DNA of 64,000 bases. It comes from Acetobacteraceae bacterium (lineage in GTDB: Bacteria > Pseudomonadota > Alphaproteobacteria > Acetobacterales > Acetobacteraceae). The position numbers and the translations under genes were made by a program. Position 1 is the stretch's first letter, and every line of letters starts with the position of its first letter. The notes below the pieces were generated by a model. That model was given only the letters and a program-made list of their open reading frames with translations, had not been told where the DNA came from and ran no database searches. The stretch covers positions 1-64,000 of the forward strand of contig JASHOF010000156.1 of the NCBI GenBank assembly GCA_030041255.1. The letters run 5' to 3'. This document shows positions 1 to 64,000 of this stretch, piece after piece.

Positions 1-838
1 ACTGGCGATGTTCGCGGCCAACTGCATCTTCCCGCTGATCTATACGGTCCTGATTTCCTTCCAGCATTACCAGATGCTGATCCCGGTGCCGCCGCGATTT
101 GCCGGGCTTGCCAATTATGCGGCGATCTTCTCGGACCCGCTGTTCTGGAGCAGCCTGAAGGTCACGCTCTGGTTCCTCGCCGGCGTCGTGTTCCTGCAAT
201 TTCCGGCCGGCTTCGCACTGGCGCTGCTGCTGGAGCGGCTGCCGAAACGGGCGGATCTCGCAGCGACCGTGCTGCTGATACCCACCATCATCGCCCCCTC
301 GGTCGTCGCGTTCCAGTGGATCCAGCTCTATAATTACCAGTTCGGCCCGATCAACTTCCTGCTCGGCCGCGCCGGCCTGGCGCAACCGACCTGGACCGGC
401 AGCCCCAGCCTCGCACTCCCTTCCCTGATGATCGTCGATTTCTGGGAATGGACGCCGTTCATCATGCTGCTGCTGCTTGCCGGCCTGCGCGCGCTCCCGA
501 CCGACATCATCGAAGCGGCGCGCGTGGATGGCTCGTCGGCCTGGCAGGTGACGCTTCGCATGCGGCTTCCCTTGCTGCGGCCGGTGATCGGGATTGCCGT
601 CGTCCTGCGCGTCCTGATGTGCTTCAAGCTGTTCGACATCATCTATGTGCTGACCGCGGGCGGACCCGGTGCCGCCACGGAGAATCTCGCGTACTTCACC
701 TATATTCAGGCTTTCCGCTACTTCAATCTCGGCTATGCGAGCGCGCTTGCGATCCTGCAACTGATCCTCGTCATCGTCCTCGCCAAGGCATTGCTCGCGC
801 TCACCCGCCGGTCCGGCCGGCAGGTGCTGCCGGCATGA
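1..838 (+). CDS. Carbohydrate ABC transporter permease, MalF-like (5' partial)
   Basis: Inner-membrane permease of a sugar-type ABC importer. The frame is open from base 2, and the first transmembrane helix is already under way at the left edge, so the true start lies outside the window; the ATG at 8 is internal. Visible are about six hydrophobic segments and the cytoplasmic EAA loop (EAARVDGSSAW followed by LPLL about 10 residues later), which contacts the ATPase. The stop overlaps the start of the next permease by four bases (ATGA), so the two are translationally coupled and should form the heterodimeric channel. The binding protein and ATPase are not in the window, so the substrate cannot be named. 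Confidence 0.93.
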   Translation, partial: LAMFAANCIFPLIYTVLISFQHYQMLIPVPPRFAGLANYAAIFSDPLFWSSLKVTLWFLAGVVFLQFPAGFALALLLERLPKRADLAATVLLIPTIIAPSVVAFQWIQLYNYQFGPINFLLGRAGLAQPTWTGSPSLALPSLMIVDFWEWTPFIMLLLLAGLRALPTDIIEAARVDGSSAWQVTLRMRLPLLRPVIGIAVVLRVLMCFKLFDIIYVLTAGGPGAATENLAYFTYIQAFRYFNLGYASALAILQLILVIVLAKALLALTRRSGRQVLPA

Positions 839-1671
839 AGGGCCGCGGCTTTGGCCTCGGCTGGGCGCTCTTCTCCCTGGCGCTCCTGCTGGCGCTTGCC
901 TTCTTTCTCGCTCCCGTTGCCTGGATGCTGGTCACCTCGATCAAGCCGCCAGGCGAGTGGCTGACATCGCCCCCGGTTTTCTGGCCATCGCACTTCTATT
1001 GGCGGAATTTCTCCGAAGCCTTGATCCGCTGGAACGGCCTCAAGGGCCTCCTGGACAGCTTCATCGTTGCCACACTCTCGACACTCCTGTCCGTCCTCGT
1101 CGGCATTTTCGCCGCCTACGCGCTGGCGCGCTATCGCACCGGGGGTGAGAGCCTCTCCTTCACCATCCTCAGCATCCTCTTCATGCCTTCGGTTGCGGTC
1201 GGGATTCCGATGTACATCTTCTGGCGGCGGCTTGGCCTCCTGGACAGCTTCAGCGCGCTCATCTTTCAGTACACGGTTTTCAACGTGCCGTTCATATCCT
1301 GGGTGCTGAAGAGCTTCTTCGAGGATCTCGATCCAGCGCTCGAAGAATCGGCGCTCGCCAACGGTGCCACCCGATGGCAGGCGTTCGTCGACATCGCCTT
1401 GCCTCTCGCCAGGCCGGGGATCATCGCGGTTGCCTTGCTGTCCTTCATTTTCTCGTGGAACGAATTCTTCTTCGCCGTGATCCTCACCCGCGCGCGCGTG
1501 ACGACGCTGCCGGTGATCCTGCCGACCCTGATGGAGGGGCACGACATTCGCTGGGGCAGCATCGCCGCCATGGCCACGGTCGCCGCCGCGCCGGTGGTGC
1601 TGATCGCCTTCATTCTGCAGCGCTATCTCGTCCGCGGGCTCTCCTTCGGCACGATCCACGAACGCACCTGA
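835..1671 (+). CDS. Carbohydrate ABC transporter permease, MalG-like
   Basis: A 278-residue second permease subunit. It opens with a hydrophobic helix after MKGRGFGLGW, has about six membrane spans, and carries the EAA loop in the form EESALANGATRWQAF with LPLARPG following, as in MalG/UgpE-type subunits. The ATG at 835 overlaps the upstream stop, which fixes the start. Pairs with the MalF-like subunit just upstream. The last gene of the operon inside this window; a palindromic terminator follows immediately. Confidence 0.93.
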   Translation: MKGRGFGLGWALFSLALLLALAFFLAPVAWMLVTSIKPPGEWLTSPPVFWPSHFYWRNFSEALIRWNGLKGLLDSFIVATLSTLLSVLVGIFAAYALARYRTGGESLSFTILSILFMPSVAVGIPMYIFWRRLGLLDSFSALIFQYTVFNVPFISWVLKSFFEDLDPALEESALANGATRWQAFVDIALPLARPGIIAVALLSFIFSWNEFFFAVILTRARVTTLPVILPTLMEGHDIRWGSIAAMATVAAAPVVLIAFILQRYLVRGLSFGTIHERT

Positions 1672-1708
1672 GCAGGCCGGGCGGAGCGCCGCGGCGGCCA
1701 CCCTGCTC
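1670..1708. terminator. Convergent hairpin between permease and EF-hand genes
   Basis: GAGCAGG at 1670-1676 pairs with CCTGCTC at 1702-1708, and an inner GGCCG/CGGCC pair extends the stem. It starts in the stop codon of the plus-strand permease and ends 8 bases before the stop of the minus-strand EF-hand gene, so it could serve both. No long T run is present; the termination role is inferred. Confidence 0.45.
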
Positions 1709-1715
1709 GCCCGTT

Positions 1716-2672
1716 TCAGTGGCCACCGAATGCGCCCAGGAGTTGCTCCCAGGTATTGAGTGAGTGGGCCGCCTGTTCCGCACTATCCTTTGCAGATTCG
1801 ATGAGCCGGCCGAGATAGCCGTGGCCGGACGGCATTCCGACCTGGCGGAGGAATGTCTCGAGCTCGTTCGGCTCGATGAAGCCGTCTCCGTCATCATCGA
1901 TGTTGGACATCACGATCTGGGCAAAAATCGGCCCGACGACAGCAGCTCCGAGTTCTGCGCCCATGACCTGCTCCAGGGTGAACTCCGCGTGCGACATGCT
2001 GGTTCCCGGCACCGTCTTGCCGAACAGGATGCCGAGCTTCGATACCCTGCGGAAGAAGCTGACCAGCTCGGCCGCAGAGACCTTGCCGTCATGATTGAGA
2101 TCCAGGACCGAGACGACGGCATCCGCGCAGGCGTGCGGGTCCGTGTTGCAGGCGTGCTGAACTGTCGAAATCGAGTCGAGAAGGCCCGTGAGATCCGAAA
2201 GATAGTCCGCTACGAGCGGCCATGGCTTTCCCGCAATCTCCGGATTGTCGCACCTGATCTCGGAGATTTTCGGCACCTTCACCGCGCCGGAAGGAGAGAC
2301 GAACGCGCCCACGATCCGCGATCCCGAGCGGGTCAGCTTGAATTTCGCCGGAACGAACGCGCGTTTGACCGGGTCTTCCCAGTAGGACGAAACGACCATC
2401 GATCCGTCCGGTTCGAGCTGAAGCACCGAAAACAATGACGAATCCGCCTCTATCGTCTCCGAATCCGCCTGCTCTTCGATCCCGACGGACCAGCCGTCGC
2501 CACGAAAGAAATAGGAGGTGACGTCGCTGCAGGATTCCCCGACGTACCACGCACCCTGAAGGGCGGTGGGAACGGAGAGGTCGGACGGCGCATCGGCAGC
2601 GAGCCCCGGGCCGATACGACAAACGACAATCAGGGCAGCCAAGGCCGCAGAGAACGTTATCCGGCGCACCAT
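1716..2672 (-). CDS. Secreted EF-hand calcium-binding protein
   Basis: A 318-residue protein. The ATG at 2672 is preceded by GGAAGGA and begins a clear signal peptide (MVRRITF, then a hydrophobic core, then GLAADAPS), so I chose it over the upstream ATG at 2723. The N-terminal half (about residues 30-150) is an unrecognised, probably beta-rich domain. Two canonical EF-hand loops follow: DLNHDGKVSAAE and DDDGDGFIEPNE, each with acidic residues at loop positions 1, 3 and 5 and Glu at 12. Expected to act in the periplasm or outside the cell and to bind calcium. No operon partner; convergent with the sugar permeases. Specific function unknown. Confidence 0.8.
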   Translation of the reverse strand: MVRRITFSAALAALIVVCRIGPGLAADAPSDLSVPTALQGAWYVGESCSDVTSYFFRGDGWSVGIEEQADSETIEADSSLFSVLQLEPDGSMVVSSYWEDPVKRAFVPAKFKLTRSGSRIVGAFVSPSGAVKVPKISEIRCDNPEIAGKPWPLVADYLSDLTGLLDSISTVQHACNTDPHACADAVVSVLDLNHDGKVSAAELVSFFRRVSKLGILFGKTVPGTSMSHAEFTLEQVMGAELGAAVVGPIFAQIVMSNIDDDGDGFIEPNELETFLRQVGMPSGHGYLGRLIESAKDSAEQAAHSLNTWEQLLGAFGGH

Positions 2673-2781
2673 TCCTTCCTCCCGAGCCCGCGCACTGGCC
2701 CGCCGGCATTCCGGATCGCACAAGGCCGTACCCGAACGACCTTGTGATGACCGGAGCGTCGTGCCAGGCCATGAGAGAGAA

Positions 2782-3840
2782 TCACCTGGTTCCGGCGTCC
2801 AGCCTGTCGTAGCCGCGAAGCCGGTAGATGGCAGCGGAAATGATCCAGCTTGCCATGAAGATGCCGATGATCAGATAGCCGATCATCCCGAAATTGTCGT
2901 TCAGCGCGCCGATGCCCTGCCAGAAGAGACCTTTCAGGCCAAGCCGGTCCTGGAGCAGGCCGAGCGCCTCGATCCCTCCCACGGCCACGGCGACCACGAC
3001 GCACACGAACGTAATGGTCAGATTGTAGTAGAGCTTGCGGATGGGTCTGCTGAAGGCCCAGCCATAGGCCCCCAGCATCAGGACGCCGTCGCTGGTATCG
3101 ACCAGCGACATGCCGGCGGTGAACAGCGCCGGGAAGACCAGGATCGACCAGATCGACAGGCCATGCGCCGCCCCCGCTGCGGAAATGCCGAGCAAAGCGA
3201 CCTCGGTCGCCGTGTCGAAGCCAAGGCCGAACAAAAAGCCGAGCGGAAACATGTGCCAGCTTTGCCGGATCATGCGGAACAGCGGCCGGAACAGCCGCGC
3301 GAGCAGCCCACGTCCGGCCAGCAGAATGCTGAGCTCCTCCTCCTGATACGGCGCGCCGGCCTTCACCCGGCGGAAGGCGCGGTAGATGGTCGTCAGGATC
3401 ACGATGTTCATCGCCGCGATCGCCAGCAGGAACAGCGCCGAGACGGACGTGCCGATCACTCCCCCGATCTCTTGAAATGAACCAAAACGGCTCTTGAACG
3501 CCGTAGCCGTGGCGGCGATCGCAACCGCCGCCAGCACGACGACCGTCGAGTGGCCGAGCGAGAAGAAGAAGCCGACGGCAGCCGGTTGCTTGCCTTCCTG
3601 CACCAGCTTGCGGGTGACATTGTCGATGGCGGCGATGTGGTCGGCATCGACGGCGTGACGCAGGCCGAAGCTGTAGGCGAGAAGGCAGGTGCCGAGCAGC
3701 GCCGGACTGTGCCGGAACTCTGCCAACGCCCACAGCCAGGCGGCGACATTGGCAGCGATCAGCACCGCATAGATGCCGGCAATCTTGTTGCGCATGTTGG
3801 CGGATCCGTCGTTGAAGACACTTGAGAACGCATACCGCAT
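2782..3840 (-). CDS. NiCoT-family nickel/cobalt permease
   Basis: A 352-residue, eight-helix inner-membrane secondary transporter for Ni2+ and/or Co2+. The family signature HAVDADH (His62, Asp67, His68) sits in helix 2, followed by the second family segment FFFSLGHSTVV. The ATG at 3840 has a GGTGGT purine-rich stretch upstream; a GTG at 3849 is possible. It stands alone on the minus strand. Selectivity between nickel and cobalt cannot be read from sequence; the nickel-dependent LarA pathway at 49-53 kb makes nickel an attractive cargo. I looked upstream for a B12 riboswitch core and saw none. Confidence 0.92.
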   Translation of the reverse strand: MRYAFSSVFNDGSANMRNKIAGIYAVLIAANVAAWLWALAEFRHSPALLGTCLLAYSFGLRHAVDADHIAAIDNVTRKLVQEGKQPAAVGFFFSLGHSTVVVLAAVAIAATATAFKSRFGSFQEIGGVIGTSVSALFLLAIAAMNIVILTTIYRAFRRVKAGAPYQEEELSILLAGRGLLARLFRPLFRMIRQSWHMFPLGFLFGLGFDTATEVALLGISAAGAAHGLSIWSILVFPALFTAGMSLVDTSDGVLMLGAYGWAFSRPIRKLYYNLTITFVCVVVAVAVGGIEALGLLQDRLGLKGLFWQGIGALNDNFGMIGYLIIGIFMASWIISAAIYRLRGYDRLDAGTR

Positions 3841-3931
3841 GGTCACCACCCCGACACCAATCGCGTATCATCCTATTCTGCCGACAAGGGATCCGTCCAC
3901 CGGCAGCGCCCGGGCCAACCGTGCAAGGATA

Positions 3932-3965
3932 GCGGGGCGGAATGCGCACCGCTTTTCCGCCCCGC
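3932..3965 (-). terminator. Strong hairpin after the iron alcohol dehydrogenase gene
   Basis: GCGGGGCGGAA (3932-3942) and TTCCGCCCCGC (3955-3965) form a perfect 11-bp stem with a 12-base loop, four bases after the dehydrogenase stop codon on the minus strand. There is no clear U tract, so it could be a terminator or an mRNA 3' stabiliser. Confidence 0.55.
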
Positions 3966-3968
3966 GTT

Positions 3969-5129
3969 CTAAACCCTTCCGGCCAGCGCGCGGTCGAACA
4001 GATCGAGCGCACGCGCGCGCGTCAGTTGCAGCGGATTGCCGCCGGCGGTCGGATCGACGAGTGCCATCTCCGCAATTTTTTCCCGCCTCTCGCCCGAAAC
4101 GCCGAGCCCGGCCAGCGTGTGCGGCACCTTCAGCCGCTCCCTCAGCTTCAGCACGGCCTCGAGGAAAGCATCGAACGAGGCACCGAGGCCAAGGTACGCC
4201 GCGAGCCTCGAAATCTTCTCTTCGATGGCCGGGCGGTTCATCGCCAGCACATAGGGCATGAAGACGGCATTCGTCATCCCGTGATGCGTGTCATAGAGCG
4301 CACCGACCGGATGCGAAAGCGAATGGATGGCACCGAGCCCCTTCTGGAACGCGGTCGCGCCCATGGAGGCCGCCGCCAGCATCTCCGCGCGTCCTTCCAG
4401 GTCGGCGCCATCGGCAAAGACTTGCGGCAGATATGCGAAGCAAAGCCGCATGCCCTCGACCGCGATTCCCTCCGCCATCGGATGGTACGAAGGCGAGCAA
4501 TAGGCTTCGAGGCAATGCGCGAGCGCATCCATCCCGGTTCCGGCCGTCACTTTGGGCGGCATCCCGACCGAGAGTTCCGGATCGAGGATCGCCACTTTCG
4601 GCATCATCCCGGGATGGAAGATCACCTTCTTGGTGTGCGTGGCCTCATCCGTGATCACCCCGGCGCGCCCGACCTCCGAGCCGGTGCCGGCGGTGGTGGG
4701 GATTGCCACGACCGGAGCGATGGCCGCTGCATCGGCGCGCTTCCAGCGATCGCCGATATCCTCGAACTCCCAGACCGGCAGCCGCTGGCCGGCCATGAAG
4801 GCAATGACCTTGCCGCTGTCGAGCGCCGAGCCGCCGCCGAATGCCACGACGCCATCGTGGCGGCCTGCGCGGAACGCCATGATGCCGGCCTCGATCCCGG
4901 AAGCGACGGGATTCGGCCGCACTTCGGAAAAGAGGGAAAACGGAACTTTCGCAGCGGCCAGCAACTCCTGAAGATTCTGCGCAACAGGCAGCAGCGCCAG
5001 CCCGGCATCGGTCACGACCAGCGGGCGGGCGATGCCGAACTCCCGGAGTATGTCCGGCAACTCCTGCAAGCGGCTTCGGCCGAGCCGGACGTTCGTCGGA
5101 TAGCTCCAGTTGCCAACCAGGTTGCTCAT
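3969..5129 (-). CDS. Iron-containing alcohol dehydrogenase
   Basis: A 386-residue group III, iron-dependent, NAD(P)-linked alcohol dehydrogenase. Visible are the nucleotide-binding GGGSALDSGK stretch, the TTAGTGSEV motif, and the metal-ligand region: GMDALAHCLEAY, then HSLSHPVGALY and DTHHGMTNAV supplying histidines. Length is typical. It starts 13 bp after the stop of the glutamine-synthetase-like gene and is surely co-transcribed with it. In related clusters such pairs handle gamma-glutamylated amines or amino alcohols (PuuA/IpuC-like routes), with the dehydrogenase oxidising an alcohol group. That assignment here is inference. Confidence 0.92.
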   Translation of the reverse strand: MSNLVGNWSYPTNVRLGRSRLQELPDILREFGIARPLVVTDAGLALLPVAQNLQELLAAAKVPFSLFSEVRPNPVASGIEAGIMAFRAGRHDGVVAFGGGSALDSGKVIAFMAGQRLPVWEFEDIGDRWKRADAAAIAPVVAIPTTAGTGSEVGRAGVITDEATHTKKVIFHPGMMPKVAILDPELSVGMPPKVTAGTGMDALAHCLEAYCSPSYHPMAEGIAVEGMRLCFAYLPQVFADGADLEGRAEMLAAASMGATAFQKGLGAIHSLSHPVGALYDTHHGMTNAVFMPYVLAMNRPAIEEKISRLAAYLGLGASFDAFLEAVLKLRERLKVPHTLAGLGVSGERREKIAEMALVDPTAGGNPLQLTRARALDLFDRALAGRV

Positions 5130-5142
5130 TTCCGCCCGCCCC

Positions 5143-6510
5143 TCACGCCCGCTCGAAACCGCGCCGCAATTCCCAGTCCGTCACCCGCCGGTCGTATTCG
5201 AGCTGCTCCCACTCGGCGGTGTGCGCGTAATGCTCGATCACCTCTTCCCCGAAGGTCTCGCGCAGCATCGTTGAACTTCGCATCGCCGCAATCGCCGCGC
5301 GCAGGGTCTTCGGCACCTCCGGCACCTCCGCTGCCCGATACGCATCGCCGGAAAAGGCCGGCCCGAGAGCGAGGTTCTGTTCGATGCCCTTGATTCCCGC
5401 AGCGAGCAGGGCGGCCAGGGCGAGATAGGGGTTGAGGTCGGCGCCGCCGATCCGGCACTCCACCCGCACCGATTTCGTGCCGGCGCCGCAGATGCGGAAT
5501 CCTGCGGTGCGGTTGTCATGCGCCCAGACCAGCCTGGTCGGCGCGAACGTTCCCGCCTGGAATCTCTTGTAGGAATTGACGTAGGGCGCGAGGAACCAGG
5601 TGATCCCGGCGGCGTGCGCCATCAGCCCGGCAAGAAACTGCTGCATCAGCTTCGACATCCCGTGCCCGGAGGCGGGATCGTAGAACAGCGCCCGACCATC
5701 CGGGCCGGCAAGAGAAAGATGGATGTGGCTCGAGCTGCCCGCCAGCGCATAATCCCACTTCGCCATGAAGGTCACCGCCTTGCCTTGCGCGTGCGCGATT
5801 TCCTTGATCGCATTCTTCAGGATGACGTGCCGGTCCGCCATCGCCAGCGCCTCCGCGTAGCGGATATTGATCTCCTCCTGCCCGGGTCCCCACTCGCCCT
5901 TCGAGTTCTCGACCGGAATGCCCGATGCCTCGAGATGCTTGCGGACCGCGCGCATCAGTCCTTCTTCCTTGGTGGTCTGGAAGATATGGTAGTCCTCGAT
6001 GTAGTAGCCGGCAGTTGCGAGCCCGCGATAATCCTTCTCGTGGATGCTGCGGAACGTTTCGTCGAAGACGTAGAATTCGAGCTCCGAGGCGGCATGCGCA
6101 CGATAACCGAGGGCCGCGAGGCGTGCGAGCTGGCGTTGCAGCACGTTGCGCGGAGCGTGCGGAACCGGCGCCCGATGGTGATGATCGACCAGATCGCAGA
6201 GCACGAGCGCGGTTGCTTCGAGCCAGCTCGCGCAACGAAGCGTGGACAGATCCGGGCGCAGCACGAAATCGCCGTAGCCACGATCCCAGCTTGCCGCCCG
6301 ATAGCCGGGAACCGGCTCCATATCGATATCATCGGCGAGCAGGTAATCGCAGGCATGCGTTTCCTCGTGTGCCGAATCGAGGAAATACCCGGCCTGGAAC
6401 CTTTTCCCGAGCAGCCTTCCCTGCATGTCGGGAAAGCAGGCGAGCACAGTGTCGATCGTGCCTTCGCCGACGGCGCTTTTCAGGCCCTCGAAGGTCAAAC
6501 TCCCGGCCAT
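5143..6510 (-). CDS. Glutamine synthetase family protein (gamma-glutamyl-amine ligase-like)
   Basis: A 455-residue ATP-dependent ligase with the glutamine synthetase fold. The beta-grasp N-domain covers about residues 10-110. The catalytic domain has the metal-binding ELEFYVF strand, the GPGQEEINIRY stretch, the SSSHIHLSL loop and the PTRLVWAHDNRTAGFR stretch that carries catalytic and ATP-contacting arginines, and ends with a VECRIGGADLNPYLALAA segment. This form (class I-like, no adenylylation tyrosine loop seen) is typical of PuuA and other amine gamma-glutamylases rather than of GlnA. The ATG at 6510 follows AGGGG by 8 bases; upstream extensions in this frame look non-coding. First gene of a two-gene operon with the iron dehydrogenase. 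Confidence 0.88.
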   Translation of the reverse strand: MAGSLTFEGLKSAVGEGTIDTVLACFPDMQGRLLGKRFQAGYFLDSAHEETHACDYLLADDIDMEPVPGYRAASWDRGYGDFVLRPDLSTLRCASWLEATALVLCDLVDHHHRAPVPHAPRNVLQRQLARLAALGYRAHAASELEFYVFDETFRSIHEKDYRGLATAGYYIEDYHIFQTTKEEGLMRAVRKHLEASGIPVENSKGEWGPGQEEINIRYAEALAMADRHVILKNAIKEIAHAQGKAVTFMAKWDYALAGSSSHIHLSLAGPDGRALFYDPASGHGMSKLMQQFLAGLMAHAAGITWFLAPYVNSYKRFQAGTFAPTRLVWAHDNRTAGFRICGAGTKSVRVECRIGGADLNPYLALAALLAAGIKGIEQNLALGPAFSGDAYRAAEVPEVPKTLRAAIAAMRSSTMLRETFGEEVIEHYAHTAEWEQLEYDRRVTDWELRRGFERA

Positions 6511-6552
6511 GCGTGCCCCTTTCAGACGTGCGAGATGACGTAAGCGGCATCG

Positions 6553-6578
6553 TTGCAACCCCATCGGCGGGGCTGCAA
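6553..6578. promoter_or_regulatory. Inverted repeat upstream of the glutamine-synthetase-like gene
   Basis: TTGCA-A-CCCC and GGGG-C-TGCAA flank a 6-base centre, about 43 bp upstream of the minus-strand start codon at 6510. A 9-of-10 matched dyad in this position is a candidate operator or leader hairpin. No regulator can be assigned. Confidence 0.35.
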
Positions 6579-6816
6579 GCGCGGCCCGGCGCTGATTGGC
6601 ATGGTCGATCGGTTCCCCACCGCGCCTTGACCGCACCGGGCCAGCCAATCTAGCTTTGGCGCATGGCCCGCCTGCCCCTCCCCGCACGACGCCGACGCCC
6701 GCTTTCCGGCGGCGGTCCCGATGCGGTTGGCGGGGATCGGCGCAGCGGAATCCGCGCCCGCGCGCGACCCTCCGGCTAGCGCCTCCCTTCCCCCGACCCA
6801 TCGCCCGCCCCGCCGG

Positions 6817-6837
6817 CCCCAGGCCCGCGGGGTTTTT
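6817..6837 (+). terminator. Orphan intrinsic terminator-like element
   Basis: CCCC-AGGCCCGC-GGGG followed by five T bases (6833-6837), then CGTTTTCC. It is oriented for plus-strand transcription but lies before the GNAT start at 6864, and no plus-strand gene precedes it since 1671. It could end a small RNA or act as a leader attenuator for the GNAT gene. Confidence 0.45.
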
Positions 6838-6863
6838 CGTTTTCCCGACGACCGCACCCGGAC

Positions 6864-7328
6864 ATGCAGCACGCACCTCTCGATTTCGTCACCCTGAAGG
6901 ATCGGCCCGACCTTTTGCCGATTGTCCGCTCCTGGCTCGGCAGCCGCCGCTCGAGCCTGGCCGGCCCGGAGCACTGCTTTGTCCTGCTCGCCGGCGGCGT
7001 TCCGGCCGGCACGGCGAGCCTCGCCGAGAACAGCCTGGAAACCCGCCCGGACCTCACGCCCTGGCTCGCCAATCTGTTCGTGCCGCCCGCTTTTCGCGGC
7101 CGCGGTCACAGCGCCCGGCTCGTCGGCGCGGTCGAGGCTGCCGCGCGCGCCGCGCGCGTGCCCACCCTCTGGCTGGTCACCCGCTCCGCCGAGAGCCTCT
7201 ATGCGCGCCTCGGCTGGCACGCGGTCGGGCCCGCCATCTTCCATGGCGACCCCGCGACGCTGATGCGCCGGGATCTCGGCCCGGTTCAGAATCCGAAGCC
7301 GTACAGGGCGGAATCAGCCGCAACGTAA
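6864..7328 (+). CDS. GNAT-family N-acetyltransferase
   Basis: A 154-residue single-domain acetyltransferase. The acetyl-CoA-binding motif A is clear (NLFVPPAFRGRGHSARLV, the R/Q-x-x-G-x-G/A type), followed by the motif B helix and LYARLGWHAVG. The substrate is unknown. The C-terminal end overlaps the 3' end of the convergent PQQ-propeller gene by 43 bp. Confidence 0.85.
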   Translation: MQHAPLDFVTLKDRPDLLPIVRSWLGSRRSSLAGPEHCFVLLAGGVPAGTASLAENSLETRPDLTPWLANLFVPPAFRGRGHSARLVGAVEAAARAARVPTLWLVTRSAESLYARLGWHAVGPAIFHGDPATLMRRDLGPVQNPKPYRAESAAT

Positions 7329-8734
7329 ATCCGCCCGCCACCCACGACCGGAGTCTGGAAGCGCCGCACCAGACTCATTGGCTGGCTGGTGAACAGCAGC
7401 GTCCCGTCGGTGCCGCGGAATGCCCTGAGGCGCTCGTCGCCCTCCGCGCCCACCGCCCAGACCACAGGATTGGCTCCGTCTTCGGTGGTGGTCACGATTG
7501 GCGCGCCGAGCCCATGCTCCTCCGCGCACCAGGCAACGGAAATAGTCGGCCCCGGGGCGATCTTCAGCGCGACCAGGTCACCCTGCTCACCGGCCGGACA
7601 ACCCGCACCCTCTCCCTCGAACACCACGAACGCATCGTCGCCGCTCGTGAAACTCGCCGGTGAGGTGCGGATCGGTACCTTCGAGACGTGTGCTTCCGCG
7701 ATCTCGCCGCCGATGCCGCCGAGATTCGCGCGCTTCATCAGGTAGGCATTGCCATCCTTGCCGAGCGCCAGCACGCTGCTGCTGCCGATGAGCATCGGAT
7801 TGGTGGCGCCGAGATCGAGGTCCTCATCGTCGAGCTGTTTCCAGTTGGATGGCGCGAAATAGTCCTGACCCCGGCCCGAGAATTGTCCGTCGAGTCCAAG
7901 CCGGATCACGGCCTCGCCGCCGGCCCAGCGGCGCGCATTCATTGTATTGCCGGTGGCCACGAAGAAGGATTGCCCGTCCGAGATCATGCCACCGGGCGCC
8001 CAGATCCCGCCGCCCGGCGCCGCCGTCGAGAAGCCGGAGAGCTGAGCGGGATTGGCCTCCTCGATCCCGACCACCCAGCCGTGATAGGTGCGGCAATCGC
8101 CGAAATGCCCGGCGTAAGCGACGAATACGCGGCCCCGGGCCACCGAGAGCGCGCTGCGCTGGCCCTGGTTCGCGGCGACGAAGAGCTTGTTCTGGCCGGC
8201 CAGTGCGAGCCCTACGCTCACCGGCCAGCCAGGTCTGATGTGCCCGTCGCCGAGGCCGAGCGCGAACACCAATTGCTGCGGGAAGCCGCCTTGGCCCAGC
8301 ACCATGGCGGCGGCGTAGATCACGCCGCCATCGATCACCGGCGTTCCCGTGATCCCCATCGGGTCGATATCTCCGCAGGGCAGGGAAGAGGACGGCACCG
8401 GGGCGCCCAGCACGGTTTGCCAGATCGTCTTGCCATTCGCGGCTTCCAGCGCCTCGACCTCGTTCTGCTCCGTCGCAACGATCAACGCCGCCCGCTTGCC
8501 CGATGCCTGGACATAGAGCGGCGCCGCATAGACCGGCCCGACGAGGCCGACGCTGAGGGCAGGCGCGGGCGGCATGGCGCTCACCATCGCCGCCGTGAGC
8601 CCGGGCACGACGGTGCGTCCGCTTCTCGCCGCGTCGGCGTGATACTGCACGACTGCCTGCGCGCGCCCGGCACCCGCCCCGGCAAGAACCAGCGCCAGCA
8701 CCGCGCAAGCCCGCAATGGAACGTGTCCCATCAT
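7286..8734 (-). CDS. Exported PQQ-like beta-propeller protein
   Basis: A 482-residue protein. The ATG at 8734 has AGGGGG 8 bases upstream and starts a signal peptide (hydrophobic core, then GAGRAQA cleavage region). The mature part has repeated propeller blades, with the blade signature EALEAANGKTIWQT and further GTPVIDGG, FVAYAGHF and GGRIYVAAD segments typical of PQQ-domain proteins. I see no cytochrome CxxCH motif and no adjacent-cysteine signature of methanol-dehydrogenase-type enzymes, so cofactor binding is uncertain; it may be a structural propeller. Expected in the periplasm. Confidence 0.78.
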   Translation of the reverse strand: MMGHVPLRACAVLALVLAGAGAGRAQAVVQYHADAARSGRTVVPGLTAAMVSAMPPAPALSVGLVGPVYAAPLYVQASGKRAALIVATEQNEVEALEAANGKTIWQTVLGAPVPSSSLPCGDIDPMGITGTPVIDGGVIYAAAMVLGQGGFPQQLVFALGLGDGHIRPGWPVSVGLALAGQNKLFVAANQGQRSALSVARGRVFVAYAGHFGDCRTYHGWVVGIEEANPAQLSGFSTAAPGGGIWAPGGMISDGQSFFVATGNTMNARRWAGGEAVIRLGLDGQFSGRGQDYFAPSNWKQLDDEDLDLGATNPMLIGSSSVLALGKDGNAYLMKRANLGGIGGEIAEAHVSKVPIRTSPASFTSGDDAFVVFEGEGAGCPAGEQGDLVALKIAPGPTISVAWCAEEHGLGAPIVTTTEDGANPVVWAVGAEGDERLRAFRGTDGTLLFTSQPMSLVRRFQTPVVGGGRIYVAADSALYGFGF

Positions 8735-8806
8735 TCGCGGATCCCCCTGCCCTCGCCTGATCGGCGCTATCCTGCCACAAGGCAGCCCTTTCGGGAGGAG
8801 AACACG

Positions 8807-9826
8807 ATGCTGGAATGCACCATCGCCGGCAGCCTGCCCAAGCCATCCTGGCTTGCCGAGCCGGACCGCCTCTGGGCGCCATGGCGCCTTGCCGGCGATG
8901 ATCTCGCGGCCGGCAAGCGCGACGCAACGCTGCTCGCGCTGAAGGAACAGGAAGACGCCGGGATCGACATCGTGACGGACGGCGAGCAGTCCCGCCAGCA
9001 TTTCGTACACGGCTTCCTGGAAAATATCCGAGGCATCGACTTCGGCCATCGCGTCGAGATGGGCATCCGTGCCGATCGCTACAAAGCGCTCTGCCCGACC
9101 GTCACCGGACCGCTGTCACTTGCCGGACGGGTGCACGAGACGGAAGCCCGGCTGGCCCGGGCGCATACCAGGCGGCGACTCAAATTCACCCTTCCGGGCC
9201 CGATGACGATCGCCGACACCATCGCCGATGCGCACTACAACGACCGGCCGACGCTTGCCATGGCGCTGGCCGATCTCTTGAACCAGGAGGCGCGCGCCCT
9301 GGAGGCGGACGGCATCGACGTCATCCAGTTCGACGAGCCTGCCTTCAATGTCTATCTCGAGGAGGTCGGGACCTGGGGGATTGCCGCCCTCGAGCGGGCG
9401 GCGGCCGGCCTCACCTGCCAGACCTGCGTGCATATCTGTTACGGGTACGGAATTTCTGCCAACATTGAGTGGAAGCGGACCCTCGGAGCCGAATGGCGAC
9501 AGTACGAAACGATTTTCCCGGTGCTCGCACGAAGCCGGATCGGCCAGGTCTCGCTCGAGTGCCGCAACGCGCATGTGCCGATAGAGCTCCTCAGCCTGCT
9601 GGCCGGCAAGGACGTGCTGGTCGGGGTGATCGACGTGGCCAACGAGGCGGTCGAGACCCCCGAAGAGGTCGCTTCCCTGATCGCCGAGGTGGCCAGGCAC
9701 GTGCCGCTCCCGCGTCTCTTCCCCTGCACCAACTGTGGCATGGCACCGCTGCCCCGCGCGCTCGCCAGCGCCAAGCTGGCGGCGCTGGGTGCGGGCTCGG
9801 CGCTGGCGCGTCAACGCCTGGCCTGA
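8807..9826 (+). CDS. Short MetE-like (cobalamin-independent) methionine synthase family protein
   Basis: A 339-residue zinc-dependent methyltransferase matching only the C-terminal catalytic half of MetE. The ATG at 8807 follows GGGAGGAG. Family features are the N-terminal GSLPKPSWL, DGEQSRQHF, FTLPGPMT and IQFDEPAF. Zinc ligands are seen as His and Cys of HICYGYG, Glu of LECRNAH and the terminal Cys of CTNCGM. Such core-MetE proteins transfer methyl groups to homocysteine or other thiols from donors that differ between subgroups; the donor here is unknown. It stands immediately before the sirohaem/sulfite operon, which fits sulfur amino-acid metabolism. Confidence 0.85.
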   Translation: MLECTIAGSLPKPSWLAEPDRLWAPWRLAGDDLAAGKRDATLLALKEQEDAGIDIVTDGEQSRQHFVHGFLENIRGIDFGHRVEMGIRADRYKALCPTVTGPLSLAGRVHETEARLARAHTRRRLKFTLPGPMTIADTIADAHYNDRPTLAMALADLLNQEARALEADGIDVIQFDEPAFNVYLEEVGTWGIAALERAAAGLTCQTCVHICYGYGISANIEWKRTLGAEWRQYETIFPVLARSRIGQVSLECRNAHVPIELLSLLAGKDVLVGVIDVANEAVETPEEVASLIAEVARHVPLPRLFPCTNCGMAPLPRALASAKLAALGAGSALARQRLA

Positions 9827-9926
9827 CGCCGTTGCTGGTACGGACCGGCGCGGCGCCGCCACGAGGGCGGAGCGCGGGTTGGCTATAGCCTGCCAGTTTG
9901 CAGTGGGAATTTTCTAATATATTGAC

Positions 9927-9942
9927 TGTTCTGGCAAGAACA
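9927..9942. promoter_or_regulatory. Perfect 16-bp palindrome upstream of the sulfite-reduction operon
   Basis: TGTTCT-GGCA-AGAACA, a perfect dyad, lies within an AT-rich patch (9910-9945) about 60 bp before the first gene of the sirohaem/sulfite reductase operon. Position and symmetry suggest an operator for a dimeric regulator. The regulator is not encoded nearby. Confidence 0.5.
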
Positions 9943-10001
9943 TCGCTTTCTTGGCGCCCCTATTGCCAGGAACGGAAAAAATCCTTTCCTATTCCACCAC
10001 C

Positions 10002-10502
10002 ATGGTGCCGATCGCTCTCGATCCTTCGCGCCTCCGTCTGGCCGTCGCCGGCGATGGCCCTCAGGCCAGGCGGCGCATCGCCTTGCTGCGTGCCGCGGGT
10101 GCCGAGCCGCTGGCCCTCCCGGCCGCGGCGCCGGAACTTCCCCCGCTCGATGTGCTCTGGATCGCCGATCTCCCGCCAGGCGCCGCCGCGCAACTCGCCG
10201 CCGCCGCGCGGGCGCGGGGCATTCTCGTCAATGTCGAGGATCAGCCGGCGCTGTCCGACTTCCACAATACGGCCGAGCTTCGCCGTGGCGATCTCTTGAT
10301 CACCGTCTCCACGAACGGACAGAGCCCCGGCTTGGCCGGGGCCATCCGCGACCGCATTGGTGCCATGTTCGGCCCCGAGTGGGCCGGGCGCGTAGCGGAA
10401 CTCGGGGCAGAGCGCCGTGCCTGGCGCGCGGAGGGCCACACGCTCCGTGAGCTTGCCCTGCTCAGCGCCGATGCACTCGCGCAGTCGGGCTGGCTTCCAT
10501 GA
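10002..10502 (+). CDS. cysG: Precorrin-2 dehydrogenase / sirohydrochlorin ferrochelatase domain (CysG N-terminal type)
   Basis: A 166-residue protein corresponding to the N-terminal half of CysG: NAD-dependent oxidation of precorrin-2 to sirohydrochlorin, possibly with iron insertion. It has the Rossmann stretch LRLAVAGDGPQARRRI, then VNVEDQPALSDFHNTAELRRGDLLITVSTNGQSPGLA, the family hallmark with the catalytic Asp region. I chose the ATG at 10002 (MVPIALDPSRLR); a TTG at 9951 is possible but adds an unusual N-terminus. It overlaps the next gene by four bases. It is shorter than the stand-alone yeast/bacterial enzymes at its C-terminus. Confidence 0.88.
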   Translation: MVPIALDPSRLRLAVAGDGPQARRRIALLRAAGAEPLALPAAAPELPPLDVLWIADLPPGAAAQLAAAARARGILVNVEDQPALSDFHNTAELRRGDLLITVSTNGQSPGLAGAIRDRIGAMFGPEWAGRVAELGAERRAWRAEGHTLRELALLSADALAQSGWLP

Positions 10503-11347
10503 GCGCCGTCCCGCCTCTCCTCGAGCGTGCCGCGGCACGCCTGCTCGCCGCCGATTTCGCTCCGGGCTCGGTCTGGCTGGTCGGCGCCGGGCCCGGCGAT
10601 CCTGGCCTTCTCACGCTGCATGCCGCGCACGCGCTGGCCAGCGCCGATGCCGTTCTGCACGATGCCCTGGTCCCGCCTGCCATCCTGGCGCTGGCGGCTA
10701 CACAGCATCTCGAGCCGGTCGGCAAACGGGCGGGTTGCAAAGGGGCGAACCAGCTTCGCATCAACCAGCGCCTGGTCGCTCTCGCGCACCAGGGTCTCCG
10801 GGTCGTGCGCCTCAAAGGGGGCGATCCGCTGATCTTCGGGCGTGGCGGAGAAGAGGCGCTGGCCTTGCTCTCAGCCGGGATCCCGTTTCGGATCATCCCC
10901 GGGATCAGCGCCGCAATCGGCGGGACGGCCGCCTTCGGCATACCGCTGACCCATCGCGGCATCGCCCGGAGCGTCGCTTTCGCGACCGGGCACGACGCCC
11001 ATGGCGGGCTGCCGGCAGGGCTCGATCTTGCCGCGCTTTCCCGCGGCGCAGAGGTGCTCGTGTTCTACATGGCGCTCCGCCAGGCAGCCGCGATTGCGGT
11101 CGCCCTGATCGAAGCCGGCCGCCCGCCGGAGGAGCCCTTGGCAATCCTGGCCGACGCCACCACCCCCGGCCAGCGCGCGGTGCTCGCCACGCTGGCCACT
11201 GCCGGCGCCATTGCCGCCACCCTCCCCCGTGCCGCGCCGAGCCTGATCGTGGTCGGGCCAGTGGTCGCGTTTCACGACCTGTTCGCCCCGCTTCTTGCCG
11301 CGACACCGATGACCGCCCTGCCCCGCCCCGTCGCCCTCAGAGCCTAG
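10499..11347 (+). CDS. cobA: Uroporphyrinogen-III C-methyltransferase (SUMT)
   Basis: A 282-residue SAM-dependent enzyme that makes precorrin-2 from uroporphyrinogen III, the other half of a split CysG. Signatures: VWLVGAGPGDPGLLTL near the N-terminus, the RVVRLKGGDPLIFGRGGEE segment, IPGISAAIGG, and LTHRGIARSV. It starts at an ATGA overlap with the upstream dehydrogenase. Together the two supply sirohaem to the sulfite reductase encoded next. Confidence 0.95.
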   Translation: MSAVPPLLERAAARLLAADFAPGSVWLVGAGPGDPGLLTLHAAHALASADAVLHDALVPPAILALAATQHLEPVGKRAGCKGANQLRINQRLVALAHQGLRVVRLKGGDPLIFGRGGEEALALLSAGIPFRIIPGISAAIGGTAAFGIPLTHRGIARSVAFATGHDAHGGLPAGLDLAALSRGAEVLVFYMALRQAAAIAVALIEAGRPPEEPLAILADATTPGQRAVLATLATAGAIAATLPRAAPSLIVVGPVVAFHDLFAPLLAATPMTALPRPVALRA

Positions 11348-11361
11348 GAACCTCCGCCCCG

Positions 11362-13098
11362 ATGACGCCGCCGCCGAATGTCCTGCGCGCCTCGCCCTTC
11401 GCCGAGGATCAGCTTCAACTGATCGAACGCCTGCTCCGCGAGGCGAGCCCCGAGCAGGTGCAGTGGCTGAGCGGCTATCTTGCCGGCTTCCAGGCGGCCT
11501 CGCGGGCCAGGGAGCCCGCCGCATCCGCGGCCGTGGCCGCTCTGCCCCGCGCGCCGCTCACCATCCTTTACGCCAGCGAATCAGGGAATGGGGAGGCGCT
11601 GGCACGCGCCGCCCGCAAGGAAGCGCAACGCTCCGGCTTTGCGCCGACCATGCTCGACATGGCGGACACGGCGCCCGAGAGGCTGCCGCCCGGCGACCTC
11701 GTCGTCATCGCCTCGACCTGGGGTGAGGGCGACCCGCCGCAGCGCGCCGAACCGTTCATGGCGGCTCTCCTCGCCCCCAGTGCCCCGCGCCAGGAGGGCC
11801 GGCGGTTTGCCGTGCTCGCGCTCGGAGATCGTGCCTATGTCAATTTCTGCGCGACGGGACGGATGCTCGATGCTCGCCTGGCAGAGTTGGGCGCCGAGCG
11901 GATCGCGCCGCTCGAGGAGTGCGACCTCGACTATGCAGCTGCCGCCCGCGCCTGGACCACCGCGACCCTTGCCGCCTTCGCGCCCAGGGAGAGTGCGACG
12001 GACGCCGCCGTCATCCGCGTCGATTTCAGCCGCGCCGCCGCCGAGCCCGACGAATCACCGCCCCGATTCGAGGCCGAACTGACCGAGCGCCAGCTCCTCA
12101 GTTCCAGCCGCTCGACTGCGGAGGTCTGGCACCTCGAGGTGACCCATGAGACGCGCGATCTCGCCTGGGAGCCCGGCGATTCCGTCGCCTTCGCCCCGCG
12201 CAACGATCCCGCGCTCGTTTCCGCCGTGCTCGAGGCGGCGGGTCTTGCCGGCGAGGAGCCGCTTCGCACCGCGCTGGCTGATCGTTACGATATCACAACT
12301 CTGACCGCGCCGCAGCTTTCCGCCTACGCCGCCCTGACCGCAACACCCCCGCTTCCGCCTTCCTTCCTCGAAGGCCGCCAGCTCATCGACCTCCTCGAAG
12401 CGGCACCGGCCAGGCTCACCCCCGGAGAGCTTACCGGCCTGCTCCGCCCGCTGCCGCCACGCCTCTATTCCGTCGCCTCGGCGCCGGAGACCGGTGCCAT
12501 TCATCTTCTCGTCTCGGCGGTTCGCTGGCAGAGCCATGGCCACGCGCGGAACGGCGTTGCTTCGGTCGATCTCGTCGCGCGGCGGACCGCAGGCGAGTGG
12601 CTTCCTTTCGCGCTTCGCCCCAATCCGCATTTCCGCCTCCCCGCCGACCCCGGCTGCCCGATCATCATGATCGGCCCCGGCACGGGCATTGCACCCTTCC
12701 GCGCCTTCCTGCAGCGGCGCGAGGCGGCGGCCGTAGGTGGCAAGAGCTGGCTTTTCTTCGGCGCCCGCAACTTCACTCACGATTTCCTCTATCAGCTCGA
12801 GATTCAGAACTGGCTTTCCTCTGGCGTGCTGACTCGCGCCAGCCTTGCCTTCTCGCGCGACCAGCCGGAGAAGATCTACGTCCAGCACCGGATGTGGGAA
12901 GCGCGGCAGGAACTCTGGCGCTGGCTCGATGACGGCGCGGTTCTCTATGTCTGCGGCGATGCCAAGGCGATGGCGCGCGACGTGCATGCGACGCTGCTCC
13001 GCATCATCTCCGACGCCACCCGATGCGATGCCGAGGGCGCCGCCGCCTGGCTCCGCGCCGCCATCGCGGACGGCCGCTACAAGCGCGACGTCTATTGA
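11362..13098 (+). CDS. cysJ: Sulfite reductase [NADPH] flavoprotein alpha component
   Basis: A 578-residue diflavin reductase that passes electrons from NADPH via FAD and FMN to the sirohaem subunit. Domain order: a short N-terminal helix region; an FMN-binding flavodoxin domain from about residue 65 (LTILYASESGNGEALA, STWGEGDPP, LALGDRAYVNFC); an FAD-binding domain with RLYSVAS; and an NADPH domain with IMIGPGTGIAPFRAFLQ and a C-terminal DGRYKRDVY, where the final Tyr stacks on FAD. The start at 11362 lies 14 bp after cobA. Confidence 0.95.
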   Translation: MTPPPNVLRASPFAEDQLQLIERLLREASPEQVQWLSGYLAGFQAASRAREPAASAAVAALPRAPLTILYASESGNGEALARAARKEAQRSGFAPTMLDMADTAPERLPPGDLVVIASTWGEGDPPQRAEPFMAALLAPSAPRQEGRRFAVLALGDRAYVNFCATGRMLDARLAELGAERIAPLEECDLDYAAAARAWTTATLAAFAPRESATDAAVIRVDFSRAAAEPDESPPRFEAELTERQLLSSSRSTAEVWHLEVTHETRDLAWEPGDSVAFAPRNDPALVSAVLEAAGLAGEEPLRTALADRYDITTLTAPQLSAYAALTATPPLPPSFLEGRQLIDLLEAAPARLTPGELTGLLRPLPPRLYSVASAPETGAIHLLVSAVRWQSHGHARNGVASVDLVARRTAGEWLPFALRPNPHFRLPADPGCPIIMIGPGTGIAPFRAFLQRREAAAVGGKSWLFFGARNFTHDFLYQLEIQNWLSSGVLTRASLAFSRDQPEKIYVQHRMWEARQELWRWLDDGAVLYVCGDAKAMARDVHATLLRIISDATRCDAEGAAAWLRAAIADGRYKRDVY

Positions 13099-13109
13099 GG
13101 AAGCCATCC

Positions 13110-14813
13110 ATGCCTCCGCTTTCCCGTAACGAAACCATCAAGGGCGAAAGCCGGTTCCTGCGCGGCACGATTTCAAGAGGGCTGGAGAATGTCGTCACCG
13201 GCGCCCTCGCCGAGGACGACACACAGCTCACCAAGTTCCACGGCGTCTACCAGCAGGACGATCGCGATCTCCGCCCCGAGCGCGCCAGGAAGCGCATGGA
13301 GAAGGCCTACATCTTCATGGTGCGGCTGCGCGTTCCGGGCGGTGCGCTCACGCCGCGGCAATGGCTCGCCATGACGGATTTGGCGAGGACCAGGGCGAAC
13401 GGCACGCTCCGCCTGACCACCCGCCAGACCATCCAGTTGCACGGCGTCATCAAGAGCAATCTGCGCCCGACGATCCAGGGCATCCATGCCGCGCTCCTCG
13501 ACACCATGGCCGCCTGCGGCGACGACAACCGGAACGTGATCGCAACTCCCTTCCCGACCAGCCCGGTGCATGCAGAGGTGCTCGCCACCGCGCGCGCGAT
13601 CAGCGCGCATCTCCGCCCGAGATCCCATGCCTGGCACGAGATTTTCATCGACGGGACCCCCCTCACCCCGCCGGAGCAGGAAGAGGAGCCGATCCTCGGG
13701 CGCACCTATCTCCCGCGCAAGTTCAAGATCGCGATCGCCATTCCGCCGTTGAACGATGTCGATGCCTTTGCGCACGAACTCGGCCTGATCGCGATCGCCG
13801 GGGAAGGCCGCATCGCGGCCTACAATGTCGTCGTCGGTGGCGGCATGGGCATGACACACGGCGAGCCCGACACCTTCCCACGCACCGGCGACCTGATCGG
13901 CTCGATCACCCCCGAGCAGGTCCTGGCGCTCGCCGAACAGGTCGTCGCCGTGCAGCGCGACTGGGGAGACCGCTCGGACCGCAAGCACGCGCGCTTGAAA
14001 TACACGATCGAGCGCTACGGCCTCGATCAATTCAAGGCGGAACTCGAGCACCGGCTCGGTTTCTCCCTTGCTCCCGCCCGTCCCTACCACTTCACCCGCT
14101 CCGGTGACCCGACCGGTTGGCTCGTGGGGGAAGACGGAAACGCGCATTACTGCCTCTTCGTCGAGAACGGCCGCATTTCCGATCGGCCCGGCCGCGCGCT
14201 TCTCTCGGGCCTCGCGGAAATCGCTTCTTTCCATGCGGGCCGCTTCTTCATCACTCCGAACCAGAATCTCCTGATCGCAGACGTTTCTCCTTCGCAACGC
14301 CCGCGCCTCGAAGCCGCCCTTTCCGCGCACGGCTTCGATCACGGCCCCTCCGTGCTCCGTCGCAACGCCATGGCCTGCGTGGCACTTCCGACCTGCGGCC
14401 TCGCACTCGCCGAAAGCGAACGCTATCTGCCAACGCTGCTTGACGCGCTCGAGGAAGTCGCGGCCGGGGCTGGCCTTGCCAAGGACGAAATCACCATCCG
14501 CATGACCGGGTGCCCGAATGGCTGTGCGCGCCCGTATCTCGCAGAAATCGGGCTGGTCGGCGTCAGGCCCGGCATCTACAATCTTTATCTCGGCGGCGCC
14601 TTCGACGGCACCCGCCTCTCGAAGCTCTATCGCCGCGAATTGTCGCATGACGGCATTCTCGGGGCACTTCGCCCGCTGTTCGCCACCTATTCGGCCGCTC
14701 GGCATCCCGGTGAACGCTTTTCCGATTTCGTCATCCGCACCGGCGTCGTCCGCCCCACCACGGCCGGCAACCGCTTCCACGAGGACCTTTCCCGCGATCT
14801 CGCCGCCGCCTGA
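13110..14813 (+). CDS. cysI: Sulfite reductase hemoprotein beta component
   Basis: A 567-residue sirohaem and 4Fe-4S enzyme that reduces sulfite to sulfide by six electrons. Both ferredoxin-like halves are present: TLRLTTRQTIQLHGV in the first, GRFFITPNQNLLIADV in the second. The cluster ligands appear as CVALPTC and CPNGC (C-x5-C...C-x3-C). The ATG at 13110 follows GAGGAAG and is 11 bp after cysJ. Length matches CysI. A closing gene of the assimilatory sulfate branch; the upstream activation genes are not in the window. Confidence 0.96.
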   Translation: MPPLSRNETIKGESRFLRGTISRGLENVVTGALAEDDTQLTKFHGVYQQDDRDLRPERARKRMEKAYIFMVRLRVPGGALTPRQWLAMTDLARTRANGTLRLTTRQTIQLHGVIKSNLRPTIQGIHAALLDTMAACGDDNRNVIATPFPTSPVHAEVLATARAISAHLRPRSHAWHEIFIDGTPLTPPEQEEEPILGRTYLPRKFKIAIAIPPLNDVDAFAHELGLIAIAGEGRIAAYNVVVGGGMGMTHGEPDTFPRTGDLIGSITPEQVLALAEQVVAVQRDWGDRSDRKHARLKYTIERYGLDQFKAELEHRLGFSLAPARPYHFTRSGDPTGWLVGEDGNAHYCLFVENGRISDRPGRALLSGLAEIASFHAGRFFITPNQNLLIADVSPSQRPRLEAALSAHGFDHGPSVLRRNAMACVALPTCGLALAESERYLPTLLDALEEVAAGAGLAKDEITIRMTGCPNGCARPYLAEIGLVGVRPGIYNLYLGGAFDGTRLSKLYRRELSHDGILGALRPLFATYSAARHPGERFSDFVIRTGVVRPTTAGNRFHEDLSRDLAAA

Positions 14814-15107
14814 CCGTGCCCGGGTTGCCATCGCGCCGCCATTCTCAACCATAGGATGATTCCGGTGCGGGGCGGAGCGGCGGCAAGCGGAGTGGCTGGC
14901 CGAGTCGCAGGCGCTGGCCGAGGCCGATCGCGAAATGACGGTCCTGGGAGGGGCGGTGCCGTCCTTCGGCCGCGATTGATCATCGTCCGGCAACATCTTG
15001 AATGACTTCGCAGTTTGGTGCTGCCCGGAATCCTGCTGACAGGATGCGATTGCGCCTCCCGATCGGCCCGGCGAGAGTCCCGCCCATTCGGGCATGGGAG
15101 AGGCAGC
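14814..15107. other. Intergenic region after cysI
   Basis: 294 bp between cysI and the SWIM-SNF2 gene. No convincing CDS. The purine-rich GGGAGAGG just before 15108 is the ribosome-binding site of the helicase gene. Confidence 0.5.
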
Positions 15108-17969
15108 ATGGCGGTCGCAGGCACGAAACGGCCGGGTGCGAAAGCAAAGAAGGTCCAGAACCAGAGCCCCGGGTTTCAGGGCTGGAACACGACCGATCTC
15201 GAGGAGGTGGAGCGCCGTCGCTGGCGCGGGCTCACAGATATCGCGACCGTCGAGGCAGTCGAACCCGAGTATCCTTATTTCGGCACGTTCCTCGCCCGCT
15301 CGACCGGCGGCGGGCGCTATGACGTCGAAATCCGCTCGCTCACGGTTCGCGAGAATTCCTGCTCCTGTCCCGATTGGCGGGTGAACGGGCTCGGCACCTG
15401 CAAACATATCGAGGGCGTGCTCGATCGGTTGCGCCGCAAAGGCAAGCGTGCCTTCGAGGCCGCTGCCCGCTGGGGCAATCCCAGGGTCGAGATCTTTCCG
15501 GCGATCGACGGCTCCGCCCGCGTCTTTGTCCGCCTGCCCGCCACCCGTCCGGATGCAGCGGCGGCGCTGGCGGGGTTCCTTGATGCGGAAGGCGCATTTC
15601 GCGAAGATCCGCTGCAGGCAGTCGAGACGCTCGGCCAGGCGCTCACGCCCCTGCCGGACCTCTCGATCCGCCAATCGCGCCAGCTCGAACCCAGGCTCGA
15701 AGAGGAACGCCGGCGGCGGCGGCGGACCGAGGCGCGGGAGCAGTTCCTCGCCGAGGTCGCGGCCGGCAGCGCGACGATCGATCTCCTGCGCGCCAGGTTG
15801 CTGCCCTACCAGGTCGAAGGGATGCTGCACCTGGCATTTGCCGAGCGCGCGCTGCTCGCCGACGAGATGGGGCTCGGCAAGACAATTCAGGCCATCGCCG
15901 CGGTCGAGCTGCTGCGCCGCCGGCGAGGCATCGGGCGGGTCCTGGTGGTGCTTCCGGCATCGCTGAAGGCGGAATGGGAGGACCAGATCGCGCGTTTCAC
16001 CGATCTTTCGGTGACTGTCGTTTCCGGGCCCCGACCCGATCGGCTGCGCCAGTACGCCGCGCCGGGCTTTTTCACGCTGGTCAATTACGAGCAGGTGCTG
16101 GTCGATCGCCACGACATCAACCGCCTCGTGCGGCCGGATGTCATCATCCTGGACGAAGCGCAACGGATCAAGAACTGGCAGACCAAGACCGCGCAAGCGG
16201 TGAAGCAGTTGAAAAGCCCGTACGCCTTCGTGCTGACGGGGACGCCGCTCGAGAACCGGATCGACGAGATTTATTCGATCGTGCAGTATCTCGATCCGCG
16301 GCTCCTCGGGCCTTTGTTCCGCTTCAATCGCGACTTTTACACGCTCGACGAACGCGGCCGCCCGGTCGATTACAAGAATCTCGCGGGCTTACGCGAACGG
16401 CTGGCACCGGTGATGCTGCGTCGGCGCAAGGACGAGGTGGAGGAGCAGCTTCCGGGACGGACGGTTGACACCTATTTCGTCGCCATGACGGAAGAGCAGC
16501 GCCTGCGCTACCAGGACTACGAAGCGCCGGCCGCACAGCTTATCGCCCGGGCGCAGAGGCGGGCGCTCACCAAGGAGGAATTCGACCGGCTGCAGCAACT
16601 GTTAGCGTGCATGCGCATGATCTGCGATACGCCCTATATCCTGGATCCGGCCTGTCGCGTCTCGCCGAAGCTCGACGAGCTCGAGAATGTACTTGCAGAT
16701 ATGCTGGCCGATCCGGACCGCAAGGTGATCGTCTTCTCGGAATGGGAGCGCATGCTGGATCTTGTCCGCGAACTGGTCCGGGAGATGAACATCGAGTTTG
16801 CCTGGCACACCGGCTCGGTTCCGCAGGAGAAGCGGCGGATCGAGCAACGGCGGTTCAAGAACGATCCATCCTGCCGCCTGTTCCTCTCGACCGATTCGGG
16901 CAGTGTCGGGCTCAACTTGCAGGTTGCGAGTGCCGTCGTGAATGTGGACCTGCCGTGGAACCCGGCGAAGCTCGAACAACGGATTGCGCGCGCCTGGCGG
17001 AAGAACCAGGTGCGCGCGGTGACGGTGGTCAATCTCGTCTGCGAGGATTCGATCGAGCATCGGATTCTGCATCTCCTGGCGCAGAAGCAGGGGCTGGCAG
17101 ACGGCGTGCTCGATGGCCGCGGGGATCTGGCCTCGCTCAAGATGCCTTCCGGCCGCGCCGCGATGGTGGAGCGGATGGCGGGGCTGCTCACCGCGGCGGC
17201 TGCGCAGGCGCCGGCGCGCGATCCGGCTCAGCGCTTCGTCGAGGAAATCGCCGGCCGTATGGGCGAATCCGTCCTCTCGATCGAGCGGCGGCAGCGCCGT
17301 GACGGCACGGCGGCAACGCTCGTGGTCCTGGACGCGACCGCCGCTGATTGCGAGAGCGAGCGGCGGCGCCTGGCCGGGGCGGCGGAGAGGTCCGGGCTCG
17401 GAGGGGTCGAATTTCTCGATCGTCCGGTCTGGGATGCCATCCGCCGACTGGCCGCCGCCGGAATTCTTGAACTCGCCGGGCCGGACCAGATCCTGCACCG
17501 CTCGTCTCAGCTCGACGCCTCGGCCGAATCTGCGCTGCGCCTGAGGAAAAACCGGATCGCGACGGAATGGCTGAAAGAGGCCGAGCGCAAGCAACGCATG
17601 GCGCAGTTGCTGGCCGATGGCGGCTTCGGCGCCGAGGCGCTGGCGCCGCTCGGCGACGTTGCCTCGCTCGCGCTCAGAAGCCTTGCGGTGATCGTCGATC
17701 CCGATCTCGAGCCGAATGTGGCGGAATCGCTTTCCGAAGCCGATCTCGCGGAACTGCCCGGCGTGCGCCCGCATCTGCCACCGGGCGCCGTCGCCGGCCT
17801 TGGCGCGACGAATCGGGACCTGCAATCGGGCCAGGCCAACGTGCGCAGCATGCTGGCCGCCGCCCGCGCTCTGCTCGAGGGCGCGGCCACAAGAGAGCTG
17901 CCGCCGCTGACGGATTATCAGAGCCTGCGCAGGGCTTTGCCCCAGGCCCTTCAGCCGGCAGCGGAATGA
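15108..17969 (+). CDS. SNF2-family helicase with N-terminal SWIM zinc finger
   Basis: A 953-residue DNA-dependent ATPase. The ATG at 15108 follows GGGAGAGG. Residues about 84-102 form a SWIM zinc finger (SCSCPDW...TCKH, CxC-xn-CxH). The helicase core follows: motif I LADEMGLGKTIQAI, motif II LDEAQRIKN, motif III LTGTPLENR, then the second lobe with STDSGSVGLNLQ and QRIARAWRKNQ. The last about 230 residues contain the C-terminal helicase extension and a region of unknown role. This domain order is common in bacteria but its cellular role is poorly defined; remodelling of protein-DNA complexes or repair is inferred from the family. Confidence 0.9.
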   Translation: MAVAGTKRPGAKAKKVQNQSPGFQGWNTTDLEEVERRRWRGLTDIATVEAVEPEYPYFGTFLARSTGGGRYDVEIRSLTVRENSCSCPDWRVNGLGTCKHIEGVLDRLRRKGKRAFEAAARWGNPRVEIFPAIDGSARVFVRLPATRPDAAAALAGFLDAEGAFREDPLQAVETLGQALTPLPDLSIRQSRQLEPRLEEERRRRRRTEAREQFLAEVAAGSATIDLLRARLLPYQVEGMLHLAFAERALLADEMGLGKTIQAIAAVELLRRRRGIGRVLVVLPASLKAEWEDQIARFTDLSVTVVSGPRPDRLRQYAAPGFFTLVNYEQVLVDRHDINRLVRPDVIILDEAQRIKNWQTKTAQAVKQLKSPYAFVLTGTPLENRIDEIYSIVQYLDPRLLGPLFRFNRDFYTLDERGRPVDYKNLAGLRERLAPVMLRRRKDEVEEQLPGRTVDTYFVAMTEEQRLRYQDYEAPAAQLIARAQRRALTKEEFDRLQQLLACMRMICDTPYILDPACRVSPKLDELENVLADMLADPDRKVIVFSEWERMLDLVRELVREMNIEFAWHTGSVPQEKRRIEQRRFKNDPSCRLFLSTDSGSVGLNLQVASAVVNVDLPWNPAKLEQRIARAWRKNQVRAVTVVNLVCEDSIEHRILHLLAQKQGLADGVLDGRGDLASLKMPSGRAAMVERMAGLLTAAAAQAPARDPAQRFVEEIAGRMGESVLSIERRQRRDGTAATLVVLDATAADCESERRRLAGAAERSGLGGVEFLDRPVWDAIRRLAAAGILELAGPDQILHRSSQLDASAESALRLRKNRIATEWLKEAERKQRMAQLLADGGFGAEALAPLGDVASLALRSLAVIVDPDLEPNVAESLSEADLAELPGVRPHLPPGAVAGLGATNRDLQSGQANVRSMLAAARALLEGAATRELPPLTDYQSLRRALPQALQPAAE

Positions 17970-18096
17970 GAGCGGCGCCGCCTGCCCCCGCCGGCCGTGC
18001 CGGATCCAACGGCTCCAAGGCCCGGCCCTCCCGAAAAAAACCATCTTTCCTTTCGGAGATGCTATGGTTGCGTGCCCGCAGGCAGGAGGTACGATC

Positions 18097-18948
18097 ATGG
18101 CCATCCGAAGCCGCAGCCCGTTCGAATGGGTGTGGGATGAACTGAAGGTCGCCGGCAACGCAGTCGGCGCCTCCGCGAACGAGGGCAGCGTGTCCGACGC
18201 CGCACCAGTGGTGCGGCGGATCGGGTTCAAAGATCTCGGTGATGCACTGGCCCGGGGCTGGGAAGATTTCCAGGCCGCGCGGAGCGATGTCGCGTTCCTT
18301 TGCTGCATCTATCCGGTGGCCGGGTTGGTGCTGGCGCGGATTGCCTTCGGCGAGAACGCGCTGCCACTGATATTTCCGCTGATCGCAGGCTTCGCTCTGG
18401 TCGGCCCGATCTTCGGGGTCGGCCTCAACGAAATGAGCCGCCAGCGCGAGATGGGCCGGCGCGTCAGTTGGGTCGATGCATTCGGCATCGTCCGCTCGCA
18501 CGCGTTCGGGCGGATCGTGCTGTTCGGTCTCCTGCTTGTCGCGATCTTCCTGATCTGGCTCGTCGTTGCGGGACTGCTCTACGATGTCACTCTCGGTCCG
18601 CAACCGCCGGCCTCGGTCGGCGCTTTCATCCATGAAGTGTTCGGAACCAATCCGGGCTGGGTGATGATCATCGCCGGGATCGGCATCGGGTTCCTGTTCG
18701 CCGTCTTCGTGCTGGCGATCAGCGTCGTTACCTTCCCGCTGCTACTCGACCGCGACGTGAGGCTGGAGACGGCGATCGCGACCTCGATGCAGGCCCTGGC
18801 GGTTAACCCGGTTGCGATCCTGGCCTGGGGGGTGATCATCGCCGCGAGCCTCGTGATCGGCTCGATCCCGCTCCTGATCGGCCTGGTCATCGTCTTCCCG
18901 GTGCTGGGGCACGCGACCTGGCACCTCTATCGGCGGGTCGTCAGATGA
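18097..18948 (+). CDS. DUF2189 integral membrane protein
   Basis: A 283-residue protein. The ATG at 18097 has an ideal GGCAGGAGGT site. After a soluble N-terminus (about 60 residues) come six hydrophobic segments, with the family landmarks GFKDLGDALARGWEDF, FGVGLNEMSRQREMGR and FPLLLDRDVRLETAIATS. The family is found widely in alphaproteobacteria and has no established function. It is followed about 160 bp later by the phasin gene, from which it is separated by a FixK-type box, so it is probably not part of that unit. Confidence 0.82.
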   Translation: MAIRSRSPFEWVWDELKVAGNAVGASANEGSVSDAAPVVRRIGFKDLGDALARGWEDFQAARSDVAFLCCIYPVAGLVLARIAFGENALPLIFPLIAGFALVGPIFGVGLNEMSRQREMGRRVSWVDAFGIVRSHAFGRIVLFGLLLVAIFLIWLVVAGLLYDVTLGPQPPASVGAFIHEVFGTNPGWVMIIAGIGIGFLFAVFVLAISVVTFPLLLDRDVRLETAIATSMQALAVNPVAILAWGVIIAASLVIGSIPLLIGLVIVFPVLGHATWHLYRRVVR

Positions 18949-19002
18949 TCGATACAGATCCGAGAGTTCCCCCGGGGCGCCGTGCACTCATCGCGGCGCG
19001 GC

Positions 19003-19016
19003 TTGATCCGGATCAA
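19003..19016. promoter_or_regulatory. FixK/FNR box upstream of phasin
   Basis: TTGATCCGGATCAA, a perfect TTGA-N6-TCAA dyad, centred 101 bp before the phasin start codon. Matches the anaerobox recognised by FNR/FixK proteins; a FixK homologue is encoded at 25.9 kb. Confidence 0.75.
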
Positions 19017-19110
19017 TGCCTCGAGGGTGCCCGTTGCGATGATAGCTGGCAGTAGCAGCCAGATGTCGCAGCCCGGCAGACCGGGGCGGCACCGGAAGGA
19101 GGATCAAGCG

Positions 19111-19623
19111 ATGCCAGACGACCCGAAACCCACTGCAAAACCCGCAGCGGATCCGAAAGAGCGCACCCCCGGCGAGAGCGCCAGCGAGGCGTTCTTCATG
19201 CTGAACGGGCTCGCGCAAGCCATGGCTGAAATCGGGCGGTCCAACATTTTTGATTTCGCCTCGTTCACGGCCACGTACCGCCGCAATTCGGAGGCGGTCT
19301 CAGCGGCCAGCCGTGCGAGCCTGCAGGGCGCCCAGTCGGTGGTGCGGTGCGAAATCGATATGACACAGCAAATGATGGCCGATCTTAATGAGGTGACACG
19401 CCTCTTGATGTCTGCCGAAACGCCCTTGGCGCGGGCAGTGCATTGCACGGACTTGCTGCGGCAAATGTCCGAGCGAGCGGTCGCGAACGAACGCCGGATG
19501 TGCGACCTGATCAGGGACAGCCAGCGCGAGGTGTTCGACCTCCTCAACCGGCGTGCGCTCGATACAATGGCCGAGATCAAAGAGGCGCTTGAGAAGGGCG
19601 AGCAGCGCTTCGTGCAGGGTTGA
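19111..19623 (+). CDS. Phasin family protein
   Basis: A 170-residue, mostly alpha-helical protein of the type that coats polyhydroxyalkanoate granules. The ATG at 19111 follows GGAAGGAGGAT. The core helix (about residues 40-160) has the phasin pattern: FDFASFTATYRRNSEAVSAA, then long amphipathic repeats with few Gly/Pro, ending in ALEKGEQRF. The N-terminal 25 residues are Pro/Lys-rich and disordered. A perfect FixK-type box upstream suggests induction when oxygen is low, consistent with carbon storage under electron-acceptor limitation. No PHA synthase is in the window. Confidence 0.8.
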   Translation: MPDDPKPTAKPAADPKERTPGESASEAFFMLNGLAQAMAEIGRSNIFDFASFTATYRRNSEAVSAASRASLQGAQSVVRCEIDMTQQMMADLNEVTRLLMSAETPLARAVHCTDLLRQMSERAVANERRMCDLIRDSQREVFDLLNRRALDTMAEIKEALEKGEQRFVQG

Positions 19624-19657
19624 CGCCTTCGCTTTGCAGCCGGGGCGAGGGCGTCAA
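19620..19657. terminator. Bidirectional stem containing both stop codons
   Basis: TTGACGCC (19620-19627) pairs perfectly with GGCGTCAA (19650-19657) across a 22-base loop. Each arm includes the stop codon of one convergent gene (phasin TGA at 19621, dehydrogenase TGA on the minus strand ending at 19654). A shared convergent terminator is likely, though T tracts are absent. Confidence 0.45.
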
Positions 19658-20640
19658 TGCGGAACCAGCACGGCCGCGCCGGTCAGTTTGCCCTCGCGCA
19701 CCGCCGCCAGCGCCGCATTCGCCTCGGCGAGCGGAAAGACATGCGTTTCGGTCTCGATCGGAACCGTCGGCGCGAGGGCAAGGAACTCCTCGGCATCGTC
19801 GCGGGTGAGATTGGCAACCGAGCGGATCATGCGTTCCTTCCAGAGCCACGCATAAGGAAAGGCAGGGATGTCGCTCATGTGAATGCCCCCGCACACAACG
19901 ACGCCGCCAGGCCGGATGGCGCGGAGTGCGGCCGGCACCAGCGCGCCGACCGGGGCGAATATGATGGCCGCGTCCAGCGCCTGCGGAGGACCGTCCTCCG
20001 ATCCCCCGGCCCAGGCGGCGCCGAGCCGCCGGGCAAAGCTCTGCGCGGCCGTATCGCCGGTGCGGGTGAAGGCGTACACCTCGCGCCCCTCGTGGCGCGC
20101 CACCTGTGCGACGATGTGTGCCGCCGCCCCGAAACCGTAGATGCCGAGCCGCCGCGCATCGCCCGCCATGCGGAGTGACCGGTAGCCGATCAGGCCGGCG
20201 CAGAGGAGCGGCGCCGCCGCGACATCGCCGTAGGAGGCGGGGATGGGAAAGCAGAAACGCTCGTCGGCGAGGGTGTACTCGGCATAGCCGCCGTCGATCT
20301 GATAGCCGGTGAACCGCGCCCGCTCGCACAAATTCTCCTGGCCGGCCCGGCAATAGGCACAGGTTCCACAGGTCCAGCCGAGCCAGGGCACGCCCACCCG
20401 CTCGCCAGGATGAAACCGACCCGCCTCGGATCCGCTCGAGACGACATGGCCGACGATCTCATGGCCGGGGATCAGCGGCTGGCGCGGCTCCGAAAGCTCA
20501 CCATCGACCACATGCAGGTCTGTCCGGCACACTCCGCAGGCCGCGACACGGATCAGCACTTCGCGCGGTCCAGGTTGGGGGATCGCGATATCCGCCGGAT
20601 CGAGCGCCGTTCGCGCTTTCCGCAGCAGCATGGCACGCAT
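19654..20640 (-). CDS. Zinc-dependent alcohol dehydrogenase family protein
   Basis: A 328-residue medium-chain dehydrogenase. Catalytic zinc region: CGVCRTDLHVV and GHEIVGHV; structural zinc site CGTCAYCRAGQENLC with four cysteines. The Rossmann fold follows (LGIYGFGAAAHIVAQVA, where the usual GxGxxG is GFGAAA). It belongs to the AdhP-like or AdhA-like group. The ATG at 20640 has GGAAAGGAGGAG upstream. It sits at the edge of the low-oxygen gene block, convergent with phasin, but I see no FixK box in its own upstream region. Fermentative alcohol formation or ethanol oxidation are both possible. Confidence 0.9.
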   Translation of the reverse strand: MRAMLLRKARTALDPADIAIPQPGPREVLIRVAACGVCRTDLHVVDGELSEPRQPLIPGHEIVGHVVSSGSEAGRFHPGERVGVPWLGWTCGTCAYCRAGQENLCERARFTGYQIDGGYAEYTLADERFCFPIPASYGDVAAAPLLCAGLIGYRSLRMAGDARRLGIYGFGAAAHIVAQVARHEGREVYAFTRTGDTAAQSFARRLGAAWAGGSEDGPPQALDAAIIFAPVGALVPAALRAIRPGGVVVCGGIHMSDIPAFPYAWLWKERMIRSVANLTRDDAEEFLALAPTVPIETETHVFPLAEANAALAAVREGKLTGAAVLVPH

Positions 20641-20798
20641 TGGCTGCTCCTCCTTTCCGCTTCACGAAATAGCGCAAGCGCGGTGTGAAACCCTGGGATC
20701 GCACGCCGGCTGCGGCGGATGCCACACCCGGCAGGCAGCATGCGCACGTGCATGCCTCGGCGCGGGCATTCGGCGATCATGGCCACGGGTCCGATCGC

Positions 20799-21167
20799 TC
20801 ATTCGGTGGGAGCCCTGACGAAGCTCAGCAGATCCTCCTCGTGCGGCGGTTTGTAGAGCACCTTTTTGATCCCGAGCTGCGCTGCGCGGGCGACCAGGGC
20901 GGCAGAGGGCGTGCCGGTCATGAGAAGCACAGGAAGAGTCATCCGCTCCCTGCGCAGCCAGGCGACGAGTTCAAGGCCGGTCATATCCGGCATGTGGTGA
21001 TCGAGAATCAGGCACGAAGGCGCGGCCATGTGATCAGCGAGGAATGCCGACGCAGAGCCATAGGTGGCAACACGGTGTCCGGCCAGTTCCAGCAGGAGCC
21101 TGAGCGAATCGAGCACCGCCGGGTCATCATCGATGACCGCCACCACGTCAAAGGGACTCTTCGCCAT
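20799..21167 (-). CDS. Receiver-only response regulator
   Basis: A 122-residue CheY-type receiver with no output domain. The acidic pocket (VVAVIDDDPAV), the phosphorylated Asp in CLILDHHMPDMTGLEL, the Thr of LLMTGTP and the Lys of VLYKPPHEEDL are all present, so it should be phosphorylatable. The ATG at 21167 has GGAGG upstream. It lies 101 bp downstream of the FixL gene on the same strand, with a near-match FixK box between them. It may compete with FixJ for phosphoryl groups or act as a phosphate sink; that is inference. Confidence 0.88.
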   Translation of the reverse strand: MAKSPFDVVAVIDDDPAVLDSLRLLLELAGHRVATYGSASAFLADHMAAPSCLILDHHMPDMTGLELVAWLRRERMTLPVLLMTGTPSAALVARAAQLGIKKVLYKPPHEEDLLSFVRAPTE

Positions 21168-21258
21168 AAGCCTCCGTATCCAGGGCCTGTCCCGCCCGTC
21201 TGGCAGATCATGGCCGGTCCGACCGGATCTACGATGCATCGATGCCGGGCAGCGCCGA

Positions 21259-21272
21259 TTGACCCAAATCAG
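21259..21272. promoter_or_regulatory. Near-match FixK/FNR box upstream of the receiver gene
   Basis: TTGACCCAAATCAG matches TTGA-N6-TCAA at seven of eight conserved bases, centred 98 bp before the receiver start codon and overlapping the end of the FixL gene. Weaker evidence than the six perfect boxes. Confidence 0.4.
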
Positions 21273-22867
21273 TCGATGCCGGGTTGTTGAGTGTGCCGCT
21301 CTCCTGCCGGCCTGTCGGTCCTCTCGGGACTTGGAAGGGTGAAGCGGAAGACTGTGCCACCGCCCGCCGCGTCTTCGGCGCGGAGTTCGCCCCCGTGTGC
21401 CTCGACGATCGTGCGGGAGACGGAAAGACCAACTCCGAGCCCATTGGGCTTGGTGGTGACGAACGGCTCGAACAGCCGGGCGCGGACCGATTCCGGCAGG
21501 CCAGGCCCGCTGTCGGTGACGCTGATCTCGACCATGTCACCGACACGTCTCGTGGCGATCGAGAGCTCGCGCCGCGGTGAGGCAGCCATGGCTTCCGCGG
21601 CGTTCCGTATCAGGTTGACGAGGACCTGGTGGATCTGGATTCGATCGATAACAGCCTCCGTCGCATCTTCGGCGACGCGTATTCCGAGCTTCAGTTCCGG
21701 GCCGATGCCGACCAGGGCCAGCGCGCTTGCTTCCTCGATGACCTTTGAAAGACTTTCGATCTTTCTTTCCGTTTCCTCCTTCCGCACGAGTTCGCGCAGG
21801 CGCTGTACGATTTGCCGGGCGCGCTCGGCCTGCTCCGAGATCCGCTCGATTGCCGCCTGCGCGCCCTGCACGTCGCCGGCGGCGAGCAGCCTGCGAACCG
21901 CGTTGCGGTAGATCGCCATGGCAGCCAGCGGCTGCGTCACCTCATGCGCCAGGGCTGAAGCCATCTGGCCGAGCTCACTCAGGCGCGAGACATGAACCAG
22001 CTCGGACTGAAGTTCAGCGAGGCGATTTTCGCGATCCTGCCGTTCGGTCAGATCCCGAATGAAGCCCGCGAAGAGATGCGCTCCCGGCACCTTCACTTCT
22101 CCAACCGCCAGCTCGATCGGGAAGGTACTGCCATCCTTGCGCTGGCCAATGATGACACGGCGCGTTCCGATGATACGGCGTTCGCCGGTGGTGAGATAAC
22201 GTTCGAGGTAGCTATCGTGAGCCTCGCGATAGGGAGAAGGCATCAGCATGCTGACGTTTCGACCCAGGACCTCCTCCAGGTTGAAGCCGAACAGACGCAC
22301 GGCGGTCGCACTGAAGGACCGGATGAGCCCGCGCTCGTCGATGACCACCAGGGCATCCGGCGCCGTCTCCAGGATCGAGGTGAGCAGCGCTTCACGGCGC
22401 TCCAGCTCCTGCCGGGCACGATGCGCGGCACTCTGGTCGCGGGCGATCTTCGAGATACCGACGACGTTGCCTGACCGATCACGGATCGGCGAAACGCTGA
22501 GCCACACCGGGATCAGCCGGCCGTCCTTGCATCTTCGTTCGGTCTCGAACTGGACAATCCGTTGGCCGCGGCGAATCCGGTCGAGAATCGCCGTCTCCTC
22601 CTCGATGCGATCGGACGGGATGATGAGGGTGATCGGATGGTCGATGATTTCGCTTGCCGCATAGCCGAACATCGACTCCGCCGCCTTGTTCCAGGACGTC
22701 ACGATGCCGTTCAGATCCTTGCCGACGATCGCGTCATCGGAGGACTCGACGATCGCCGCAAGCTGCATGCGCGCTTCATCGGACGACATTTCGGCACGGA
22801 TATCGGTTTGATGATCGGGCAAAGGAGAGCAACCTTCTGGTTCGATCGAGCCGAACGCACCGGGCAC
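21269..22867 (-). CDS. fixL: FixL-type haem-PAS oxygen-sensing histidine kinase
   Basis: A soluble kinase of up to 532 residues. Domain order: PAS1 (about 35-150), PAS2 (about 165-285), HisKA and HATPase. PAS2 carries the FixL haem signature: [13 protein letters not shown] with the proximal His, and [19 protein letters not shown] with the arginine that stabilises bound O2. The phospho-acceptor His is in [14 protein letters not shown], followed by N box RNAAEAM, G1 DSGPGLP and G2 GLGVGLS. The start is uncertain: GTG 22867 is the longest, and ATG 22789 gives 506 residues, close to Bradyrhizobium FixL; neither has a clear ribosome site. Its FixJ and FixK partners lie 2.3-3.1 kb away, inside the same regulon block. 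Confidence 0.88.
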
Positions 22868-23105
22868 CTGGTTTCAAGGATAGCAAGGCGCTCCCACCTC
22901 GTCACGCGGGCGGCCGGCGCGGGGCATGTCGTGAATCTTGCCCATGTGCCGGACAGACTGCAAATATCGTGCTTCTAAGCAGCAAAACGACGAATATCTG
23001 GCAGTTCGGGCTTGGTGCGGATACCGCTTCCTGTCGGCTTGGGCGATCCTCGATCCGCGCCGTCCTTCTATTCAGCGCGCGGGATGGCGGGGCGAGCCAG
23101 TACAC

Positions 23106-23459
23106 CTAAAAGTTGACGACCTTCGTATTGGGCTCGCTGGCAGCGGCGTGAAACTCGTTCATCCCGCAGAGCTTCACTCGCTGATCGAGGCTCTCGGCGG
23201 CCAGTCCACGCGCTTCGACGCAGGGCCGACAGGCCCAGAGCGCCACCCGCCGATCAGCAGCGATTTCCTCGTAACGGTTCGGCGGACCGACCGGAACGAT
23301 CCTTGCGCCTGCGCCCTTCACGGCAACAAGGACGGCGTCATGGAACAGCATGAGAGTGACCCGATCGCCGCCCTGAAGCGCGGAGGCGGCGAACAGGAAC
23401 GGCAGCATGGCTCGTGTCGGATCCGTCGGTCCCCAGGACGTAGAGACGACAAAATGCAT
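23106..23459 (-). CDS. DsrE family protein
   Basis: A 117-residue small protein with the DsrE/F fold: an N-terminal beta strand (MHFVVSTSWG), an LPFLFAASALQGGDRVTLMLF helix-strand unit, and conserved cysteines in WACRPC and KLCGM. The ATG at 23459 has GGGAGGATC upstream. Members are implicated in sulfur relay, but many stand-alone copies in stress-type gene clusters lack assigned partners. A perfect FixK-type box sits between it and the divergent host-attachment-type gene. Confidence 0.82.
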   Translation of the reverse strand: MHFVVSTSWGPTDPTRAMLPFLFAASALQGGDRVTLMLFHDAVLVAVKGAGARIVPVGPPNRYEEIAADRRVALWACRPCVEARGLAAESLDQRVKLCGMNEFHAAASEPNTKVVNF

Positions 23460-23557
23460 GGGATCCTCCCGGGCGGTTTGTGGTTGCCCATATGCCCATC
23501 AGCGCCAGTCCCGATCAAGTGGCACGACCCGGGCGAGCCGCCGGGAGTCGGTCGACA

Positions 23558-23571
23558 TTGACTCTCATCAA
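23558..23571. promoter_or_regulatory. FixK/FNR box in a divergent promoter region
   Basis: TTGACTCTCATCAA, a perfect TTGA-N6-TCAA site, lies between the minus-strand DsrE gene (centre 105 bp from its start) and the plus-strand host-attachment-type gene (centre 75 bp from its start). It could control either or both. Confidence 0.72.
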
Positions 23572-23638
23572 CGAGGATTCGGTGGGACCTGATTAAACTG
23601 TTTATTGATTGAGCGTACCGCAAACGAAAGCGTCAAGG

Positions 23639-24112
23639 ATGGCAAAGCACCGGGAATTGCTCATCGCCATAGCCGATGGCGAGCACGCCCGCTTCGTGCG
23701 GCCCGGCGAGGACGGTGCGCTGCACGAGGAAGCGGTGCTCCAGTCTCCCACGGCTCACATGCGCTCAGCCGAGCTTCGCACCGACCATCCCGGGGCTATC
23801 TTTCACAGTGATTCCTCGGCACATCATGCGCTGGCCCCGCACAGCGACCCGAAGACTCTTGAAAAGGGCAATTTCGCAGAGGTCGTGGCCGCCAGGCTCA
23901 ATACGGGAGCAGCGCAAGGAGCGTTCGATGACCTGGTTCTGGTCGCAACGCCGCGTAGCCTGAATGCGATCCGCCAGCACCTCGATGCCGCAACCGTTGC
24001 GCGCGTCGTCGGCACGCTCGCGAAGGATCTGGTCAAGATCCCGGATGCCGAACTTTGGCCGCATCTTCGGCGGTGGGTCCGGCCAACGCGCCAAAGGACA
24101 AAGCGAGGGTAG
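23639..24112 (+). CDS. Host attachment family protein
   Basis: A 157-residue protein of the Host_attach (PF10116-like) family. It starts with LLIAIADGEHARFV, has the conserved AHHALAPHSDPKTLEKGNFA stretch, and ends with LVATPRSLNAIRQHL and LVKIPDAELWPHLRR. The family name derives from an attachment phenotype in a plant-associated bacterium, but most copies occur in stress or low-oxygen gene sets and its biochemistry is unknown. The ATG at 23639 lies after AAGG; a TTG at 23609 is a less likely start. It is preceded by a perfect FixK-type box. Confidence 0.82.
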   Translation: MAKHRELLIAIADGEHARFVRPGEDGALHEEAVLQSPTAHMRSAELRTDHPGAIFHSDSSAHHALAPHSDPKTLEKGNFAEVVAARLNTGAAQGAFDDLVLVATPRSLNAIRQHLDAATVARVVGTLAKDLVKIPDAELWPHLRRWVRPTRQRTKRG

Positions 24113-24137
24113 CCGGCAAGTGCAATCCGGCAGGCAT

Positions 24138-24151
24138 TTGACCTGCGTCAA
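24138..24151. promoter_or_regulatory. FixK/FNR box upstream of hsp20
   Basis: TTGACCTGCGTCAA, perfect TTGA-N6-TCAA, centred 85 bp before the hsp20 start codon. Confidence 0.72.
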
Positions 24152-24229
24152 TGATCGACGCACTGCGCATGTGGCATTCGAGGCAGGTGTTCGCGTAACG
24201 TCAATCAGCCAGCGAAGGAGAAACATTCC

Positions 24230-24716
24230 ATGGCAACGACACCCGTTCCGGTAAAGCGCTCTGCGCCCGCACCTGCCAGCGTGCCTGACGTCTGGCGCTC
24301 TCTTCGCACCGAAATGGACCGGCTGTTCGACCGGTTCAGCACGGGCTTCGGCATGATGCCGTTCCCTGCTTTTGCATTCGAGCCTTCATTCATCTCCGCT
24401 CCCGCCGTAGACATCACAGAAGACGCATCGTCCTACAAGCTATCTGCCGGGCATGACGGAGAAGGACATCCAGGTCTCGCTTTCCGACGACAGGCTCATC
24501 GTCAAGGGCGAGAAGCGGCGGGAAAAGGAAGAGGAAGACAGGGGTTATCATTTGACCGAGCGCACGTACGGCGAGTTCCAGCGTTCGTTCATCCTGCCGG
24601 ACGGGGTGAACAGCGAGGAGATTACGGCGGAATTTGCCAATGGCGTCCTCACCTTGACGCTTCCCAAGACCCGGGCCGCGATGCCAAAGAAGATCGAGGT
24701 CAAAGCGGCCGCCTGA
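24230..24716 (+). pseudogene. Small heat shock protein Hsp20, frameshifted
   Basis: The alpha-crystallin-type chaperone is split over two frames. Frame 2 from 24230 gives a normal N-terminus (VPDVWRSLRTEMDRLFDRF, then APAVDITEDASSYKLSA). Frame 3 resumes at about 24444 with LPGMTEKDIQVSLSDDRLIV and continues to a normal end (GVLTLTLPK..., stop at 24716). Family members read KLSAELPGM here. The data fit loss of 8 bases (GAGCTGCC) between two TGCC direct repeats, which changes frame exactly as observed. Either a recent slipped-strand mutation or an assembly error. The start has GAAGGAG upstream, and a FixK box lies upstream. The intact gene would encode about 164 residues. Confidence 0.88.
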
Positions 24717-24863
24717 AGAAACGACCCGTTCACAAGGCGGGCGAACGGCCTGTCGACACCGGGAGCGACGTGCCGGGCCATGCTCGAATCCGGCACGTTT
24801 GCCGGCCGGATGCCATCGGCTGAAGCGGAAACCAGGCTTGGTTCCCGGGTCGCGCAGGCCGTG

Positions 24864-25088
24864 TCACGCGGCAGTACTTTCCCGCCGAATCCAAATCCCG
24901 CCCATTTTGCGATACTGCCGCTTCACCGCTGCCCAGGCTATCCGATGAAGCACGGCCTCGTCGAATGCTGCCGTGCTCGCGCGCTGGTGCCAGGCATTGT
25001 TGAAGGCCGCCCGATAGATGTCCTGCGCGTGCATCGGCAACGTGTGTTGAACCGGGAGCGGCAAATCTTCGTTCCGATCGTACGGCAT
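24864..25088 (-). CDS. ChaB family protein
   Basis: A 74-residue protein matching ChaB from end to end: MPYDRNEDLPLPVQHTLP, then HAQDIYRAAFNNAWHQ, then HRIAWAAVKRQYRK. The ATG at 25088 has GGAGGA 8 bases upstream, which selects it over an upstream in-frame codon. ChaB was named as a putative regulator of the ChaA cation antiporter, but that role is not well established. Here there is no chaA; the gene has a perfect FixK box upstream and belongs to the low-oxygen block. Confidence 0.87.
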   Translation of the reverse strand: MPYDRNEDLPLPVQHTLPMHAQDIYRAAFNNAWHQRASTAAFDEAVLHRIAWAAVKRQYRKMGGIWIRRESTAA

Positions 25089-25144
25089 GGCTCGATTTCC
25101 TCCGTCAAGTCCCGCCACGAGATGTCAGAAGGGCACGAACGGCA

Positions 25145-25158
25145 TTGACCCAGGTCAA
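25145..25158. promoter_or_regulatory. FixK/FNR box upstream of chaB
   Basis: TTGACCCAGGTCAA, a perfect TTGA-N6-TCAA dyad (the inner bases CC/GG also pair), centred 63 bp before the ChaB start codon and just downstream of the fixJ stop. Confidence 0.75.
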
Positions 25159-25196
25159 GAGGGCCGCATCTGGATGCACCGGGCCTGGCCCCACAA

Positions 25197-25817
25197 TCAG
25201 CCGCTACTCTTCCCGTCTTTGCCGTCAGCCGTAAGGACCAGACGAACGAGTTCGGGCAGGCTCCGGGCGTGTAGCTTCTCGAACACGCGGGCACGATGCA
25301 CTTCGATCGTGCGGGGGCTGGCGCGAAGCGTTTTGGCAATCGCCTTGGTGGCGAGGCCGCTGACAAGAAGCCGAAGTACCTCGTGTTCGCGTGGCGTGAG
25401 TGAGGCAAGTCGCTCGGTCGCCTCCGTGGCAACGGACTGGCTCTGGCGAATCTGCCTGCTTTGTTCGAGCGCACGATGCACGGCACCGAGGAGCTGTTCG
25501 TCATCGAAAGGTTTTTCCAGGAAGTCGATCGCCCCGGCTTTCATGGCGCGGACGGCGATCGGAACGTCTGCCTGGCCGGTCATGACAACGACGGGCAGGC
25601 TGATGCCGCATTCATGCAGTCGCCGTTGCAGCTCGAGACCGTCTATTCCCGGCATGCGGACATCGGTGAGGACGCAGCCTCCGGTGTCGGGCGCCGCGGC
25701 AAGCAGCGCCGTGCCGCTGGCATGGGTGCGGACCGTAAAGCCGGCTGCCTCCAGCAGCGTGCGGAGCGAGTCGCAGACGGCTGCGTCATCGTCCACGACA
25801 TGGATGGTCTCCGGCAT
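25197..25817 (-). CDS. fixJ: FixJ-type two-component response regulator
   Basis: A 206-residue NarL/FixJ-family transcription activator. The receiver (about 1-120) has IHVVDDDAAV, the phospho-Asp in VLTDVRMPGIDGLEL, VVMTGQAD and FLEKPFDDEQL. A linker leads to a LuxR-type HTH (SLTPREHEVLRLLVSGLATKAIAKTL, SPRTIEVHRARVFEKL). Length and sequence are close to FixJ, the partner of the haem kinase FixL encoded at 21-23 kb. The ATG at 25823 is an equally possible start; neither has a clear ribosome site. It is divergent from the FixK-like gene, and two FixJ-type boxes lie between them. Confidence 0.9.
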   Translation of the reverse strand: MPETIHVVDDDAAVCDSLRTLLEAAGFTVRTHASGTALLAAAPDTGGCVLTDVRMPGIDGLELQRRLHECGISLPVVVMTGQADVPIAVRAMKAGAIDFLEKPFDDEQLLGAVHRALEQSRQIRQSQSVATEATERLASLTPREHEVLRLLVSGLATKAIAKTLRASPRTIEVHRARVFEKLHARSLPELVRLVLTADGKDGKSSG

Positions 25818-25833
25818 CCCCATGTAGCGCAAT

Positions 25834-25855
25834 ATACGTAGAATCCCGTACGCAG
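25834..25855. promoter_or_regulatory. Pair of FixJ-like binding boxes between fixJ and fixK
   Basis: ATACGTAG (25834-25841) and GTACGCAG (25848-25855) each match seven of eight bases of the GTAMGTAG element known for FixJ in Sinorhizobium, in direct orientation and 14 bp apart. They lie 65-86 bp upstream of the fixK start, the arrangement expected for FixJ-activated fixK. Confidence 0.55.
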
Positions 25856-25919
25856 CATACCCGATTCCGGCTGGCTGCTCACTCCACTACTCCTTGCCAG
25901 CACAAAGCGAATCGTGGGT

Positions 25920-26645
25920 ATGGAGGACAAGATGCTCTGCAGCATGGCATCGAACGGCCAGTCAGCGAAGCTTCCCGGTTTCCGGGGGGCCGACGCTTCC
26001 GGCGGCTGGATGGGCAAGCCACGTGCCCTGGAGCTGCTGGCGTCTCAGGCCGTCATCGTGCGCGCCGATCGCGAGGAGGAAATCGTCGGACAAGGCGAGG
26101 CGGCGGAATATTGCTACGTCGTGGTGAGCGGATGCGTGCGCACCGTCAGACTGATGGAGGATGGCCGCCGCCAGGTTGGCGAGTTCCTGCTGCCCGGGGA
26201 CATGTTCGGATGGGAGGCGCTGGAGGAACATGATTTCAGCGCCGAGGCTGTGACGGCGGCGACGCTGCGCCGCTATCCGCGGCGTGGGCTCGAGCTGCTC
26301 GCTGACAGGGACCACGAACTCGCACGGCGGCTGCGCGCGCTGAGCGCGCGCAAGCTCCGCGCCGGACGCGAGCGGATGCTGCTGCTGGGGCGCAAAAGCG
26401 CCTCCGAGCGAATCGCGAGCTTCCTGCTGGAGATGGCCGAAAGGACGGGTTCCGGAGAAGGCTCTCCAATCGAGTTGCCGATGAGCCGCACGGATATCGC
26501 AGACTACCTCGGCCTGACGATCGAAACGGTCTGCCGCGGCCTGACCCACTTGCAGCGGCAGGGAACGATTTCCATCGAACGGGCGCGGATCTGGATCCGC
26601 GATCGCCGGGCGCTCGGCGTGGCAGGCTGCGAAGCGCTACACTGA
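25920..26645 (+). CDS. fixK: FixK-like CRP/FNR-family transcription regulator
   Basis: About 241 residues: a cyclic-nucleotide-type beta-roll (about 35-145, GQGEAAEYCYVVVSGCVRTVRL and GEFLLPGDMFGW), a dimerisation helix, and a winged HTH with the CRP/FNR signature (LPMSRTDIADYLGLTIETVCRGLTHLQRQG). The FNR iron-sulfur cysteines are absent: only one Cys lies in the N-terminus, and no CxxCx5C cluster occurs, so it should not bind a 4Fe-4S cluster and fits FixK. The recognition helix ETVCR keeps Glu and Arg for TTGA contact but has Cys where FNR has Ser. The start is uncertain (GTG 25914 or ATG 25920, 25932). Likely target sites: the TTGA-N6-TCAA boxes around it. Confidence 0.85.
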   Translation: MEDKMLCSMASNGQSAKLPGFRGADASGGWMGKPRALELLASQAVIVRADREEEIVGQGEAAEYCYVVVSGCVRTVRLMEDGRRQVGEFLLPGDMFGWEALEEHDFSAEAVTAATLRRYPRRGLELLADRDHELARRLRALSARKLRAGRERMLLLGRKSASERIASFLLEMAERTGSGEGSPIELPMSRTDIADYLGLTIETVCRGLTHLQRQGTISIERARIWIRDRRALGVAGCEALH

Positions 26646-26698
26646 GATGTATGGCCTTGCCCAACGGCGCCCCGTAAATGCTGCGGCTCCGAGGATGA

Positions 26699-26712
26699 TT
26701 GATGTGTGTCAA
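26699..26712. promoter_or_regulatory. FixK/FNR box upstream of the BON protein gene
   Basis: TTGATGTGTGTCAA, perfect TTGA-N6-TCAA, centred 73 bp before the BON-protein start codon and 53 bp after the fixK stop. Confidence 0.75.
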
Positions 26713-26778
26713 TGCCTCTGGCGCGGCCTCCTGTATCGATGGTTACCTGAAGGTCAGGCTTTTATCGGAGGCTTTTCC

Positions 26779-27447
26779 ATGTCCGACGACGAAAAGATCC
26801 GGCAGCGGATCATCGACGAGCTCGAGTTCGAGCCTGCACTCAACGCCGCCCGGATCGGGGTCGGTGTGCAGGAAGGCGTCGTCACCCTGAGTGGTCATGT
26901 TCACAGCTTTCTGGAGAAACATACCGCGGAACGGGCGGCGCTTCGGGTCAAAGGAGTGCGTGCCGTCGCCCAGGAGATCGAGGTCAGGCTGCCGGCCGAC
27001 AAGAAGCACGCCGACGACGAGATCGCCGCCAGGGCGATCAAGATCCTGGATTGGGATCTGGCGGTTCCATCCACCGCGATCGCCGTGAAGGTGGAGCAGG
27101 GCGTGGTTACCTTGTCCGGCGAGGTCGACTGGGCGTACCAGCGTGCCGAGGCGGAGCAGGATATGCGGAAGCTCAGCGGTGTGAAGTCAGTCATCAACGA
27201 CATCCGCGTTCGCCCACAGGTTCAGCCCGAAAATGTACGGGCCAAAATCCGGGCCGCGTTCGAGCGCAGCGCGGGACTCGAAGCCAGCGGCATCACGATC
27301 GAAACCAGCGGTAGCAGGGTGCGACTGAGCGGCAAGGTTCGCACCTGGGTGGAACGCGAAGAGGCCGAGCGCGCTGCATTGTCGACGCCGGGTGTGATCG
27401 GCGTCGACGACATGATTGTGGTCGACCCCATCCGGTTCGGCGTGTAG
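26779..27447 (+). CDS. Triple BON-domain protein
   Basis: A 222-residue protein with three BON domains (about 5-70, 78-145, 150-218), each with the VxxGxVTLSGxV pattern (EGVVTLSGHV, QGVVTLSGEV, GSRVRLSGKV) and a trailing VxxVxxDI-type strand. BON domains are thought to bind phospholipids or stabilise envelopes (OsmY-like). No signal peptide is seen from the ATG at 26779, which has CGGAGG upstream, so it is probably cytoplasmic or peripheral. A perfect FixK box upstream suggests induction at low oxygen. Confidence 0.88.
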   Translation: MSDDEKIRQRIIDELEFEPALNAARIGVGVQEGVVTLSGHVHSFLEKHTAERAALRVKGVRAVAQEIEVRLPADKKHADDEIAARAIKILDWDLAVPSTAIAVKVEQGVVTLSGEVDWAYQRAEAEQDMRKLSGVKSVINDIRVRPQVQPENVRAKIRAAFERSAGLEASGITIETSGSRVRLSGKVRTWVEREEAERAALSTPGVIGVDDMIVVDPIRFGV

Positions 27448-27462
27448 CCGCGAGGAGACCGC

Positions 27463-27483
27463 GGGCCACGATGGCCGTGGCCC
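27463..27483. terminator. Convergent terminator hairpin
   Basis: GGGCCACG and CGTGGCCC form a perfect 8-bp stem with a 5-base loop, followed by TGTCTTG. It lies 16 bp after the BON-protein stop and between convergent genes, so it most likely terminates the BON-protein transcript. Confidence 0.55.
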
Positions 27484-27601
27484 TGTCTTGCCTGGAATTC
27501 CGCAGGATAGCATGGTCGATCGCGACGCAAACGAAAGCATCGGCATGACGGGTGCTATGATCCGGTCGGGGAGGTGCTGACGGAGTCCTGCGGCAACTCG
27601 A

Positions 27602-28468
27602 TCAGCGCGCCATAAGAACCGGCAAGTCAGCCGACAGTAGGACGCGACGCGTAAAGCCGCCAAATACGATCTCGCGCATGCGGCTGTGGCTATAGCCACC
27701 CATGACAAGGAGAGTTGCAAGGTGTGCAGCAGCGACTTCGAGCAGCGCCTCGACCGGCGGCCGGCCATCTTCGGTGAGGTGCTGCACCGTGGTATTGGGA
27801 TTGTGCCACTGAAGTGCATGGCGCAGCCTTGCGCAGGACGGCTCGGCGGACTTCCTGCCCTCTTCGACCGACAGGATGATCACGCGATCGGCTTTCTCTA
27901 TGAATGGTAGAGCGGCAGCCACCGCGCGCGCCGCCTCCCGCGTATCCTTCCAGGCAATCACCACTGTTCCCGCTTCCACAATGAGGGCTTTTGCCGCGGC
28001 GATCAGCACGGGCTTGCCGGTCTCCATGAGCAACCCATCAAGCAGGTCCATGGCGCCTGCTTGCCGATCGTGGGCGCGGTCAATGACGGCCAGGTCGGCA
28101 GTACGAGCATGCGCAGCCAGAGATTCCCGCTCGTCGCCGGTCTCCACCTGCCATCCGGCCGAGGCGCCCCCGGCGGCCGGTGCCTCGCCGAGAGCGAGTT
28201 GCTCGCGCGCGCAGAACTCGCGGACGCTCTTTTCGGCCTTTTCGTGCCGGGCAGCGACATCCCGGTCCAGGGCATCGATCAAATGCGTCACAGCCCCACT
28301 GCCCATGGTATCGGCGGTCGCCGCGGCCATGATAATCCTTGCTACGTCAGCGCGCACATGCAGAAACTCGAGATGACCGGCCCAGGCGCGCGCCACTTGT
28401 AGTGCAGCAGAGAAGACCGGAGCGTCGGTTTCTGCACCAGTCGCGGGAACAAGGATGAATCTGGGCAT
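27602..28468 (-). CDS. Tandem universal stress protein (UspA family)
   Basis: A 288-residue protein with two Usp-like halves. The first (about 1-145) begins MPRFILVPATGAETDAPVFSAALQVA; the second begins GTVVIAWKDTREAARAVAAALPFIEKA and ends LLVMGGYSHSRMREIVFGGFTRRVLLSADLPVLM, which includes the ATP-binding GGYSHSRxRExxFGGxTR signature. Only the second half has a clear ATP site. The ATG at 28468 is chosen because the FixK box at 28529 lies upstream of it and overlaps the longer alternative frame. Typical member of hypoxia/dormancy regulons. Confidence 0.88.
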   Translation of the reverse strand: MPRFILVPATGAETDAPVFSAALQVARAWAGHLEFLHVRADVARIIMAAATADTMGSGAVTHLIDALDRDVAARHEKAEKSVREFCAREQLALGEAPAAGGASAGWQVETGDERESLAAHARTADLAVIDRAHDRQAGAMDLLDGLLMETGKPVLIAAAKALIVEAGTVVIAWKDTREAARAVAAALPFIEKADRVIILSVEEGRKSAEPSCARLRHALQWHNPNTTVQHLTEDGRPPVEALLEVAAAHLATLLVMGGYSHSRMREIVFGGFTRRVLLSADLPVLMAR

Positions 28469-28528
28469 AGCTTTCACCGCTCCAGCAGCGATATTTGCCA
28501 AAGCATATAACGCTCGCTGCGCCTGGTG

Positions 28529-28542
28529 TTGATGTGCGTCAA
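28529..28542. promoter_or_regulatory. FixK/FNR box upstream of the Usp gene
   Basis: TTGATGTGCGTCAA, perfect TTGA-N6-TCAA, centred 67 bp before the minus-strand Usp start codon. The core is almost the same as the box at 26699. Confidence 0.75.
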
Positions 28543-29098
28543 CGAAAGCAAGCGGGTCGGAGCGCACAAAGCCATTTTACTTTCCGCCGGAAATCACCGC
28601 TACCGCCGATGGCGAAGATCCGCGCCTTCCCGATGGGACCGGCATACGCGAGGCCGAAAGAGACGCTGGCCGACTGTTCCGTCGCTTCCGCGTGCATGAC
28701 CCCCGGCACATCGCCGCGAGGCAACAAGTCACCGCAAGATCGGCAGAGAGGAGTATAGGGACTGGCGGGTCCCCATCGCGCAAGGCGCGATGGAAGCACC
28801 GCGAGAGAGTCGCGCGCGGCGCGGGGTGAGGGTGCTCGTGTATCACCCAAGCATGATTCCGGGTACAGCGTTTCCGAGGTTCGAATCGTATCATGCGGCG
28901 CGGGCGAGCATGTAGGTCCAGGTGTGGACGACAGGGTTGCGGTTGAAGTGAGCGATGGCGGCGACCAGCTCCGGGCGCCGAATCGAAGCACAATCCTGTG
29001 GGATTTGTGAAGAGCTGCATGGACACGTTCGAGAGGGCTTTATCGCGTAACCGATTCAAAGGACTCGGCTTTCAGGGAAAAGCGGGCGAAAGTTCGGT
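28543..29098. other. Intergenic stretch with a transposase-like tail
   Basis: Contains no full gene. The minus strand from about 28980 to the TGA at 28891 encodes a peptide ending ELVAAIAHFNRNPVVHTW and a few more residues, which resembles the C-terminus of IS630-type transposases. It is in no complete frame and is best read as a decayed insertion-sequence remnant. The rest (28543-28890, 28981-29098) shows nothing recognisable. Confidence 0.4.
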
Positions 29099-29479
29099 TT
29101 AAAGGGAAATCAGCTTTCCCTCGCCCACTGCATCGAAGAAGGTCGCGATTCCAGCGATCTCGACTCCGTCCAGCAGGAGGGCTCCCTCCAGCCCCTCGGC
29201 GCGCATACCCGCCTCGCAAAGGATCAGGCGCACGCCAAGTTCGCTCGCGGCTTCCCTCAGCTCTTCGAGCCCGGCAACGCCGCGGCGCCGGACGCGACCG
29301 TCTCGCTCGGTGTCCTCAAGCCCAGACCAGTCGGCAAGCAACGCATGACACCCGTGGTTGGTCGCAAAGAGCACCACCTCCCGCCCCAACGCCGCCGCTC
29401 CGGTGGCCAGCACGAAGGCGTAGTGCGCCCGATCGTGTTGGCCCGAAAGCAGCAGGATGCCAAGCCGGTCAGGCGACAC
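29099..29479 (-). CDS. DsrE-like family protein
   Basis: About 126 residues. DsrE-type fold: LGILLLSGQHDRAHYAFVLATGAAALG, then VVLFATNHGCHALL, then LILCEAGMRAEGL, ending GIATFFDAVGEGKLI. A conserved Cys lies in the ILCEAGMRA segment. The GTG at 29479 gives the family N-terminus and has AGGAGAAAGG upstream; an ATG at 29503 is also possible. It overlaps the end of the MoeB-like gene by 11 bp, so the two are co-translated; the pair suggests sulfur handling (adenylation or sulfur relay). It differs clearly from the DsrE protein at 23.1 kb. Confidence 0.8.
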   Translation of the reverse strand: MSPDRLGILLLSGQHDRAHYAFVLATGAAALGREVVLFATNHGCHALLADWSGLEDTERDGRVRRRGVAGLEELREAASELGVRLILCEAGMRAEGLEGALLLDGVEIAGIATFFDAVGEGKLISL

Positions 29480-30290
29480 GAAGGGGCGCCTTTCTCCTGG
29501 CATGCGCCGCAAGGTCGTGGATCTCACCCATCGGCCCGCACAGCTTGCAGGCCGGGTCGCGACGCAGCCGCATCACCCGCATGCGGGTTGCAAGCGCATC
29601 CCAGATCAACAATCGCCCGGAAAGGCTCTCACCGATACCCAGGATTTCTTTCAGCACCTCGGTTGCCTGCAGAGTCCCCATCACGCCCGTTACTGCGCCG
29701 AGTACACCGGCCTCGGAACAGTTCGGCACCAATTCCGGCGGCGGCGGTTCCGGATAAAGACAGCGATAGCAGGGGGCCTCCTTGTCGGCATGCGGCTTGA
29801 ACACCGAAAGCTGACCCTCGAAGCGTAGCACCGCGGCCGAAATCAGGGTGCGACAAGTGAGGAAGCAGGCATCGGAAAGCAGGAAGCGGGTGGCGAAATT
29901 GTCCGACCCATCGCAAATGATATCATAGCGTCCGATCAGCTCGATCGCGTTGCCTGCATCGAGCCGCTCCACATACGGCTCGATCACCACTCCCGGATTG
30001 AGCGCGCTTGCCGCCGCCGCCGCCGAGAGGGCCTTGGCTTTGCCTACCATTTCCGTGCGGTGTGCGACCTGGCGTTGCAGGTTCGAGAGCTCCACCCGAT
30101 CGTCATCGATGATCCCGATGCGGCCGACGCCGGCGCCCGCCAGATAGAGCAAAAGAGGCGAACCGAGCCCACCCGCGCCCACGACCAGCACGCTTGCCAC
30201 CCGTAACTTCGCTTGGCCCGTCCCTCCCACTTCCTTGAGCAGGATGTGACGCGAATAGCGCTCGATCTCTTCCTCGCTGAAGTCGATCAT
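29469..30290 (-). CDS. MoeB/ThiF-family adenylyltransferase (HesA-like)
   Basis: A 273-residue E1-like enzyme that would adenylate the C-terminal glycine of a ubiquitin-like sulfur carrier (ThiS/MoaD type). Features: RYSRHILLKEVGGTGQAKL, nucleotide motif VLVVGAGGLGSP, catalytic stretch DDDRVELSNLQRQ, DGSDNFATRFL, the two CxxC zinc pairs (CYRC and CKLC), and LGAVTGVMGTLQATEVLK. No rhodanese domain. The ATG at 30290 begins MIDFSEEEIERYSRHI, the usual family start. Which carrier it serves (thiamine, molybdopterin or another) cannot be told; no carrier gene is adjacent. Confidence 0.9.
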   Translation of the reverse strand: MIDFSEEEIERYSRHILLKEVGGTGQAKLRVASVLVVGAGGLGSPLLLYLAGAGVGRIGIIDDDRVELSNLQRQVAHRTEMVGKAKALSAAAAASALNPGVVIEPYVERLDAGNAIELIGRYDIICDGSDNFATRFLLSDACFLTCRTLISAAVLRFEGQLSVFKPHADKEAPCYRCLYPEPPPPELVPNCSEAGVLGAVTGVMGTLQATEVLKEILGIGESLSGRLLIWDALATRMRVMRLRRDPACKLCGPMGEIHDLAAHARRKAPLRVA

Positions 30291-31056
30291 GACAACGCCC
30301 CGAACCCTGCCCATCGCTTGGGTGAGAACCAGCCAGCTTCAGCTTGCATAGGCACTCCCCTGCTACGCGCTGCTCCCGGCATCCGCATCGGACCTAAAAA
30401 TCTCACAATCACTGCTCGATGGTGGCAAGACCATGAGTGGTCATTTCTTCCGGTACGGCCAATCGACCTTGGCTCCGGGAGCGCAGCCGAAATCGGCAAC
30501 GAAATCGTCGTCGATCGCCACGCCGAACCAGACGAGTTGCCGACCGTTTGCGCACCCCCGCGCCCTGGCGAATGCCCGCCCATGTTGACCGACTTTCCTG
30601 TCCCCCCTTCTGTGCACATCACGCCGGGGGAAGGCATTGCCCGGCACGTTCGGCAGGGCGTTGAGTTCAACGCGCATGTTCCCGATGTTCTGCGCAGCCC
30701 GCTCAGCCATGACTGGGCCCTCGATTCCGAAGAATGAACCGTGTCGTCGCCTCCTTCCCGGACAATGATGTGCGCGTCGCTCTCGACCACTTCAATACCC
30801 ATGGGCAGAACGAGAGTTGGCTCAAAACGCACCCGAACGCGCAATGTCACTTCACACCCACCCGTTCCTCCTGGCTCAAGCCGGGTGGAGACCTGACGAG
30901 GCCTCGCCTCACACCGACGAGGCGTGCGTTGGCGGTGGCTCCGGTCGCCGGTGAACAGGAGCTCTGGTAAACCAGGCTCACGGACCAATCAACGGTCGAA
31001 CGCCTTCGAGAGGTAATACCTGCACGACCGGGACCGGTGGAATGATAGCACAAAGT
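30291..31056. other. Degenerate region with insertion-sequence debris
   Basis: 766 bp with no intact gene. The only recognisable coding is the IS630-type fragment at 30770-30880, listed separately. Reading frames on both strands lack homologous-looking domains, start signals or codon bias like the neighbours. Confidence 0.5.
30770..30880 (+). pseudogene. IS630-type transposase fragment (catalytic C-terminal part)
   Basis: The peptide VRVALDHFNTHGQNESWL followed by HPNAQCHFTPTRSSWL matches the DDE-domain segment of IS630 transposases (usual form: LDNxxTHxxxxxxxWLxxHPxxxxHFTPTSSSWLN). Only this about 37-residue block is recognisable; both flanks are unrelated, so it is a decayed fragment. Confidence 0.6.
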
Positions 31057-31224
31057 ATGGCGGAGTTTGTCAACCGTCATGTGAAGCTCTCAGTAGAGGG
31101 CATCGACCGGATGTACCTCGACGTCTATGTGCCCGGCTTGCAGTACGAACAAGGGATAGTCCGATTTTTCTGCCACCACCGCGGCCAGCCGATCCCCTCG
31201 GCGGCACTGATGAGCCCGAAATGA
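31057..31224 (+). pseudogene. N-terminal fragment of a mobile-element-associated protein
   Basis: Reads MAEFVNRHVKLSVEGIDRMY, then LDVYVPGLQYEQGIVRFF, then HRGQPIPSAALMSP, and stops at 31224. This resembles the first about 55 residues of a longer uncharacterised protein widespread in soil bacteria, where the text continues beyond SALMSP. Here it is cut just where IS630-like sequence begins. I know the resemblance by memory of the family only; no function is assigned. Confidence 0.45.
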
Positions 31225-31227
31225 CCG

Positions 31228-31329
31228 GGACTGATCGTCACGTTGAGCGACGCCGAGCGCGAACGCCTCGACGGGCTGATCCGGACTGGCAGACATCGCG
31301 CCCGTCAGGTGCTGAAGGCCCGCATCCGG
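31228..31329 (+). pseudogene. IS630-type transposase N-terminal fragment
   Basis: GLIVTLSDAERERLDGLIRT followed by HRARQVLKARIR is the start of an IS630-family transposase (typical LTxxERxxLExLIxxGxxxARxxxKARILL). The similarity ends at about 31329, and no catalytic part follows. It directly abuts the truncated protein ending at 31224. Confidence 0.6.
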
Positions 31330-31833
31330 AGCGCCGTCAGCCTCTGCCTCCGTTCGATGACGTTTGTGGAGGCCCTCGCTCAGCCCTCACCATCAGCACT
31401 GTCGATCATCACAGCGCCGGCAGGCCGAAATGAACCGAGGGAAAGACAATTCCAGGGCTGCACTTCCATGCGCAGCGTTCGTCTCCGCCGCGGCTGCACG
31501 GGAAAGACCTTTTCCCCCTATGATCCGCCCTATCCGTCTCGGACCTTCTATCTCGCACCAGGAACATCGTACTGCAGTGGACCGATCGGGCATTCTCGAA
31601 GCAGTCTCGGCGATGCCGCCATTCCCTCCGGGGCGCGCTGACTGCACCCTCAGCACGGCGGCGTTTGCCGGCCGGCTGCGGTGGAGCATTCCGTGGATCG
31701 ACGATGGCTTTCACTTCGTCACCCATCTCGACATCGACCTGACCCTGTGCTGATGCTCCTGCTGCTCCGAAAACGCGGAAAGCCCCGCTCAAGCCCCCCT
31801 GCTATGCCCGGTTTCTCAGCTGGTAGTTGACGC
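31330..31833. other. Non-coding stretch before the second SNF2 gene
   Basis: 504 bp with no convincing gene on either strand. Short open frames here show no recognisable domain. A tRNA-like D-loop string near 31813 is not part of a tRNA. Confidence 0.45.
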
Positions 31834-34551
31834 ATGGTGTCCGAATCGGCCACCGCCCGCCTTGGTCTGCGTCTCACTCCACACGGCCGATTGCTGGCCG
31901 AGGTCAGTGACGGAGCGGCGGAGTTCGACCGGCGCATCACAACGCGTCTGAGCAGCGCCTTCGCGCAGGGCAGCGGCCACGGTTTGCTGCAACTTGGCGC
32001 CGGCGAAATCGACCAGGCATTGCCCCCGGCGTTTGCCTGGTGGCGCGCGTTCGCGGCGCGCTACATAACGGCACTCTGCCTGCACGCCCCGGCCGATCAA
32101 TCCTCCGCCGCATTGCCCGAGGTGCCGAGGCCAGGCGCCAGCGAATGCGCGACACTGGTGTTGACGGCCCCGGTGATGCCGGGTGCCGAGTACCTCACGG
32201 CGGAAGTGCTGCTGGTGTTGTGGGATGAGACCGCCGCCGCCTGTGCCGCTTCGTTGGCGGCCGCCAGGACCGACCTTCAGAGCTTCCTGAAGCACCTCAA
32301 TGCGGCTTGGAATCTGGTCGGGCGCGTGCACTTCAACCTGGCAGAAAATCGCCGCGACGCCGAGGCGCCGTTCGCTTTCATGGCCACCTATACGACGCGG
32401 CTCTCGACACAGGGCAAGGCGCAGCATTTGCCGCTCGGCCAGGCATTGCGCGAATATGCCGGTGCGGCAAATCACCAGCAGCTGCTCTCGCTGCTGCTTC
32501 CGGTGCAGCGGGCGGCAGAGCATTGCCCGTGGCTCAGATCAATCGTCGACAACGGGGAGATCTTTCACCCGCTGCGTTGGAGGGTAGAGGACGCATCGCG
32601 TCTGCTGGCAAGCGTTCCGGCGCTTGAAGGTGCCGGCGTTATCGTCCGGACGCCGGTCTCCTGGCGAGCCGCTCGGCCAGCGCGCCCGCAAGTGACCGGC
32701 ACAGTAGGCGTCCGCCAACCGTCCGCACTCGGTCTCGAGGGGCTGCTGGATTTCCGGATGTCCGTCACCCTGGATGGCGAGGTCCTCTCGGAACCGGAGA
32801 TCGCCTCACTGCTGAGCGGCACCGATTCGCTGGTGCTGCTGCGCGGCCAGTGGGTGGAAGTGGACCGTGAACGATTGCAGCGTGCCATGCAGCAGTTTCG
32901 CGCGGCGGAGCAATTGGCGGCGAGCGACGGGCTGAGCTTCGCCGAAGCGATGCGGATGCTGGCCGGCGCACCTCTCTCCGCCGGCGCCACCGCAGCCGCC
33001 GACCCTGAATGGTCGCGGGTCACGGCGGGGCCGTGGCTCGCCGAGACCCTTCGCTCGTTGCGGGCAGCGGATGGCAGCGGCGCCGATCCGGAGCCGCCGC
33101 TCAAGGGAATCTTGCGCCCGTACCAGCGCGCCGGAGTCCGATGGCTCCACCTCCTTTCGGGCCTTGGCCTCGGCGCGTGCCTGGCCGACGACATGGGTCT
33201 GGGAAAGACGATCCAGGTGCTGGCCCTGCTGCTGCTCGAACGGCGGCGGCGCATGAGTTTCGCTGCGCGCCCGAGCCTGCTCGTGGCACCGGCGTCGTTG
33301 TTGGCCAACTGGGGCACCGAACTCGATCAGTTCGCCCCGGAATTGTCTACGCGGGTCGTGCATCCTTCGGCGATGACGGCGGCCGCTCTCAAGGCGTTCG
33401 GGCCGGCCGAGACGGCCGGGCTGGACCTCGTCATCACCAGTTACGGCTCTCTCCTGCGCATCTCGGCCTTGGCCGACATCGACTGGAGGTTTGCCATCCT
33501 GGACGAGGCGCAGGCGATCAAGAATCCGGGGGCCAAACAGACCCGGGCGGCGAAAGCGCTGCGGGCCGAGGCGCGGATCGTCCTGACCGGGACACCGGTT
33601 GAAAACCATCTCGGCGATCTCTGGTCGATCTTCGATTTCATCAATCCCGGCCTGCTGGGTTCGGCGAGGCAGTTCTCCCTCTACGCCAAGGGGCTCGCCG
33701 GCCGCAGCAACAATCCCTATGGGCCGCTCCGTGAACTGGTACGGCCGTACATTCTCAGGCGGATGAAGACCGACAAGGCCGTCATCTCCGACCTGCCGGA
33801 CAAGACCGAGGTGAACGCCTGGTGCAACCTCAGCCGCCGGCAGGCTGCCCTCTACGAGCAGGCCGTCCGGGAACTCGAAGAGGCGCTGCAGGACGCTCAG
33901 GGGATGGAGCGCAAGGGTCAGGTCCTCGCGATGCTGATGCGGCTCAAGCAGATCTGCAATCATCCCTCGCAATGGCTGAACGACCATGGCTGGGCCGAGC
34001 AGGACAGCGGCAAGCTCACGCGGCTCCGCGAGATCGCCGAGGTTGCGGCCGCACGGCAGGAGAAGATGCTCCTGTTCACGCAGTTCCGCGAGGCAACCGA
34101 ACCATTGGCGGGCTTCCTTGCCGGCGTGTTCGGGCGGCCGGCACTGGTGCTGCATGGCCAGACTCCCGTGCGGCAGCGGCGGGCGCTGGTCAGGCGTTTC
34201 CAGGAGGATGAGGCAGTGCCGTTCTTCGTCCTCTCGCTGAAGGTGGGTGGCACAGGGCTGACGCTGACGGCGGCATCGCACGTGGTGCATTTCGACCGCT
34301 GGTGGAACCCGGCAGTGGAGAACCAGGCGACCGACCGCGCCTTCCGAATCGGGCAAAGGAAGAACGTACTGGTGCATAAGTTCATCTGCCGCGGCACGGT
34401 GGAAGAAAAAATCGATCGCTTGATCGAATCGAAGCGGTCGTTGTCTGATGAGCTGCTGGCAACAGGCGGCGAGATCAACCTGACAGAGATGAAGGACGAA
34501 GAGTTGCTTCAACTGGTGGCACTGGACCTCTCTGCCGCGATGCGGGATTGA
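31834..34551 (+). CDS. SNF2-family DEAD/DEAH-box helicase
   Basis: A 905-residue Swi2/Snf2-type ATPase. The N-terminal about 420 residues are a family-specific region without enzymatic motifs (it includes GLLDFRMSVTLDGEVLSEPE and WVEVDRERL, typical of bacterial SNF2 N-domains). The core follows: KGILRPYQRAGVRWL, motif I LADDMGLGKTIQVLALL, motif II LDEAQAIKN, motif III LTGTPVENHL, then SLKVGGTGLTLTAA and DRAFRIGQ in lobe two. It ends with a short tail, and a SWIM-domain gene follows after five bases. This split SNF2/SWIM pairing recurs in many bacteria. DNA-translocation or repair role is inferred from the family. Confidence 0.92.
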   Translation: MVSESATARLGLRLTPHGRLLAEVSDGAAEFDRRITTRLSSAFAQGSGHGLLQLGAGEIDQALPPAFAWWRAFAARYITALCLHAPADQSSAALPEVPRPGASECATLVLTAPVMPGAEYLTAEVLLVLWDETAAACAASLAAARTDLQSFLKHLNAAWNLVGRVHFNLAENRRDAEAPFAFMATYTTRLSTQGKAQHLPLGQALREYAGAANHQQLLSLLLPVQRAAEHCPWLRSIVDNGEIFHPLRWRVEDASRLLASVPALEGAGVIVRTPVSWRAARPARPQVTGTVGVRQPSALGLEGLLDFRMSVTLDGEVLSEPEIASLLSGTDSLVLLRGQWVEVDRERLQRAMQQFRAAEQLAASDGLSFAEAMRMLAGAPLSAGATAAADPEWSRVTAGPWLAETLRSLRAADGSGADPEPPLKGILRPYQRAGVRWLHLLSGLGLGACLADDMGLGKTIQVLALLLLERRRRMSFAARPSLLVAPASLLANWGTELDQFAPELSTRVVHPSAMTAAALKAFGPAETAGLDLVITSYGSLLRISALADIDWRFAILDEAQAIKNPGAKQTRAAKALRAEARIVLTGTPVENHLGDLWSIFDFINPGLLGSARQFSLYAKGLAGRSNNPYGPLRELVRPYILRRMKTDKAVISDLPDKTEVNAWCNLSRRQAALYEQAVRELEEALQDAQGMERKGQVLAMLMRLKQICNHPSQWLNDHGWAEQDSGKLTRLREIAEVAAARQEKMLLFTQFREATEPLAGFLAGVFGRPALVLHGQTPVRQRRALVRRFQEDEAVPFFVLSLKVGGTGLTLTAASHVVHFDRWWNPAVENQATDRAFRIGQRKNVLVHKFICRGTVEEKIDRLIESKRSLSDELLATGGEINLTEMKDEELLQLVALDLSAAMRD

Positions 34552-34556
34552 GAGGC

Positions 34557-35543
34557 ATGTCGCGCTATGACGGAGGCTGGCCGCCCTACGTGCCCGTCGC
34601 TGAACGGCGACGCCGGGCTCTCCGTGCGATCGAGAACATGCGTAGGAACGGCCAGCCGATCGCTCCGGTCGCAGTTCACGGGTTGGCGATTGCCACCAGC
34701 TTCTGGGGCAAGGCATGGTGCGAGAACCTGGAGAGCTACCGCGATTATGAGAGCCGGCTGCCGCGGGGCCGCACATACGTGCGAAACGGTTCGGTGCTGG
34801 ACCTGCAAATAGCTCCGGCCGAGGTGGCGGCCACCGTCAGCGGCTCGTCGATCTACCAGGTCAGGATCAGCATCGCCGGTGTCGGGAAGAAGCAGTGGGC
34901 CGCCATCTGCAAGGAATGCGCCGGCGGCATCGACTCGCTGGTCGAGCTGCTTCAGGGTCGGTTCTCGCAGGGCGTGATGGAACGGCTCTGCCGGCAGGAC
35001 AACGGCCTGTTCCCGAAACCGTCGGAGATTCGCTTCTCTTGCAGTTGCCCGGACTATGCGTCGATGTGCAAACACGTCGCCGCGGTGCTTTACGGCGTCG
35101 GTGCCCGGCTGGACCAGAAGCCCGAGTTGCTGTTCCGGCTGCGCGCGGTCGACGAGACGGAACTGGTCGCCGGCATCGACGCGACTTTGCCGGCCGGCAA
35201 GCGGGCACCTTCCCCCGACAGGGTCCTCGCTTCCGACGACCTGTCGGGGTTGTTCGGCATGGATATCGATCCCGGCGAGCAGGCGGCCAAACCGTCTGAC
35301 CATCGCCGGCGGGCGCAGTCCGAGCGCGCCAGCACCAGGAAGCCTTCTCGGACCAAATCCAACGCCACGCCAAAGGCACCGGCGGGCAAAGTTCCCCCGC
35401 CGCCGGTTCAAGCCGGCAGCACCGCCAGCGTCAGGCGAAGCAGCAGATCCGGATCATCGGCGCCGAGGTCCGTACCGCCCAAGGCAACCGCCAAGGTGAA
35501 ACGGAGGAAAACGACGAGAAGGCGAACAGCAGCGGACGCCTGA
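34557..35543 (+). CDS. SWIM zinc finger family protein
   Basis: A 328-residue partner of the SNF2 protein encoded immediately upstream (five bases between stop and ATG). The SWIM finger FSCSCPDYASMCKHVAAVLYG (CxC-xn-CxH) lies at about residues 161-181. The N-terminal part has the conserved SFWGKAWCENLESYRDY and GRTYVRNGSVLDLQI segments of this family. The last about 90 residues are low-complexity, rich in Arg, Ser, Pro and Lys, and probably DNA-binding or disordered. A TTG at 34548 overlapping the helicase stop is an alternative start. Confidence 0.9.
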   Translation: MSRYDGGWPPYVPVAERRRRALRAIENMRRNGQPIAPVAVHGLAIATSFWGKAWCENLESYRDYESRLPRGRTYVRNGSVLDLQIAPAEVAATVSGSSIYQVRISIAGVGKKQWAAICKECAGGIDSLVELLQGRFSQGVMERLCRQDNGLFPKPSEIRFSCSCPDYASMCKHVAAVLYGVGARLDQKPELLFRLRAVDETELVAGIDATLPAGKRAPSPDRVLASDDLSGLFGMDIDPGEQAAKPSDHRRRAQSERASTRKPSRTKSNATPKAPAGKVPPPPVQAGSTASVRRSSRSGSSAPRSVPPKATAKVKRRKTTRRRTAADA

Positions 35544-35856
35544 GTGAGGCCGCTGCGATGACCGGCGAGATCACTCCGCCCGTTCGAGGGTCGAGTGCCC
35601 GGATGCCGGCGGCGGGGGTAGCAACTGCGACGGGGTACTCGACTTCGGTACCATGCGTGCGCGTTCCGGAAGGCTCTCGGATCGAGCGCTCCAACCCGCT
35701 CAACGGGCGCTCGATGGCAGTCGGCAAGCCGGGCCTTTGGCGTGAAGACGGTCATCCGGCAAATCGATCTCCGGGTGCATCATTGCCAACAGATGTGATG
35801 TACGCTACTCGAATCTGCGGCCGGCGAGGCGCATTGCGATCGCGGGGCAGTTGTTG
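35544..35856. other. Intergenic region upstream of the LodA-like gene
   Basis: 313 bp without a recognisable gene. It must hold the promoter of the oxidase operon, but no clear -35/-10 pair or operator stands out. Confidence 0.4.
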
Positions 35857-38508
35857 ATGGGCCGTTTGTTCTCACGGCGGGAATTCGTAGCATCGCTGTC
35901 CGCAAGTCTTGCTGCTTCCGGCTCTGCACGGGCCCGTACCGACCCGGTCTCGCAGCAACAGCTCGATCGGATCGCACGGGTGGCCATCCATCCAGCGGTC
36001 AATGTGGCGCGCGTCGGCAACAGCCGAGACGCGTTCTTCTTCGGTCCTGAAACACCGAGCAGCGTTCCCCGCGGTCCCTTCAAGGACCCAGGCGGTGCCG
36101 TCGCCAAGCAGGCAGCCATGTTCCGCCTGTTCGGCTATGACGCGCAGAATCGCGTCGTTTGCGAGCTGACCTCGCGGAATGCCGACGTTTCGTGGCACGT
36201 TTCCCTCGCCAATACGAAAGCGCTCTGGTACAGTGTCGACGTCGCCTTCGATCTGGAGGGTGCGCCGGGGGCCGCGCGGCGCAACGACGACGTTAAAGAC
36301 CGTGCGAGCCTTGCGGTGCGCGCGATACCTCGCACGCTCGAAGGGCCGGCGGCAGGTCCGCTTCCCCTTGATGGCGGCCAGTTTCTGAACATTCCGGTCA
36401 CGCTTGGCGAAGTGCTGACCGACACCGAGGGCCGGTTGATCGTGCTTCCCGGCGCGGGGATGGCCTATTCGTCTCCCGGCGCGCCCCTCATGAGTGGCTT
36501 CGCGGACAATGACGGCTGGACGGACGATACATGCGACGGGCCGGTCGGCGCCACGGTCCGCATCGGACGACGGGTGCTGGAGGCCGATCCGGCTTGGGTC
36601 CTGTGTGTTGTTCCCAATTATGCTCCGGCCATCCCAAGCGGCCTCGTGACAGCCTATGACGCCGTCGAATCGGTCCTGGTGGGCGCCGGCATCCGCGTCG
36701 CGTCGTACACGGTCTTCGAGCGCGATGTCTGGCCAATCTTTGAGCGGATGTGCGCCCTGCAATGGGTCAATGAAGGCTATTTTCAGCGCTATGGGTTTGG
36801 CGCCGCGCGCGATTGGACGCGACAAGACTGGCGCCAACGTCTGTCTGACGCGTCAGCCGGGAATGCTCTCTTGCGCGAAAGCATTTTCGCACTTTTCCGC
36901 GATCCGGCATTCCGCACGGTGCAGCCGCACGCGGAACCGCAGCTCTATGGCGACAAAGTCGTCCTGCCGCCCGACGCCATTGAGCCGCGGCAATGGCTGG
37001 CCCTCACGCCGCTGCAATACGACCACCTGAAGGCATGGTCCGAAGGGCGGTTCGCCGTGCGCAGTGCGGCGGTGCCTGCCGGCATCGAAAGCTATCCGTT
37101 GCAGCAGCGGCCGGCGGTGCTGGATCGCGTGGCCCTCGATGCCTGCCTTGGCGGGGCCTTCCATCCAGGGCTCGAAGTCCCGTGGATCGTGCGCGTTCCC
37201 TGGATCTGGACCGCCGACATGCGCCTGAAGTCCCGGTCGCGTGAGGTGGACCTTACCGATTACGGCGCCTCCCTCACAGCGCCCGTGGCGACGTCGAAGC
37301 AGGGGCCGCTGTCGCGGCTCGGACCGGGCGGCATCACCCAATGGATGGGCGTGCCGTGGCATGCGGACGCCTCCAGCTGCCGGTTCGGCTACGAAAGGGC
37401 TGTTTCTCCCATCCTGCCCGGCTTCTGGCCCGCACGTATCCCGAACCGCGTGCTGGCCGAGGCTGACTACAGGATTGTCGTGGATACCGCCCGATCACTG
37501 AGCGAGCGCCGCGCCGCGTTCGCCCGGCGCCGAGACTGGGAGCGGTTTATTTCCGCCCCGACCCGTCCTCCGATCCTGGCGGCCATGGCAAAGGATTGGT
37601 TCCGGCTCGGCATGGTCACCGATCGTCCCGGTCCCACGGATGGACACTTCCCGGCCACCATGAAGGTCGAATCGGGCGTCGGGTTCGCCCACGAGCCGGA
37701 GGTGCTCTATCCGCCCGGAGCGATCTTCCCGCAGCTCGGGCTCTTTCCGTTGGTGGTTGCGAATTCTGACGACAACAGCCTTCGTCTCGTGGACGCCGGG
37801 GAAGAGGTGTCGGTCATGCGACTATCCGCGCCGCTCGAGCGGCCGGAAGGCCTCGTGCGGGGGCTCGACGGAAACATCTATGTCTGCTGCATGAACGGCA
37901 ATGTCGTGCGCCGGGTGACGCCGAAGGGAGAGACCACCCTGTTCGCCAAGGATTTCTTGGCCTCGCCGGCGGGCATTGCCTGCGACCGGGCTGGCAACTT
38001 CTATGTGGCCAACTTCCTCGAGCAGGGTTTCATTACCGTCGTGGAGCCCGACGGCAAAAGCCGCGTGCTGGTGCCGCCGGGGGCGGGGCTGACCTCACCC
38101 GTCGGCGTGGTCCTGACCCCGGATGGCGCGCTGCTCGTCAGTTGGGGCGGCGCTTCCGTGGCGCGCGTCGATCCGGCCACGGGGAAGCTGATCGACCCGC
38201 ACTGGATCACGGGGCTGAACAATCCCCGCCAGATGGCCTTTGACACGTCTTACCGCCTCTACGTGGCCGACCAGGGAAACGACGCAGTCCGGCGCTATGA
38301 CTTTCTCGGCACGCCCGTTCCGCTCACCCTGACGGGGGCACCACTGACCAGGCCATTCGGTTTGGCATTCGACAGCACGGGCCTGCTTTTCGCCACGGTG
38401 ACGCGCGGCACGCTGGTAAAAAAGATCCGCATCGAGGGCGACTTCGCGGTCGTGTCCGATTTTGCCGCGGGCCTGCCCAATCCCGGCGGGATTGCCTTCA
38501 TCGGATGA
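35857..38508 (+). CDS. LodA/GoxA-type quinoprotein oxidase with C-terminal NHL-like propeller
   Basis: An 883-residue protein. It starts with a twin-arginine signal (MGRLFSRREFVASLSAS). About residues 30-620 match LodA/GoxA, oxidases of free amino acids that build a cysteine tryptophylquinone cofactor from Cys and Trp side chains. Landmarks: AIHPAVNVARVGNS-like start, ACLGGAFHPGLEVPW with the candidate Cys, and WMGVPWHADASSCRFGY then PGFWPARIPN with the candidate Trp. From about 640 on lies a beta-propeller with SMP-30/NHL repeats (RPEGLVRGLDGNIYVCCMNG, SPAGIACDRAGNFYVANF, PRQMAFDTSYRLYVADQG). Coupled by ATGA to its flavoprotein partner. Substrate unknown; the products would be an oxo-acid or aldehyde, ammonia and H2O2. 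Confidence 0.85.
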   Translation: MGRLFSRREFVASLSASLAASGSARARTDPVSQQQLDRIARVAIHPAVNVARVGNSRDAFFFGPETPSSVPRGPFKDPGGAVAKQAAMFRLFGYDAQNRVVCELTSRNADVSWHVSLANTKALWYSVDVAFDLEGAPGAARRNDDVKDRASLAVRAIPRTLEGPAAGPLPLDGGQFLNIPVTLGEVLTDTEGRLIVLPGAGMAYSSPGAPLMSGFADNDGWTDDTCDGPVGATVRIGRRVLEADPAWVLCVVPNYAPAIPSGLVTAYDAVESVLVGAGIRVASYTVFERDVWPIFERMCALQWVNEGYFQRYGFGAARDWTRQDWRQRLSDASAGNALLRESIFALFRDPAFRTVQPHAEPQLYGDKVVLPPDAIEPRQWLALTPLQYDHLKAWSEGRFAVRSAAVPAGIESYPLQQRPAVLDRVALDACLGGAFHPGLEVPWIVRVPWIWTADMRLKSRSREVDLTDYGASLTAPVATSKQGPLSRLGPGGITQWMGVPWHADASSCRFGYERAVSPILPGFWPARIPNRVLAEADYRIVVDTARSLSERRAAFARRRDWERFISAPTRPPILAAMAKDWFRLGMVTDRPGPTDGHFPATMKVESGVGFAHEPEVLYPPGAIFPQLGLFPLVVANSDDNSLRLVDAGEEVSVMRLSAPLERPEGLVRGLDGNIYVCCMNGNVVRRVTPKGETTLFAKDFLASPAGIACDRAGNFYVANFLEQGFITVVEPDGKSRVLVPPGAGLTSPVGVVLTPDGALLVSWGGASVARVDPATGKLIDPHWITGLNNPRQMAFDTSYRLYVADQGNDAVRRYDFLGTPVPLTLTGAPLTRPFGLAFDSTGLLFATVTRGTLVKKIRIEGDFAVVSDFAAGLPNPGGIAFIG

Positions 38509-39599
38509 GGGACTGCGATGTCCTGATCGCCGGAGCAGGGCCGGCGGGCTGCGCCACGGCAATGCTGGCCGCGCGCGGTGGCCTGTCGACGGTGGTGCTC
38601 GACCGGCCCCGGCCGGCGCAGAGCTGGGCGGGAGAAACCCTGCCACCCGGCATGGGAAACCTCATGCGCTCGGTCTTCGGCGCAGACATCCTGTCCGAGA
38701 GCAATCACTGCCCCGCGTTCGGCACCCGTTCGGTGTGGGGGAGCAGCGCGCTCGTCGAAACCGATTTCCTTGCCAATCCTTTGGGCGAGGGGTGGATCCT
38801 CGATCGCACGCGGTTCGACGCCCTCGCACGGGAAGTCGTCCTTGCCCAGGGCGTCGACATCGTTCGGGTCAGCCATATCGGGCCGCCGGCGCGCGGGCCT
38901 TCGGCCTGGCACCTTGATCTCGATGACGGAGCCTGCCTGCGAGCGCGGTTCCTGGTGGACGCGTCAGGGCGGCCCGGTGCGCTGCTCCGGCGGCTGGGCA
39001 CGCGCAGGATCGCCGCCGATCGGCAGATCGCAATCTTGTCCGCCTATCCCGATGATGGGGATACCTATTGCGGCACCACGGTCGAGGCGGTCGCGGAAGG
39101 CTGGTGGTACACGACACCACTCCCGCACGGCCGGCGTGTGCTGGCTTACATGACCGACGCGGACCTTTGGCGGCGTGGCACGCGGCGCTGGCACGCGCTT
39201 CTGAGAGAGACGCACCATGTCGGCCGATGTGCCGGGCAGAGAGCGCTGTCCGCCCGACCTGGCGTCTATCCCGCCGGCACGGCGCAGGCCGAACATTTGG
39301 CTGGCGACGATTGGCTCGCGGTCGGGGACGCCGCCATGTCATTCGATCCGCTCTCCTCGCAGGGCCTGGCGAGCGCCGTCGTGATGGGTGCGAAGGCGGG
39401 CGAAGCCATCGCCCACCCGAACCGCGATACGGCCTTTGCGGCATGGGCGGAGGAGTACCGCATGCTGTTCGCAGAACATTCTGAACTCAGAACGTATTAT
39501 GCCCGCCTGGAAAGACGCTGGCCGCATTCTGCCTTCTGGCAACGTCGGCACGAACCGGACCATGCAGCGATCCGGCTGCGCGGGAGTCCTACAGGTTGA
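38505..39599 (+). CDS. LodB-like FAD-dependent oxidoreductase
   Basis: A 364-residue flavoprotein of the tryptophan-halogenase-like class. The FAD dinucleotide fold starts at residue 4 (DVLIAGAGPAGCATAMLAA), and the second FAD motif is WLAVGDAAMSFDPLSSQGL. LodB-type proteins are needed to generate the quinone cofactor of the paired LodA-type oxidase, and the four-base overlap with the oxidase gene supports this role. It is followed by insertion-sequence debris, so the operon ends here. Confidence 0.88.
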   Translation: MRDCDVLIAGAGPAGCATAMLAARGGLSTVVLDRPRPAQSWAGETLPPGMGNLMRSVFGADILSESNHCPAFGTRSVWGSSALVETDFLANPLGEGWILDRTRFDALAREVVLAQGVDIVRVSHIGPPARGPSAWHLDLDDGACLRARFLVDASGRPGALLRRLGTRRIAADRQIAILSAYPDDGDTYCGTTVEAVAEGWWYTTPLPHGRRVLAYMTDADLWRRGTRRWHALLRETHHVGRCAGQRALSARPGVYPAGTAQAEHLAGDDWLAVGDAAMSFDPLSSQGLASAVVMGAKAGEAIAHPNRDTAFAAWAEEYRMLFAEHSELRTYYARLERRWPHSAFWQRRHEPDHAAIRLRGSPTG

Positions 39600-39676
39600 G
39601 TTCCGCCGGGAACTGACCCTTGTCCGAACCTGCCCCGGCTCAGATCGACGCGGGGTATGGAGCGATCGCCATGGCG

Positions 39677-39862
39677 TCGTTGGGCGTGATCCAACGCCGG
39701 GCCTTCCGGCAAGGGGTCTCGATCCGGGCGATATCGCGGCCTACAGGGCTGTCGGGGAACACGATCCGCAAAACCCTTTCGTCTGGCGCAGTGGCACCGA
39801 AGTTCAAAGTCCCCGGGCGGCCCGGCAAGCTGGACCCCTTTGCGGACAAGCTCTCACTCTGG
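39677..39862 (+). pseudogene. IS21-family IstA transposase fragment
   Basis: Encodes LGVIQRRAFRQGVSIRAISR, then PTGLSGNTIRKTLSSG, then PGRPGKLDPFADKLSLWL, the N-terminal helix-turn-helix of IS21 IstA (usual RRLxxEGxSxRxIARxLGLSRxTVRKxL...P..LDPF). The integrase core and IstB are missing, so it is a 5' remnant. Confidence 0.65.
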
Positions 39863-40485
39863 CTGAACGCGCTCAAGCGCGCCATGCACGGCCGCGCCGG
39901 CATCCCCCCGCTATGCGTTCGAATGCGCCTCCTCCATGAATGCGAGCAGCGCCACAAGTCTGCGCCAGACCCACTCCTGCCTGCCCCACGTTCGCGTCGC
40001 GGCGCTGAACGGCCGTCTGGAACGCTATGCCGCCTCGCGTCCCACGACCACAGCCCCGGCCAACGATGACCAACCAATCGCGAAGGCCGCCTGATCACCC
40101 CCCAGGTTGTTGCCGATCTCGCCCAAAGAGCAACGTGACAGCCGGCCACCCCATTGAGGATGCCGACATCGCGCGGCTGTCCCCGTTGACTTGGCACCCT
40201 ATCGACTTCCTTGACCGATCCGATTTCCCGGTCTCCGAACCCGTCACCTGGGGCGCCCTACGCCTCTTGCCAAACCCTGATTCCGAATACGACTTTTGAG
40301 AAGCCCGATGACAGCAGGCCGTTCCGATCAGCCGCCCGACCCGAATGTCACGCAACCCCCTGCCGACTCCCCGTGAGGCATTTTTACTGCGGCGCGCCGA
40401 TGCATTTGCTCTCCGGCGTTGACAATTGAAGCGGTCGCTTCAATTTCCGGCGCCCTTTCGTTGTCTCGGCCTGTGTACCTTGTGT
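39863..40485. other. Remnant-rich non-coding stretch
   Basis: 623 bp with no intact gene. A short frame from about 39937 to 40094 reads HVRVAALNGRLERYAASRP near its end and looks like a scrap of coding sequence, but I cannot name the parent. No transposon terminal repeat could be delimited. Codon use is unlike neighbouring genes. Confidence 0.4.
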
Positions 40486-41181
40486 TCACGCGGTAGTCGC
40501 CCTGTCACTGCGCGGTGGGCGCGAGGCCAGGTCAAAGAAGGTGTCCAACACGCGCTCACCCGAGCGCGCAATGCGTCCGACGGCCAAGGCGTTCGGGCGC
40601 ACGTGTTCCGGCAGGTGCGGAACCATCTCGGCGACGAGGTCGGGAGTAAGCTCGATATGAAACTGCAGACCGTACTGGGCGGGTCCCAGACGAAATGCCT
40701 GATTCGGGTAGACGCTCGTGAAGGCCAGATGCAGTGCATCCCCCGGAAGCTCGAATGTGTCGTTGTGCCAGTGGAAGGCATCGAACTCGGGGCCTAAGTC
40801 CGCCAACAGCGGATCACGGCGGCCGGCTGGAGTGAGCCGGACCACGTCAACACCGATCTCCTCGTGTGTCCCTCGAAAGACTCTGCCGCCTGCGGCGACC
40901 GCGAGCATTTGGGCTCCCAGGCAGATCCCCAGGACTGGTCGCCCCAGTGCCAGCCAGCGACGCAGCAATTCCCGCTCGCCGCGCAGATGTGGGTAAAGGG
41001 AGTCGTCTAGTGCACCCATCGGCCCACCCATGACAATAAGGCCCCTCACGTCGTCGAGCCCTGGGATGGGATCTCCCCTGTCCATGCGGTGCGTGCGGAG
41101 CGCCAGGCCACGGCGCTCGGCGATGCGCTCCACCAAACCTGGCCCTTCATGCGCAACGTGCTGGATGAGCGCCCACCTCAT
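40486..41181 (-). CDS. Class I glutamine amidotransferase-like protein
   Basis: A 231-residue GATase1-fold hydrolase resembling the stand-alone GMP-synthase-like group. Catalytic nucleophile in GICLGAQMLA, and His-Glu in GLQFHIELTPD complete the triad. It has no synthetase domain. It begins six bases after the amidase stop and is the last gene of the transporter/amidase operon. Likely a gamma-glutamyl or amide hydrolase for the imported compound, or an ammonia-channelling partner; not resolved. Confidence 0.88.
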   Translation of the reverse strand: MRWALIQHVAHEGPGLVERIAERRGLALRTHRMDRGDPIPGLDDVRGLIVMGGPMGALDDSLYPHLRGERELLRRWLALGRPVLGICLGAQMLAVAAGGRVFRGTHEEIGVDVVRLTPAGRRDPLLADLGPEFDAFHWHNDTFELPGDALHLAFTSVYPNQAFRLGPAQYGLQFHIELTPDLVAEMVPHLPEHVRPNALAVGRIARSGERVLDTFFDLASRPPRSDRATTA

Positions 41182-41187
41182 GTCACG

Positions 41188-42414
41188 TCACCCAACCGTA
41201 TGCCCGTTCTGAGCTTGCTCCCATGCCAGGGCTGCCGCCAATACCGTCCGGTCATCGGGTCCTGCGAGTTGGAGGTTGCCGATCGCAATGGCCGGCCACC
41301 CGAGGAAGTTGAATCGCCGCGTGTAGTGAGCCAACGCGGCGCGCACATCGGGCTCCCAGCACTCCACGGGGGGCACGTCCATGCCAAGGGTGGGGCTCAC
41401 GAACAGATCGAAGTCGGGCTCCGCGCGAGCCTGGCGCCGCAGTTCTCGAAGAGCCGCCAGACCGCGATGGTATTCAACCGCGGTCACCCGATGGGCCGCG
41501 TCCCATTTGACCTGGGCATCGGGACCATACTGGTCCCGGCAGCGCGGATACCACGGCAGATGTGTCACCGCGCACTCCGTCATGAAAACCGCCGTCGGAT
41601 CCCCTTCGGGTTCGGGGAGGCGAGCCTCCTCGACAATGGCGCCCAGTCGACTGAGGGCGTCTTCCACCCCGCTCGGTGCCAGCACGCCGATTCGTACACC
41701 CGCCAGCCGCGGCGGCGGTACCGGTCGGCCCGTGAGGACCGAATAGACGAGCGCACAGTCCCGCACGGAGCGTGCCATCGGTCCCACCGTGTCGAAGGAT
41801 GGGGCAAGGGGCAACGTATCTCTCGTGGAGACGACATCGAACGGCGGCTTGAATCCGATCACGTCGCAGCAGGCGGCCGGGATCCGAACGGAGCCTCCTG
41901 TGTCGGTGCCAAGCCCGATCGTACACATGCCATCCGCCAATGCCGCTGCATTACCCCCGCTCGAGCCGCCAGCGACCCGGCCGGGGCGAGCTGGATTGGC
42001 CACCGTCCCCCAGTGCGGATTCTGGCTGGTTACGCCCCAGGCGAATTCATGCTGGTTCGCCTTCCCGACGAGGATGGCCCCGGCTCTTTCAAGAGCAAGC
42101 ACGGCCGGCGCGGTGCGCGTCGGCACATGATCCCGGAACAGCGCGGAGCCGTAGGTGGTCCTGATCCCGGCAGTGAAGAACATATCCTTGACCGCAAAGG
42201 GAACCCCCGCCAACGGGCCGGTCGGTTTTTGTGCCGCGCGGCCAAGCGCGTACTCCGGGCACGTCGTGATGAAGGCGTTTCCTGCTGCGCGGGCCTCGAT
42301 CCGCTGTAAAAAGGTCTCGACGACCTCCGCCGCAGAAACGCGACCATCGCGGACCAGGGCGGCGAGCGCGCCGGCGGAAAGTTCGAAGAACTCGCACCTT
42401 TCGGCTTTCGTCAT
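41188..42414 (-). CDS. Amidase signature family enzyme
   Basis: A 408-residue amidase. Ser-cisSer-Lys triad: Lys in GVPFAVKDMFF, the glycine/serine-rich PGRVAGGSSGGNAAALADG with cis-Ser, and the nucleophile Ser in LGTDTGGSVRIPA. The ATG at 42414 has GGAAG upstream and is preferred to the TTG at 42432. Co-transcribed between the deacetylase-type gene and the glutamine amidotransferase-like gene. Expected to hydrolyse an amide to acid plus ammonia. The set with a branched-chain-type ABC importer suggests a nitrogen-source catabolic route; the substrate is unknown. Confidence 0.93.
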   Translation of the reverse strand: MTKAERCEFFELSAGALAALVRDGRVSAAEVVETFLQRIEARAAGNAFITTCPEYALGRAAQKPTGPLAGVPFAVKDMFFTAGIRTTYGSALFRDHVPTRTAPAVLALERAGAILVGKANQHEFAWGVTSQNPHWGTVANPARPGRVAGGSSGGNAAALADGMCTIGLGTDTGGSVRIPAACCDVIGFKPPFDVVSTRDTLPLAPSFDTVGPMARSVRDCALVYSVLTGRPVPPPRLAGVRIGVLAPSGVEDALSRLGAIVEEARLPEPEGDPTAVFMTECAVTHLPWYPRCRDQYGPDAQVKWDAAHRVTAVEYHRGLAALRELRRQARAEPDFDLFVSPTLGMDVPPVECWEPDVRAALAHYTRRFNFLGWPAIAIGNLQLAGPDDRTVLAAALAWEQAQNGHTVG

Positions 42415-42435
42415 GACCGGCTTCCACGGCAACCG

Positions 42436-43314
42436 TTACGCAGGCACCTGTTGACGCCCGCGGAAGTCGTTGGCAATTTCATGATACCTGCACCAGCGCA
42501 CACCTTGAAGCGTGCGCGTAAAACCGATGAAATCCCCTAGCATCCTCAGCACCTGCGGCCGCCCGGAAACGTCGGGATGGATCGCGATCGGAATCACCGC
42601 ATAGTCCATTTCGTCGTACGCCCACTGCAGCTGCTGTTCCCACTGTTTCCCTATGTCCCATGGATTCACCCAGCCGTGGCTGTTGGGGAACGCCGGGATA
42701 AACATCATCGGCGGCAGATCATCGAGGTACCAGCTACCGGGGATCTCGACGAGCGATGTAACGCGCCCGCGTACGACCGGCTTCATCCATTCTTTCGCGG
42801 CCTTGGTGAAGTCGATGCGCGTCCAGCTGTCACCATCTCGCAAAAAATATGGCGTGAAGTCGCGATGCATAAGGCTGTGATCATAACTGAAATGATACTT
42901 CAGCAGGAGCCCGATCGTGGCCGCCGACGGCTCCCACCAGGGGGCCGTATATCCCACCGGCTTCGACCCGCTGACACCCTCGATCAGCTCGATGGAACGC
43001 ACCAGAACATCTTCCTCCTGCTCCGGGGTCATAGCAGTCGGCTTCTCATGCGAGTACCCGTGCGCGCCGAGTTCGTGGCCTGCAGCAACGACCGCCTCGA
43101 TCTCGGCCGGGAACGTCTCGATGGAGTGGCCGGGCGTGAACCACGTGGCCTTGATGTCATGGCGGCGAAGCAACTCCAGAAGTCGCGGAATGCCAACTTC
43201 TCCGGCGAACATCCCCCTCGAGATCGCCTGCCCGGAGTTTTCTCCGCCGAACGACCCAAGCCACCCGCACACCGCATCGACGTCAACGCCGAGGCCGATC
43301 AGGATCTCTTTCAT
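42436..43314 (-). CDS. Polysaccharide deacetylase family protein (PuuE/imidase-like)
   Basis: A 292-residue NodB-fold metal hydrolase. Starts [20 protein letters not shown], where the first DVD supplies the catalytic/metal Asp; [28 protein letters not shown] with the metal-binding His pair; and [10 protein letters not shown]. It has no signal peptide, so it acts in the cytoplasm. This subgroup (with HpPgdA-like and allantoinase-like members) often opens cyclic amides or imides rather than trimming polysaccharides. Placed directly before the amidase, it could open an imide ring whose product the amidase cleaves. The ATG at 43314 follows AAGGAGGA. Confidence 0.82.
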
Positions 43315-43385
43315 CAGTCTGTCCTCCTTTGGAAGGGCTGGCCGGCGCGGGATGCGTACCCCGCGCCGCTGCGAAAAGATATCGA

Positions 43386-44102
43386 TTACACCTGGAGTCC
43401 CAACAGACGCTCTTGCGCTTGTCTGTCCTGAAGGAAGTCTGCAGCGCGCGTCTCTTCGACGATGCGGCCGTTTACCATCACCGCAAGCTGGCGCGCCAGG
43501 CTCGCTGCAACCCGCAGATTCTGCTCGACGAGGAGGAGTCGCATTCCGGTTCCCGACAATCGCCGGAGCGCCTCGACCATCATCGCTACGGCAACAGGTG
43601 CAAGGCCCTCTGAGGGCTCGTCGAGCACAAGGAGCGAGGGTCGGGTGAGCAACGCTCTGGCGATCGCCAGCATCTGTTGTTCTCCGCCCGAGAGTACCCG
43701 CGCCTGGCGGTCTTCAAGCTCGCCGAGTTTTGGAAACAGTTCCAGCACGTCGACCCTCGACGCTCCCTGCCCTCGTTGTCGACTCGCGTATGCGGCGAGC
43801 GCAAGGTGCTCCCGGACCGTAAGGTGCGGGAAGAGTCGCCGCCCTTGTGGTACGTACGCCAGGCCGAGGTGCGATCGTACTTGCGGCTTGATCTTGGTAA
43901 TTTCGTGATCCCCATACACGATCCGGCCGCTCTCTGCCCAGCGCAGGCCGAACAGCGTGTCGCAGAGCGTGGTCTTGCCCATCCCGTTTCGTCCGATAAC
44001 AGCCACCGGCTCGGCCGCGATGGTCAGCGAGACTCCTTGAAGGATGTGCGCCGTTCCGATGAAGACGTGAAGGTCTTCGATGACGAGCGCGCTCTCAACC
44101 AT
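43386..44102 (-). CDS. livF: Branched-chain amino acid-type ABC transporter ATPase, LivF-like
   Basis: A 238-residue ATPase. Walker [12 protein letters not shown]-loop with [13 protein letters not shown] (LivF-specific), signature [15 protein letters not shown] and Walker [14 protein letters not shown]. The ATG at 44102 overlaps the end of livG by 8 bp, which supports this start. Works with LivG, LivH, LivM and the binding protein encoded next to it. Confidence 0.95.
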
Positions 44103-44868
44103 CGAGACCCGAGCCCAGATACGCCTCGCGAACCTCCGCTGCCGCACGGACCCGCTCCGGGTCCCCACAAGCGAGCACTCTTCCTTGGTGGAGTACCGTC
44201 AGGCGGTCGGCAATGTGAAAGGCGATGTCCATATCGTGCTCGATCACGATCACCGTGACGGATCGATCGAGTCCATCAATGACGGCGGTGATCTGTTTGC
44301 GTTCACCGGCGGACAGGCCGGAAGCGGGCTCGTCCAGCAGGACGACCCTGGCCCCGCCGGCCAGCGCCATCGCGATCTCAAGCTGTTTCGCCTGACCATG
44401 CGCGAGTTCGTGTGCCCGACGTTCGGCGACACCGCCGAGGGCAACGGCATTCAGCGCAGCGAATGCCCGTTTGCGCGTGTCTCGGTCACGCTCGCGTTTG
44501 GAGAACACTGTGAAACGCGGGCCGATCCGGCCACGGACTGCGAGAATGAGATTGTCCTCCACTCGCAACCTCGCCAGCACTTCGGGCTGCTGGTACGTGC
44601 GGCCCAGCCCACGTCTCACGCGCTGCACGACCGACCTCCTGGTGACATCCTCCCCGTGCAAGCGGATGACACCGGCGGCGGGCCGCACCTCACCCAGGAT
44701 CAGATTGAACAGCGTCGTCTTGCCGGCGCCGTTGGGCCCGAGCACGACATGGCGTTCGCCCTCGCTGACACTCAAGCTGACCCGGTTCAGCGCCTCCACT
44801 CCGCCATAGCGCACAGTGACGTTCGAGACTTCCAGAGCGAGCACGGGCTGTGTCCCCGGGAATCGCAT
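44095..44868 (-). CDS. livG: Branched-chain amino acid-type ABC transporter ATPase, LivG-like
   Basis: A 257-residue ATPase. Walker A GPNGAGKTTLF, Q-loop region GLGRTYQQPEVLARL, signature variant LAHGQAKQLEIAMAL (His for the second residue of LSGGQ, common in LivG), Walker B VVLLDEPASGLS, and the H-loop EHDMDIAF. Follows the binding-protein gene by 47 bp. Confidence 0.95.
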   Translation of the reverse strand: MRFPGTQPVLALEVSNVTVRYGGVEALNRVSLSVSEGERHVVLGPNGAGKTTLFNLILGEVRPAAGVIRLHGEDVTRRSVVQRVRRGLGRTYQQPEVLARLRVEDNLILAVRGRIGPRFTVFSKRERDRDTRKRAFAALNAVALGGVAERRAHELAHGQAKQLEIAMALAGGARVVLLDEPASGLSAGERKQITAVIDGLDRSVTVIVIEHDMDIAFHIADRLTVLHQGRVLACGDPERVRAAAEVREAYLGSGLDG

Positions 44869-44915
44869 GCCCGAGCGCTACAACGAGACCGCCATACTCG
44901 CGACCAGGCGCTTCA

Positions 44916-46157
44916 TCATGGACAGGCGGGATGGGTCGGAGTGGCAACGCCACCGCGCAGGAACGTCTCCTCGCGCACGTTCGGCACGCTCTTGACGACG
45001 GCGTTCAAGAGAGTGCCATTCGGCCCGTGCTGCGTACTCGTAACGTAGTTGGTGAAGACGCCATTGCGGTTCCCGTCGACGCTGATTGGCCCGGTGGGCG
45101 ATTGGTAGGTGAGCGACTGAAGCGCCGCACGGAACGCCTGCTGGTGGCCGGAGAGATCTCCGTTGACCTTCGCGAGCGCGGTGAACGCCGCCATTGCGTT
45201 CGTGTAGTAACCGGTTGCCCACACCGACGGGTACGCGAAGCCGCTCGGATAGTGCTGCTTGTAAGCTTTCACGAAGGAATTCCAGGCCGGAATCTCAAGC
45301 GTATCGGCCAATGGCGCCGCGGAGGCCACGCCGACGAGGTGATTCTGGATGCTTCCTTTGGCAGACAACACCGATTCATCCACGGTGATGCTGCTGGCGA
45401 TGAATTTCGCATGCCCCCCCTGAGCGTAGTACGCGGTGAGAAAGTTGATCGCGTCCGCGCCGTTCAACGCGATATAGACCGCATCGGTGTCGCTGGGGAT
45501 CTGGGGAACGACTGAGCTGTAGTCGGTGGCGCCCAGGGGTGTCCAGAGTTCCTTCGGTACGTGTCCCCCTGCCTGGCAGAACTCGGACACGAAGCCGCCT
45601 ACCTGCGCGTACCCGAAGGAGTAGTTATCGCCGATGGTCGCTACCTTTCGTACGCCGAGCGTGCTGTAGGCGTAGCGGCCGAGGCCGGCGACCCACTGCG
45701 CGCCGTCACCATAGGCGAAGCGAAATACGTTCGGATGGTGATAGGTTTCCGCTTCCCCCGCTGCAATCCCGGCGATGAAGGTCACGCCCGGTTGTCTGTC
45801 GGCATAATTCGAGACGGCAATGCCTTCGTCTCCCGATCCGGGTCCGATGACGATCTGGACGTGGTCCTGCTCGACGAGCTTGCGCACTTTGGCGAGAGCG
45901 GTGGGGCCGGTCTGGTCGGTTCCCTCCTCGATGATCTTGATTGGATGGCCGGCGATCGCTCCCCCAACCTCCTTGACTGCCATGGCGATACCGCGGAATC
46001 CATCGGCTCCGCCTGCTGCGGCCGGACCCTGGTTGACGGAGAGCACACCGATGCGGATCGGGGTGCCGGCTGCCGCGCTCAGTGCGACATTCGATGCGGT
46101 AGCGCTCATGAAAAGGGCGAGCAGAGCCGCACTGATGATTTCCGATGACCTGGACAT
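44916..46157 (-). CDS. livK: ABC transporter substrate-binding protein, LivJ/K-like
   Basis: A 413-residue periplasmic binding protein. The ATG at 46157 has an ideal CAGGAGGTGAG site and starts a signal peptide (MSRSSEIISAALLALFMSAT, cleavage near ALSAAAG). The mature protein has the type I fold: IRIGVLSVNQGPAAAGG, IKIIEEGTDQTGPTALAKVRKLVEQD, FIAGIAAGEAET, and VRKVATIGDNYSFGYAQVGGF. The ligand is unknown; the co-operonic amidase argues for an amide, imide or amino-acid derivative rather than leucine. Confidence 0.93.
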   Translation of the reverse strand: MSRSSEIISAALLALFMSATASNVALSAAAGTPIRIGVLSVNQGPAAAGGADGFRGIAMAVKEVGGAIAGHPIKIIEEGTDQTGPTALAKVRKLVEQDHVQIVIGPGSGDEGIAVSNYADRQPGVTFIAGIAAGEAETYHHPNVFRFAYGDGAQWVAGLGRYAYSTLGVRKVATIGDNYSFGYAQVGGFVSEFCQAGGHVPKELWTPLGATDYSSVVPQIPSDTDAVYIALNGADAINFLTAYYAQGGHAKFIASSITVDESVLSAKGSIQNHLVGVASAAPLADTLEIPAWNSFVKAYKQHYPSGFAYPSVWATGYYTNAMAAFTALAKVNGDLSGHQQAFRAALQSLTYQSPTGPISVDGNRNGVFTNYVTSTQHGPNGTLLNAVVKSVPNVREETFLRGGVATPTHPACP

Positions 46158-46232
46158 ATGTCTCACCTCCTGTGTGATCGGTTTGTGTCGCTCCGATCTC
46201 AAGCGTACCTGGGCGTGCCGTCGTGGCATCGA

Positions 46233-47222
46233 TCACTCTGTCGACGCCGGCGTCAGTTGGGCTTTTGCCAGCGCCAGCCTCGCACCGACACGGCTGACAA
46301 GGCCGCCAACGCCCCCTGGCGCGAACATGACGATGGCGAGGAGGACAAGGCCGATCACCGTATTGTATCGATCAGTGAACGAGCTGGCGTACGTCGTGAC
46401 GATTGCGTAGATGATCGCGCCGGCGAATGTTCCTTCCAGTGACTCCATGCCGCCGATGACGGCGATGGCCAGGAAGTCGATGATGCGCGTCAGGTCGAGA
46501 TACGAGGGCGCAATGATGCCGTTGTACCAGACGCCCAGCACGCCGCCGATTCCGGCGATCGAGCCAGCAAGGGTAAACGCGATCACGCGATATGACATGA
46601 CCGAGTATCCCATTGCCCGCATTTTGCGGGGGTTGTCGCGACAACCTTGCAGGGCCAACCCGAATTGCGTTCGCATCAGGAGGGTGAGACCAAGCAGCAC
46701 CGCGAAGGCCACGCTCGAGTCGAGGAAATACTCGGGGATCGGTTGCGCGAGCGAGATCGAGCCAAGGTGCGGCGGATTGACGCCGGGAATGCCCCCGGAG
46801 CCGTGGGTGAGCCCGTAGTTCGAGATGGTGAGGAAATAAACGACCAGGCCGAGCGCCAGGGTGACCATGAGAAAATAGATCCCATATGTCCGCGCCACGA
46901 GCAGGGCGAACAGCAGCGCGCACAGCGTCGCAGCGACCAGAGCCCCCGCCACCGCCCCATACCAGGGGACACCATGCCCTACCGCGAGAATGGCGAACGA
47001 ATAGCTGCCGACACCGTAGATGCCGACCTGGGCGAAGGATATCATTCCCCCGTATTTGGATAGGAAGACCATGCTCATGGCGACGATGGCGCTCCACGCG
47101 GCCAGCGCCAGGATGTCCTGCGTGACGAACGAGCTGGCCAGGAAAGGAAGAACGATCGCTGCCAGCAATGTCGAACACCAGGCCAGGGAACGACCGGAGG
47201 GTGCGCCATGAAACGCGATCAT
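46233..47222 (-). CDS. livM: Branched-chain amino acid-type ABC permease, LivM-like
   Basis: A 329-residue inner-membrane protein with about nine hydrophobic helices. Family features: GMISFAQVGIYGVGSYSFAIL, and the cytoplasmic coupling segment CRDNPRKMRAMGYSVMSYRVIAF, then the IGGMESLEGTFAGAIIY stretch. The start at 47222 overlaps the livH stop by four bases. Confidence 0.94.
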   Translation of the reverse strand: MIAFHGAPSGRSLAWCSTLLAAIVLPFLASSFVTQDILALAAWSAIVAMSMVFLSKYGGMISFAQVGIYGVGSYSFAILAVGHGVPWYGAVAGALVAATLCALLFALLVARTYGIYFLMVTLALGLVVYFLTISNYGLTHGSGGIPGVNPPHLGSISLAQPIPEYFLDSSVAFAVLLGLTLLMRTQFGLALQGCRDNPRKMRAMGYSVMSYRVIAFTLAGSIAGIGGVLGVWYNGIIAPSYLDLTRIIDFLAIAVIGGMESLEGTFAGAIIYAIVTTYASSFTDRYNTVIGLVLLAIVMFAPGGVGGLVSRVGARLALAKAQLTPASTE

Positions 47223-48082
47223 CGGGCCTTCCCCAGAAGGCCCGTGGGGCGCACCACCAGCACCACCGCCATGACGGCGAAGGTCAGCGCCTCCGCGTAC
47301 GATGGGAAATATCCGATGCCGAATTCGGTCGCCATCCCGACCACGAGTGCGCCGACCGCGGAACCCTCCAGGCTCCCCATACCGCCCACAATCACTGCGG
47401 CGAGGGCGGCCACGAGATAACTGGAGTCGACGCCGGGCACGAGCGACAGCAGAGTCCCGTCGAGCACTCCGGCCATTCCTGCCAGCCCGGCACCGATAGC
47501 GAAGACCAACGCAAAAATACGTTGGATGTTAAGGCCGAGCACCGCCACCATCTGGCGATCGTCGATGCCGGCGCGGAGCACGACGCCCCAGATCGTCCGC
47601 TCGAGGAACAGCCACAACGCCAGGCCGGTCGCCAGGGCAACGCCGATGAGTGCAAGGGAATATGAGGAATATCTGAGCGCAGTGCCAGGGATTCGGATGC
47701 TATGACCAAGTGGCACCGGCGCCGGAATTTGGTAGCTGAGTCCGCCGTACGTCGCCACCAGCAAGTCGGCGATGACGATCGAAACCGCAATCGTGATCAG
47801 AGCCTCGGTCAGTTCCTGACCCTGATAATGGCGCAGAAGGCCCTGCTGAAGCATCAGCCCCAGCGCAGCAGTAGCCGCACCGGCGGCGACGATCGCGAGC
47901 AGCCAGCTATGGGTCAGGGCGGCAACCGACCAGCCAAGGTAGCCGCCAAGCAGGAACAGTGACCCGTGGGCCATGTTGACGATGCGCATGACGCCGAAAA
48001 TGAGCGAGAAGCCCGCTGCGACCAGGAAATAGAGTGCCGCCATTGCGACACCATTAAGGGTCGTAAGGGCGAACTCTTCCAC
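47219..48082 (-). CDS. livH: Branched-chain amino acid-type ABC permease, LivH-like
   Basis: A 287-residue permease with about eight helices: AALYFLVAAGFSLIFGVMRIVNMAHGSLFLLGGYLG at the N-terminus, the coupling segment LRAGIDDRQMVAVLGLNIQR, and VIVGGMGSLEGSAVGALVVG. It starts inside the 3' end of the regulator gene (29-bp overlap), so regulator and transporter are one transcript. Confidence 0.94.
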   Translation of the reverse strand: MEEFALTTLNGVAMAALYFLVAAGFSLIFGVMRIVNMAHGSLFLLGGYLGWSVAALTHSWLLAIVAAGAATAALGLMLQQGLLRHYQGQELTEALITIAVSIVIADLLVATYGGLSYQIPAPVPLGHSIRIPGTALRYSSYSLALIGVALATGLALWLFLERTIWGVVLRAGIDDRQMVAVLGLNIQRIFALVFAIGAGLAGMAGVLDGTLLSLVPGVDSSYLVAALAAVIVGGMGSLEGSAVGALVVGMATEFGIGYFPSYAEALTFAVMAVVLVVRPTGLLGKAR

Positions 48083-48836
48083 TGCTGTCTCCGCCCCGCG
48101 TGTTCTTCGAGTCTTTCAGCTTACCGCTGGTTGCAACATGGCCCGTGCCGGCTTCGAAAAATCCGGTCGATTCGAGGTGTCGGATCAAGAGCTCACACGA
48201 GGCCTCCGTGTGCGCCCTGATAGCAGCGGCGACGCGGGCCGCGTCTCGAGCGCGTAACGCCTCTATGATCTCGCCGTGCCGTGTCGCCTCGATCCACCCG
48301 GGAATCAGAGCGTAGAAGTGAACTGGACGGAAGCGCCATGCGAGCGACATGAAGCGGTGCAGGAGTTGGGGGTCCGTCGTTCGCCGCGTGATCGTGTCGT
48401 GGAACAGACGGTTGAGTTCGCCCACGCGCACAGGCTCACCCGTTGCGGCCTCATGAGCAATCGATGCGTCAAGCTCTTCCAGCGCGCGCAGATCAGCTTC
48501 GACGAGGGAGTCGATCGTCCGCTGCACCAGAATGCTCTCGACGTGCGCCGCGAGTTTGAATACGTCGCGGATGTCTCCTCGGGCCAGGCGGGCGACGGAA
48601 TAGCCACGTCGAGGCTCCAGGTTGACCAGACCTTCTTTCTCCAAGAGGACGAGCGCCTCGCGGATCGGCGTTGTGCTGACGCCTAACATGCTGGTCAGAT
48701 CTTGTGGGCGGATCCGGGTGCCGGGCGCCAATTGCCCGGAAAACACGAGCTCACCAATGCACGAAGCTGCGTCAAGGGCGAGCTTGGTCGGCCGCAGCGG
48801 GTACGTGGGACTGACTGTTCCCGTTACGTTCGGCAT
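48054..48836 (-). CDS. GntR-family transcription regulator (FCD/FadR type)
   Basis: A 260-residue repressor or activator. N-terminal winged HTH (LAPGTRIRPQDLTSMLGVSTTPIREALVLLEKEGLV) and an all-helical FCD ligand domain with the metal-binding-type LNRLFHDTI and later His residues. The ATG at 48836 has GGAGGGG 7 bases upstream; ATG 48869 is a weaker alternative. First gene of the operon, so it probably controls its own transcript together with the transporter, deacetylase-type protein, amidase and GATase, in response to the imported compound. Confidence 0.9.
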   Translation of the reverse strand: MPNVTGTVSPTYPLRPTKLALDAASCIGELVFSGQLAPGTRIRPQDLTSMLGVSTTPIREALVLLEKEGLVNLEPRRGYSVARLARGDIRDVFKLAAHVESILVQRTIDSLVEADLRALEELDASIAHEAATGEPVRVGELNRLFHDTITRRTTDPQLLHRFMSLAWRFRPVHFYALIPGWIEATRHGEIIEALRARDAARVAAAIRAHTEASCELLIRHLESTGFFEAGTGHVATSGKLKDSKNTRGGDSSGRVRPYDP

Positions 48837-49222
48837 TCCAGGCCCCTCCGGAAGAACCGGGCGTTCCATGGAGCTTCTTTGTGTCGAAATTGGATATAAT
48901 GTCAAGGACTTTAAATCAAATATATGTTCCCTTTCTGTTCAGAAAACGAACCAGGAGGCCTTCTGAAAGCTCGGGGGTACCGCCGCCCGGGAGATACGCG
49001 TCCCGAGGCACATGACGGAAATGGGAGGGGCTGGGTACGGTGGCGGCGCGAACCGGCGCCAAACTATAGCTCTTCGTGACCTTCGAGGATCTGCTTCATC
49101 CTGTGTGGGTGTCTCGTGGCTGTATGGGCTCTCACGAAAACCCTCGCAGCCACTGGTCAAATAGTGCGGACGACGCGGCCTGACGGGAACGCAACACACG
49201 CGCGGCGCCACGCGGCCGCGCT
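48837..49222. other. Promoter region of the transporter/amidase operon
   Basis: 386 bp between the GntR gene start and larB. The segment 48880-48955 is markedly AT-rich for this genome and is the likely promoter of the operon; TTG-N10-CAA at 48890-48905 could be an operator, but the dyad is poor. No gene is convincing in the rest. Confidence 0.45.
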
Positions 49223-49933
49223 CTACTCAGACGCGAAAACCCGGATCAGCTTCAGCGCGGCGCATGCCGCGCCAAAGCCATTGTCGATGTTCACCGCGAC
49301 CACGCCGGGTGCACAGGAGGCAAGCGCGCTGTTGAGCGCTGTGTGGCCACCAGCCGCGACACCGTAGCCGACCGAGGTCGGGACCGCGATCACCAGCCCC
49401 GGCACCTGGCCGGCAATGACACTGAACAGCGCCCCTTCCATCCCCGCAACGACGATCACGATCCGCCACTCCGTGATCTCGTCCAGGCGATCGAGGAGGC
49501 GCCACAGCCCGGCAACGCCGACATCGCCGATCACCGGCACCGCTACGCCGTGAAACGCAAGGCTGCGTTCAACCTCCACTGCAATGGCCATGTCGGAGGT
49601 GCCCGCAGAGACGATGCCGACCCGGCGCGTCGCCGGAGCCGGCAGGCCGTGATCGAGTACGGCGGTGCGCGAGAGAGGATCGTAATCGAGACGGCTCTGC
49701 ACTTCCCGATCGAGTTCGGCGAAACGTCTCTCGTCGAGCTTGGTCAGGAACAGCGAGTGCCGGCGCTTGTCCGCCAGCGACAGGATGCGACCGATCTGCT
49801 CCGCGGTCTTATCGGCGCAGTAGACTGCTTCGCCGATGCCGGTGCGTGCTTCGCGTTGCCAGTCGGGTGTTATTCCATGCTCAGGCACCGGAGGGCGCGC
49901 CCAGGAATGCGCTTCCCCGGCGATAGGGGGCAT
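49223..49933 (-). CDS. larB: Nickel-pincer cofactor biosynthesis protein LarB
   Basis: A 236-residue homologue of LarB, which carboxylates and hydrolyses nicotinate adenine dinucleotide in the first step of the Ni-pincer cofactor. Features: IGRILSLADKRRHSLFLTKLDERRF, GIVSAGTSDMAIAVEVERSLAFHG, VVAGMEGALFSVIAGQVPG, VAVPTSVGYGVAAGGHTALNSALASCAPG (AIRC/PurE-like fold). Last gene of the lar operon. The ATG at 49933 overlaps larE by 53 bp; GTG 49888 (8-bp overlap) is an alternative giving 221 residues. Confidence 0.92.
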   Translation of the reverse strand: MPPIAGEAHSWARPPVPEHGITPDWQREARTGIGEAVYCADKTAEQIGRILSLADKRRHSLFLTKLDERRFAELDREVQSRLDYDPLSRTAVLDHGLPAPATRRVGIVSAGTSDMAIAVEVERSLAFHGVAVPVIGDVGVAGLWRLLDRLDEITEWRIVIVVAGMEGALFSVIAGQVPGLVIAVPTSVGYGVAAGGHTALNSALASCAPGVVAVNIDNGFGAACAALKLIRVFASE

Positions 49934-50684
49934 AGCCGACCAGGCTCCGGCCAGACCCGGCGATCATCGCTTCGACCGCGGCCCGGGTGGTGGCGCCGGC
50001 CGGCGCGCTCAGCCGTTGCAGCACGCCGCTCTCGACCTCGAGACAGACACCCCGCCGCCTGATCCGACAGCGTACGTCGATCGGGCCGAACTCGGCGCGC
50101 AGCAGGCGTTCGACCTCGTCCGCGAACACCAGATCATCCGCCTCGACGCGGATCCCGGTCTCGATCCGGCTCGCAAGGCATGGCGCAGCCGGCAACTCCG
50201 CCAGGTCGTCGAGTCCGAGCCGCCGCGCGCACGCGCGGATGTCGGATTTGGCCATTCCGGCCTCTACGAATGGATGGCGGACGCCGTGCTCGGCCGCAGC
50301 CTCGAGGCCAGGACGATAATCGCCGAGATCGTCCGTGTTCGTGCCGGAGAAAATGACCCCACGGAAGGCAACAGCAATCCGACGATAGAGATTGCTCTTG
50401 CAGAAAAAGCAGCGATTGATGGGGTTGGCGCGATAGCGAGGATCGGCGAACTCCCCGGCATCGATCGACCGCAGCACCCAACCATAACGTTCCGCGTGCG
50501 AACGCACCCGCGCCGTCGCCTCGGCCGGCACCGCGGGCGAGACGGCATGAACCATTTGTGCTCGCGCTCCAAAGTGGCGTTGGGCGAGATGAGCGAGTGT
50601 GGTGCTGTCGACGCCGCCGCTGACCGCCACCAGGACGCTGTCGAACGTCGCGAAGAGGTGCTCGAGATTGCGCTCCGGCGTCAT
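49881..50684 (-). CDS. larE: ATP-dependent sacrificial sulfur transferase LarE
   Basis: A 267-residue PP-loop protein that converts pyridinium carboxylates to thiocarboxylates. PP-loop LVAVSGGVDSTTLAHLA, then RCFFCKSNLYRR, GTNTDDLGDYRPGL, and PAAPCLASRIETG, whose Cys corresponds to the sacrificial sulfur-donor Cys of lactobacillal LarE. Starts at a four-base overlap with larC. Confidence 0.94.
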   Translation of the reverse strand: MTPERNLEHLFATFDSVLVAVSGGVDSTTLAHLAQRHFGARAQMVHAVSPAVPAEATARVRSHAERYGWVLRSIDAGEFADPRYRANPINRCFFCKSNLYRRIAVAFRGVIFSGTNTDDLGDYRPGLEAAAEHGVRHPFVEAGMAKSDIRACARRLGLDDLAELPAAPCLASRIETGIRVEADDLVFADEVERLLRAEFGPIDVRCRIRRRGVCLEVESGVLQRLSAPAGATTRAAVEAMIAGSGRSLVGYAPYRRGSAFLGAPSGA

Positions 50685-51886
50685 GACTCGCGTTCCACGG
50701 TGCGCAACGCCCGCGCCACGGCGGATCGACGCACGCGGGCCCTGTCTGCGGCACCCCCGCCCAGCGCGGCGACATCGTCGGCCTCGGCTTTGCCGGTTTG
50801 TCGCCGCGGCCGATCCGCGAGCTTCACGCGCACGTGGCCGCCCTCATGCTCGACATCGACCGTCCGTCTCGGCAACACCGTGCGTTCCTCGTATCGCACA
50901 CGCACGCCGAGCGTCGTCGTTTCTTCGAACACAGCTTCGACGACCGCATCGCGAAAGGCCGGATCCGCCAGCACGCGCACCGCCTGGAGAAGGCGTCCTT
51001 TCTTACCGATGCCCGGAAAGCTCGCGACGTCACGAACGCACGGCAAGCCACGAAGACGATCGAGCCCGATCACCAGATCCTCCGGCGACTGGTCGTCGAT
51101 CTCGAACTCGAGGACCAGAACCGCCTCGCCCGCCGTCTCAGCCGTCGCAAAGGCAAGGACACGCAATACATTCGGAATCCCCTCCAGTTCGCGGCTGCCC
51201 GCTCCCACCCCGCTCGCGACCAGCCTGCCGGGCGGCCCGGCGCCGGCGGATTGCGCATCGAGATAACGCAGGATCGCAGCGCCCGTCGGGGTCACTCTCT
51301 CGCCGGGAACGCCGTCATCGGCGCGAAAGCTGAATCCGGCGAGGAGGTGCGCCGCGGCAGGCGCGGGGATCGGCAAAACGCCGTGCGCGGCTTTTACCGT
51401 GCCGCTGCCGAGCGGGAGCGGCCGGCAATGCCAGCGCGCTCCGGCCAGAAGATCGATGATTCCGGCCGCAGCCACGACATCGGCCTGCGTGTCCCAGTCC
51501 GCGAGTTCGTGAAAATGCACGCTCTCGACAGCCACCCGATGGACCGTCGCCTCGGCCTCTGCCAGCAATGCGAGGATGGCGAGTGCGTGCTTGCGAACCG
51601 ACTGCGCGAGCGGCGCCTCGGCAAGCCTTCGGCGGAGGTCGGGGTAGGCACCGCTCGGCACCTCCGCATTTCCTTCGAACACGAAGCGAGCGCCGGATAG
51701 CCCGCCGCTCCGGCGTTCGACGAGCGAGACCTTGCAGCCGGACGGAAGACCGCTGTCGACGACCGCTCGTCGCACCGGCTCGACAAAGCTCGGCCACGCG
51801 TCTAGCATTGCGGCAACGAACATGTCGCCGCTGATCCCGCCGACGGGATCGAGAATGACGAGCGAGGGAACCGGCTCCGTCTTCAT
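50681..51886 (-). CDS. larC: Nickel insertion protein LarC (single-frame)
   Basis: A 401-residue CTP-dependent nickel insertase. N-terminal ILDPVGGISGDMFVAAMLDA, a VHFHELADWDTQADVV segment with metal-binding His, GVLPIPAPAAAHLL, RVTPTGAAILRYL; the C-terminal half has FEIDDQSPEDL and GKKGRLLQAVRVL. In Lactobacillus LarC is made by programmed frameshifting between larC1 and larC2; here one uninterrupted frame encodes both halves. The C-terminal tail is Arg/Ala-rich. The start is adjacent to the larA stop. Confidence 0.93.
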   Translation of the reverse strand: MKTEPVPSLVILDPVGGISGDMFVAAMLDAWPSFVEPVRRAVVDSGLPSGCKVSLVERRSGGLSGARFVFEGNAEVPSGAYPDLRRRLAEAPLAQSVRKHALAILALLAEAEATVHRVAVESVHFHELADWDTQADVVAAAGIIDLLAGARWHCRPLPLGSGTVKAAHGVLPIPAPAAAHLLAGFSFRADDGVPGERVTPTGAAILRYLDAQSAGAGPPGRLVASGVGAGSRELEGIPNVLRVLAFATAETAGEAVLVLEFEIDDQSPEDLVIGLDRLRGLPCVRDVASFPGIGKKGRLLQAVRVLADPAFRDAVVEAVFEETTTLGVRVRYEERTVLPRRTVDVEHEGGHVRVKLADRPRRQTGKAEADDVAALGGGAADRARVRRSAVARALRTVERES

Positions 51887-53173
51887 TCAGACCGCCACAT
51901 ATTTGGGAATGACGTAAGGACCCTCAGGGATGAACGCCGCGGCCGCGTCGCCACCCGCGGCAACCGCATCACGAACGGCGGCATCGAGGTCGCTCACCAG
52001 ATCGATGCCGGTCAGCGCCCGATCCTCGCCTGGCAGGCCGCTGGAATAGAGCTGCACGCGTCCCACACGCATGGGCTTGAGCTGCATCTCCGTCTGCCAT
52101 TCGTCGATGTCGGCGAGAGCCTTGGGCAAGATGCTGCGGAGAAACCCTTGGGGCCCCATCTCGACCAGACGCCGCTGGGCGGCACGGAACTCTTTCGACC
52201 CGAGCCCTTCCGAGCAGTCCGATGCGATGATCAGCGTGCCCCCAGGGGCCAGGATGTCCACCGGCGTCACCATCCCCTTGACGGTCTGATAGTAGGTCCG
52301 ATCGAGCGGAAAGCCGGCCGCCGAGGTCACGACGGTCTTGAACCGGCGCGGCACCGGCACCTGGATCCAATCCTCGACGAAACGCACGGCAGCCATGTGG
52401 CTGGCAATAATCTCGCCGTACGAAACGAAGACCAGTTCGCGCTGCTCGTTAATGACCGTGTTGAGCGCCGTGACATCGCCGAGCATGCGGACGATTTCGA
52501 GCTGCTCCTCGTGCAATGGATTGCCCGCGAGATGGCACGAAACCGCAGCCGGGTCCTCCATGAAGGCGGCCGAATGGAAGGTTCGGATCGTGTCGGCATG
52601 CGCGATGCCGGGAGCGACCACCTTGCGCCCGCCGGAGTAGCCGGCCATGAAGTGCGGCTCGACTAGGCCGGTGGCGATGCGAACCTCGGCCTCGAGGAAG
52701 CGGCGGTCGAGCTTGACCGGCACGCCTCGGCCTTTGGTCCGCCCGAGATCGACATGGGCATCGTCGTCGCGCGCGAAATGATTGACCACCCGGACTTTGT
52801 CGAGCACCCACGGATCGCCAACGACCTGGCGTAGCTCCTCGCCTTCGTTCGGACGATGCAGCCCGGTTGCTACCAGCACCCTGATCGCCTCGGCGGCCAT
52901 GCCGGCGCCGAGCAACTGCTCGATGATCGGGCGCAGGAATAAATGGTTCGGTACCGGACGCGTGATGTCGCAAATCAGAATGCAGGCGCTCGCTTTGCCG
53001 CGCGCATAATCCGCGAGCGCCGGGGCGCCGATCGGTCGAGCCAGCGCCTCGGCAATAGCCGCTCGGGGGTCGGGCAGCGGAGCGCGCTCATGTTTGCGGA
53101 TCACCGTCTCGCGGCAGCCCGCCGGCACCGAGACTGCGATTGTCGCTTTGCCATACCGAAGTTCGACCTTCAT
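51887..53173 (-). CDS. larA: Nickel-dependent lactate racemase family protein LarA
   Basis: A 428-residue Ni-pincer 2-hydroxyacid racemase/epimerase. Cofactor and catalytic residues are in place: LVATGLHRPNEGEE with the catalytic His, GLVEPHFMAGYSGGRKVVAPGI with the second catalytic His and the cofactor-binding Lys, and TIRTFHSAAF with the nickel-ligand His. The ATG at 53173 has GGAGG upstream. First gene of larA-larC-larE-larB. Substrate range in this family is broad (lactate, malate, phenyllactate and others), so lactate itself is not assured. Confidence 0.94.
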   Translation of the reverse strand: MKVELRYGKATIAVSVPAGCRETVIRKHERAPLPDPRAAIAEALARPIGAPALADYARGKASACILICDITRPVPNHLFLRPIIEQLLGAGMAAEAIRVLVATGLHRPNEGEELRQVVGDPWVLDKVRVVNHFARDDDAHVDLGRTKGRGVPVKLDRRFLEAEVRIATGLVEPHFMAGYSGGRKVVAPGIAHADTIRTFHSAAFMEDPAAVSCHLAGNPLHEEQLEIVRMLGDVTALNTVINEQRELVFVSYGEIIASHMAAVRFVEDWIQVPVPRRFKTVVTSAAGFPLDRTYYQTVKGMVTPVDILAPGGTLIIASDCSEGLGSKEFRAAQRRLVEMGPQGFLRSILPKALADIDEWQTEMQLKPMRVGRVQLYSSGLPGEDRALTGIDLVSDLDAAVRDAVAAGGDAAAAFIPEGPYVIPKYVAV

Positions 53174-53319
53174 GGCGGCCTCCACCGACCGGGTGCCGGG
53201 CCTCAGTATACAGCAAGAGCGGGCCAATCGCCTGCCGCCGGTGAACCCTCAGGGGGAGGGGCTTACCTCGACGCACGCAGAAAGTCCGTCGCGGCGGCCG
53301 CGGCTCCTTTTTGCCTTCG

Positions 53320-54208
53320 TCCCCGACCATCTCGTGCCACGGCCTCCCACGCCCGCGGTTCTGATCGGGCCGGGCTGGCCAGCCCGGCCCGGGCATCTCA
53401 ATCTGACCCAAACGGACGGCAACGTCATAAGACAAGCGGTGCGTGACCTCTACCGCGATCTCCGCGGCGCAAAGCTCGTCGAGCAGCCTGAGGGCGTTCT
53501 TGCCCGCAATGCCGGGAACCCGCGCCAGCGAGGTGGCAGAGATCATAGGCGCAGCCACTAGCACGTCCACCGCTGCGGTGGCATGCGATGTCTTCCGTCG
53601 CGGAGCAATGGCTCGCTGCGCTTCGAGCCAGGCTCGCTCCATGGTGACAAGAAGACCGAGGCAGTCGGCAGCCTCCGCCGCCAAGGCCCGCACAAAGGCC
53701 GCCGTCCAGATCCCCGACTCCGACGACCGCATCGCGCGCAGAGCAGCGGCTCCGGTCAGCGGCACGGGCAGCCGGAGAAGGTGGCGGCCGGTCCAGAAGT
53801 GAACGAGGGCCGTGTGGAATCGGCGCCCTCCCCTCCCCGCTCTCGATCCAGACCCGGAAACCATGCGCAACTGCGAGCAGCGGCGGCAAAACGTCGGGTT
53901 GGCCAGCGAGCACAGACTCGGCTCGTTGCACCTCCCCTTCCTGATCAAAGTCCGGTTCCACCGGCCACTGATGCAAAGTGAGCGCTCTCCGGGCGGCATC
54001 GATGATGCGCAGGTAGGGGTCCATGCGCAGCCGCAACCCTTCGAGCATCGCCGCCAGATGCCAGGATCGATCGCGGCCCCATCCACGCTTGCCTGGCGGC
54101 GCATGGCGTCGAGCCGCGCCCGATAGAGGAAGGCTTGGCGGAGCGGATGGCTTGCCAGCGCCTGATCGAGGCGGGCCATCGCTGCGGAAGCCTCGGCGAC
54201 AGCATCAT
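53320..54208 (-). pseudogene. RHE_PE00001-family protein, frameshifted and 5'-truncated
   Basis: The translation runs in three segments: SDDAVAEASAAMARLDQALA...RRQASVDGAAIDP (54208 to about 54065); then, in another frame, MLEGLRLRMDPYLRIIDAAR...GFRVWIESGEGRAP (to about 53815); then, back in the first frame, TALVHFWTGRHLLRLPVPLTG...IAGKNALRLLDELCAAEIAV. Together these match the DUF1612/HTH proteins called RHE_PE00001. The first shift fits loss of one C in CCCTGG. The 5' end is lost at the IS256 junction near 54200. Function of intact members unknown. Confidence 0.75.
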
Positions 54209-55091
54209 CGCTTTGTATGCGCGCGGCCTGACGGTGCGCGAGATTCAGGGTTATCCGGCCGAAGCCTATGGCACGGAGGTCGGCCACGACTTGATCGGCA
54301 CGGTGACGGACGGGGTTCTGGCGGAGGTGACCGCCTGGCAAGGCCAGCCGTTGGAGCCGGTCTATCCGGTGGTGTTCTTCGACGCGTTGCGGGTGAAGAC
54401 CCGGGGAGACAATGGGGTGCGCGACAAGGCGGTGTATCTGGCGCCGGGTGTGCGGCGCGATGGCACACGGGAGGTGCTGGGCCTGTGGATCGAGAGCACC
54501 GAGGGGACCCCATTCTGGATGAAGGTTTTCAACGACCTGAAGACCCGCGGCGTGAACGACAGCCTGATCGCGGTGAGCGACGGGCTGACGGGGATGCCGG
54601 CGGCGCTGGAAGCGGTATTCCCGCGGACGACGCAGCAAACCTGTATTGTCCACCTGAACCGCAACAGCCTCGACGACGCCAGCTGGAAGGACCGCAAGAT
54701 GCTGGCCAAGGCGCTGCGTCCGATCTATGCGGCGGCCAGCGCCGAGGCGGCGGCATGGGATGCGTTCGCGGACGGTGAATGGGGCCGGAAGTTCCCCACC
54801 GTGGTTGCCGCGTAGCGGCGGGCCTGGGCGCAGGTGGTCCCGTTCTTCGCGTTCCCGTCTGAGATCAGGCGGGTGATCTACACCACCCATGCGGTCGAGA
54901 GCGTGAACGCGCCACTGCGCAAGATCATCAAGACGCGCGGCCATTTCCGGACCGACGACGCGGCGAACAAGCTGATCTGGCTGGCGCTGCGTAACATCGC
55001 CGCCGACTGGGGGAAGGCGGCGCATCGCTGGCAGACAGCGATGAACCAGTTCGCGATCCTATACGAGGGCCGCTTCGATGCGGTGGGCTGA
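54195..55091 (+). pseudogene. IS256-family transposase, truncated and with internal amber codon
   Basis: Recognisable from DSIIALYARGLTVREIQGYP through VYPVVFFDALRVKTRGDNGV, EVLGLWIESTEGTPFW, TCIVHLNRNSLDDASWKDRK, to VPFFAFPSEIRRVIYTTHAV and LAILYEGRF-like end at 55091. A TAG at 54813 replaces the conserved Trp codon of the SWRRAW motif (one base change from TGG). About 60-100 N-terminal residues are missing: the left part is replaced by RHE_PE00001-type sequence. It therefore cannot produce active transposase without suppression. Confidence 0.88.
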
Positions 55092-55126
55092 TCCCTTGGT
55101 TCATCGTTCCGTAACGGAGAACAGCC

Positions 55127-55447
55127 GTGCCCAGAGGCCGTGAACCAGAAGGCAGCACCGCGCTGACCAACGCCGAACGCCAGGCCCGCTTCCGTGCCCG
55201 GCGGCTGACGCTCCCATCACCCGGCGCTGCCAAATCGCCCCGGCCGGCACGGCGCAGCCGCTCGAAACGGTGGAACGCCGCGCTGGCCAAGATGATCGCG
55301 GTGCAGGCCGAGTGTGCCGCGTGGTTCGAAGCCCTGCCCGAAAGCCTGCGCGACAGCACCACCGCGGCGGCGCTTCAGGAGCTGATCGATCTCGATCTGG
55401 ACACCATCGCCACGGTCCAGCCGCCGCCTGGCTATGGCCGTGACTGA
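55127..55447 (+). CDS. Small IS-associated hypothetical protein
   Basis: A 106-residue basic protein. The GTG at 55127 has ACGGAG upstream. N-terminal TALTNAERQARFRARRL resembles a short DNA-binding-type segment; the C-terminal half (WNAALAKMIAVQAECAAWFEALPESL, then ALQELIDLDLDTI) is helical. It lies between the transposase end and the terminal repeat of the IS256-type element, so it looks like a passenger gene of the element. No function is known to me. Confidence 0.6.
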   Translation: MPRGREPEGSTALTNAERQARFRARRLTLPSPGAAKSPRPARRSRSKRWNAALAKMIAVQAECAAWFEALPESLRDSTTAAALQELIDLDLDTIATVQPPPGYGRD

Positions 55448-55625
55448 CCGCGACGTCGCGACGTCCTGGCCAACCGTGGCGCAGCGCCGGAGCCATGCCA
55501 GGTCGGGGCGAAGGAACAGGCGCCTTGATCGAACCAAGGAACAACCGCCGGCCGGCGCTATGGCCTTGTCGGCGCGGTGATCCGTTGCCTACAGTCAATC
55601 GCCCGATGGTGGGCGAGACTGAACC

Positions 55626-55656
55626 TCGCCTCACACACAGAAATTCGGACAGTCCC
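55626..55656. repeat. IS256-type right terminal inverted repeat
   Basis: Read inward on the minus strand the end is GGACTGTCCGAATTTCTGTG followed by TGTGAGG, a sequence like the termini of many IS256-group elements. It marks the right border of the truncated transposon. I could not find the matching left repeat, which fits loss of the left end. Confidence 0.5.
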
Positions 55657-56194
55657 GCCGGCAGCCCGGCAGCCTCTGCGGCTCCCGGGCCATGACGATG
55701 CGTCCGACAGCATCGGTCCGGCCCAACGTCACGCCAAAGAAGAACCGCCAAGCGCACACGGTCTGATCGACGGGCGGCCACGAGCGCTTCTCGCCGATCA
55801 GATGCAACTGATAGGCACGCACCTCGTCAAAGCCCAGCCGATCGGGAGAGCGCCCACAATACCGGCTGAACTTGGCGACCGCATGGAGGTAGGATCGCTG
55901 CGTTGCCGGCGAGAGGTTGCCGATTTCATCGAGCGCGAGGTTGCGGCGCAAATACCGCACGTTCTCGGGAACGGGCTCGACTGCAAAGACATGCCCGGCA
56001 CTGCACCGCATGACCAGGACCAGGGTGACGAGCCCGATATTGGCGCCGACGTCGAGCGTTATGGCGTCCTCGGGAAGGTACCTGCCGATGCAGCGCGCCA
56101 TCGGAAAGTGGCGGGAATCAAAGCCCTTCTGCGCCTGCCAGAAGGGATCGCCGGGTGCACCGGCGAGCCAAGCCTGGCGGTCCCCGATCGTCAT
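55631..56194 (-). pseudogene. Chimeric frame: FkbM methyltransferase / tyrosine recombinase / IS end
   Basis: An open frame of 187 residues made of three unrelated pieces. Residues 1-92 are the N-terminal part of an FkbM-family SAM methyltransferase (ITLDVGANIGLVTLVL, HVFAVEPVPENVRYLRRNL). Residues 93-178 are the SAM-like N-domain of a tyrosine recombinase (LSPATQRSYLHAVAKFSRYC, VRAYQLHLI, WRFFFGVTLGRTD). The last nine residues, RDCPNFCV-stop, are read from the IS256-type terminal repeat. The methyltransferase part would have belonged to the polysaccharide cluster at 56-61 kb. Not expected to be functional, although the fusion is open. Confidence 0.8.
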
Positions 56195-56241
56195 GGTGTG
56201 GACCGGCTTCGTCTCCTTCCTCGATTCTCCCGAGGCCGGTG

Positions 56242-57363
56242 TCAGATCTCCTGGAGCCAGGCGGAAATGTCGCGGGCGAAATCAGCCCAGGTCGGGACGT
56301 GAAGGCGCGCCGCCGCGGCGAAGAGGCGTGCGGCGGTGGCATCGTCCAGCAGAAGCCTGACCGCGGCGGCGATTTCGGGTGCGCTGACGCCGGGCAAACG
56401 AAGTTGCCCATCTGCGGGCAGAAGCCGGATGCTGGGCAGGTCGGCTGGCGTGATGACGGGAATTCCGGCGGCGAGCGCTTCGAAGGGCGTGAGGCCGAAG
56501 CCCTCCGCAACGCTTGCCGTGACGAGGGCACGGGCGCGGCAGAGCGCCGCCCGGACCGTTGCCTCCTGCGGGTGCTCGGCGAAGGTGAAGAGCGGGCAAT
56601 CGGTGAGGGCGGCGAGCATGGCCCGCTCGCGCTCGGCCTCGGCAACGACACGCCCGAGCATGACAAGCGGGGCCGAAATTCCCTTTGCCCAGAGACTCCG
56701 GAACGCCTCGAGAATGACGGTCACGTTCTTGCGTGGCTCGATCGTCCCGAGCACCACGAAGTCCCGTCGCGCCGCATCGAAACTCTGCTTCGGGAGATCA
56801 GGCCCGTCGCCGCCGAGGGGGAACACCGGCCCGCCACTCTGCTCATCACGCATGATCGCGCGCCGATAGTCGGCGCGTGTCTCCCCGCTGATGAACGCGA
56901 CGCGCGGCACCGCGCGCAGCGCCAAGAGATAGTCCATGCGATCGCAAGCGCCGCGGCGGGAGAAGAATGCAGGCTGAAGCCAGGGAAGGAAGTCATAGAC
57001 GAGCCAGCTCACGCGGGACGCACCGGCGCCACAGAGGCGGCGATAGAAGGCGGCGCGAGAGCGGTCGTAGAAGAGTTCGGGATTGAAGATGATCCGCTCC
57101 ACGAGATCGGGAGCGATCGGTGCGGCGGCGCCGTTGGCCGGGGGTTCGGCTTCGCGGCCCGCATCCAGGAGGCGCGCAAGAGTGTCATCAGAGAGGCGCA
57201 CCAGCGTGCCAGCTTCGGAATCGAAGCAGCACGGCAGCAGGGAAGCGGGCCCAGGCCAATGGCGCAGGAGCTCACGCTCCACTCTCTGAATGCCCGTACG
57301 CAGCGGATTCGCGACCAGCTCGGAAAGATCGATCAGGACCTCGTTCACGCCGCTGGCCGCCAT
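56242..57363 (-). CDS. Glycosyltransferase family 4-type protein
   Basis: A 373-residue GT-B glycosyltransferase. The C-terminal nucleotide-sugar domain is clear: FVVLGTIEPRKNVTVILEAF, LPLVMLGRVV-like strand, and ALVTASVAEGFGLTPFEALAAGIPVITP with the conserved E-x7-E. The N-terminal domain starts VLIDLSELVANPLRTGIQRV, as in polysaccharide glycosyltransferases that act on bacterial surface chains. Its start overlaps the 3' end of the larger upstream glycosyltransferase gene by 19 bp. Acceptor and donor unknown. Confidence 0.88.
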   Translation of the reverse strand: MAASGVNEVLIDLSELVANPLRTGIQRVERELLRHWPGPASLLPCCFDSEAGTLVRLSDDTLARLLDAGREAEPPANGAAAPIAPDLVERIIFNPELFYDRSRAAFYRRLCGAGASRVSWLVYDFLPWLQPAFFSRRGACDRMDYLLALRAVPRVAFISGETRADYRRAIMRDEQSGGPVFPLGGDGPDLPKQSFDAARRDFVVLGTIEPRKNVTVILEAFRSLWAKGISAPLVMLGRVVAEAERERAMLAALTDCPLFTFAEHPQEATVRAALCRARALVTASVAEGFGLTPFEALAAGIPVITPADLPSIRLLPADGQLRLPGVSAPEIAAAVRLLLDDATAARLFAAAARLHVPTWADFARDISAWLQEI

Positions 57364-59672
57364 TCTGTCTCGAGACCGAGAAGGCTCAAAAGGCCTTCAG
57401 CATAGTGCGCGTAGTCGTGCGCCGCTGCGTACTCCTCGCTTGCGGCGAGCGGGCGGAAGCGGTGCGCACCTTCTGCGATCAGATCCGCTGCCGCATTGGC
57501 CAGCAGCACCGGACTGACGGGGTCAGGGATGGTGCGAACGAAGGAAGGGGCTTCCATGGCTTCGGCAAGCTCGGCGTTGGCGATCGTCGGCAAGGCCGCC
57601 GCAATGCAGTCGGAGAGGGTGCCGGAGATGCTGCCGAAGCCGAAGCGGCGAAGCTGGATGGCGAGATCGGCGGCAAGCAACCAGTCACGATATGCCGCTT
57701 CGCTTGTATAGGCATCGAGGAACTGCACCCGATCGGTGAGATCGAGACGGCGCGCGAGCGCCCGGAACGGCAAGCCATCGCCCTGCACGGCGCCAACGAA
57801 GACGAGGCGCGCCGCGATCCCCCAGCCGCGCAGCATCTCGAGTGCCCAGATGCATTCCTCGGGGCATTTCGATTCGTGCACATAGCCGAAGCTGGCGAGC
57901 ACGATCTCCTCGCCGGAGAGACCGAGGCGAGCCCGCGCTGCGGCGCGGGCTGCCGGCCGCAGCGCTGCGGCCTGCCAGGGTCGCTGGAGCGAGAACGGCA
58001 GCCAATGCGCGGGAATGTGGTAGCGCTCGGCGGCGAGGCGGGACGTGCGCTGGGAATGGAAGATGAGCGGAGTGCAGGCAGCGGCCAGCTCACCGAGAAA
58101 GAGGGTAGGAAGCTCGGTCTCGTTTGCCAGCCAGGCATCGATCTCTTCGGGCGCTACGCTTCTGCCGAGTTCGGCCGAGGCGACGGCACGCGCCCGCTCC
58201 ATGCCGAGCAGGACGCGATAAAATCCGAGCATGCGCGCGTCGTGCGCGATCGCCGCACCGCCATAGCGCAGAAGCAGATTGAAGATCTGGAGGTGGAACC
58301 CCGAATTGCCGATCACGCCGACGACACGGTCGAAGCGGCGTGAGAGGAAAGGCAGGGCGGAGAGCGGGCAAATGCTGGTGGCGCCTGGCACAGGCGCAGG
58401 GGACGGCGTGGCGGTGAAGAGATGCAGCTCGACCCGCCGGCCAAGCGCACGGGCCGAGGCGGCCGAATAATCGGCGACTCCGGAGTGGTCAGGCGGCAGA
58501 GGCGTGAGGAGTGCGAGACGTGGCCGGCTGCCACGCGCAATTCCCGGCGTTGCAAGGCGCGGTGGCGCGGCCCGTGCCGCAGTCGCCTGCCAGAAGCGCC
58601 CCGCCACTCTCTCGGCGCGGAAACGCGGCCAGACGGCTTCTTGAGAGGCGACAACGGAGGCCGCGAAGGAAGGCTCGCGGAGCACGCGCTCGAGCAGCCA
58701 AGCGAGCGCGCGCGGATCATCGGGCGGGAAAAGCAACGAGGAATCGGCGATCAACTCCGAGTGCACGGGAATGGCAGAGGCAAAGACCGGGGCGGCAGAC
58801 GCCATCGCCTCGATCACCGGCAGCGAAAACCCCTCCGCGTGCGAGGCGACGACGACGGCGAGCGATTCGCGGTAGAGGCGGACCAGCCCGGCATCGTCGA
58901 TACCGCCGGCAAAGGAAAGCAGGGATGGCTCGCCACCGGCTGCCTCATGCAGGGCGGCAAGCCGCCCGACTTCGGTGGGCGGATAGAGTCCGCTGACGAC
59001 GATCGGGACGCGGGCGGCGTTGAGTGCCGTGCTCGTGGCATGCGCGCGCAGCGGACATTCGACGTTCTTGCGCGGGTCTGCCCCTCCTGCCACCAGCACG
59101 TGGCGGCGTGACGCGGAGGAGGAGGAAGCGGCGAAGAGAGGATCGAGCGGCGCACCGGCAGTCGCGATGTCGCGTTCCGGAATGCGGAGCAGCGTGGCGA
59201 GACGGGCGGCAGTGCTGGCAGAGACGGGCAGGAAGAGGCGGTAGCGGCGAAGCCAGGCGAGGGCGGTGTGATAGGCGAGGCGTGTTTCGGTGCGGGTCAG
59301 ATAGCGCTCCGGCGCATCGAATGGGATGAAATCGTGGACCACAGCAGCGGAGAAGATCTCTGAATCTCCGAGCAGACGGGCGACGAAGAGAGGATCGTGC
59401 GTCATCGGCGACGGTTCGATGAACCAGGCCGGGCGGTGAAGGGCTGCGGGCGAGGCCGTGCAGCGCTCGGCATCGAAGAGGGCGCGGTGCGCAGGCGAGA
59501 GTGGCGGCATGGCAGGATCGACAAGCGCCAGGAATCGTGCGGCCTCGAGCTCCGGGGCGGCGGTGCGCGCGGAGGCAACGAGATTCGAGGTCAGCCGGCC
59601 GATGCCGCGCCTGGAATACTCCGGGTCCTGCAGGGCACGCGCATCGACGAGAATGTCGGGCCACCGCGTCAT
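57345..59672 (-). CDS. Double-domain glycosyltransferase (two GT4 modules)
   Basis: A 775-residue protein made of two GT-B glycosyltransferases. The first (about 1-370) begins DILVDARALQDPEYSRRGIGRL and has VLVAGGADPRKNVECPLRAH and VVASHAEGFSLPVIEAMASAAPV. The second (about 385-775) begins RLALLTPLPPDHSGVADYSA and has IVLASFGYVHESKCPEECIW, VFVGAVQGDG, then FGSISGTLSDCIAAALPTI. Two different sugars could be added processively. The ATG at 59672 (MTRWPDIL) is chosen over 59702. It shares a transcript with the glycosyltransferase gene downstream. Confidence 0.88.
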   Translation of the reverse strand: MTRWPDILVDARALQDPEYSRRGIGRLTSNLVASARTAAPELEAARFLALVDPAMPPLSPAHRALFDAERCTASPAALHRPAWFIEPSPMTHDPLFVARLLGDSEIFSAAVVHDFIPFDAPERYLTRTETRLAYHTALAWLRRYRLFLPVSASTAARLATLLRIPERDIATAGAPLDPLFAASSSSASRRHVLVAGGADPRKNVECPLRAHATSTALNAARVPIVVSGLYPPTEVGRLAALHEAAGGEPSLLSFAGGIDDAGLVRLYRESLAVVVASHAEGFSLPVIEAMASAAPVFASAIPVHSELIADSSLLFPPDDPRALAWLLERVLREPSFAASVVASQEAVWPRFRAERVAGRFWQATAARAAPPRLATPGIARGSRPRLALLTPLPPDHSGVADYSAASARALGRRVELHLFTATPSPAPVPGATSICPLSALPFLSRRFDRVVGVIGNSGFHLQIFNLLLRYGGAAIAHDARMLGFYRVLLGMERARAVASAELGRSVAPEEIDAWLANETELPTLFLGELAAACTPLIFHSQRTSRLAAERYHIPAHWLPFSLQRPWQAAALRPAARAAARARLGLSGEEIVLASFGYVHESKCPEECIWALEMLRGWGIAARLVFVGAVQGDGLPFRALARRLDLTDRVQFLDAYTSEAAYRDWLLAADLAIQLRRFGFGSISGTLSDCIAAALPTIANAELAEAMEAPSFVRTIPDPVSPVLLANAAADLIAEGAHRFRPLAASEEYAAAHDYAHYAEGLLSLLGLETEWRPAA

Positions 59673-59809
59673 GGGCGGTTTGGCGTTACCGCCTGCCCGC
59701 AACGAAACGCGGCATTTCAGCTTCCGGCGCGCAGGCAGTCACGCCGTCATGAGAGGCGGATCCCCCGATCGGCGGGCGTTCGCGGAACATGCTGCCAGGC
59801 CGTGTCGTC

Positions 59810-61300
59810 TCAGGCACGGCCGTAGCTGTCTTCGAGGCGGACGATATCGTCCTCTCCGAGATAGGCGCCGGATTGCACCTCGATCAAGGCCATCGGGATG
59901 CGACCCGGGTTCTCCATGCGGTGCACGGCGCCGAGCGGGATGTAGATGCTTTCGTTTTCGCTGAGCAGTTGCTGCTTTTCGCCGACGGTGACGAGCGCGC
60001 TGCCGGCGACGACCGTCCAGTGCTCGGCGCGATGGAAGTGCTTCTGCAGGCTGAGAATGCCGCCGGGGTTGACGACGATGCGCTTGACCTGGAAGCGCTC
60101 TCCCATGAGCAGGCTTTCGTAGTAGCCCCAGGGCCGGACGACGCGCGTGTGAGTGGTCGCTTCCGGCCGCTGAGCGGCGCGCAGACGGTCCACGACGGCT
60201 TTCACCTGCTGCGCCTGATCGCGATGGAGGGCGAGGACCGCATCGTCGGTGACGATGACGACGACATCGGAAAGCCCGACCACGGCGGTCAGCCTTCCCT
60301 CGCTTCGGACATAGCAATTGGCTGCCGATTCCAGGAGGACATCGCCGAGTGCGACGTTTCCCGCGGCATCCTTCGACTTGAGTTGCCAGAGCGCGTGCCA
60401 GTTTCCGACGTCCGACCAGCCGAGATCCGCGGGCACGACGGCGGCCCGGCGGGTGCGCTCGGCGAGCGCGAAGTCGAGGCTGATAGAGGGGGCGGCACGG
60501 AACGCCTCGGGGCCGAGACGGATGAAGTCGGGATCATTGCGGCGGGTCTCGACCGCGCGACGAGCGGCGGCCAGAACTGCCGGCGCGTGCAGAGCCAGCT
60601 CTTCGAGGAGCGTCGCTGCGGTGAAGACGAACATCCCAGAGTTCCAGAGGAACCGTCCGGAAGCGAAGAGCCCGGCTGCGGTTTCACCGTCCGGCTTCTC
60701 GATGAAGCGGGCGACGCGCTGGACGCCCGGTGCCTCCGGCAGCCCGGCGCCGGGCTCAATCCAGCCATAGCCGGTTTCGGGTGCGGTCGGACGCATGCCG
60801 AAGGTGACGATCGAGCCCGCGCGCGCTGCCGGAAGTGCCGCCGCGAGCGCGCGGGCGAGGGCAGCCGCATCAGCGATCGCGGCGTCTGCGGCCATCATCC
60901 AGAGGACCGAAGAAGCGTCCTGTTCCGCCACCAGAAGGGCTGCGACGGCGATCGCCGGGGCGGTATTGCGGCCCTCCGGCTCGAGGACGATCCGGGCGCC
61001 CTCGATTCCCGCGTCGCGCATCTGCTCGGCGATCAGGAAGCGATGCGCTTCGTTGCAGACGATGATCGGTGGGACGAACTCCGGCCCGATGGCCCGGAGT
61101 GCCGTATCCTGGATCAGCGAGCGCTCCGAGACGAGGGGCCAGAGCTGCTTCGGATAATTCTCGCGCGAGAGAGGCCAGAGCCGCGTGCCGGCTCCGCCGG
61201 AAAGGATGACCGGCACGACGCGGCCGGCGCCGGACGGAGCGGAGACGAGAGCCAGCTCATCGGCTTCTGGTGCAAGGAGGTTCATCGCGGGTCCTGACAT
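59810..61300 (-). CDS. manC: Mannose-1-phosphate guanylyltransferase / mannose-6-phosphate isomerase
   Basis: A 496-residue bifunctional enzyme that makes GDP-mannose. The pyrophosphorylase domain has VVPVILSGGAGTRLWPLSRE and FIEKPDGETA; the C-terminal cupin PMI domain has RPWGYYESLLMGERFQVKRI, GGILSLQKHFHRAEHWTVV and ENESIYIPLGAVHRMENPG. The start at ATG 61300 or 61285 is uncertain. Supplies GDP-mannose to the glycosyltransferases encoded downstream (137-bp gap). Confidence 0.95.
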   Translation of the reverse strand: MSGPAMNLLAPEADELALVSAPSGAGRVVPVILSGGAGTRLWPLSRENYPKQLWPLVSERSLIQDTALRAIGPEFVPPIIVCNEAHRFLIAEQMRDAGIEGARIVLEPEGRNTAPAIAVAALLVAEQDASSVLWMMAADAAIADAAALARALAAALPAARAGSIVTFGMRPTAPETGYGWIEPGAGLPEAPGVQRVARFIEKPDGETAAGLFASGRFLWNSGMFVFTAATLLEELALHAPAVLAAARRAVETRRNDPDFIRLGPEAFRAAPSISLDFALAERTRRAAVVPADLGWSDVGNWHALWQLKSKDAAGNVALGDVLLESAANCYVRSEGRLTAVVGLSDVVVIVTDDAVLALHRDQAQQVKAVVDRLRAAQRPEATTHTRVVRPWGYYESLLMGERFQVKRIVVNPGGILSLQKHFHRAEHWTVVAGSALVTVGEKQQLLSENESIYIPLGAVHRMENPGRIPMALIEVQSGAYLGEDDIVRLEDSYGRA

Positions 61301-61438
61301 CTGAAATTCCCGTCTCCTCCCTTGCCGCCATTATGACGCCGCGCCGCGTCGGGGCAAAGGATTCAAGCGCGCGGGTGGGTTGACCCCCGTCGGCGGGTCG
61401 AGGAATCTGGGCTGGCAATGGCAACGGAAGGATCGGCC

Positions 61439-61657
61439 ATGGTGGTGGACATCGAATATTGCGGTCGGTGAGGATATGAACCGCGCGCTCTTGCGGCGCG
61501 GGCCTTGATCCTGGGAAAACTGCCGGACGCCGAGATCCAGCTCAGGAAGACCGGTGGCGGCGTATTCGAGATCACGGTGGACGGAAAGCTTCGCTTCTCG
61601 AAACGGGCGAGCGGACGCTTCCCATCGGACGAAGAGATTCTCGCAACCCTCGATTGA
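61439..61657 (+). CDS. SelW/Rdx-family selenoprotein (in-frame TGA = Sec)
   Basis: A 72-residue thioredoxin-like protein: MVVDIEYCGR-Sec-GYEPRALAARALI, then KLPDAEIQLRKTGGGVFEIT, then VDGKLRFSKRASGRFPSDEE, stop TGA at 61655. The whole Rdx/SelW pattern is present (VxIEYC-x-x-U/C near the start, EIxLxxxxGGVFEIxVDG, GRFPxxxEI near the end), and the reading frame continues unchanged through the TGA at 61469, which stands where selenocysteine (or Cys) of the redox CxxU motif belongs. The ATG at 61439 follows GGAAGGA by 7 bases. A SECIS-like hairpin starts right after the TGA. Read as a normal stop, the product would be a meaningless 10-mer. Predicted thiol-selenol redox protein of unknown substrate. 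Needs SelA/B/C/D encoded elsewhere. Confidence 0.87.
61472..61511 (+). promoter_or_regulatory. SECIS-like hairpin for UGA recoding
   Basis: Immediately 3' of the UGA: GGAT (61472-61475) pairs with ATCC (61508-61511), and CCGCGC (61481-61486) with GCGCGG (61496-61501), plus an inner GC/GC pair capped by TCTT with one bulged G. The apical loop lies about 18-24 bases from the UGA, the distance used by bacterial SelB-dependent SECIS elements. The exact fold has not been computed. Confidence 0.65.
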
Positions 61658-61868
61658 GATTCCGCCCGCTCCGGCGACTGGGCCGGGATGAGCGCGTTGC
61701 CTGCCGCGTGACGGCGGCTCGCCGATTTTTGCGTGTATGGGTTCGGGGCGGCGGAAGCGGCTCCGGGGGTGTGCTTGTTGTGCGTAAGTCCGGACTCGTA
61801 GGGCGGGGACGGCTTGCCCGGGCGGGATGGCGCTTTCATGATGCGCGCTTCCGAACAGAGGCCAAGCC

Positions 61869-63062
61869 ATGCCCGAATCCGTTCGTGCGAACGACCCGGC
61901 GGCGCGCATTCACGCCGCCGCCGGGCGGATTGCCCCAGAGCTCATCGCGATCCGGCGCGACATTCACGCCTACCCCGAACTTGCCTTCGAAGAGACCCGC
62001 ACCTCGGCACGGGTTGCCGCGGAGCTCGGCAGGCTCGGTATTTCCCACCGCACGGGTATCGGCCGAACCGGCGTGGTCGGGCTGATCGAAGGCGGGCGGC
62101 CAGGTCCGGTGCTGGCGATCCGCGCCGACATGGATGCCCTGCCGATGTCCGAGCGGACCGGCCTTCCTTTCGCGAGCCAGATTCCCGGAAGGATGCATGC
62201 GTGCGGGCACGACATCCACACCAGCACCCTGATCGGCGTCGCGGCCGTCCTCAAAGAGCTTGCGCCGCAGCTTGCCGGAAGCGTGAAGCTGGTCTTCCAG
62301 CCGGCCGAGGAGGCGCTGGGCGGGGCCGCCGCCATGCTGGCGGACGGGCTGCTCGAGTCGCCCAAGGTTTCGCTTGCGCTTGGCTTCCACAATCACCCGG
62401 ACCTGCCGGTCGGGCGGTTCGGTTATTGCCGCGGCGCCTGCCTTGCCGCCTCGGACCGCTTCGAGATCACCGTGCACGGGCGCTCCGGCCACGCCGCGCA
62501 TCCGGAGACGGCGATCGATCCGATCGTCGCGGCCGCCCATCTCATCACGGAGCTGCAGACGGTCGTTTCGCGCGAGATCGATCCCGTCCAGCCGGCGGTG
62601 GTGACGGTCGGCGCCATCCATGGCGGATCGGCGGTCAACATCATTCCGGACGAGGTCGTGTTCCGCGGCACCGTGCGCACCCTCGATGCCGGGGCAAGGC
62701 ACACCGCAGAAAGCGCGATCCGCCGCTTCTGCGAGGGAGCGGCGCACACTCTCAGGGTACGCTGCGAGCTTGAATATGCGCGCGGCGTGCCGGCACTCGT
62801 CAACGACGATGCCGTGCTCGAACGCACTGTCTCCGCCGTGCGGGCGCAGATGGGCGAAGTCGTCGAAGGAGGCAAGCCGAGCCTTGGCGGAGAGGATTTC
62901 GCGCTGATTGCCGAGCGGGTGCCGGCGTTCCAGCTTCGCATCGGCTCGGGCCAGCCGGGACGAGCCGACAAGCTGCACAATTCCGATTATCAGCCGGACG
63001 AGCGCTGCATTGCGCTGGGTGTCGAGGCGCTGTCGCGCGCGGCGCTCGAGCTTCTGTCCTGA
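61869..63062 (+). CDS. M20-family amidohydrolase (hippurate hydrolase/aminoacylase-like)
   Basis: A 397-residue metallopeptidase-type hydrolase. Motifs: IRRDIHAYPELAFEE, the ADMDALPMSE stretch, HACGHDIHTSTLIG with the metal-binding His and Asp, FQPAEEALGGAAAML with the catalytic Glu pair, and C-terminal SLGGEDFALIAERVPA. The dimerisation domain (about 185-295) includes VHGRSGHAAHPE. It cleaves N-acyl or amide bonds of amino acid derivatives; substrate unknown. Lies alone on the plus strand, following the selenoprotein gene by 211 bp. Confidence 0.92.
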   Translation: MPESVRANDPAARIHAAAGRIAPELIAIRRDIHAYPELAFEETRTSARVAAELGRLGISHRTGIGRTGVVGLIEGGRPGPVLAIRADMDALPMSERTGLPFASQIPGRMHACGHDIHTSTLIGVAAVLKELAPQLAGSVKLVFQPAEEALGGAAAMLADGLLESPKVSLALGFHNHPDLPVGRFGYCRGACLAASDRFEITVHGRSGHAAHPETAIDPIVAAAHLITELQTVVSREIDPVQPAVVTVGAIHGGSAVNIIPDEVVFRGTVRTLDAGARHTAESAIRRFCEGAAHTLRVRCELEYARGVPALVNDDAVLERTVSAVRAQMGEVVEGGKPSLGGEDFALIAERVPAFQLRIGSGQPGRADKLHNSDYQPDERCIALGVEALSRAALELLS

Positions 63063-63063
63063 G

Positions 63064-63077
63064 CGGGCATTTGCCCG
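63064..63077. terminator. Short hairpin between convergent genes
   Basis: CGGGCATTTGCCCG, a 5- to 6-bp stem directly after the M20 gene stop, followed by TCATTCCC. Weak intrinsic terminator candidate for the plus strand. Confidence 0.35.
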
Positions 63078-63140
63078 TCATTCCCACCTCGACCATGGGC
63101 GGCTCAGGGGGGCCGGCACGTGGTTCATCGGCCACGATGT

Positions 63141-64000
63141 TCAGGGGATGGCGTGAGAAGCCTTGCTGTCGGAGCCGGCGATGGTGCGGTCGAAGTAGGC
63201 GATCGTCCGTTCGAGCCCGATCTCGAGCGGGATGGCGGGCTCCCAGCCGAGCAGGCGGCGTGCGAGCCCGACGTCAGGGCAGCGCTGCGTCGGGTCGTCG
63301 GCCGGAAGCGGGCGATGGACGATGCGCGCCCGGCTGCCGGTGAGAGCGATGATGCGTTCTGCCAGATCCTTCACCGCGATCTCGTGTGGATTGCCGAGAT
63401 TGACCGGCCCGGTCACCCCTTCCGGCGTCTGCATCAGCCGCACGAGGCCTTCAATCATGTCGTCCACGTAACAGAAGGCGCGGGTCTGGCTGCCGTCTCC
63501 GTAGATCGTCAGTTCTCTGCCTCGGAGGGCCTGGACGATGAAGTTCGACACCACGCGCCCGTCGCTCGGATGCATGCGCGGGCCATAGGTATTGAAGATG
63601 CGCGCCACCTTGATTCGCGTGCCGTGCTGGCGGTGATAATCGAAGAACAGCGTCTCGGCGCAGCGCTTTCCCTCGTCGTAGCAGGCGCGCGGGCCGAGCG
63701 GGTTGACATTGCCGCGATATTCTTCTGTCTGCGGATGGATTTCCGGATCTCCGTAGACCTCGCTGGTCGAGGCCTGCAGCACCTTGGCCTTGGTCCTTTT
63801 GGCGAGCCCGAGCATGTTGATTGCCCCGACGACGCTGGTCTTGGTGGTCTGTACCGGGTCGAACTGGTAATGGACCGGCGAAGCGGGGCAGGCCAGGTTG
63901 TAGATTTCGTCCACCTCGACATAAAGGGGGAAGGTCACGTCGTGCCTCAGCGCTTCGAAGCGCGGCTGGCCGAGAAGCGTCGCGAGATTGTCCTTCCGGC
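63141..64000 (-). CDS. UDP-glucuronate decarboxylase / NAD-dependent epimerase (5' partial)
   Basis: An extended-SDR enzyme cut by the right edge of the window: the frame stays open through 64000 (upstream residues read [20 protein letters not shown]), so the N-terminal dinucleotide fold lies beyond it. Present: [35 protein letters not shown], the YDEGKR active-site Tyr and Lys, and [20 protein letters not shown], all characteristic of UXS-type decarboxylases that make UDP-xylose. Fits the polysaccharide gene group (GDP-mannose, glycosyltransferases). Confidence 0.9.

What the first reader, a model, noticed from the sequence alone, without database searches (positions are those of the whole stretch)
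61439..61657. Hidden SelW/Rdx selenoprotein gene with UGA in the CxxU motif and a SECIS-like hairpin
Seen: a 73-codon frame (stop included) in which a TGA at 61469 falls exactly at the redox position of an otherwise intact Rdx/SelW protein, with a good ribosome site and a hairpin starting next to the TGA. Known: SelW-like Rdx proteins carry CxxU or CxxC, and bacterial SECIS elements sit directly 3' of the UGA. Inference: this is a genuine selenoprotein that standard gene callers skip, in an organism for which selenium use would be predicted.
Basis: partly seen in the sequence, partly recalled or inferred. Interest (0 to 1): 0.9.

Follow-up and report, generated by a model that had tools for sequence, protein, structure and literature searches.

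The report
SelW-like selenoprotein gene with in-frame UGA
A small redox-protein gene that looks broken by a stop signal is very probably intact: the stop is read as selenocysteine, the selenium amino acid, in a bacterium that carries the complete selenocysteine machinery, although the RNA hairpin thought to trigger this lacks a base usually considered essential.

Summary
Confirmed. Window 61439-61657 encodes a 72-residue Rdx/SelW-like protein (Pfam Rdx 2e-18) with TGA at codon 11, the second redox position of CGRU. The genome has selA, selB and tRNA-Sec in one cluster, plus selD. Its single Rdx match is this gene. Homologues have TGA or a Cys codon there and nothing else. SelB accompanies TGA forms (8 of 10 and 34 of 38 genomes), not Cys forms (0 of 9 and 0 of 5). 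The frame after the TGA is under purifying selection.

The SECIS claim is weaker for this copy. Across relatives a hairpin here is conserved beyond synonymous-codon controls, with a loop G in 51 of 59 sequences. The window's loop (UCUU or CUUGC) lacks that G and fails the published bacterial rule; its fold energy is ordinary.

A new member of a known kind. Of interest: no selenium-type formate dehydrogenase was found in this genome or its sister, against a published generalisation for Alphaproteobacteria, and the SECIS loop is non-canonical.

The parts
61426..61432 (+). Shine-Dalgarno-like GGAAGGA, 6 nt before the ATG
   Evidence: read in the sequence
61439..61657 (+). selW-like (Rdx family) coding sequence, 72 residues plus terminal TGA, read through one in-frame TGA
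   Evidence: a start codon at this place is shared by most homologues with TGA
61460..61471 (+). redox motif C-G-R-U (TGC GGT CGG TGA)
   Evidence: C8 and position 11 invariant in 31 aligned sequences, all chosen as TGA forms
61469..61471 (+). UGA proposed to be read as selenocysteine (codon 11)
   Evidence: TGA in 10 of 19 relatives' loci and in 58 of the 63 genome-contig loci covering it, a Cys codon in the rest
61481..61501 (+). upper hairpin, SECIS candidate (8-bp stem with one bulge, loop UCUU; alternative register with loop CUUGC)
   Evidence: folds; position conserved in relatives; loop fails the published G rule
61471..61512 (+). whole predicted stem-loop with weak lower stem starting at the last base of the TGA
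   Evidence: folds
61655..61657 (+). terminal TGA stop of the same gene
   Evidence: relatives end at or near here with TGA, TAA or TAG
59810..61300 (-). divergent neighbour, mannose-1-phosphate guanylyltransferase-like frame (name recalled from its sequence, no family search run)
   Evidence: found beside the selW-like gene in 18 of 64 genome-contig loci
61869..63062 (+). downstream neighbour, M20 amidohydrolase-like frame (name recalled, no family search run)
   Evidence: found in 5 of 64 genome-contig loci

Best explanation
The gene encodes a small thioredoxin-fold Rdx/SelW-like selenoprotein. Shown: the frame, the family, the UGA at the CxxU position, the complete Sec machinery in the genome, purifying selection after the UGA, and co-occurrence of the UGA form with SelB. 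Inferred: SelB carrying Sec-tRNA-Sec binds the hairpin just after the UGA and puts selenocysteine at residue 11; the CGRU pair then does thiol/selenol redox chemistry, as assumed for SelW-like proteins. Termination at the UGA presumably competes, so part of the product would be a 10-residue peptide.
For: Rdx domain across the UGA, E 2e-18; AlphaFold model mean pLDDT 97.1 matching SelW-related crystal structures, best 2fa8 E 1.1e-7, TMq 0.91. selA 3.1e-163, selB 1.9e-121 over 575 of 581 positions, tRNA-Sec 76.6 bits and ARAGORN tca, adjacent on contig C181; selD 7.1e-86. Codon 11: relatives 10 TGA and 9 TGC of 19; genome contigs 58 TGA, 5 Cys and 1 not covered of 64. selB over cut-off: UGA genomes 8 of 10 against Cys genomes 0 of 9; 34 of 38 against 0 of 5 (at least two genomes are in both sets); selA 8 of 10 against 0 of 9; Fisher p 0.0007, 0.0001 and 0.0007. 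dN/dS after the UGA 0.08 to 0.34 in six pairs. Hairpin pairs exceed synonymous resampling: 149 of 155 against mean 100.1, 145 of 168 against mean 126.8, 0 of 2000 each; with the best of 81 registers chosen anew each time, still above every one of 300 resamples.
Against: The window's loop has U, not G, at position 23 from the UGA and fails the bacterial SECIS rule; best rule-conforming hairpin only -2.0 kcal/mol. Position 17 is G, not U; a review says loss of U17 or G23 abolishes decoding. Folding energy after the UGA is not beyond synonymous shuffles: mean z -0.21 over 63 sequences, window -0.73. Within-column synonymous permutation gave no excess for the 28-sequence set that includes the window (348 of 2000 reached the observed value). 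Two of five genomes of the same genus (G001; G002, 77% complete) have no match, so the gene seems dispensable there. UGA genomes without a selB hit: 2 of 10 and 4 of 38. No expression data.
Confidence: 0.85

Rival explanations
1. The gene is a selenoprotein gene in early decay: the SECIS loop has lost its G in this genus, the UGA now mostly terminates, and the downstream frame is kept only by recent history.
For: Loop G missing in the window and in the two other gene-bearing genomes of the genus, L021 and L022; G001 and G002 of the same genus have no match; SelB of this genome keeps its C-terminal end and the genus' formate dehydrogenase SECIS is canonical in G001 and G003, so the recogniser has not visibly changed.
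Against: Against the 79%-identical relative dN/dS is 0.25 after the UGA, and SelW (79% identity) changes about as fast as its neighbours (78% and 83%). Three genomes with the altered loop keep the full frame. The loop G is also missing in L023, L046, L047, L050 and L054, which keep the frame.
Confidence: 0.1
2. The UGA is read through as an ordinary amino acid (near-cognate Trp, or Cys on tRNA-Sec) without selenium.
For: Non-canonical hairpin loop.
Against: The UGA form tracks SelB and SelA and the Cys form does not. The window gene and many relatives end in UGA as a true stop, so UGA is not generally a sense codon.
Confidence: 0.04
3. Chance open frame or sequencing error.
For: None found.
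Against: Two other genomes of the genus carry the same TGA and frame (96% and 79% identical; L021 and L022, which look to be the same genomes as L039 and L040); Rdx E 2e-18.
Confidence: 0.01

Closest known systems
Bacterial SelW-like selenoproteins (PF10262, CxxU) of the Sargasso Sea and GOS surveys and of the 2026 review list
   Same: CxxU motif, Rdx domain, UGA followed at once by a hairpin, Sec machinery in the genome (passages)
   Different: Here in a genome whose nearest named relatives are Acetobacteraceae MAGs; the window's SECIS loop lacks the conserved G
Campylobacter jejuni SelW (ribosome profiling and peptides beyond the Sec codon, passages of PMC11955535)
   Same: Small unannotated SelW homologue with an in-frame UGA; the model NF041051 (SelTWH_Campy) is the best NCBIfam hit, E 1.7e-22
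   Different: Scores 79.4 bits, below that model's cut-off of 88; no protein evidence here
Cys-type Rdx proteins of Proteobacteria (structure: Agrobacterium 2fa8)
   Same: Same fold, TMq 0.91
   Different: Mostly CTQC instead of CxxU, 30-43% identity in the 14 loci seen; none of their 14 genomes had selB over cut-off and none of the 9 tested had selA
Eukaryotic Selenoprotein W (2npb) and MIEN1/C17orf37 (2ljk)
   Same: Similar by sequence, E 6.8e-4 and 2.4e-10, and by fold
   Different: Eukaryotic SECIS lies in the 3' UTR (passages of PMC1088965)

Membership tests
Rdx / SelT-SelW-SelH family | profile match over the curated cut-off | tested here: met
   PF10262 66.8 bits against 22.6; TIGR02174 60.9 against 34.2
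Rdx / SelT-SelW-SelH family | CxxC or CxxU at the N-terminal redox site | tested here: met
   C8 and UGA11; both invariant in the 31 aligned TGA forms
Rdx / SelT-SelW-SelH family | thioredoxin-like fold | tested here: met
   model pLDDT 97.1; SelW-related structures at TMq about 0.9, thioredoxins weaker
Campylobacter-type SelW equivalog NF041051 | score over the curated cut-off of 88 bits | tested here: not met
   79.4 bits
Bacterial selenoprotein | in-frame UGA aligned with Cys or Sec-UGA in homologues | tested here: met
   68 TGA and 14 Cys codons, no other, over the 19 relatives' loci and the 63 genome-contig loci that cover it; some genomes are in both sets
Bacterial selenoprotein | selA, selB, selC, selD in the genome | tested here: met
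Bacterial selenoprotein | bSECIS: stem-loop 16-37 nt after UGA with G in the first two loop positions (rule quoted in passages of PMC13188914) | tested here: not met
   Spacing is met (17 or 18 nt) but the loop is UCUU or CUUGC; best conforming hairpin -2.0 kcal/mol. 51 of 59 distinct sequences have the loop G in the shared registers
Bacterial selenoprotein | selenium in the protein | not testable with these tools
   needs 75Se labelling or mass spectrometry

The most novel reading that the evidence does not exclude
In this genus, SelB inserts selenocysteine through a SECIS hairpin without the loop G that is held to be essential, and the selW-like gene is the reason (perhaps the only one) for keeping selA-selB-selC in the window's species and its sister. 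No Sec-type formate dehydrogenase was found in either, while SelB's C-terminal domain looks unchanged, so recognition would have to rest on other features of the hairpin.
Probability: 0.3. Interest if true: 0.6.

Novelty: new member of a known kind. Interest (0 to 1): 0.42.

Why it matters
It adds a clear SelW-like selenoprotein to Acetobacteraceae and neighbouring Alphaproteobacteria, a class for which a 2006 survey named formate dehydrogenase as the only selenoprotein (passages of PMC1794560). My paper searches showed no paper naming SelW in this group, but supplementary tables could not be read. Six of the ten UGA-Rdx genomes among the 100 relatives had no Sec-type formate dehydrogenase hit. 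If the gene works with its altered loop, it gives a natural variant for testing what SelB really needs in a SECIS element.

Tried and rejected
Rfam on 61300-61900 at E up to 10: no match, uninformative because the hairpin is short. Minimum free energy as a SECIS test: no signal over synonymous shuffles in the Sec set (mean z -0.21, n 63) or the Cys set (-0.08, n 14); kept as evidence against. Rule-based SECIS scan with a G[GU] loop and -3 kcal/mol: Sec set 41 of 59 against a resample mean of 15.5 (max 28), but 8 of 14 Cys homologues pass too, so the rule separates poorly; the window fails it. Formate dehydrogenase as the expected selenoprotein: TIGR01591 gave 13 pieces in the own genome, none with a stop inside, and no listed match with a stop in 100 relatives at E 1e-100. 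The right family is TIGR01553, with one TGA in 17 of the 19 matching genomes and no match in G000 or G004 at E 1e-100. SelB divergence as the reason for the odd loop: against G001, identity is 76% for residues 1-340, 64% for 341-500 and 72% for 501-640, no sign of it. The script's motif found no SelB start in two of nine loci (G037, G042), which did not enter the comparison; G003 was cut by its contig end and entered for the first part only. Papers: Rhodopila + selenocysteine, none; selenoprotein + SelW + Alphaproteobacteria, only PMC1794560; selenocysteine + Acetobacteraceae, two, not opened. One alphaproteobacterium (Afipia) is listed with 3 known selenoprotein genes in a passage of PMC12013277, families not shown, so the 2006 generalisation may already be out of date. 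Other selenoprotein families in this genome were not searched, so 'only selenoprotein' is not shown.

Rows dropped: L019 and L020 (the window itself) and L085 (codon 11 not covered); near-duplicates before (63 Sec, 14 Cys left) and identical 45-mers before (59 left). The split of the 59 hairpins into two registers (28 and 31) was made after looking; the register-free control was run for that reason, with a different split (26 sequences with G-Y-E after the UGA, 33 others). The sequences are related, so the resampling controls overstate independence. For the selB test of named genomes I gave 43 of the 64 loci; the rest were duplicates of genomes already tested or were left out without looking. 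Some genomes are in both co-occurrence sets: G113 and G114 show the same selB coordinates as G037 and G055.

Full report
What is there. The frame at 61439-61657 is exactly as described: ATG at 61439, a Shine-Dalgarno-like GGAAGGA 6 nt before it, TGA at 61469-61471 as codon 11 and a terminal TGA at 61655. Read with the inner TGA as a residue, the 72-residue product matches Pfam Rdx at E 2e-18 and TIGR02174 at 1e-16, on both sides of the TGA. The TGA falls at the second redox position of C-G-R-U. An AlphaFold model from 31 aligned sequences has mean pLDDT 97.1 and resembles SelW-related crystal structures (2fa8, 2oka, 2obk; TMq about 0.91) and mouse SelW (2npb, TMq 0.75).

Does the organism make selenocysteine? 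The window lies on contig C72 of a 4.35-Mb assembly rated 100% complete. That assembly has selA (3.1e-163), a selB matched over 575 of 581 positions (1.9e-121) and tRNA-Sec (Rfam 76.6 bits; ARAGORN anticodon tca) side by side on contig C181, and selD (7.1e-86) on C15. The single Rdx match in the genome is this gene, with one TGA inside. Its closest named relatives are MAGs labelled Acetobacteraceae.

What do relatives have at codon 11? Of 100 relative genomes (the window's own included) searched with the protein, 19 had a match: 10 with one in-frame TGA and 9 with TGC. Of 64 loci from genome contigs, 58 have TGA, 5 a Cys codon and 1 does not cover the position. No other codon was seen. The Cys forms are a more distant branch (mostly CTQC, 30-43% identity). 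SelB over the curated cut-off was present in 8 of 10 UGA genomes and 0 of 9 Cys genomes, and in 34 of 38 against 0 of 5 among 43 genomes reached through named loci; at least two genomes are in both sets. SelA was present in 8 of 10 against 0 of 9. One UGA genome (G070, 77% complete) had neither; G006 had selA only and G038 selB only. In the second set four UGA genomes (G104, G106, G128, G131) had no selB over cut-off; incomplete assembly is a likely but untested reason.

Selection on the frame. After the UGA, the window differs from six relatives with dN 0.02-0.26 and dS 0.05-3.2, dN/dS 0.08-0.34; the closest pair has only 4 differing codons, so its ratio (0.34) is imprecise. At the 79% relative the gene changes about as fast as its neighbours (78% and 83% identity).

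The hairpin. The 60 nt from the UGA fold into a stem-loop at 61481-61501 with a weak lower stem. As an energy it is ordinary for such GC-rich coding DNA: 10 of 200 dinucleotide shuffles are as stable, and synonymous shuffling gives z -0.73 for the window and a mean of -0.21 over 63 sequences. Comparison says more. In 31 of 59 distinct sequences, mostly from other Alphaproteobacteria and further phyla, a 5-bp stem with the loop at nucleotides 25-29 from the UGA forms 149 of 155 pairs, against 100.1 +/- 4.7 with resampled synonymous codons (0 of 2000). In the other 28, with the window, the loop is one codon nearer (22-26) and 145 of 168 pairs form, against 126.8 +/- 3.9 (0 of 2000); however, permuting synonymous codons within columns removed the excess for this set (348 of 2000 reached it), not for the other (0 of 2000). 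With the best of 81 registers chosen anew for every resample, and a split by sequence alone (26 with G-Y-E after the UGA, 33 others), the observed sets still exceed all 300 resamples (110 against a maximum of 107; 157 against 123). The loop arginine codon is CGT in 19 of 19 sequences of the L-R group, against 6 of 53 in arginine columns outside codons 6, 8, 9 and 11, and 14 of 22 against 13 of 138 in the other group.

Where this copy departs. All 31 sequences of the first set and 20 of 28 of the second have G at the second loop position; the window, L021, L022, L023, L046, L047, L050 and L054 do not. The window's favoured loop is UCUU, or CUUGC in the shared register. The rule quoted in a 2026 review asks for G in the first two loop positions (passages of PMC13188914); a scan with that rule finds in the window only a hairpin of -2.0 kcal/mol, and none in L022 or L023. 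A 2021 review says U17 and G23, counted from the UGA, are SelB-binding sites and that loss of either abolishes decoding (passage of PMC8659212; I take it to concern E. coli fdhF); the window has G17 and U23. In the same genus, the Sec-type formate dehydrogenase genes of G001 and G003 have AGUCU at 22-26 and a bulged U17, so the genus uses the ordinary signal elsewhere. The SelB of this genome keeps a normal-looking C-terminal domain. I cannot explain the difference: other hairpin features may suffice, read-through may be weak, or the gene may be starting to decay.

Setting among known systems. SelW-like CxxU proteins are an established bacterial selenoprotein family: among the most abundant in the GOS marine data, 427 sequences (passages of PMC2398784), listed for 35 organisms in a 2016 survey of more than 5,200 (abstract start and passages of PMC5029168), and shown at the protein level in Campylobacter (passages of PMC11955535). 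A 2006 survey stated that formate dehydrogenase is the only selenoprotein of Sec-decoding Alphaproteobacteria (passages of PMC1794560). Here TIGR01553 found a one-TGA formate dehydrogenase in 17 of 100 relatives but none at E 1e-100 in G000 or its sister G004; of the ten UGA-Rdx genomes, six had none. I did not search other selenoprotein families in this genome.

Verdict. A genuine selenoprotein gene of a known family is by far the best reading (0.85). The residue itself, and how the odd loop works, need experiment.

Noticed in passing
L018 5211-5306 and 5250-7247 (contig C181 of the window's genome): tRNA-Sec overlaps the 3' end of the selB frame by 57 nt, so SelB's tail would be a translation of part of the tRNA; similar to the nested selC reported for Alphaproteobacteria (passages of PMC8124441)..
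   Followed up: partly
window 59810-61300: The selW-like gene sits divergently beside a mannose-1-phosphate guanylyltransferase-like gene in 18 of 64 genome-contig loci; a shared function is not obvious.
   Followed up: partly
L122 and L123 (G001, G003, same genus): Sec-type formate dehydrogenase genes with a canonical SECIS (AGUCU, bulged U17); no match in the window's genome and G004 at E 1e-100.
   Followed up: partly
relatives set: Of 25 genomes with SelB at E 1e-80, 8 have the UGA Rdx gene, 13 a one-TGA formate dehydrogenase (TIGR01553), 3 both and 7 neither; what the 7 use selenocysteine for was not looked at.
   Followed up: no
window 61331-61909 and 61363-61839, - strand: Two antisense open frames of 192 and 158 aa cover the selW-like gene and could mislead a gene caller.
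   Followed up: no
L051 (Rhodopila globiformis DSM 161): A named strain carries the UGA form and SelB, which makes it a convenient test organism.
   Followed up: no
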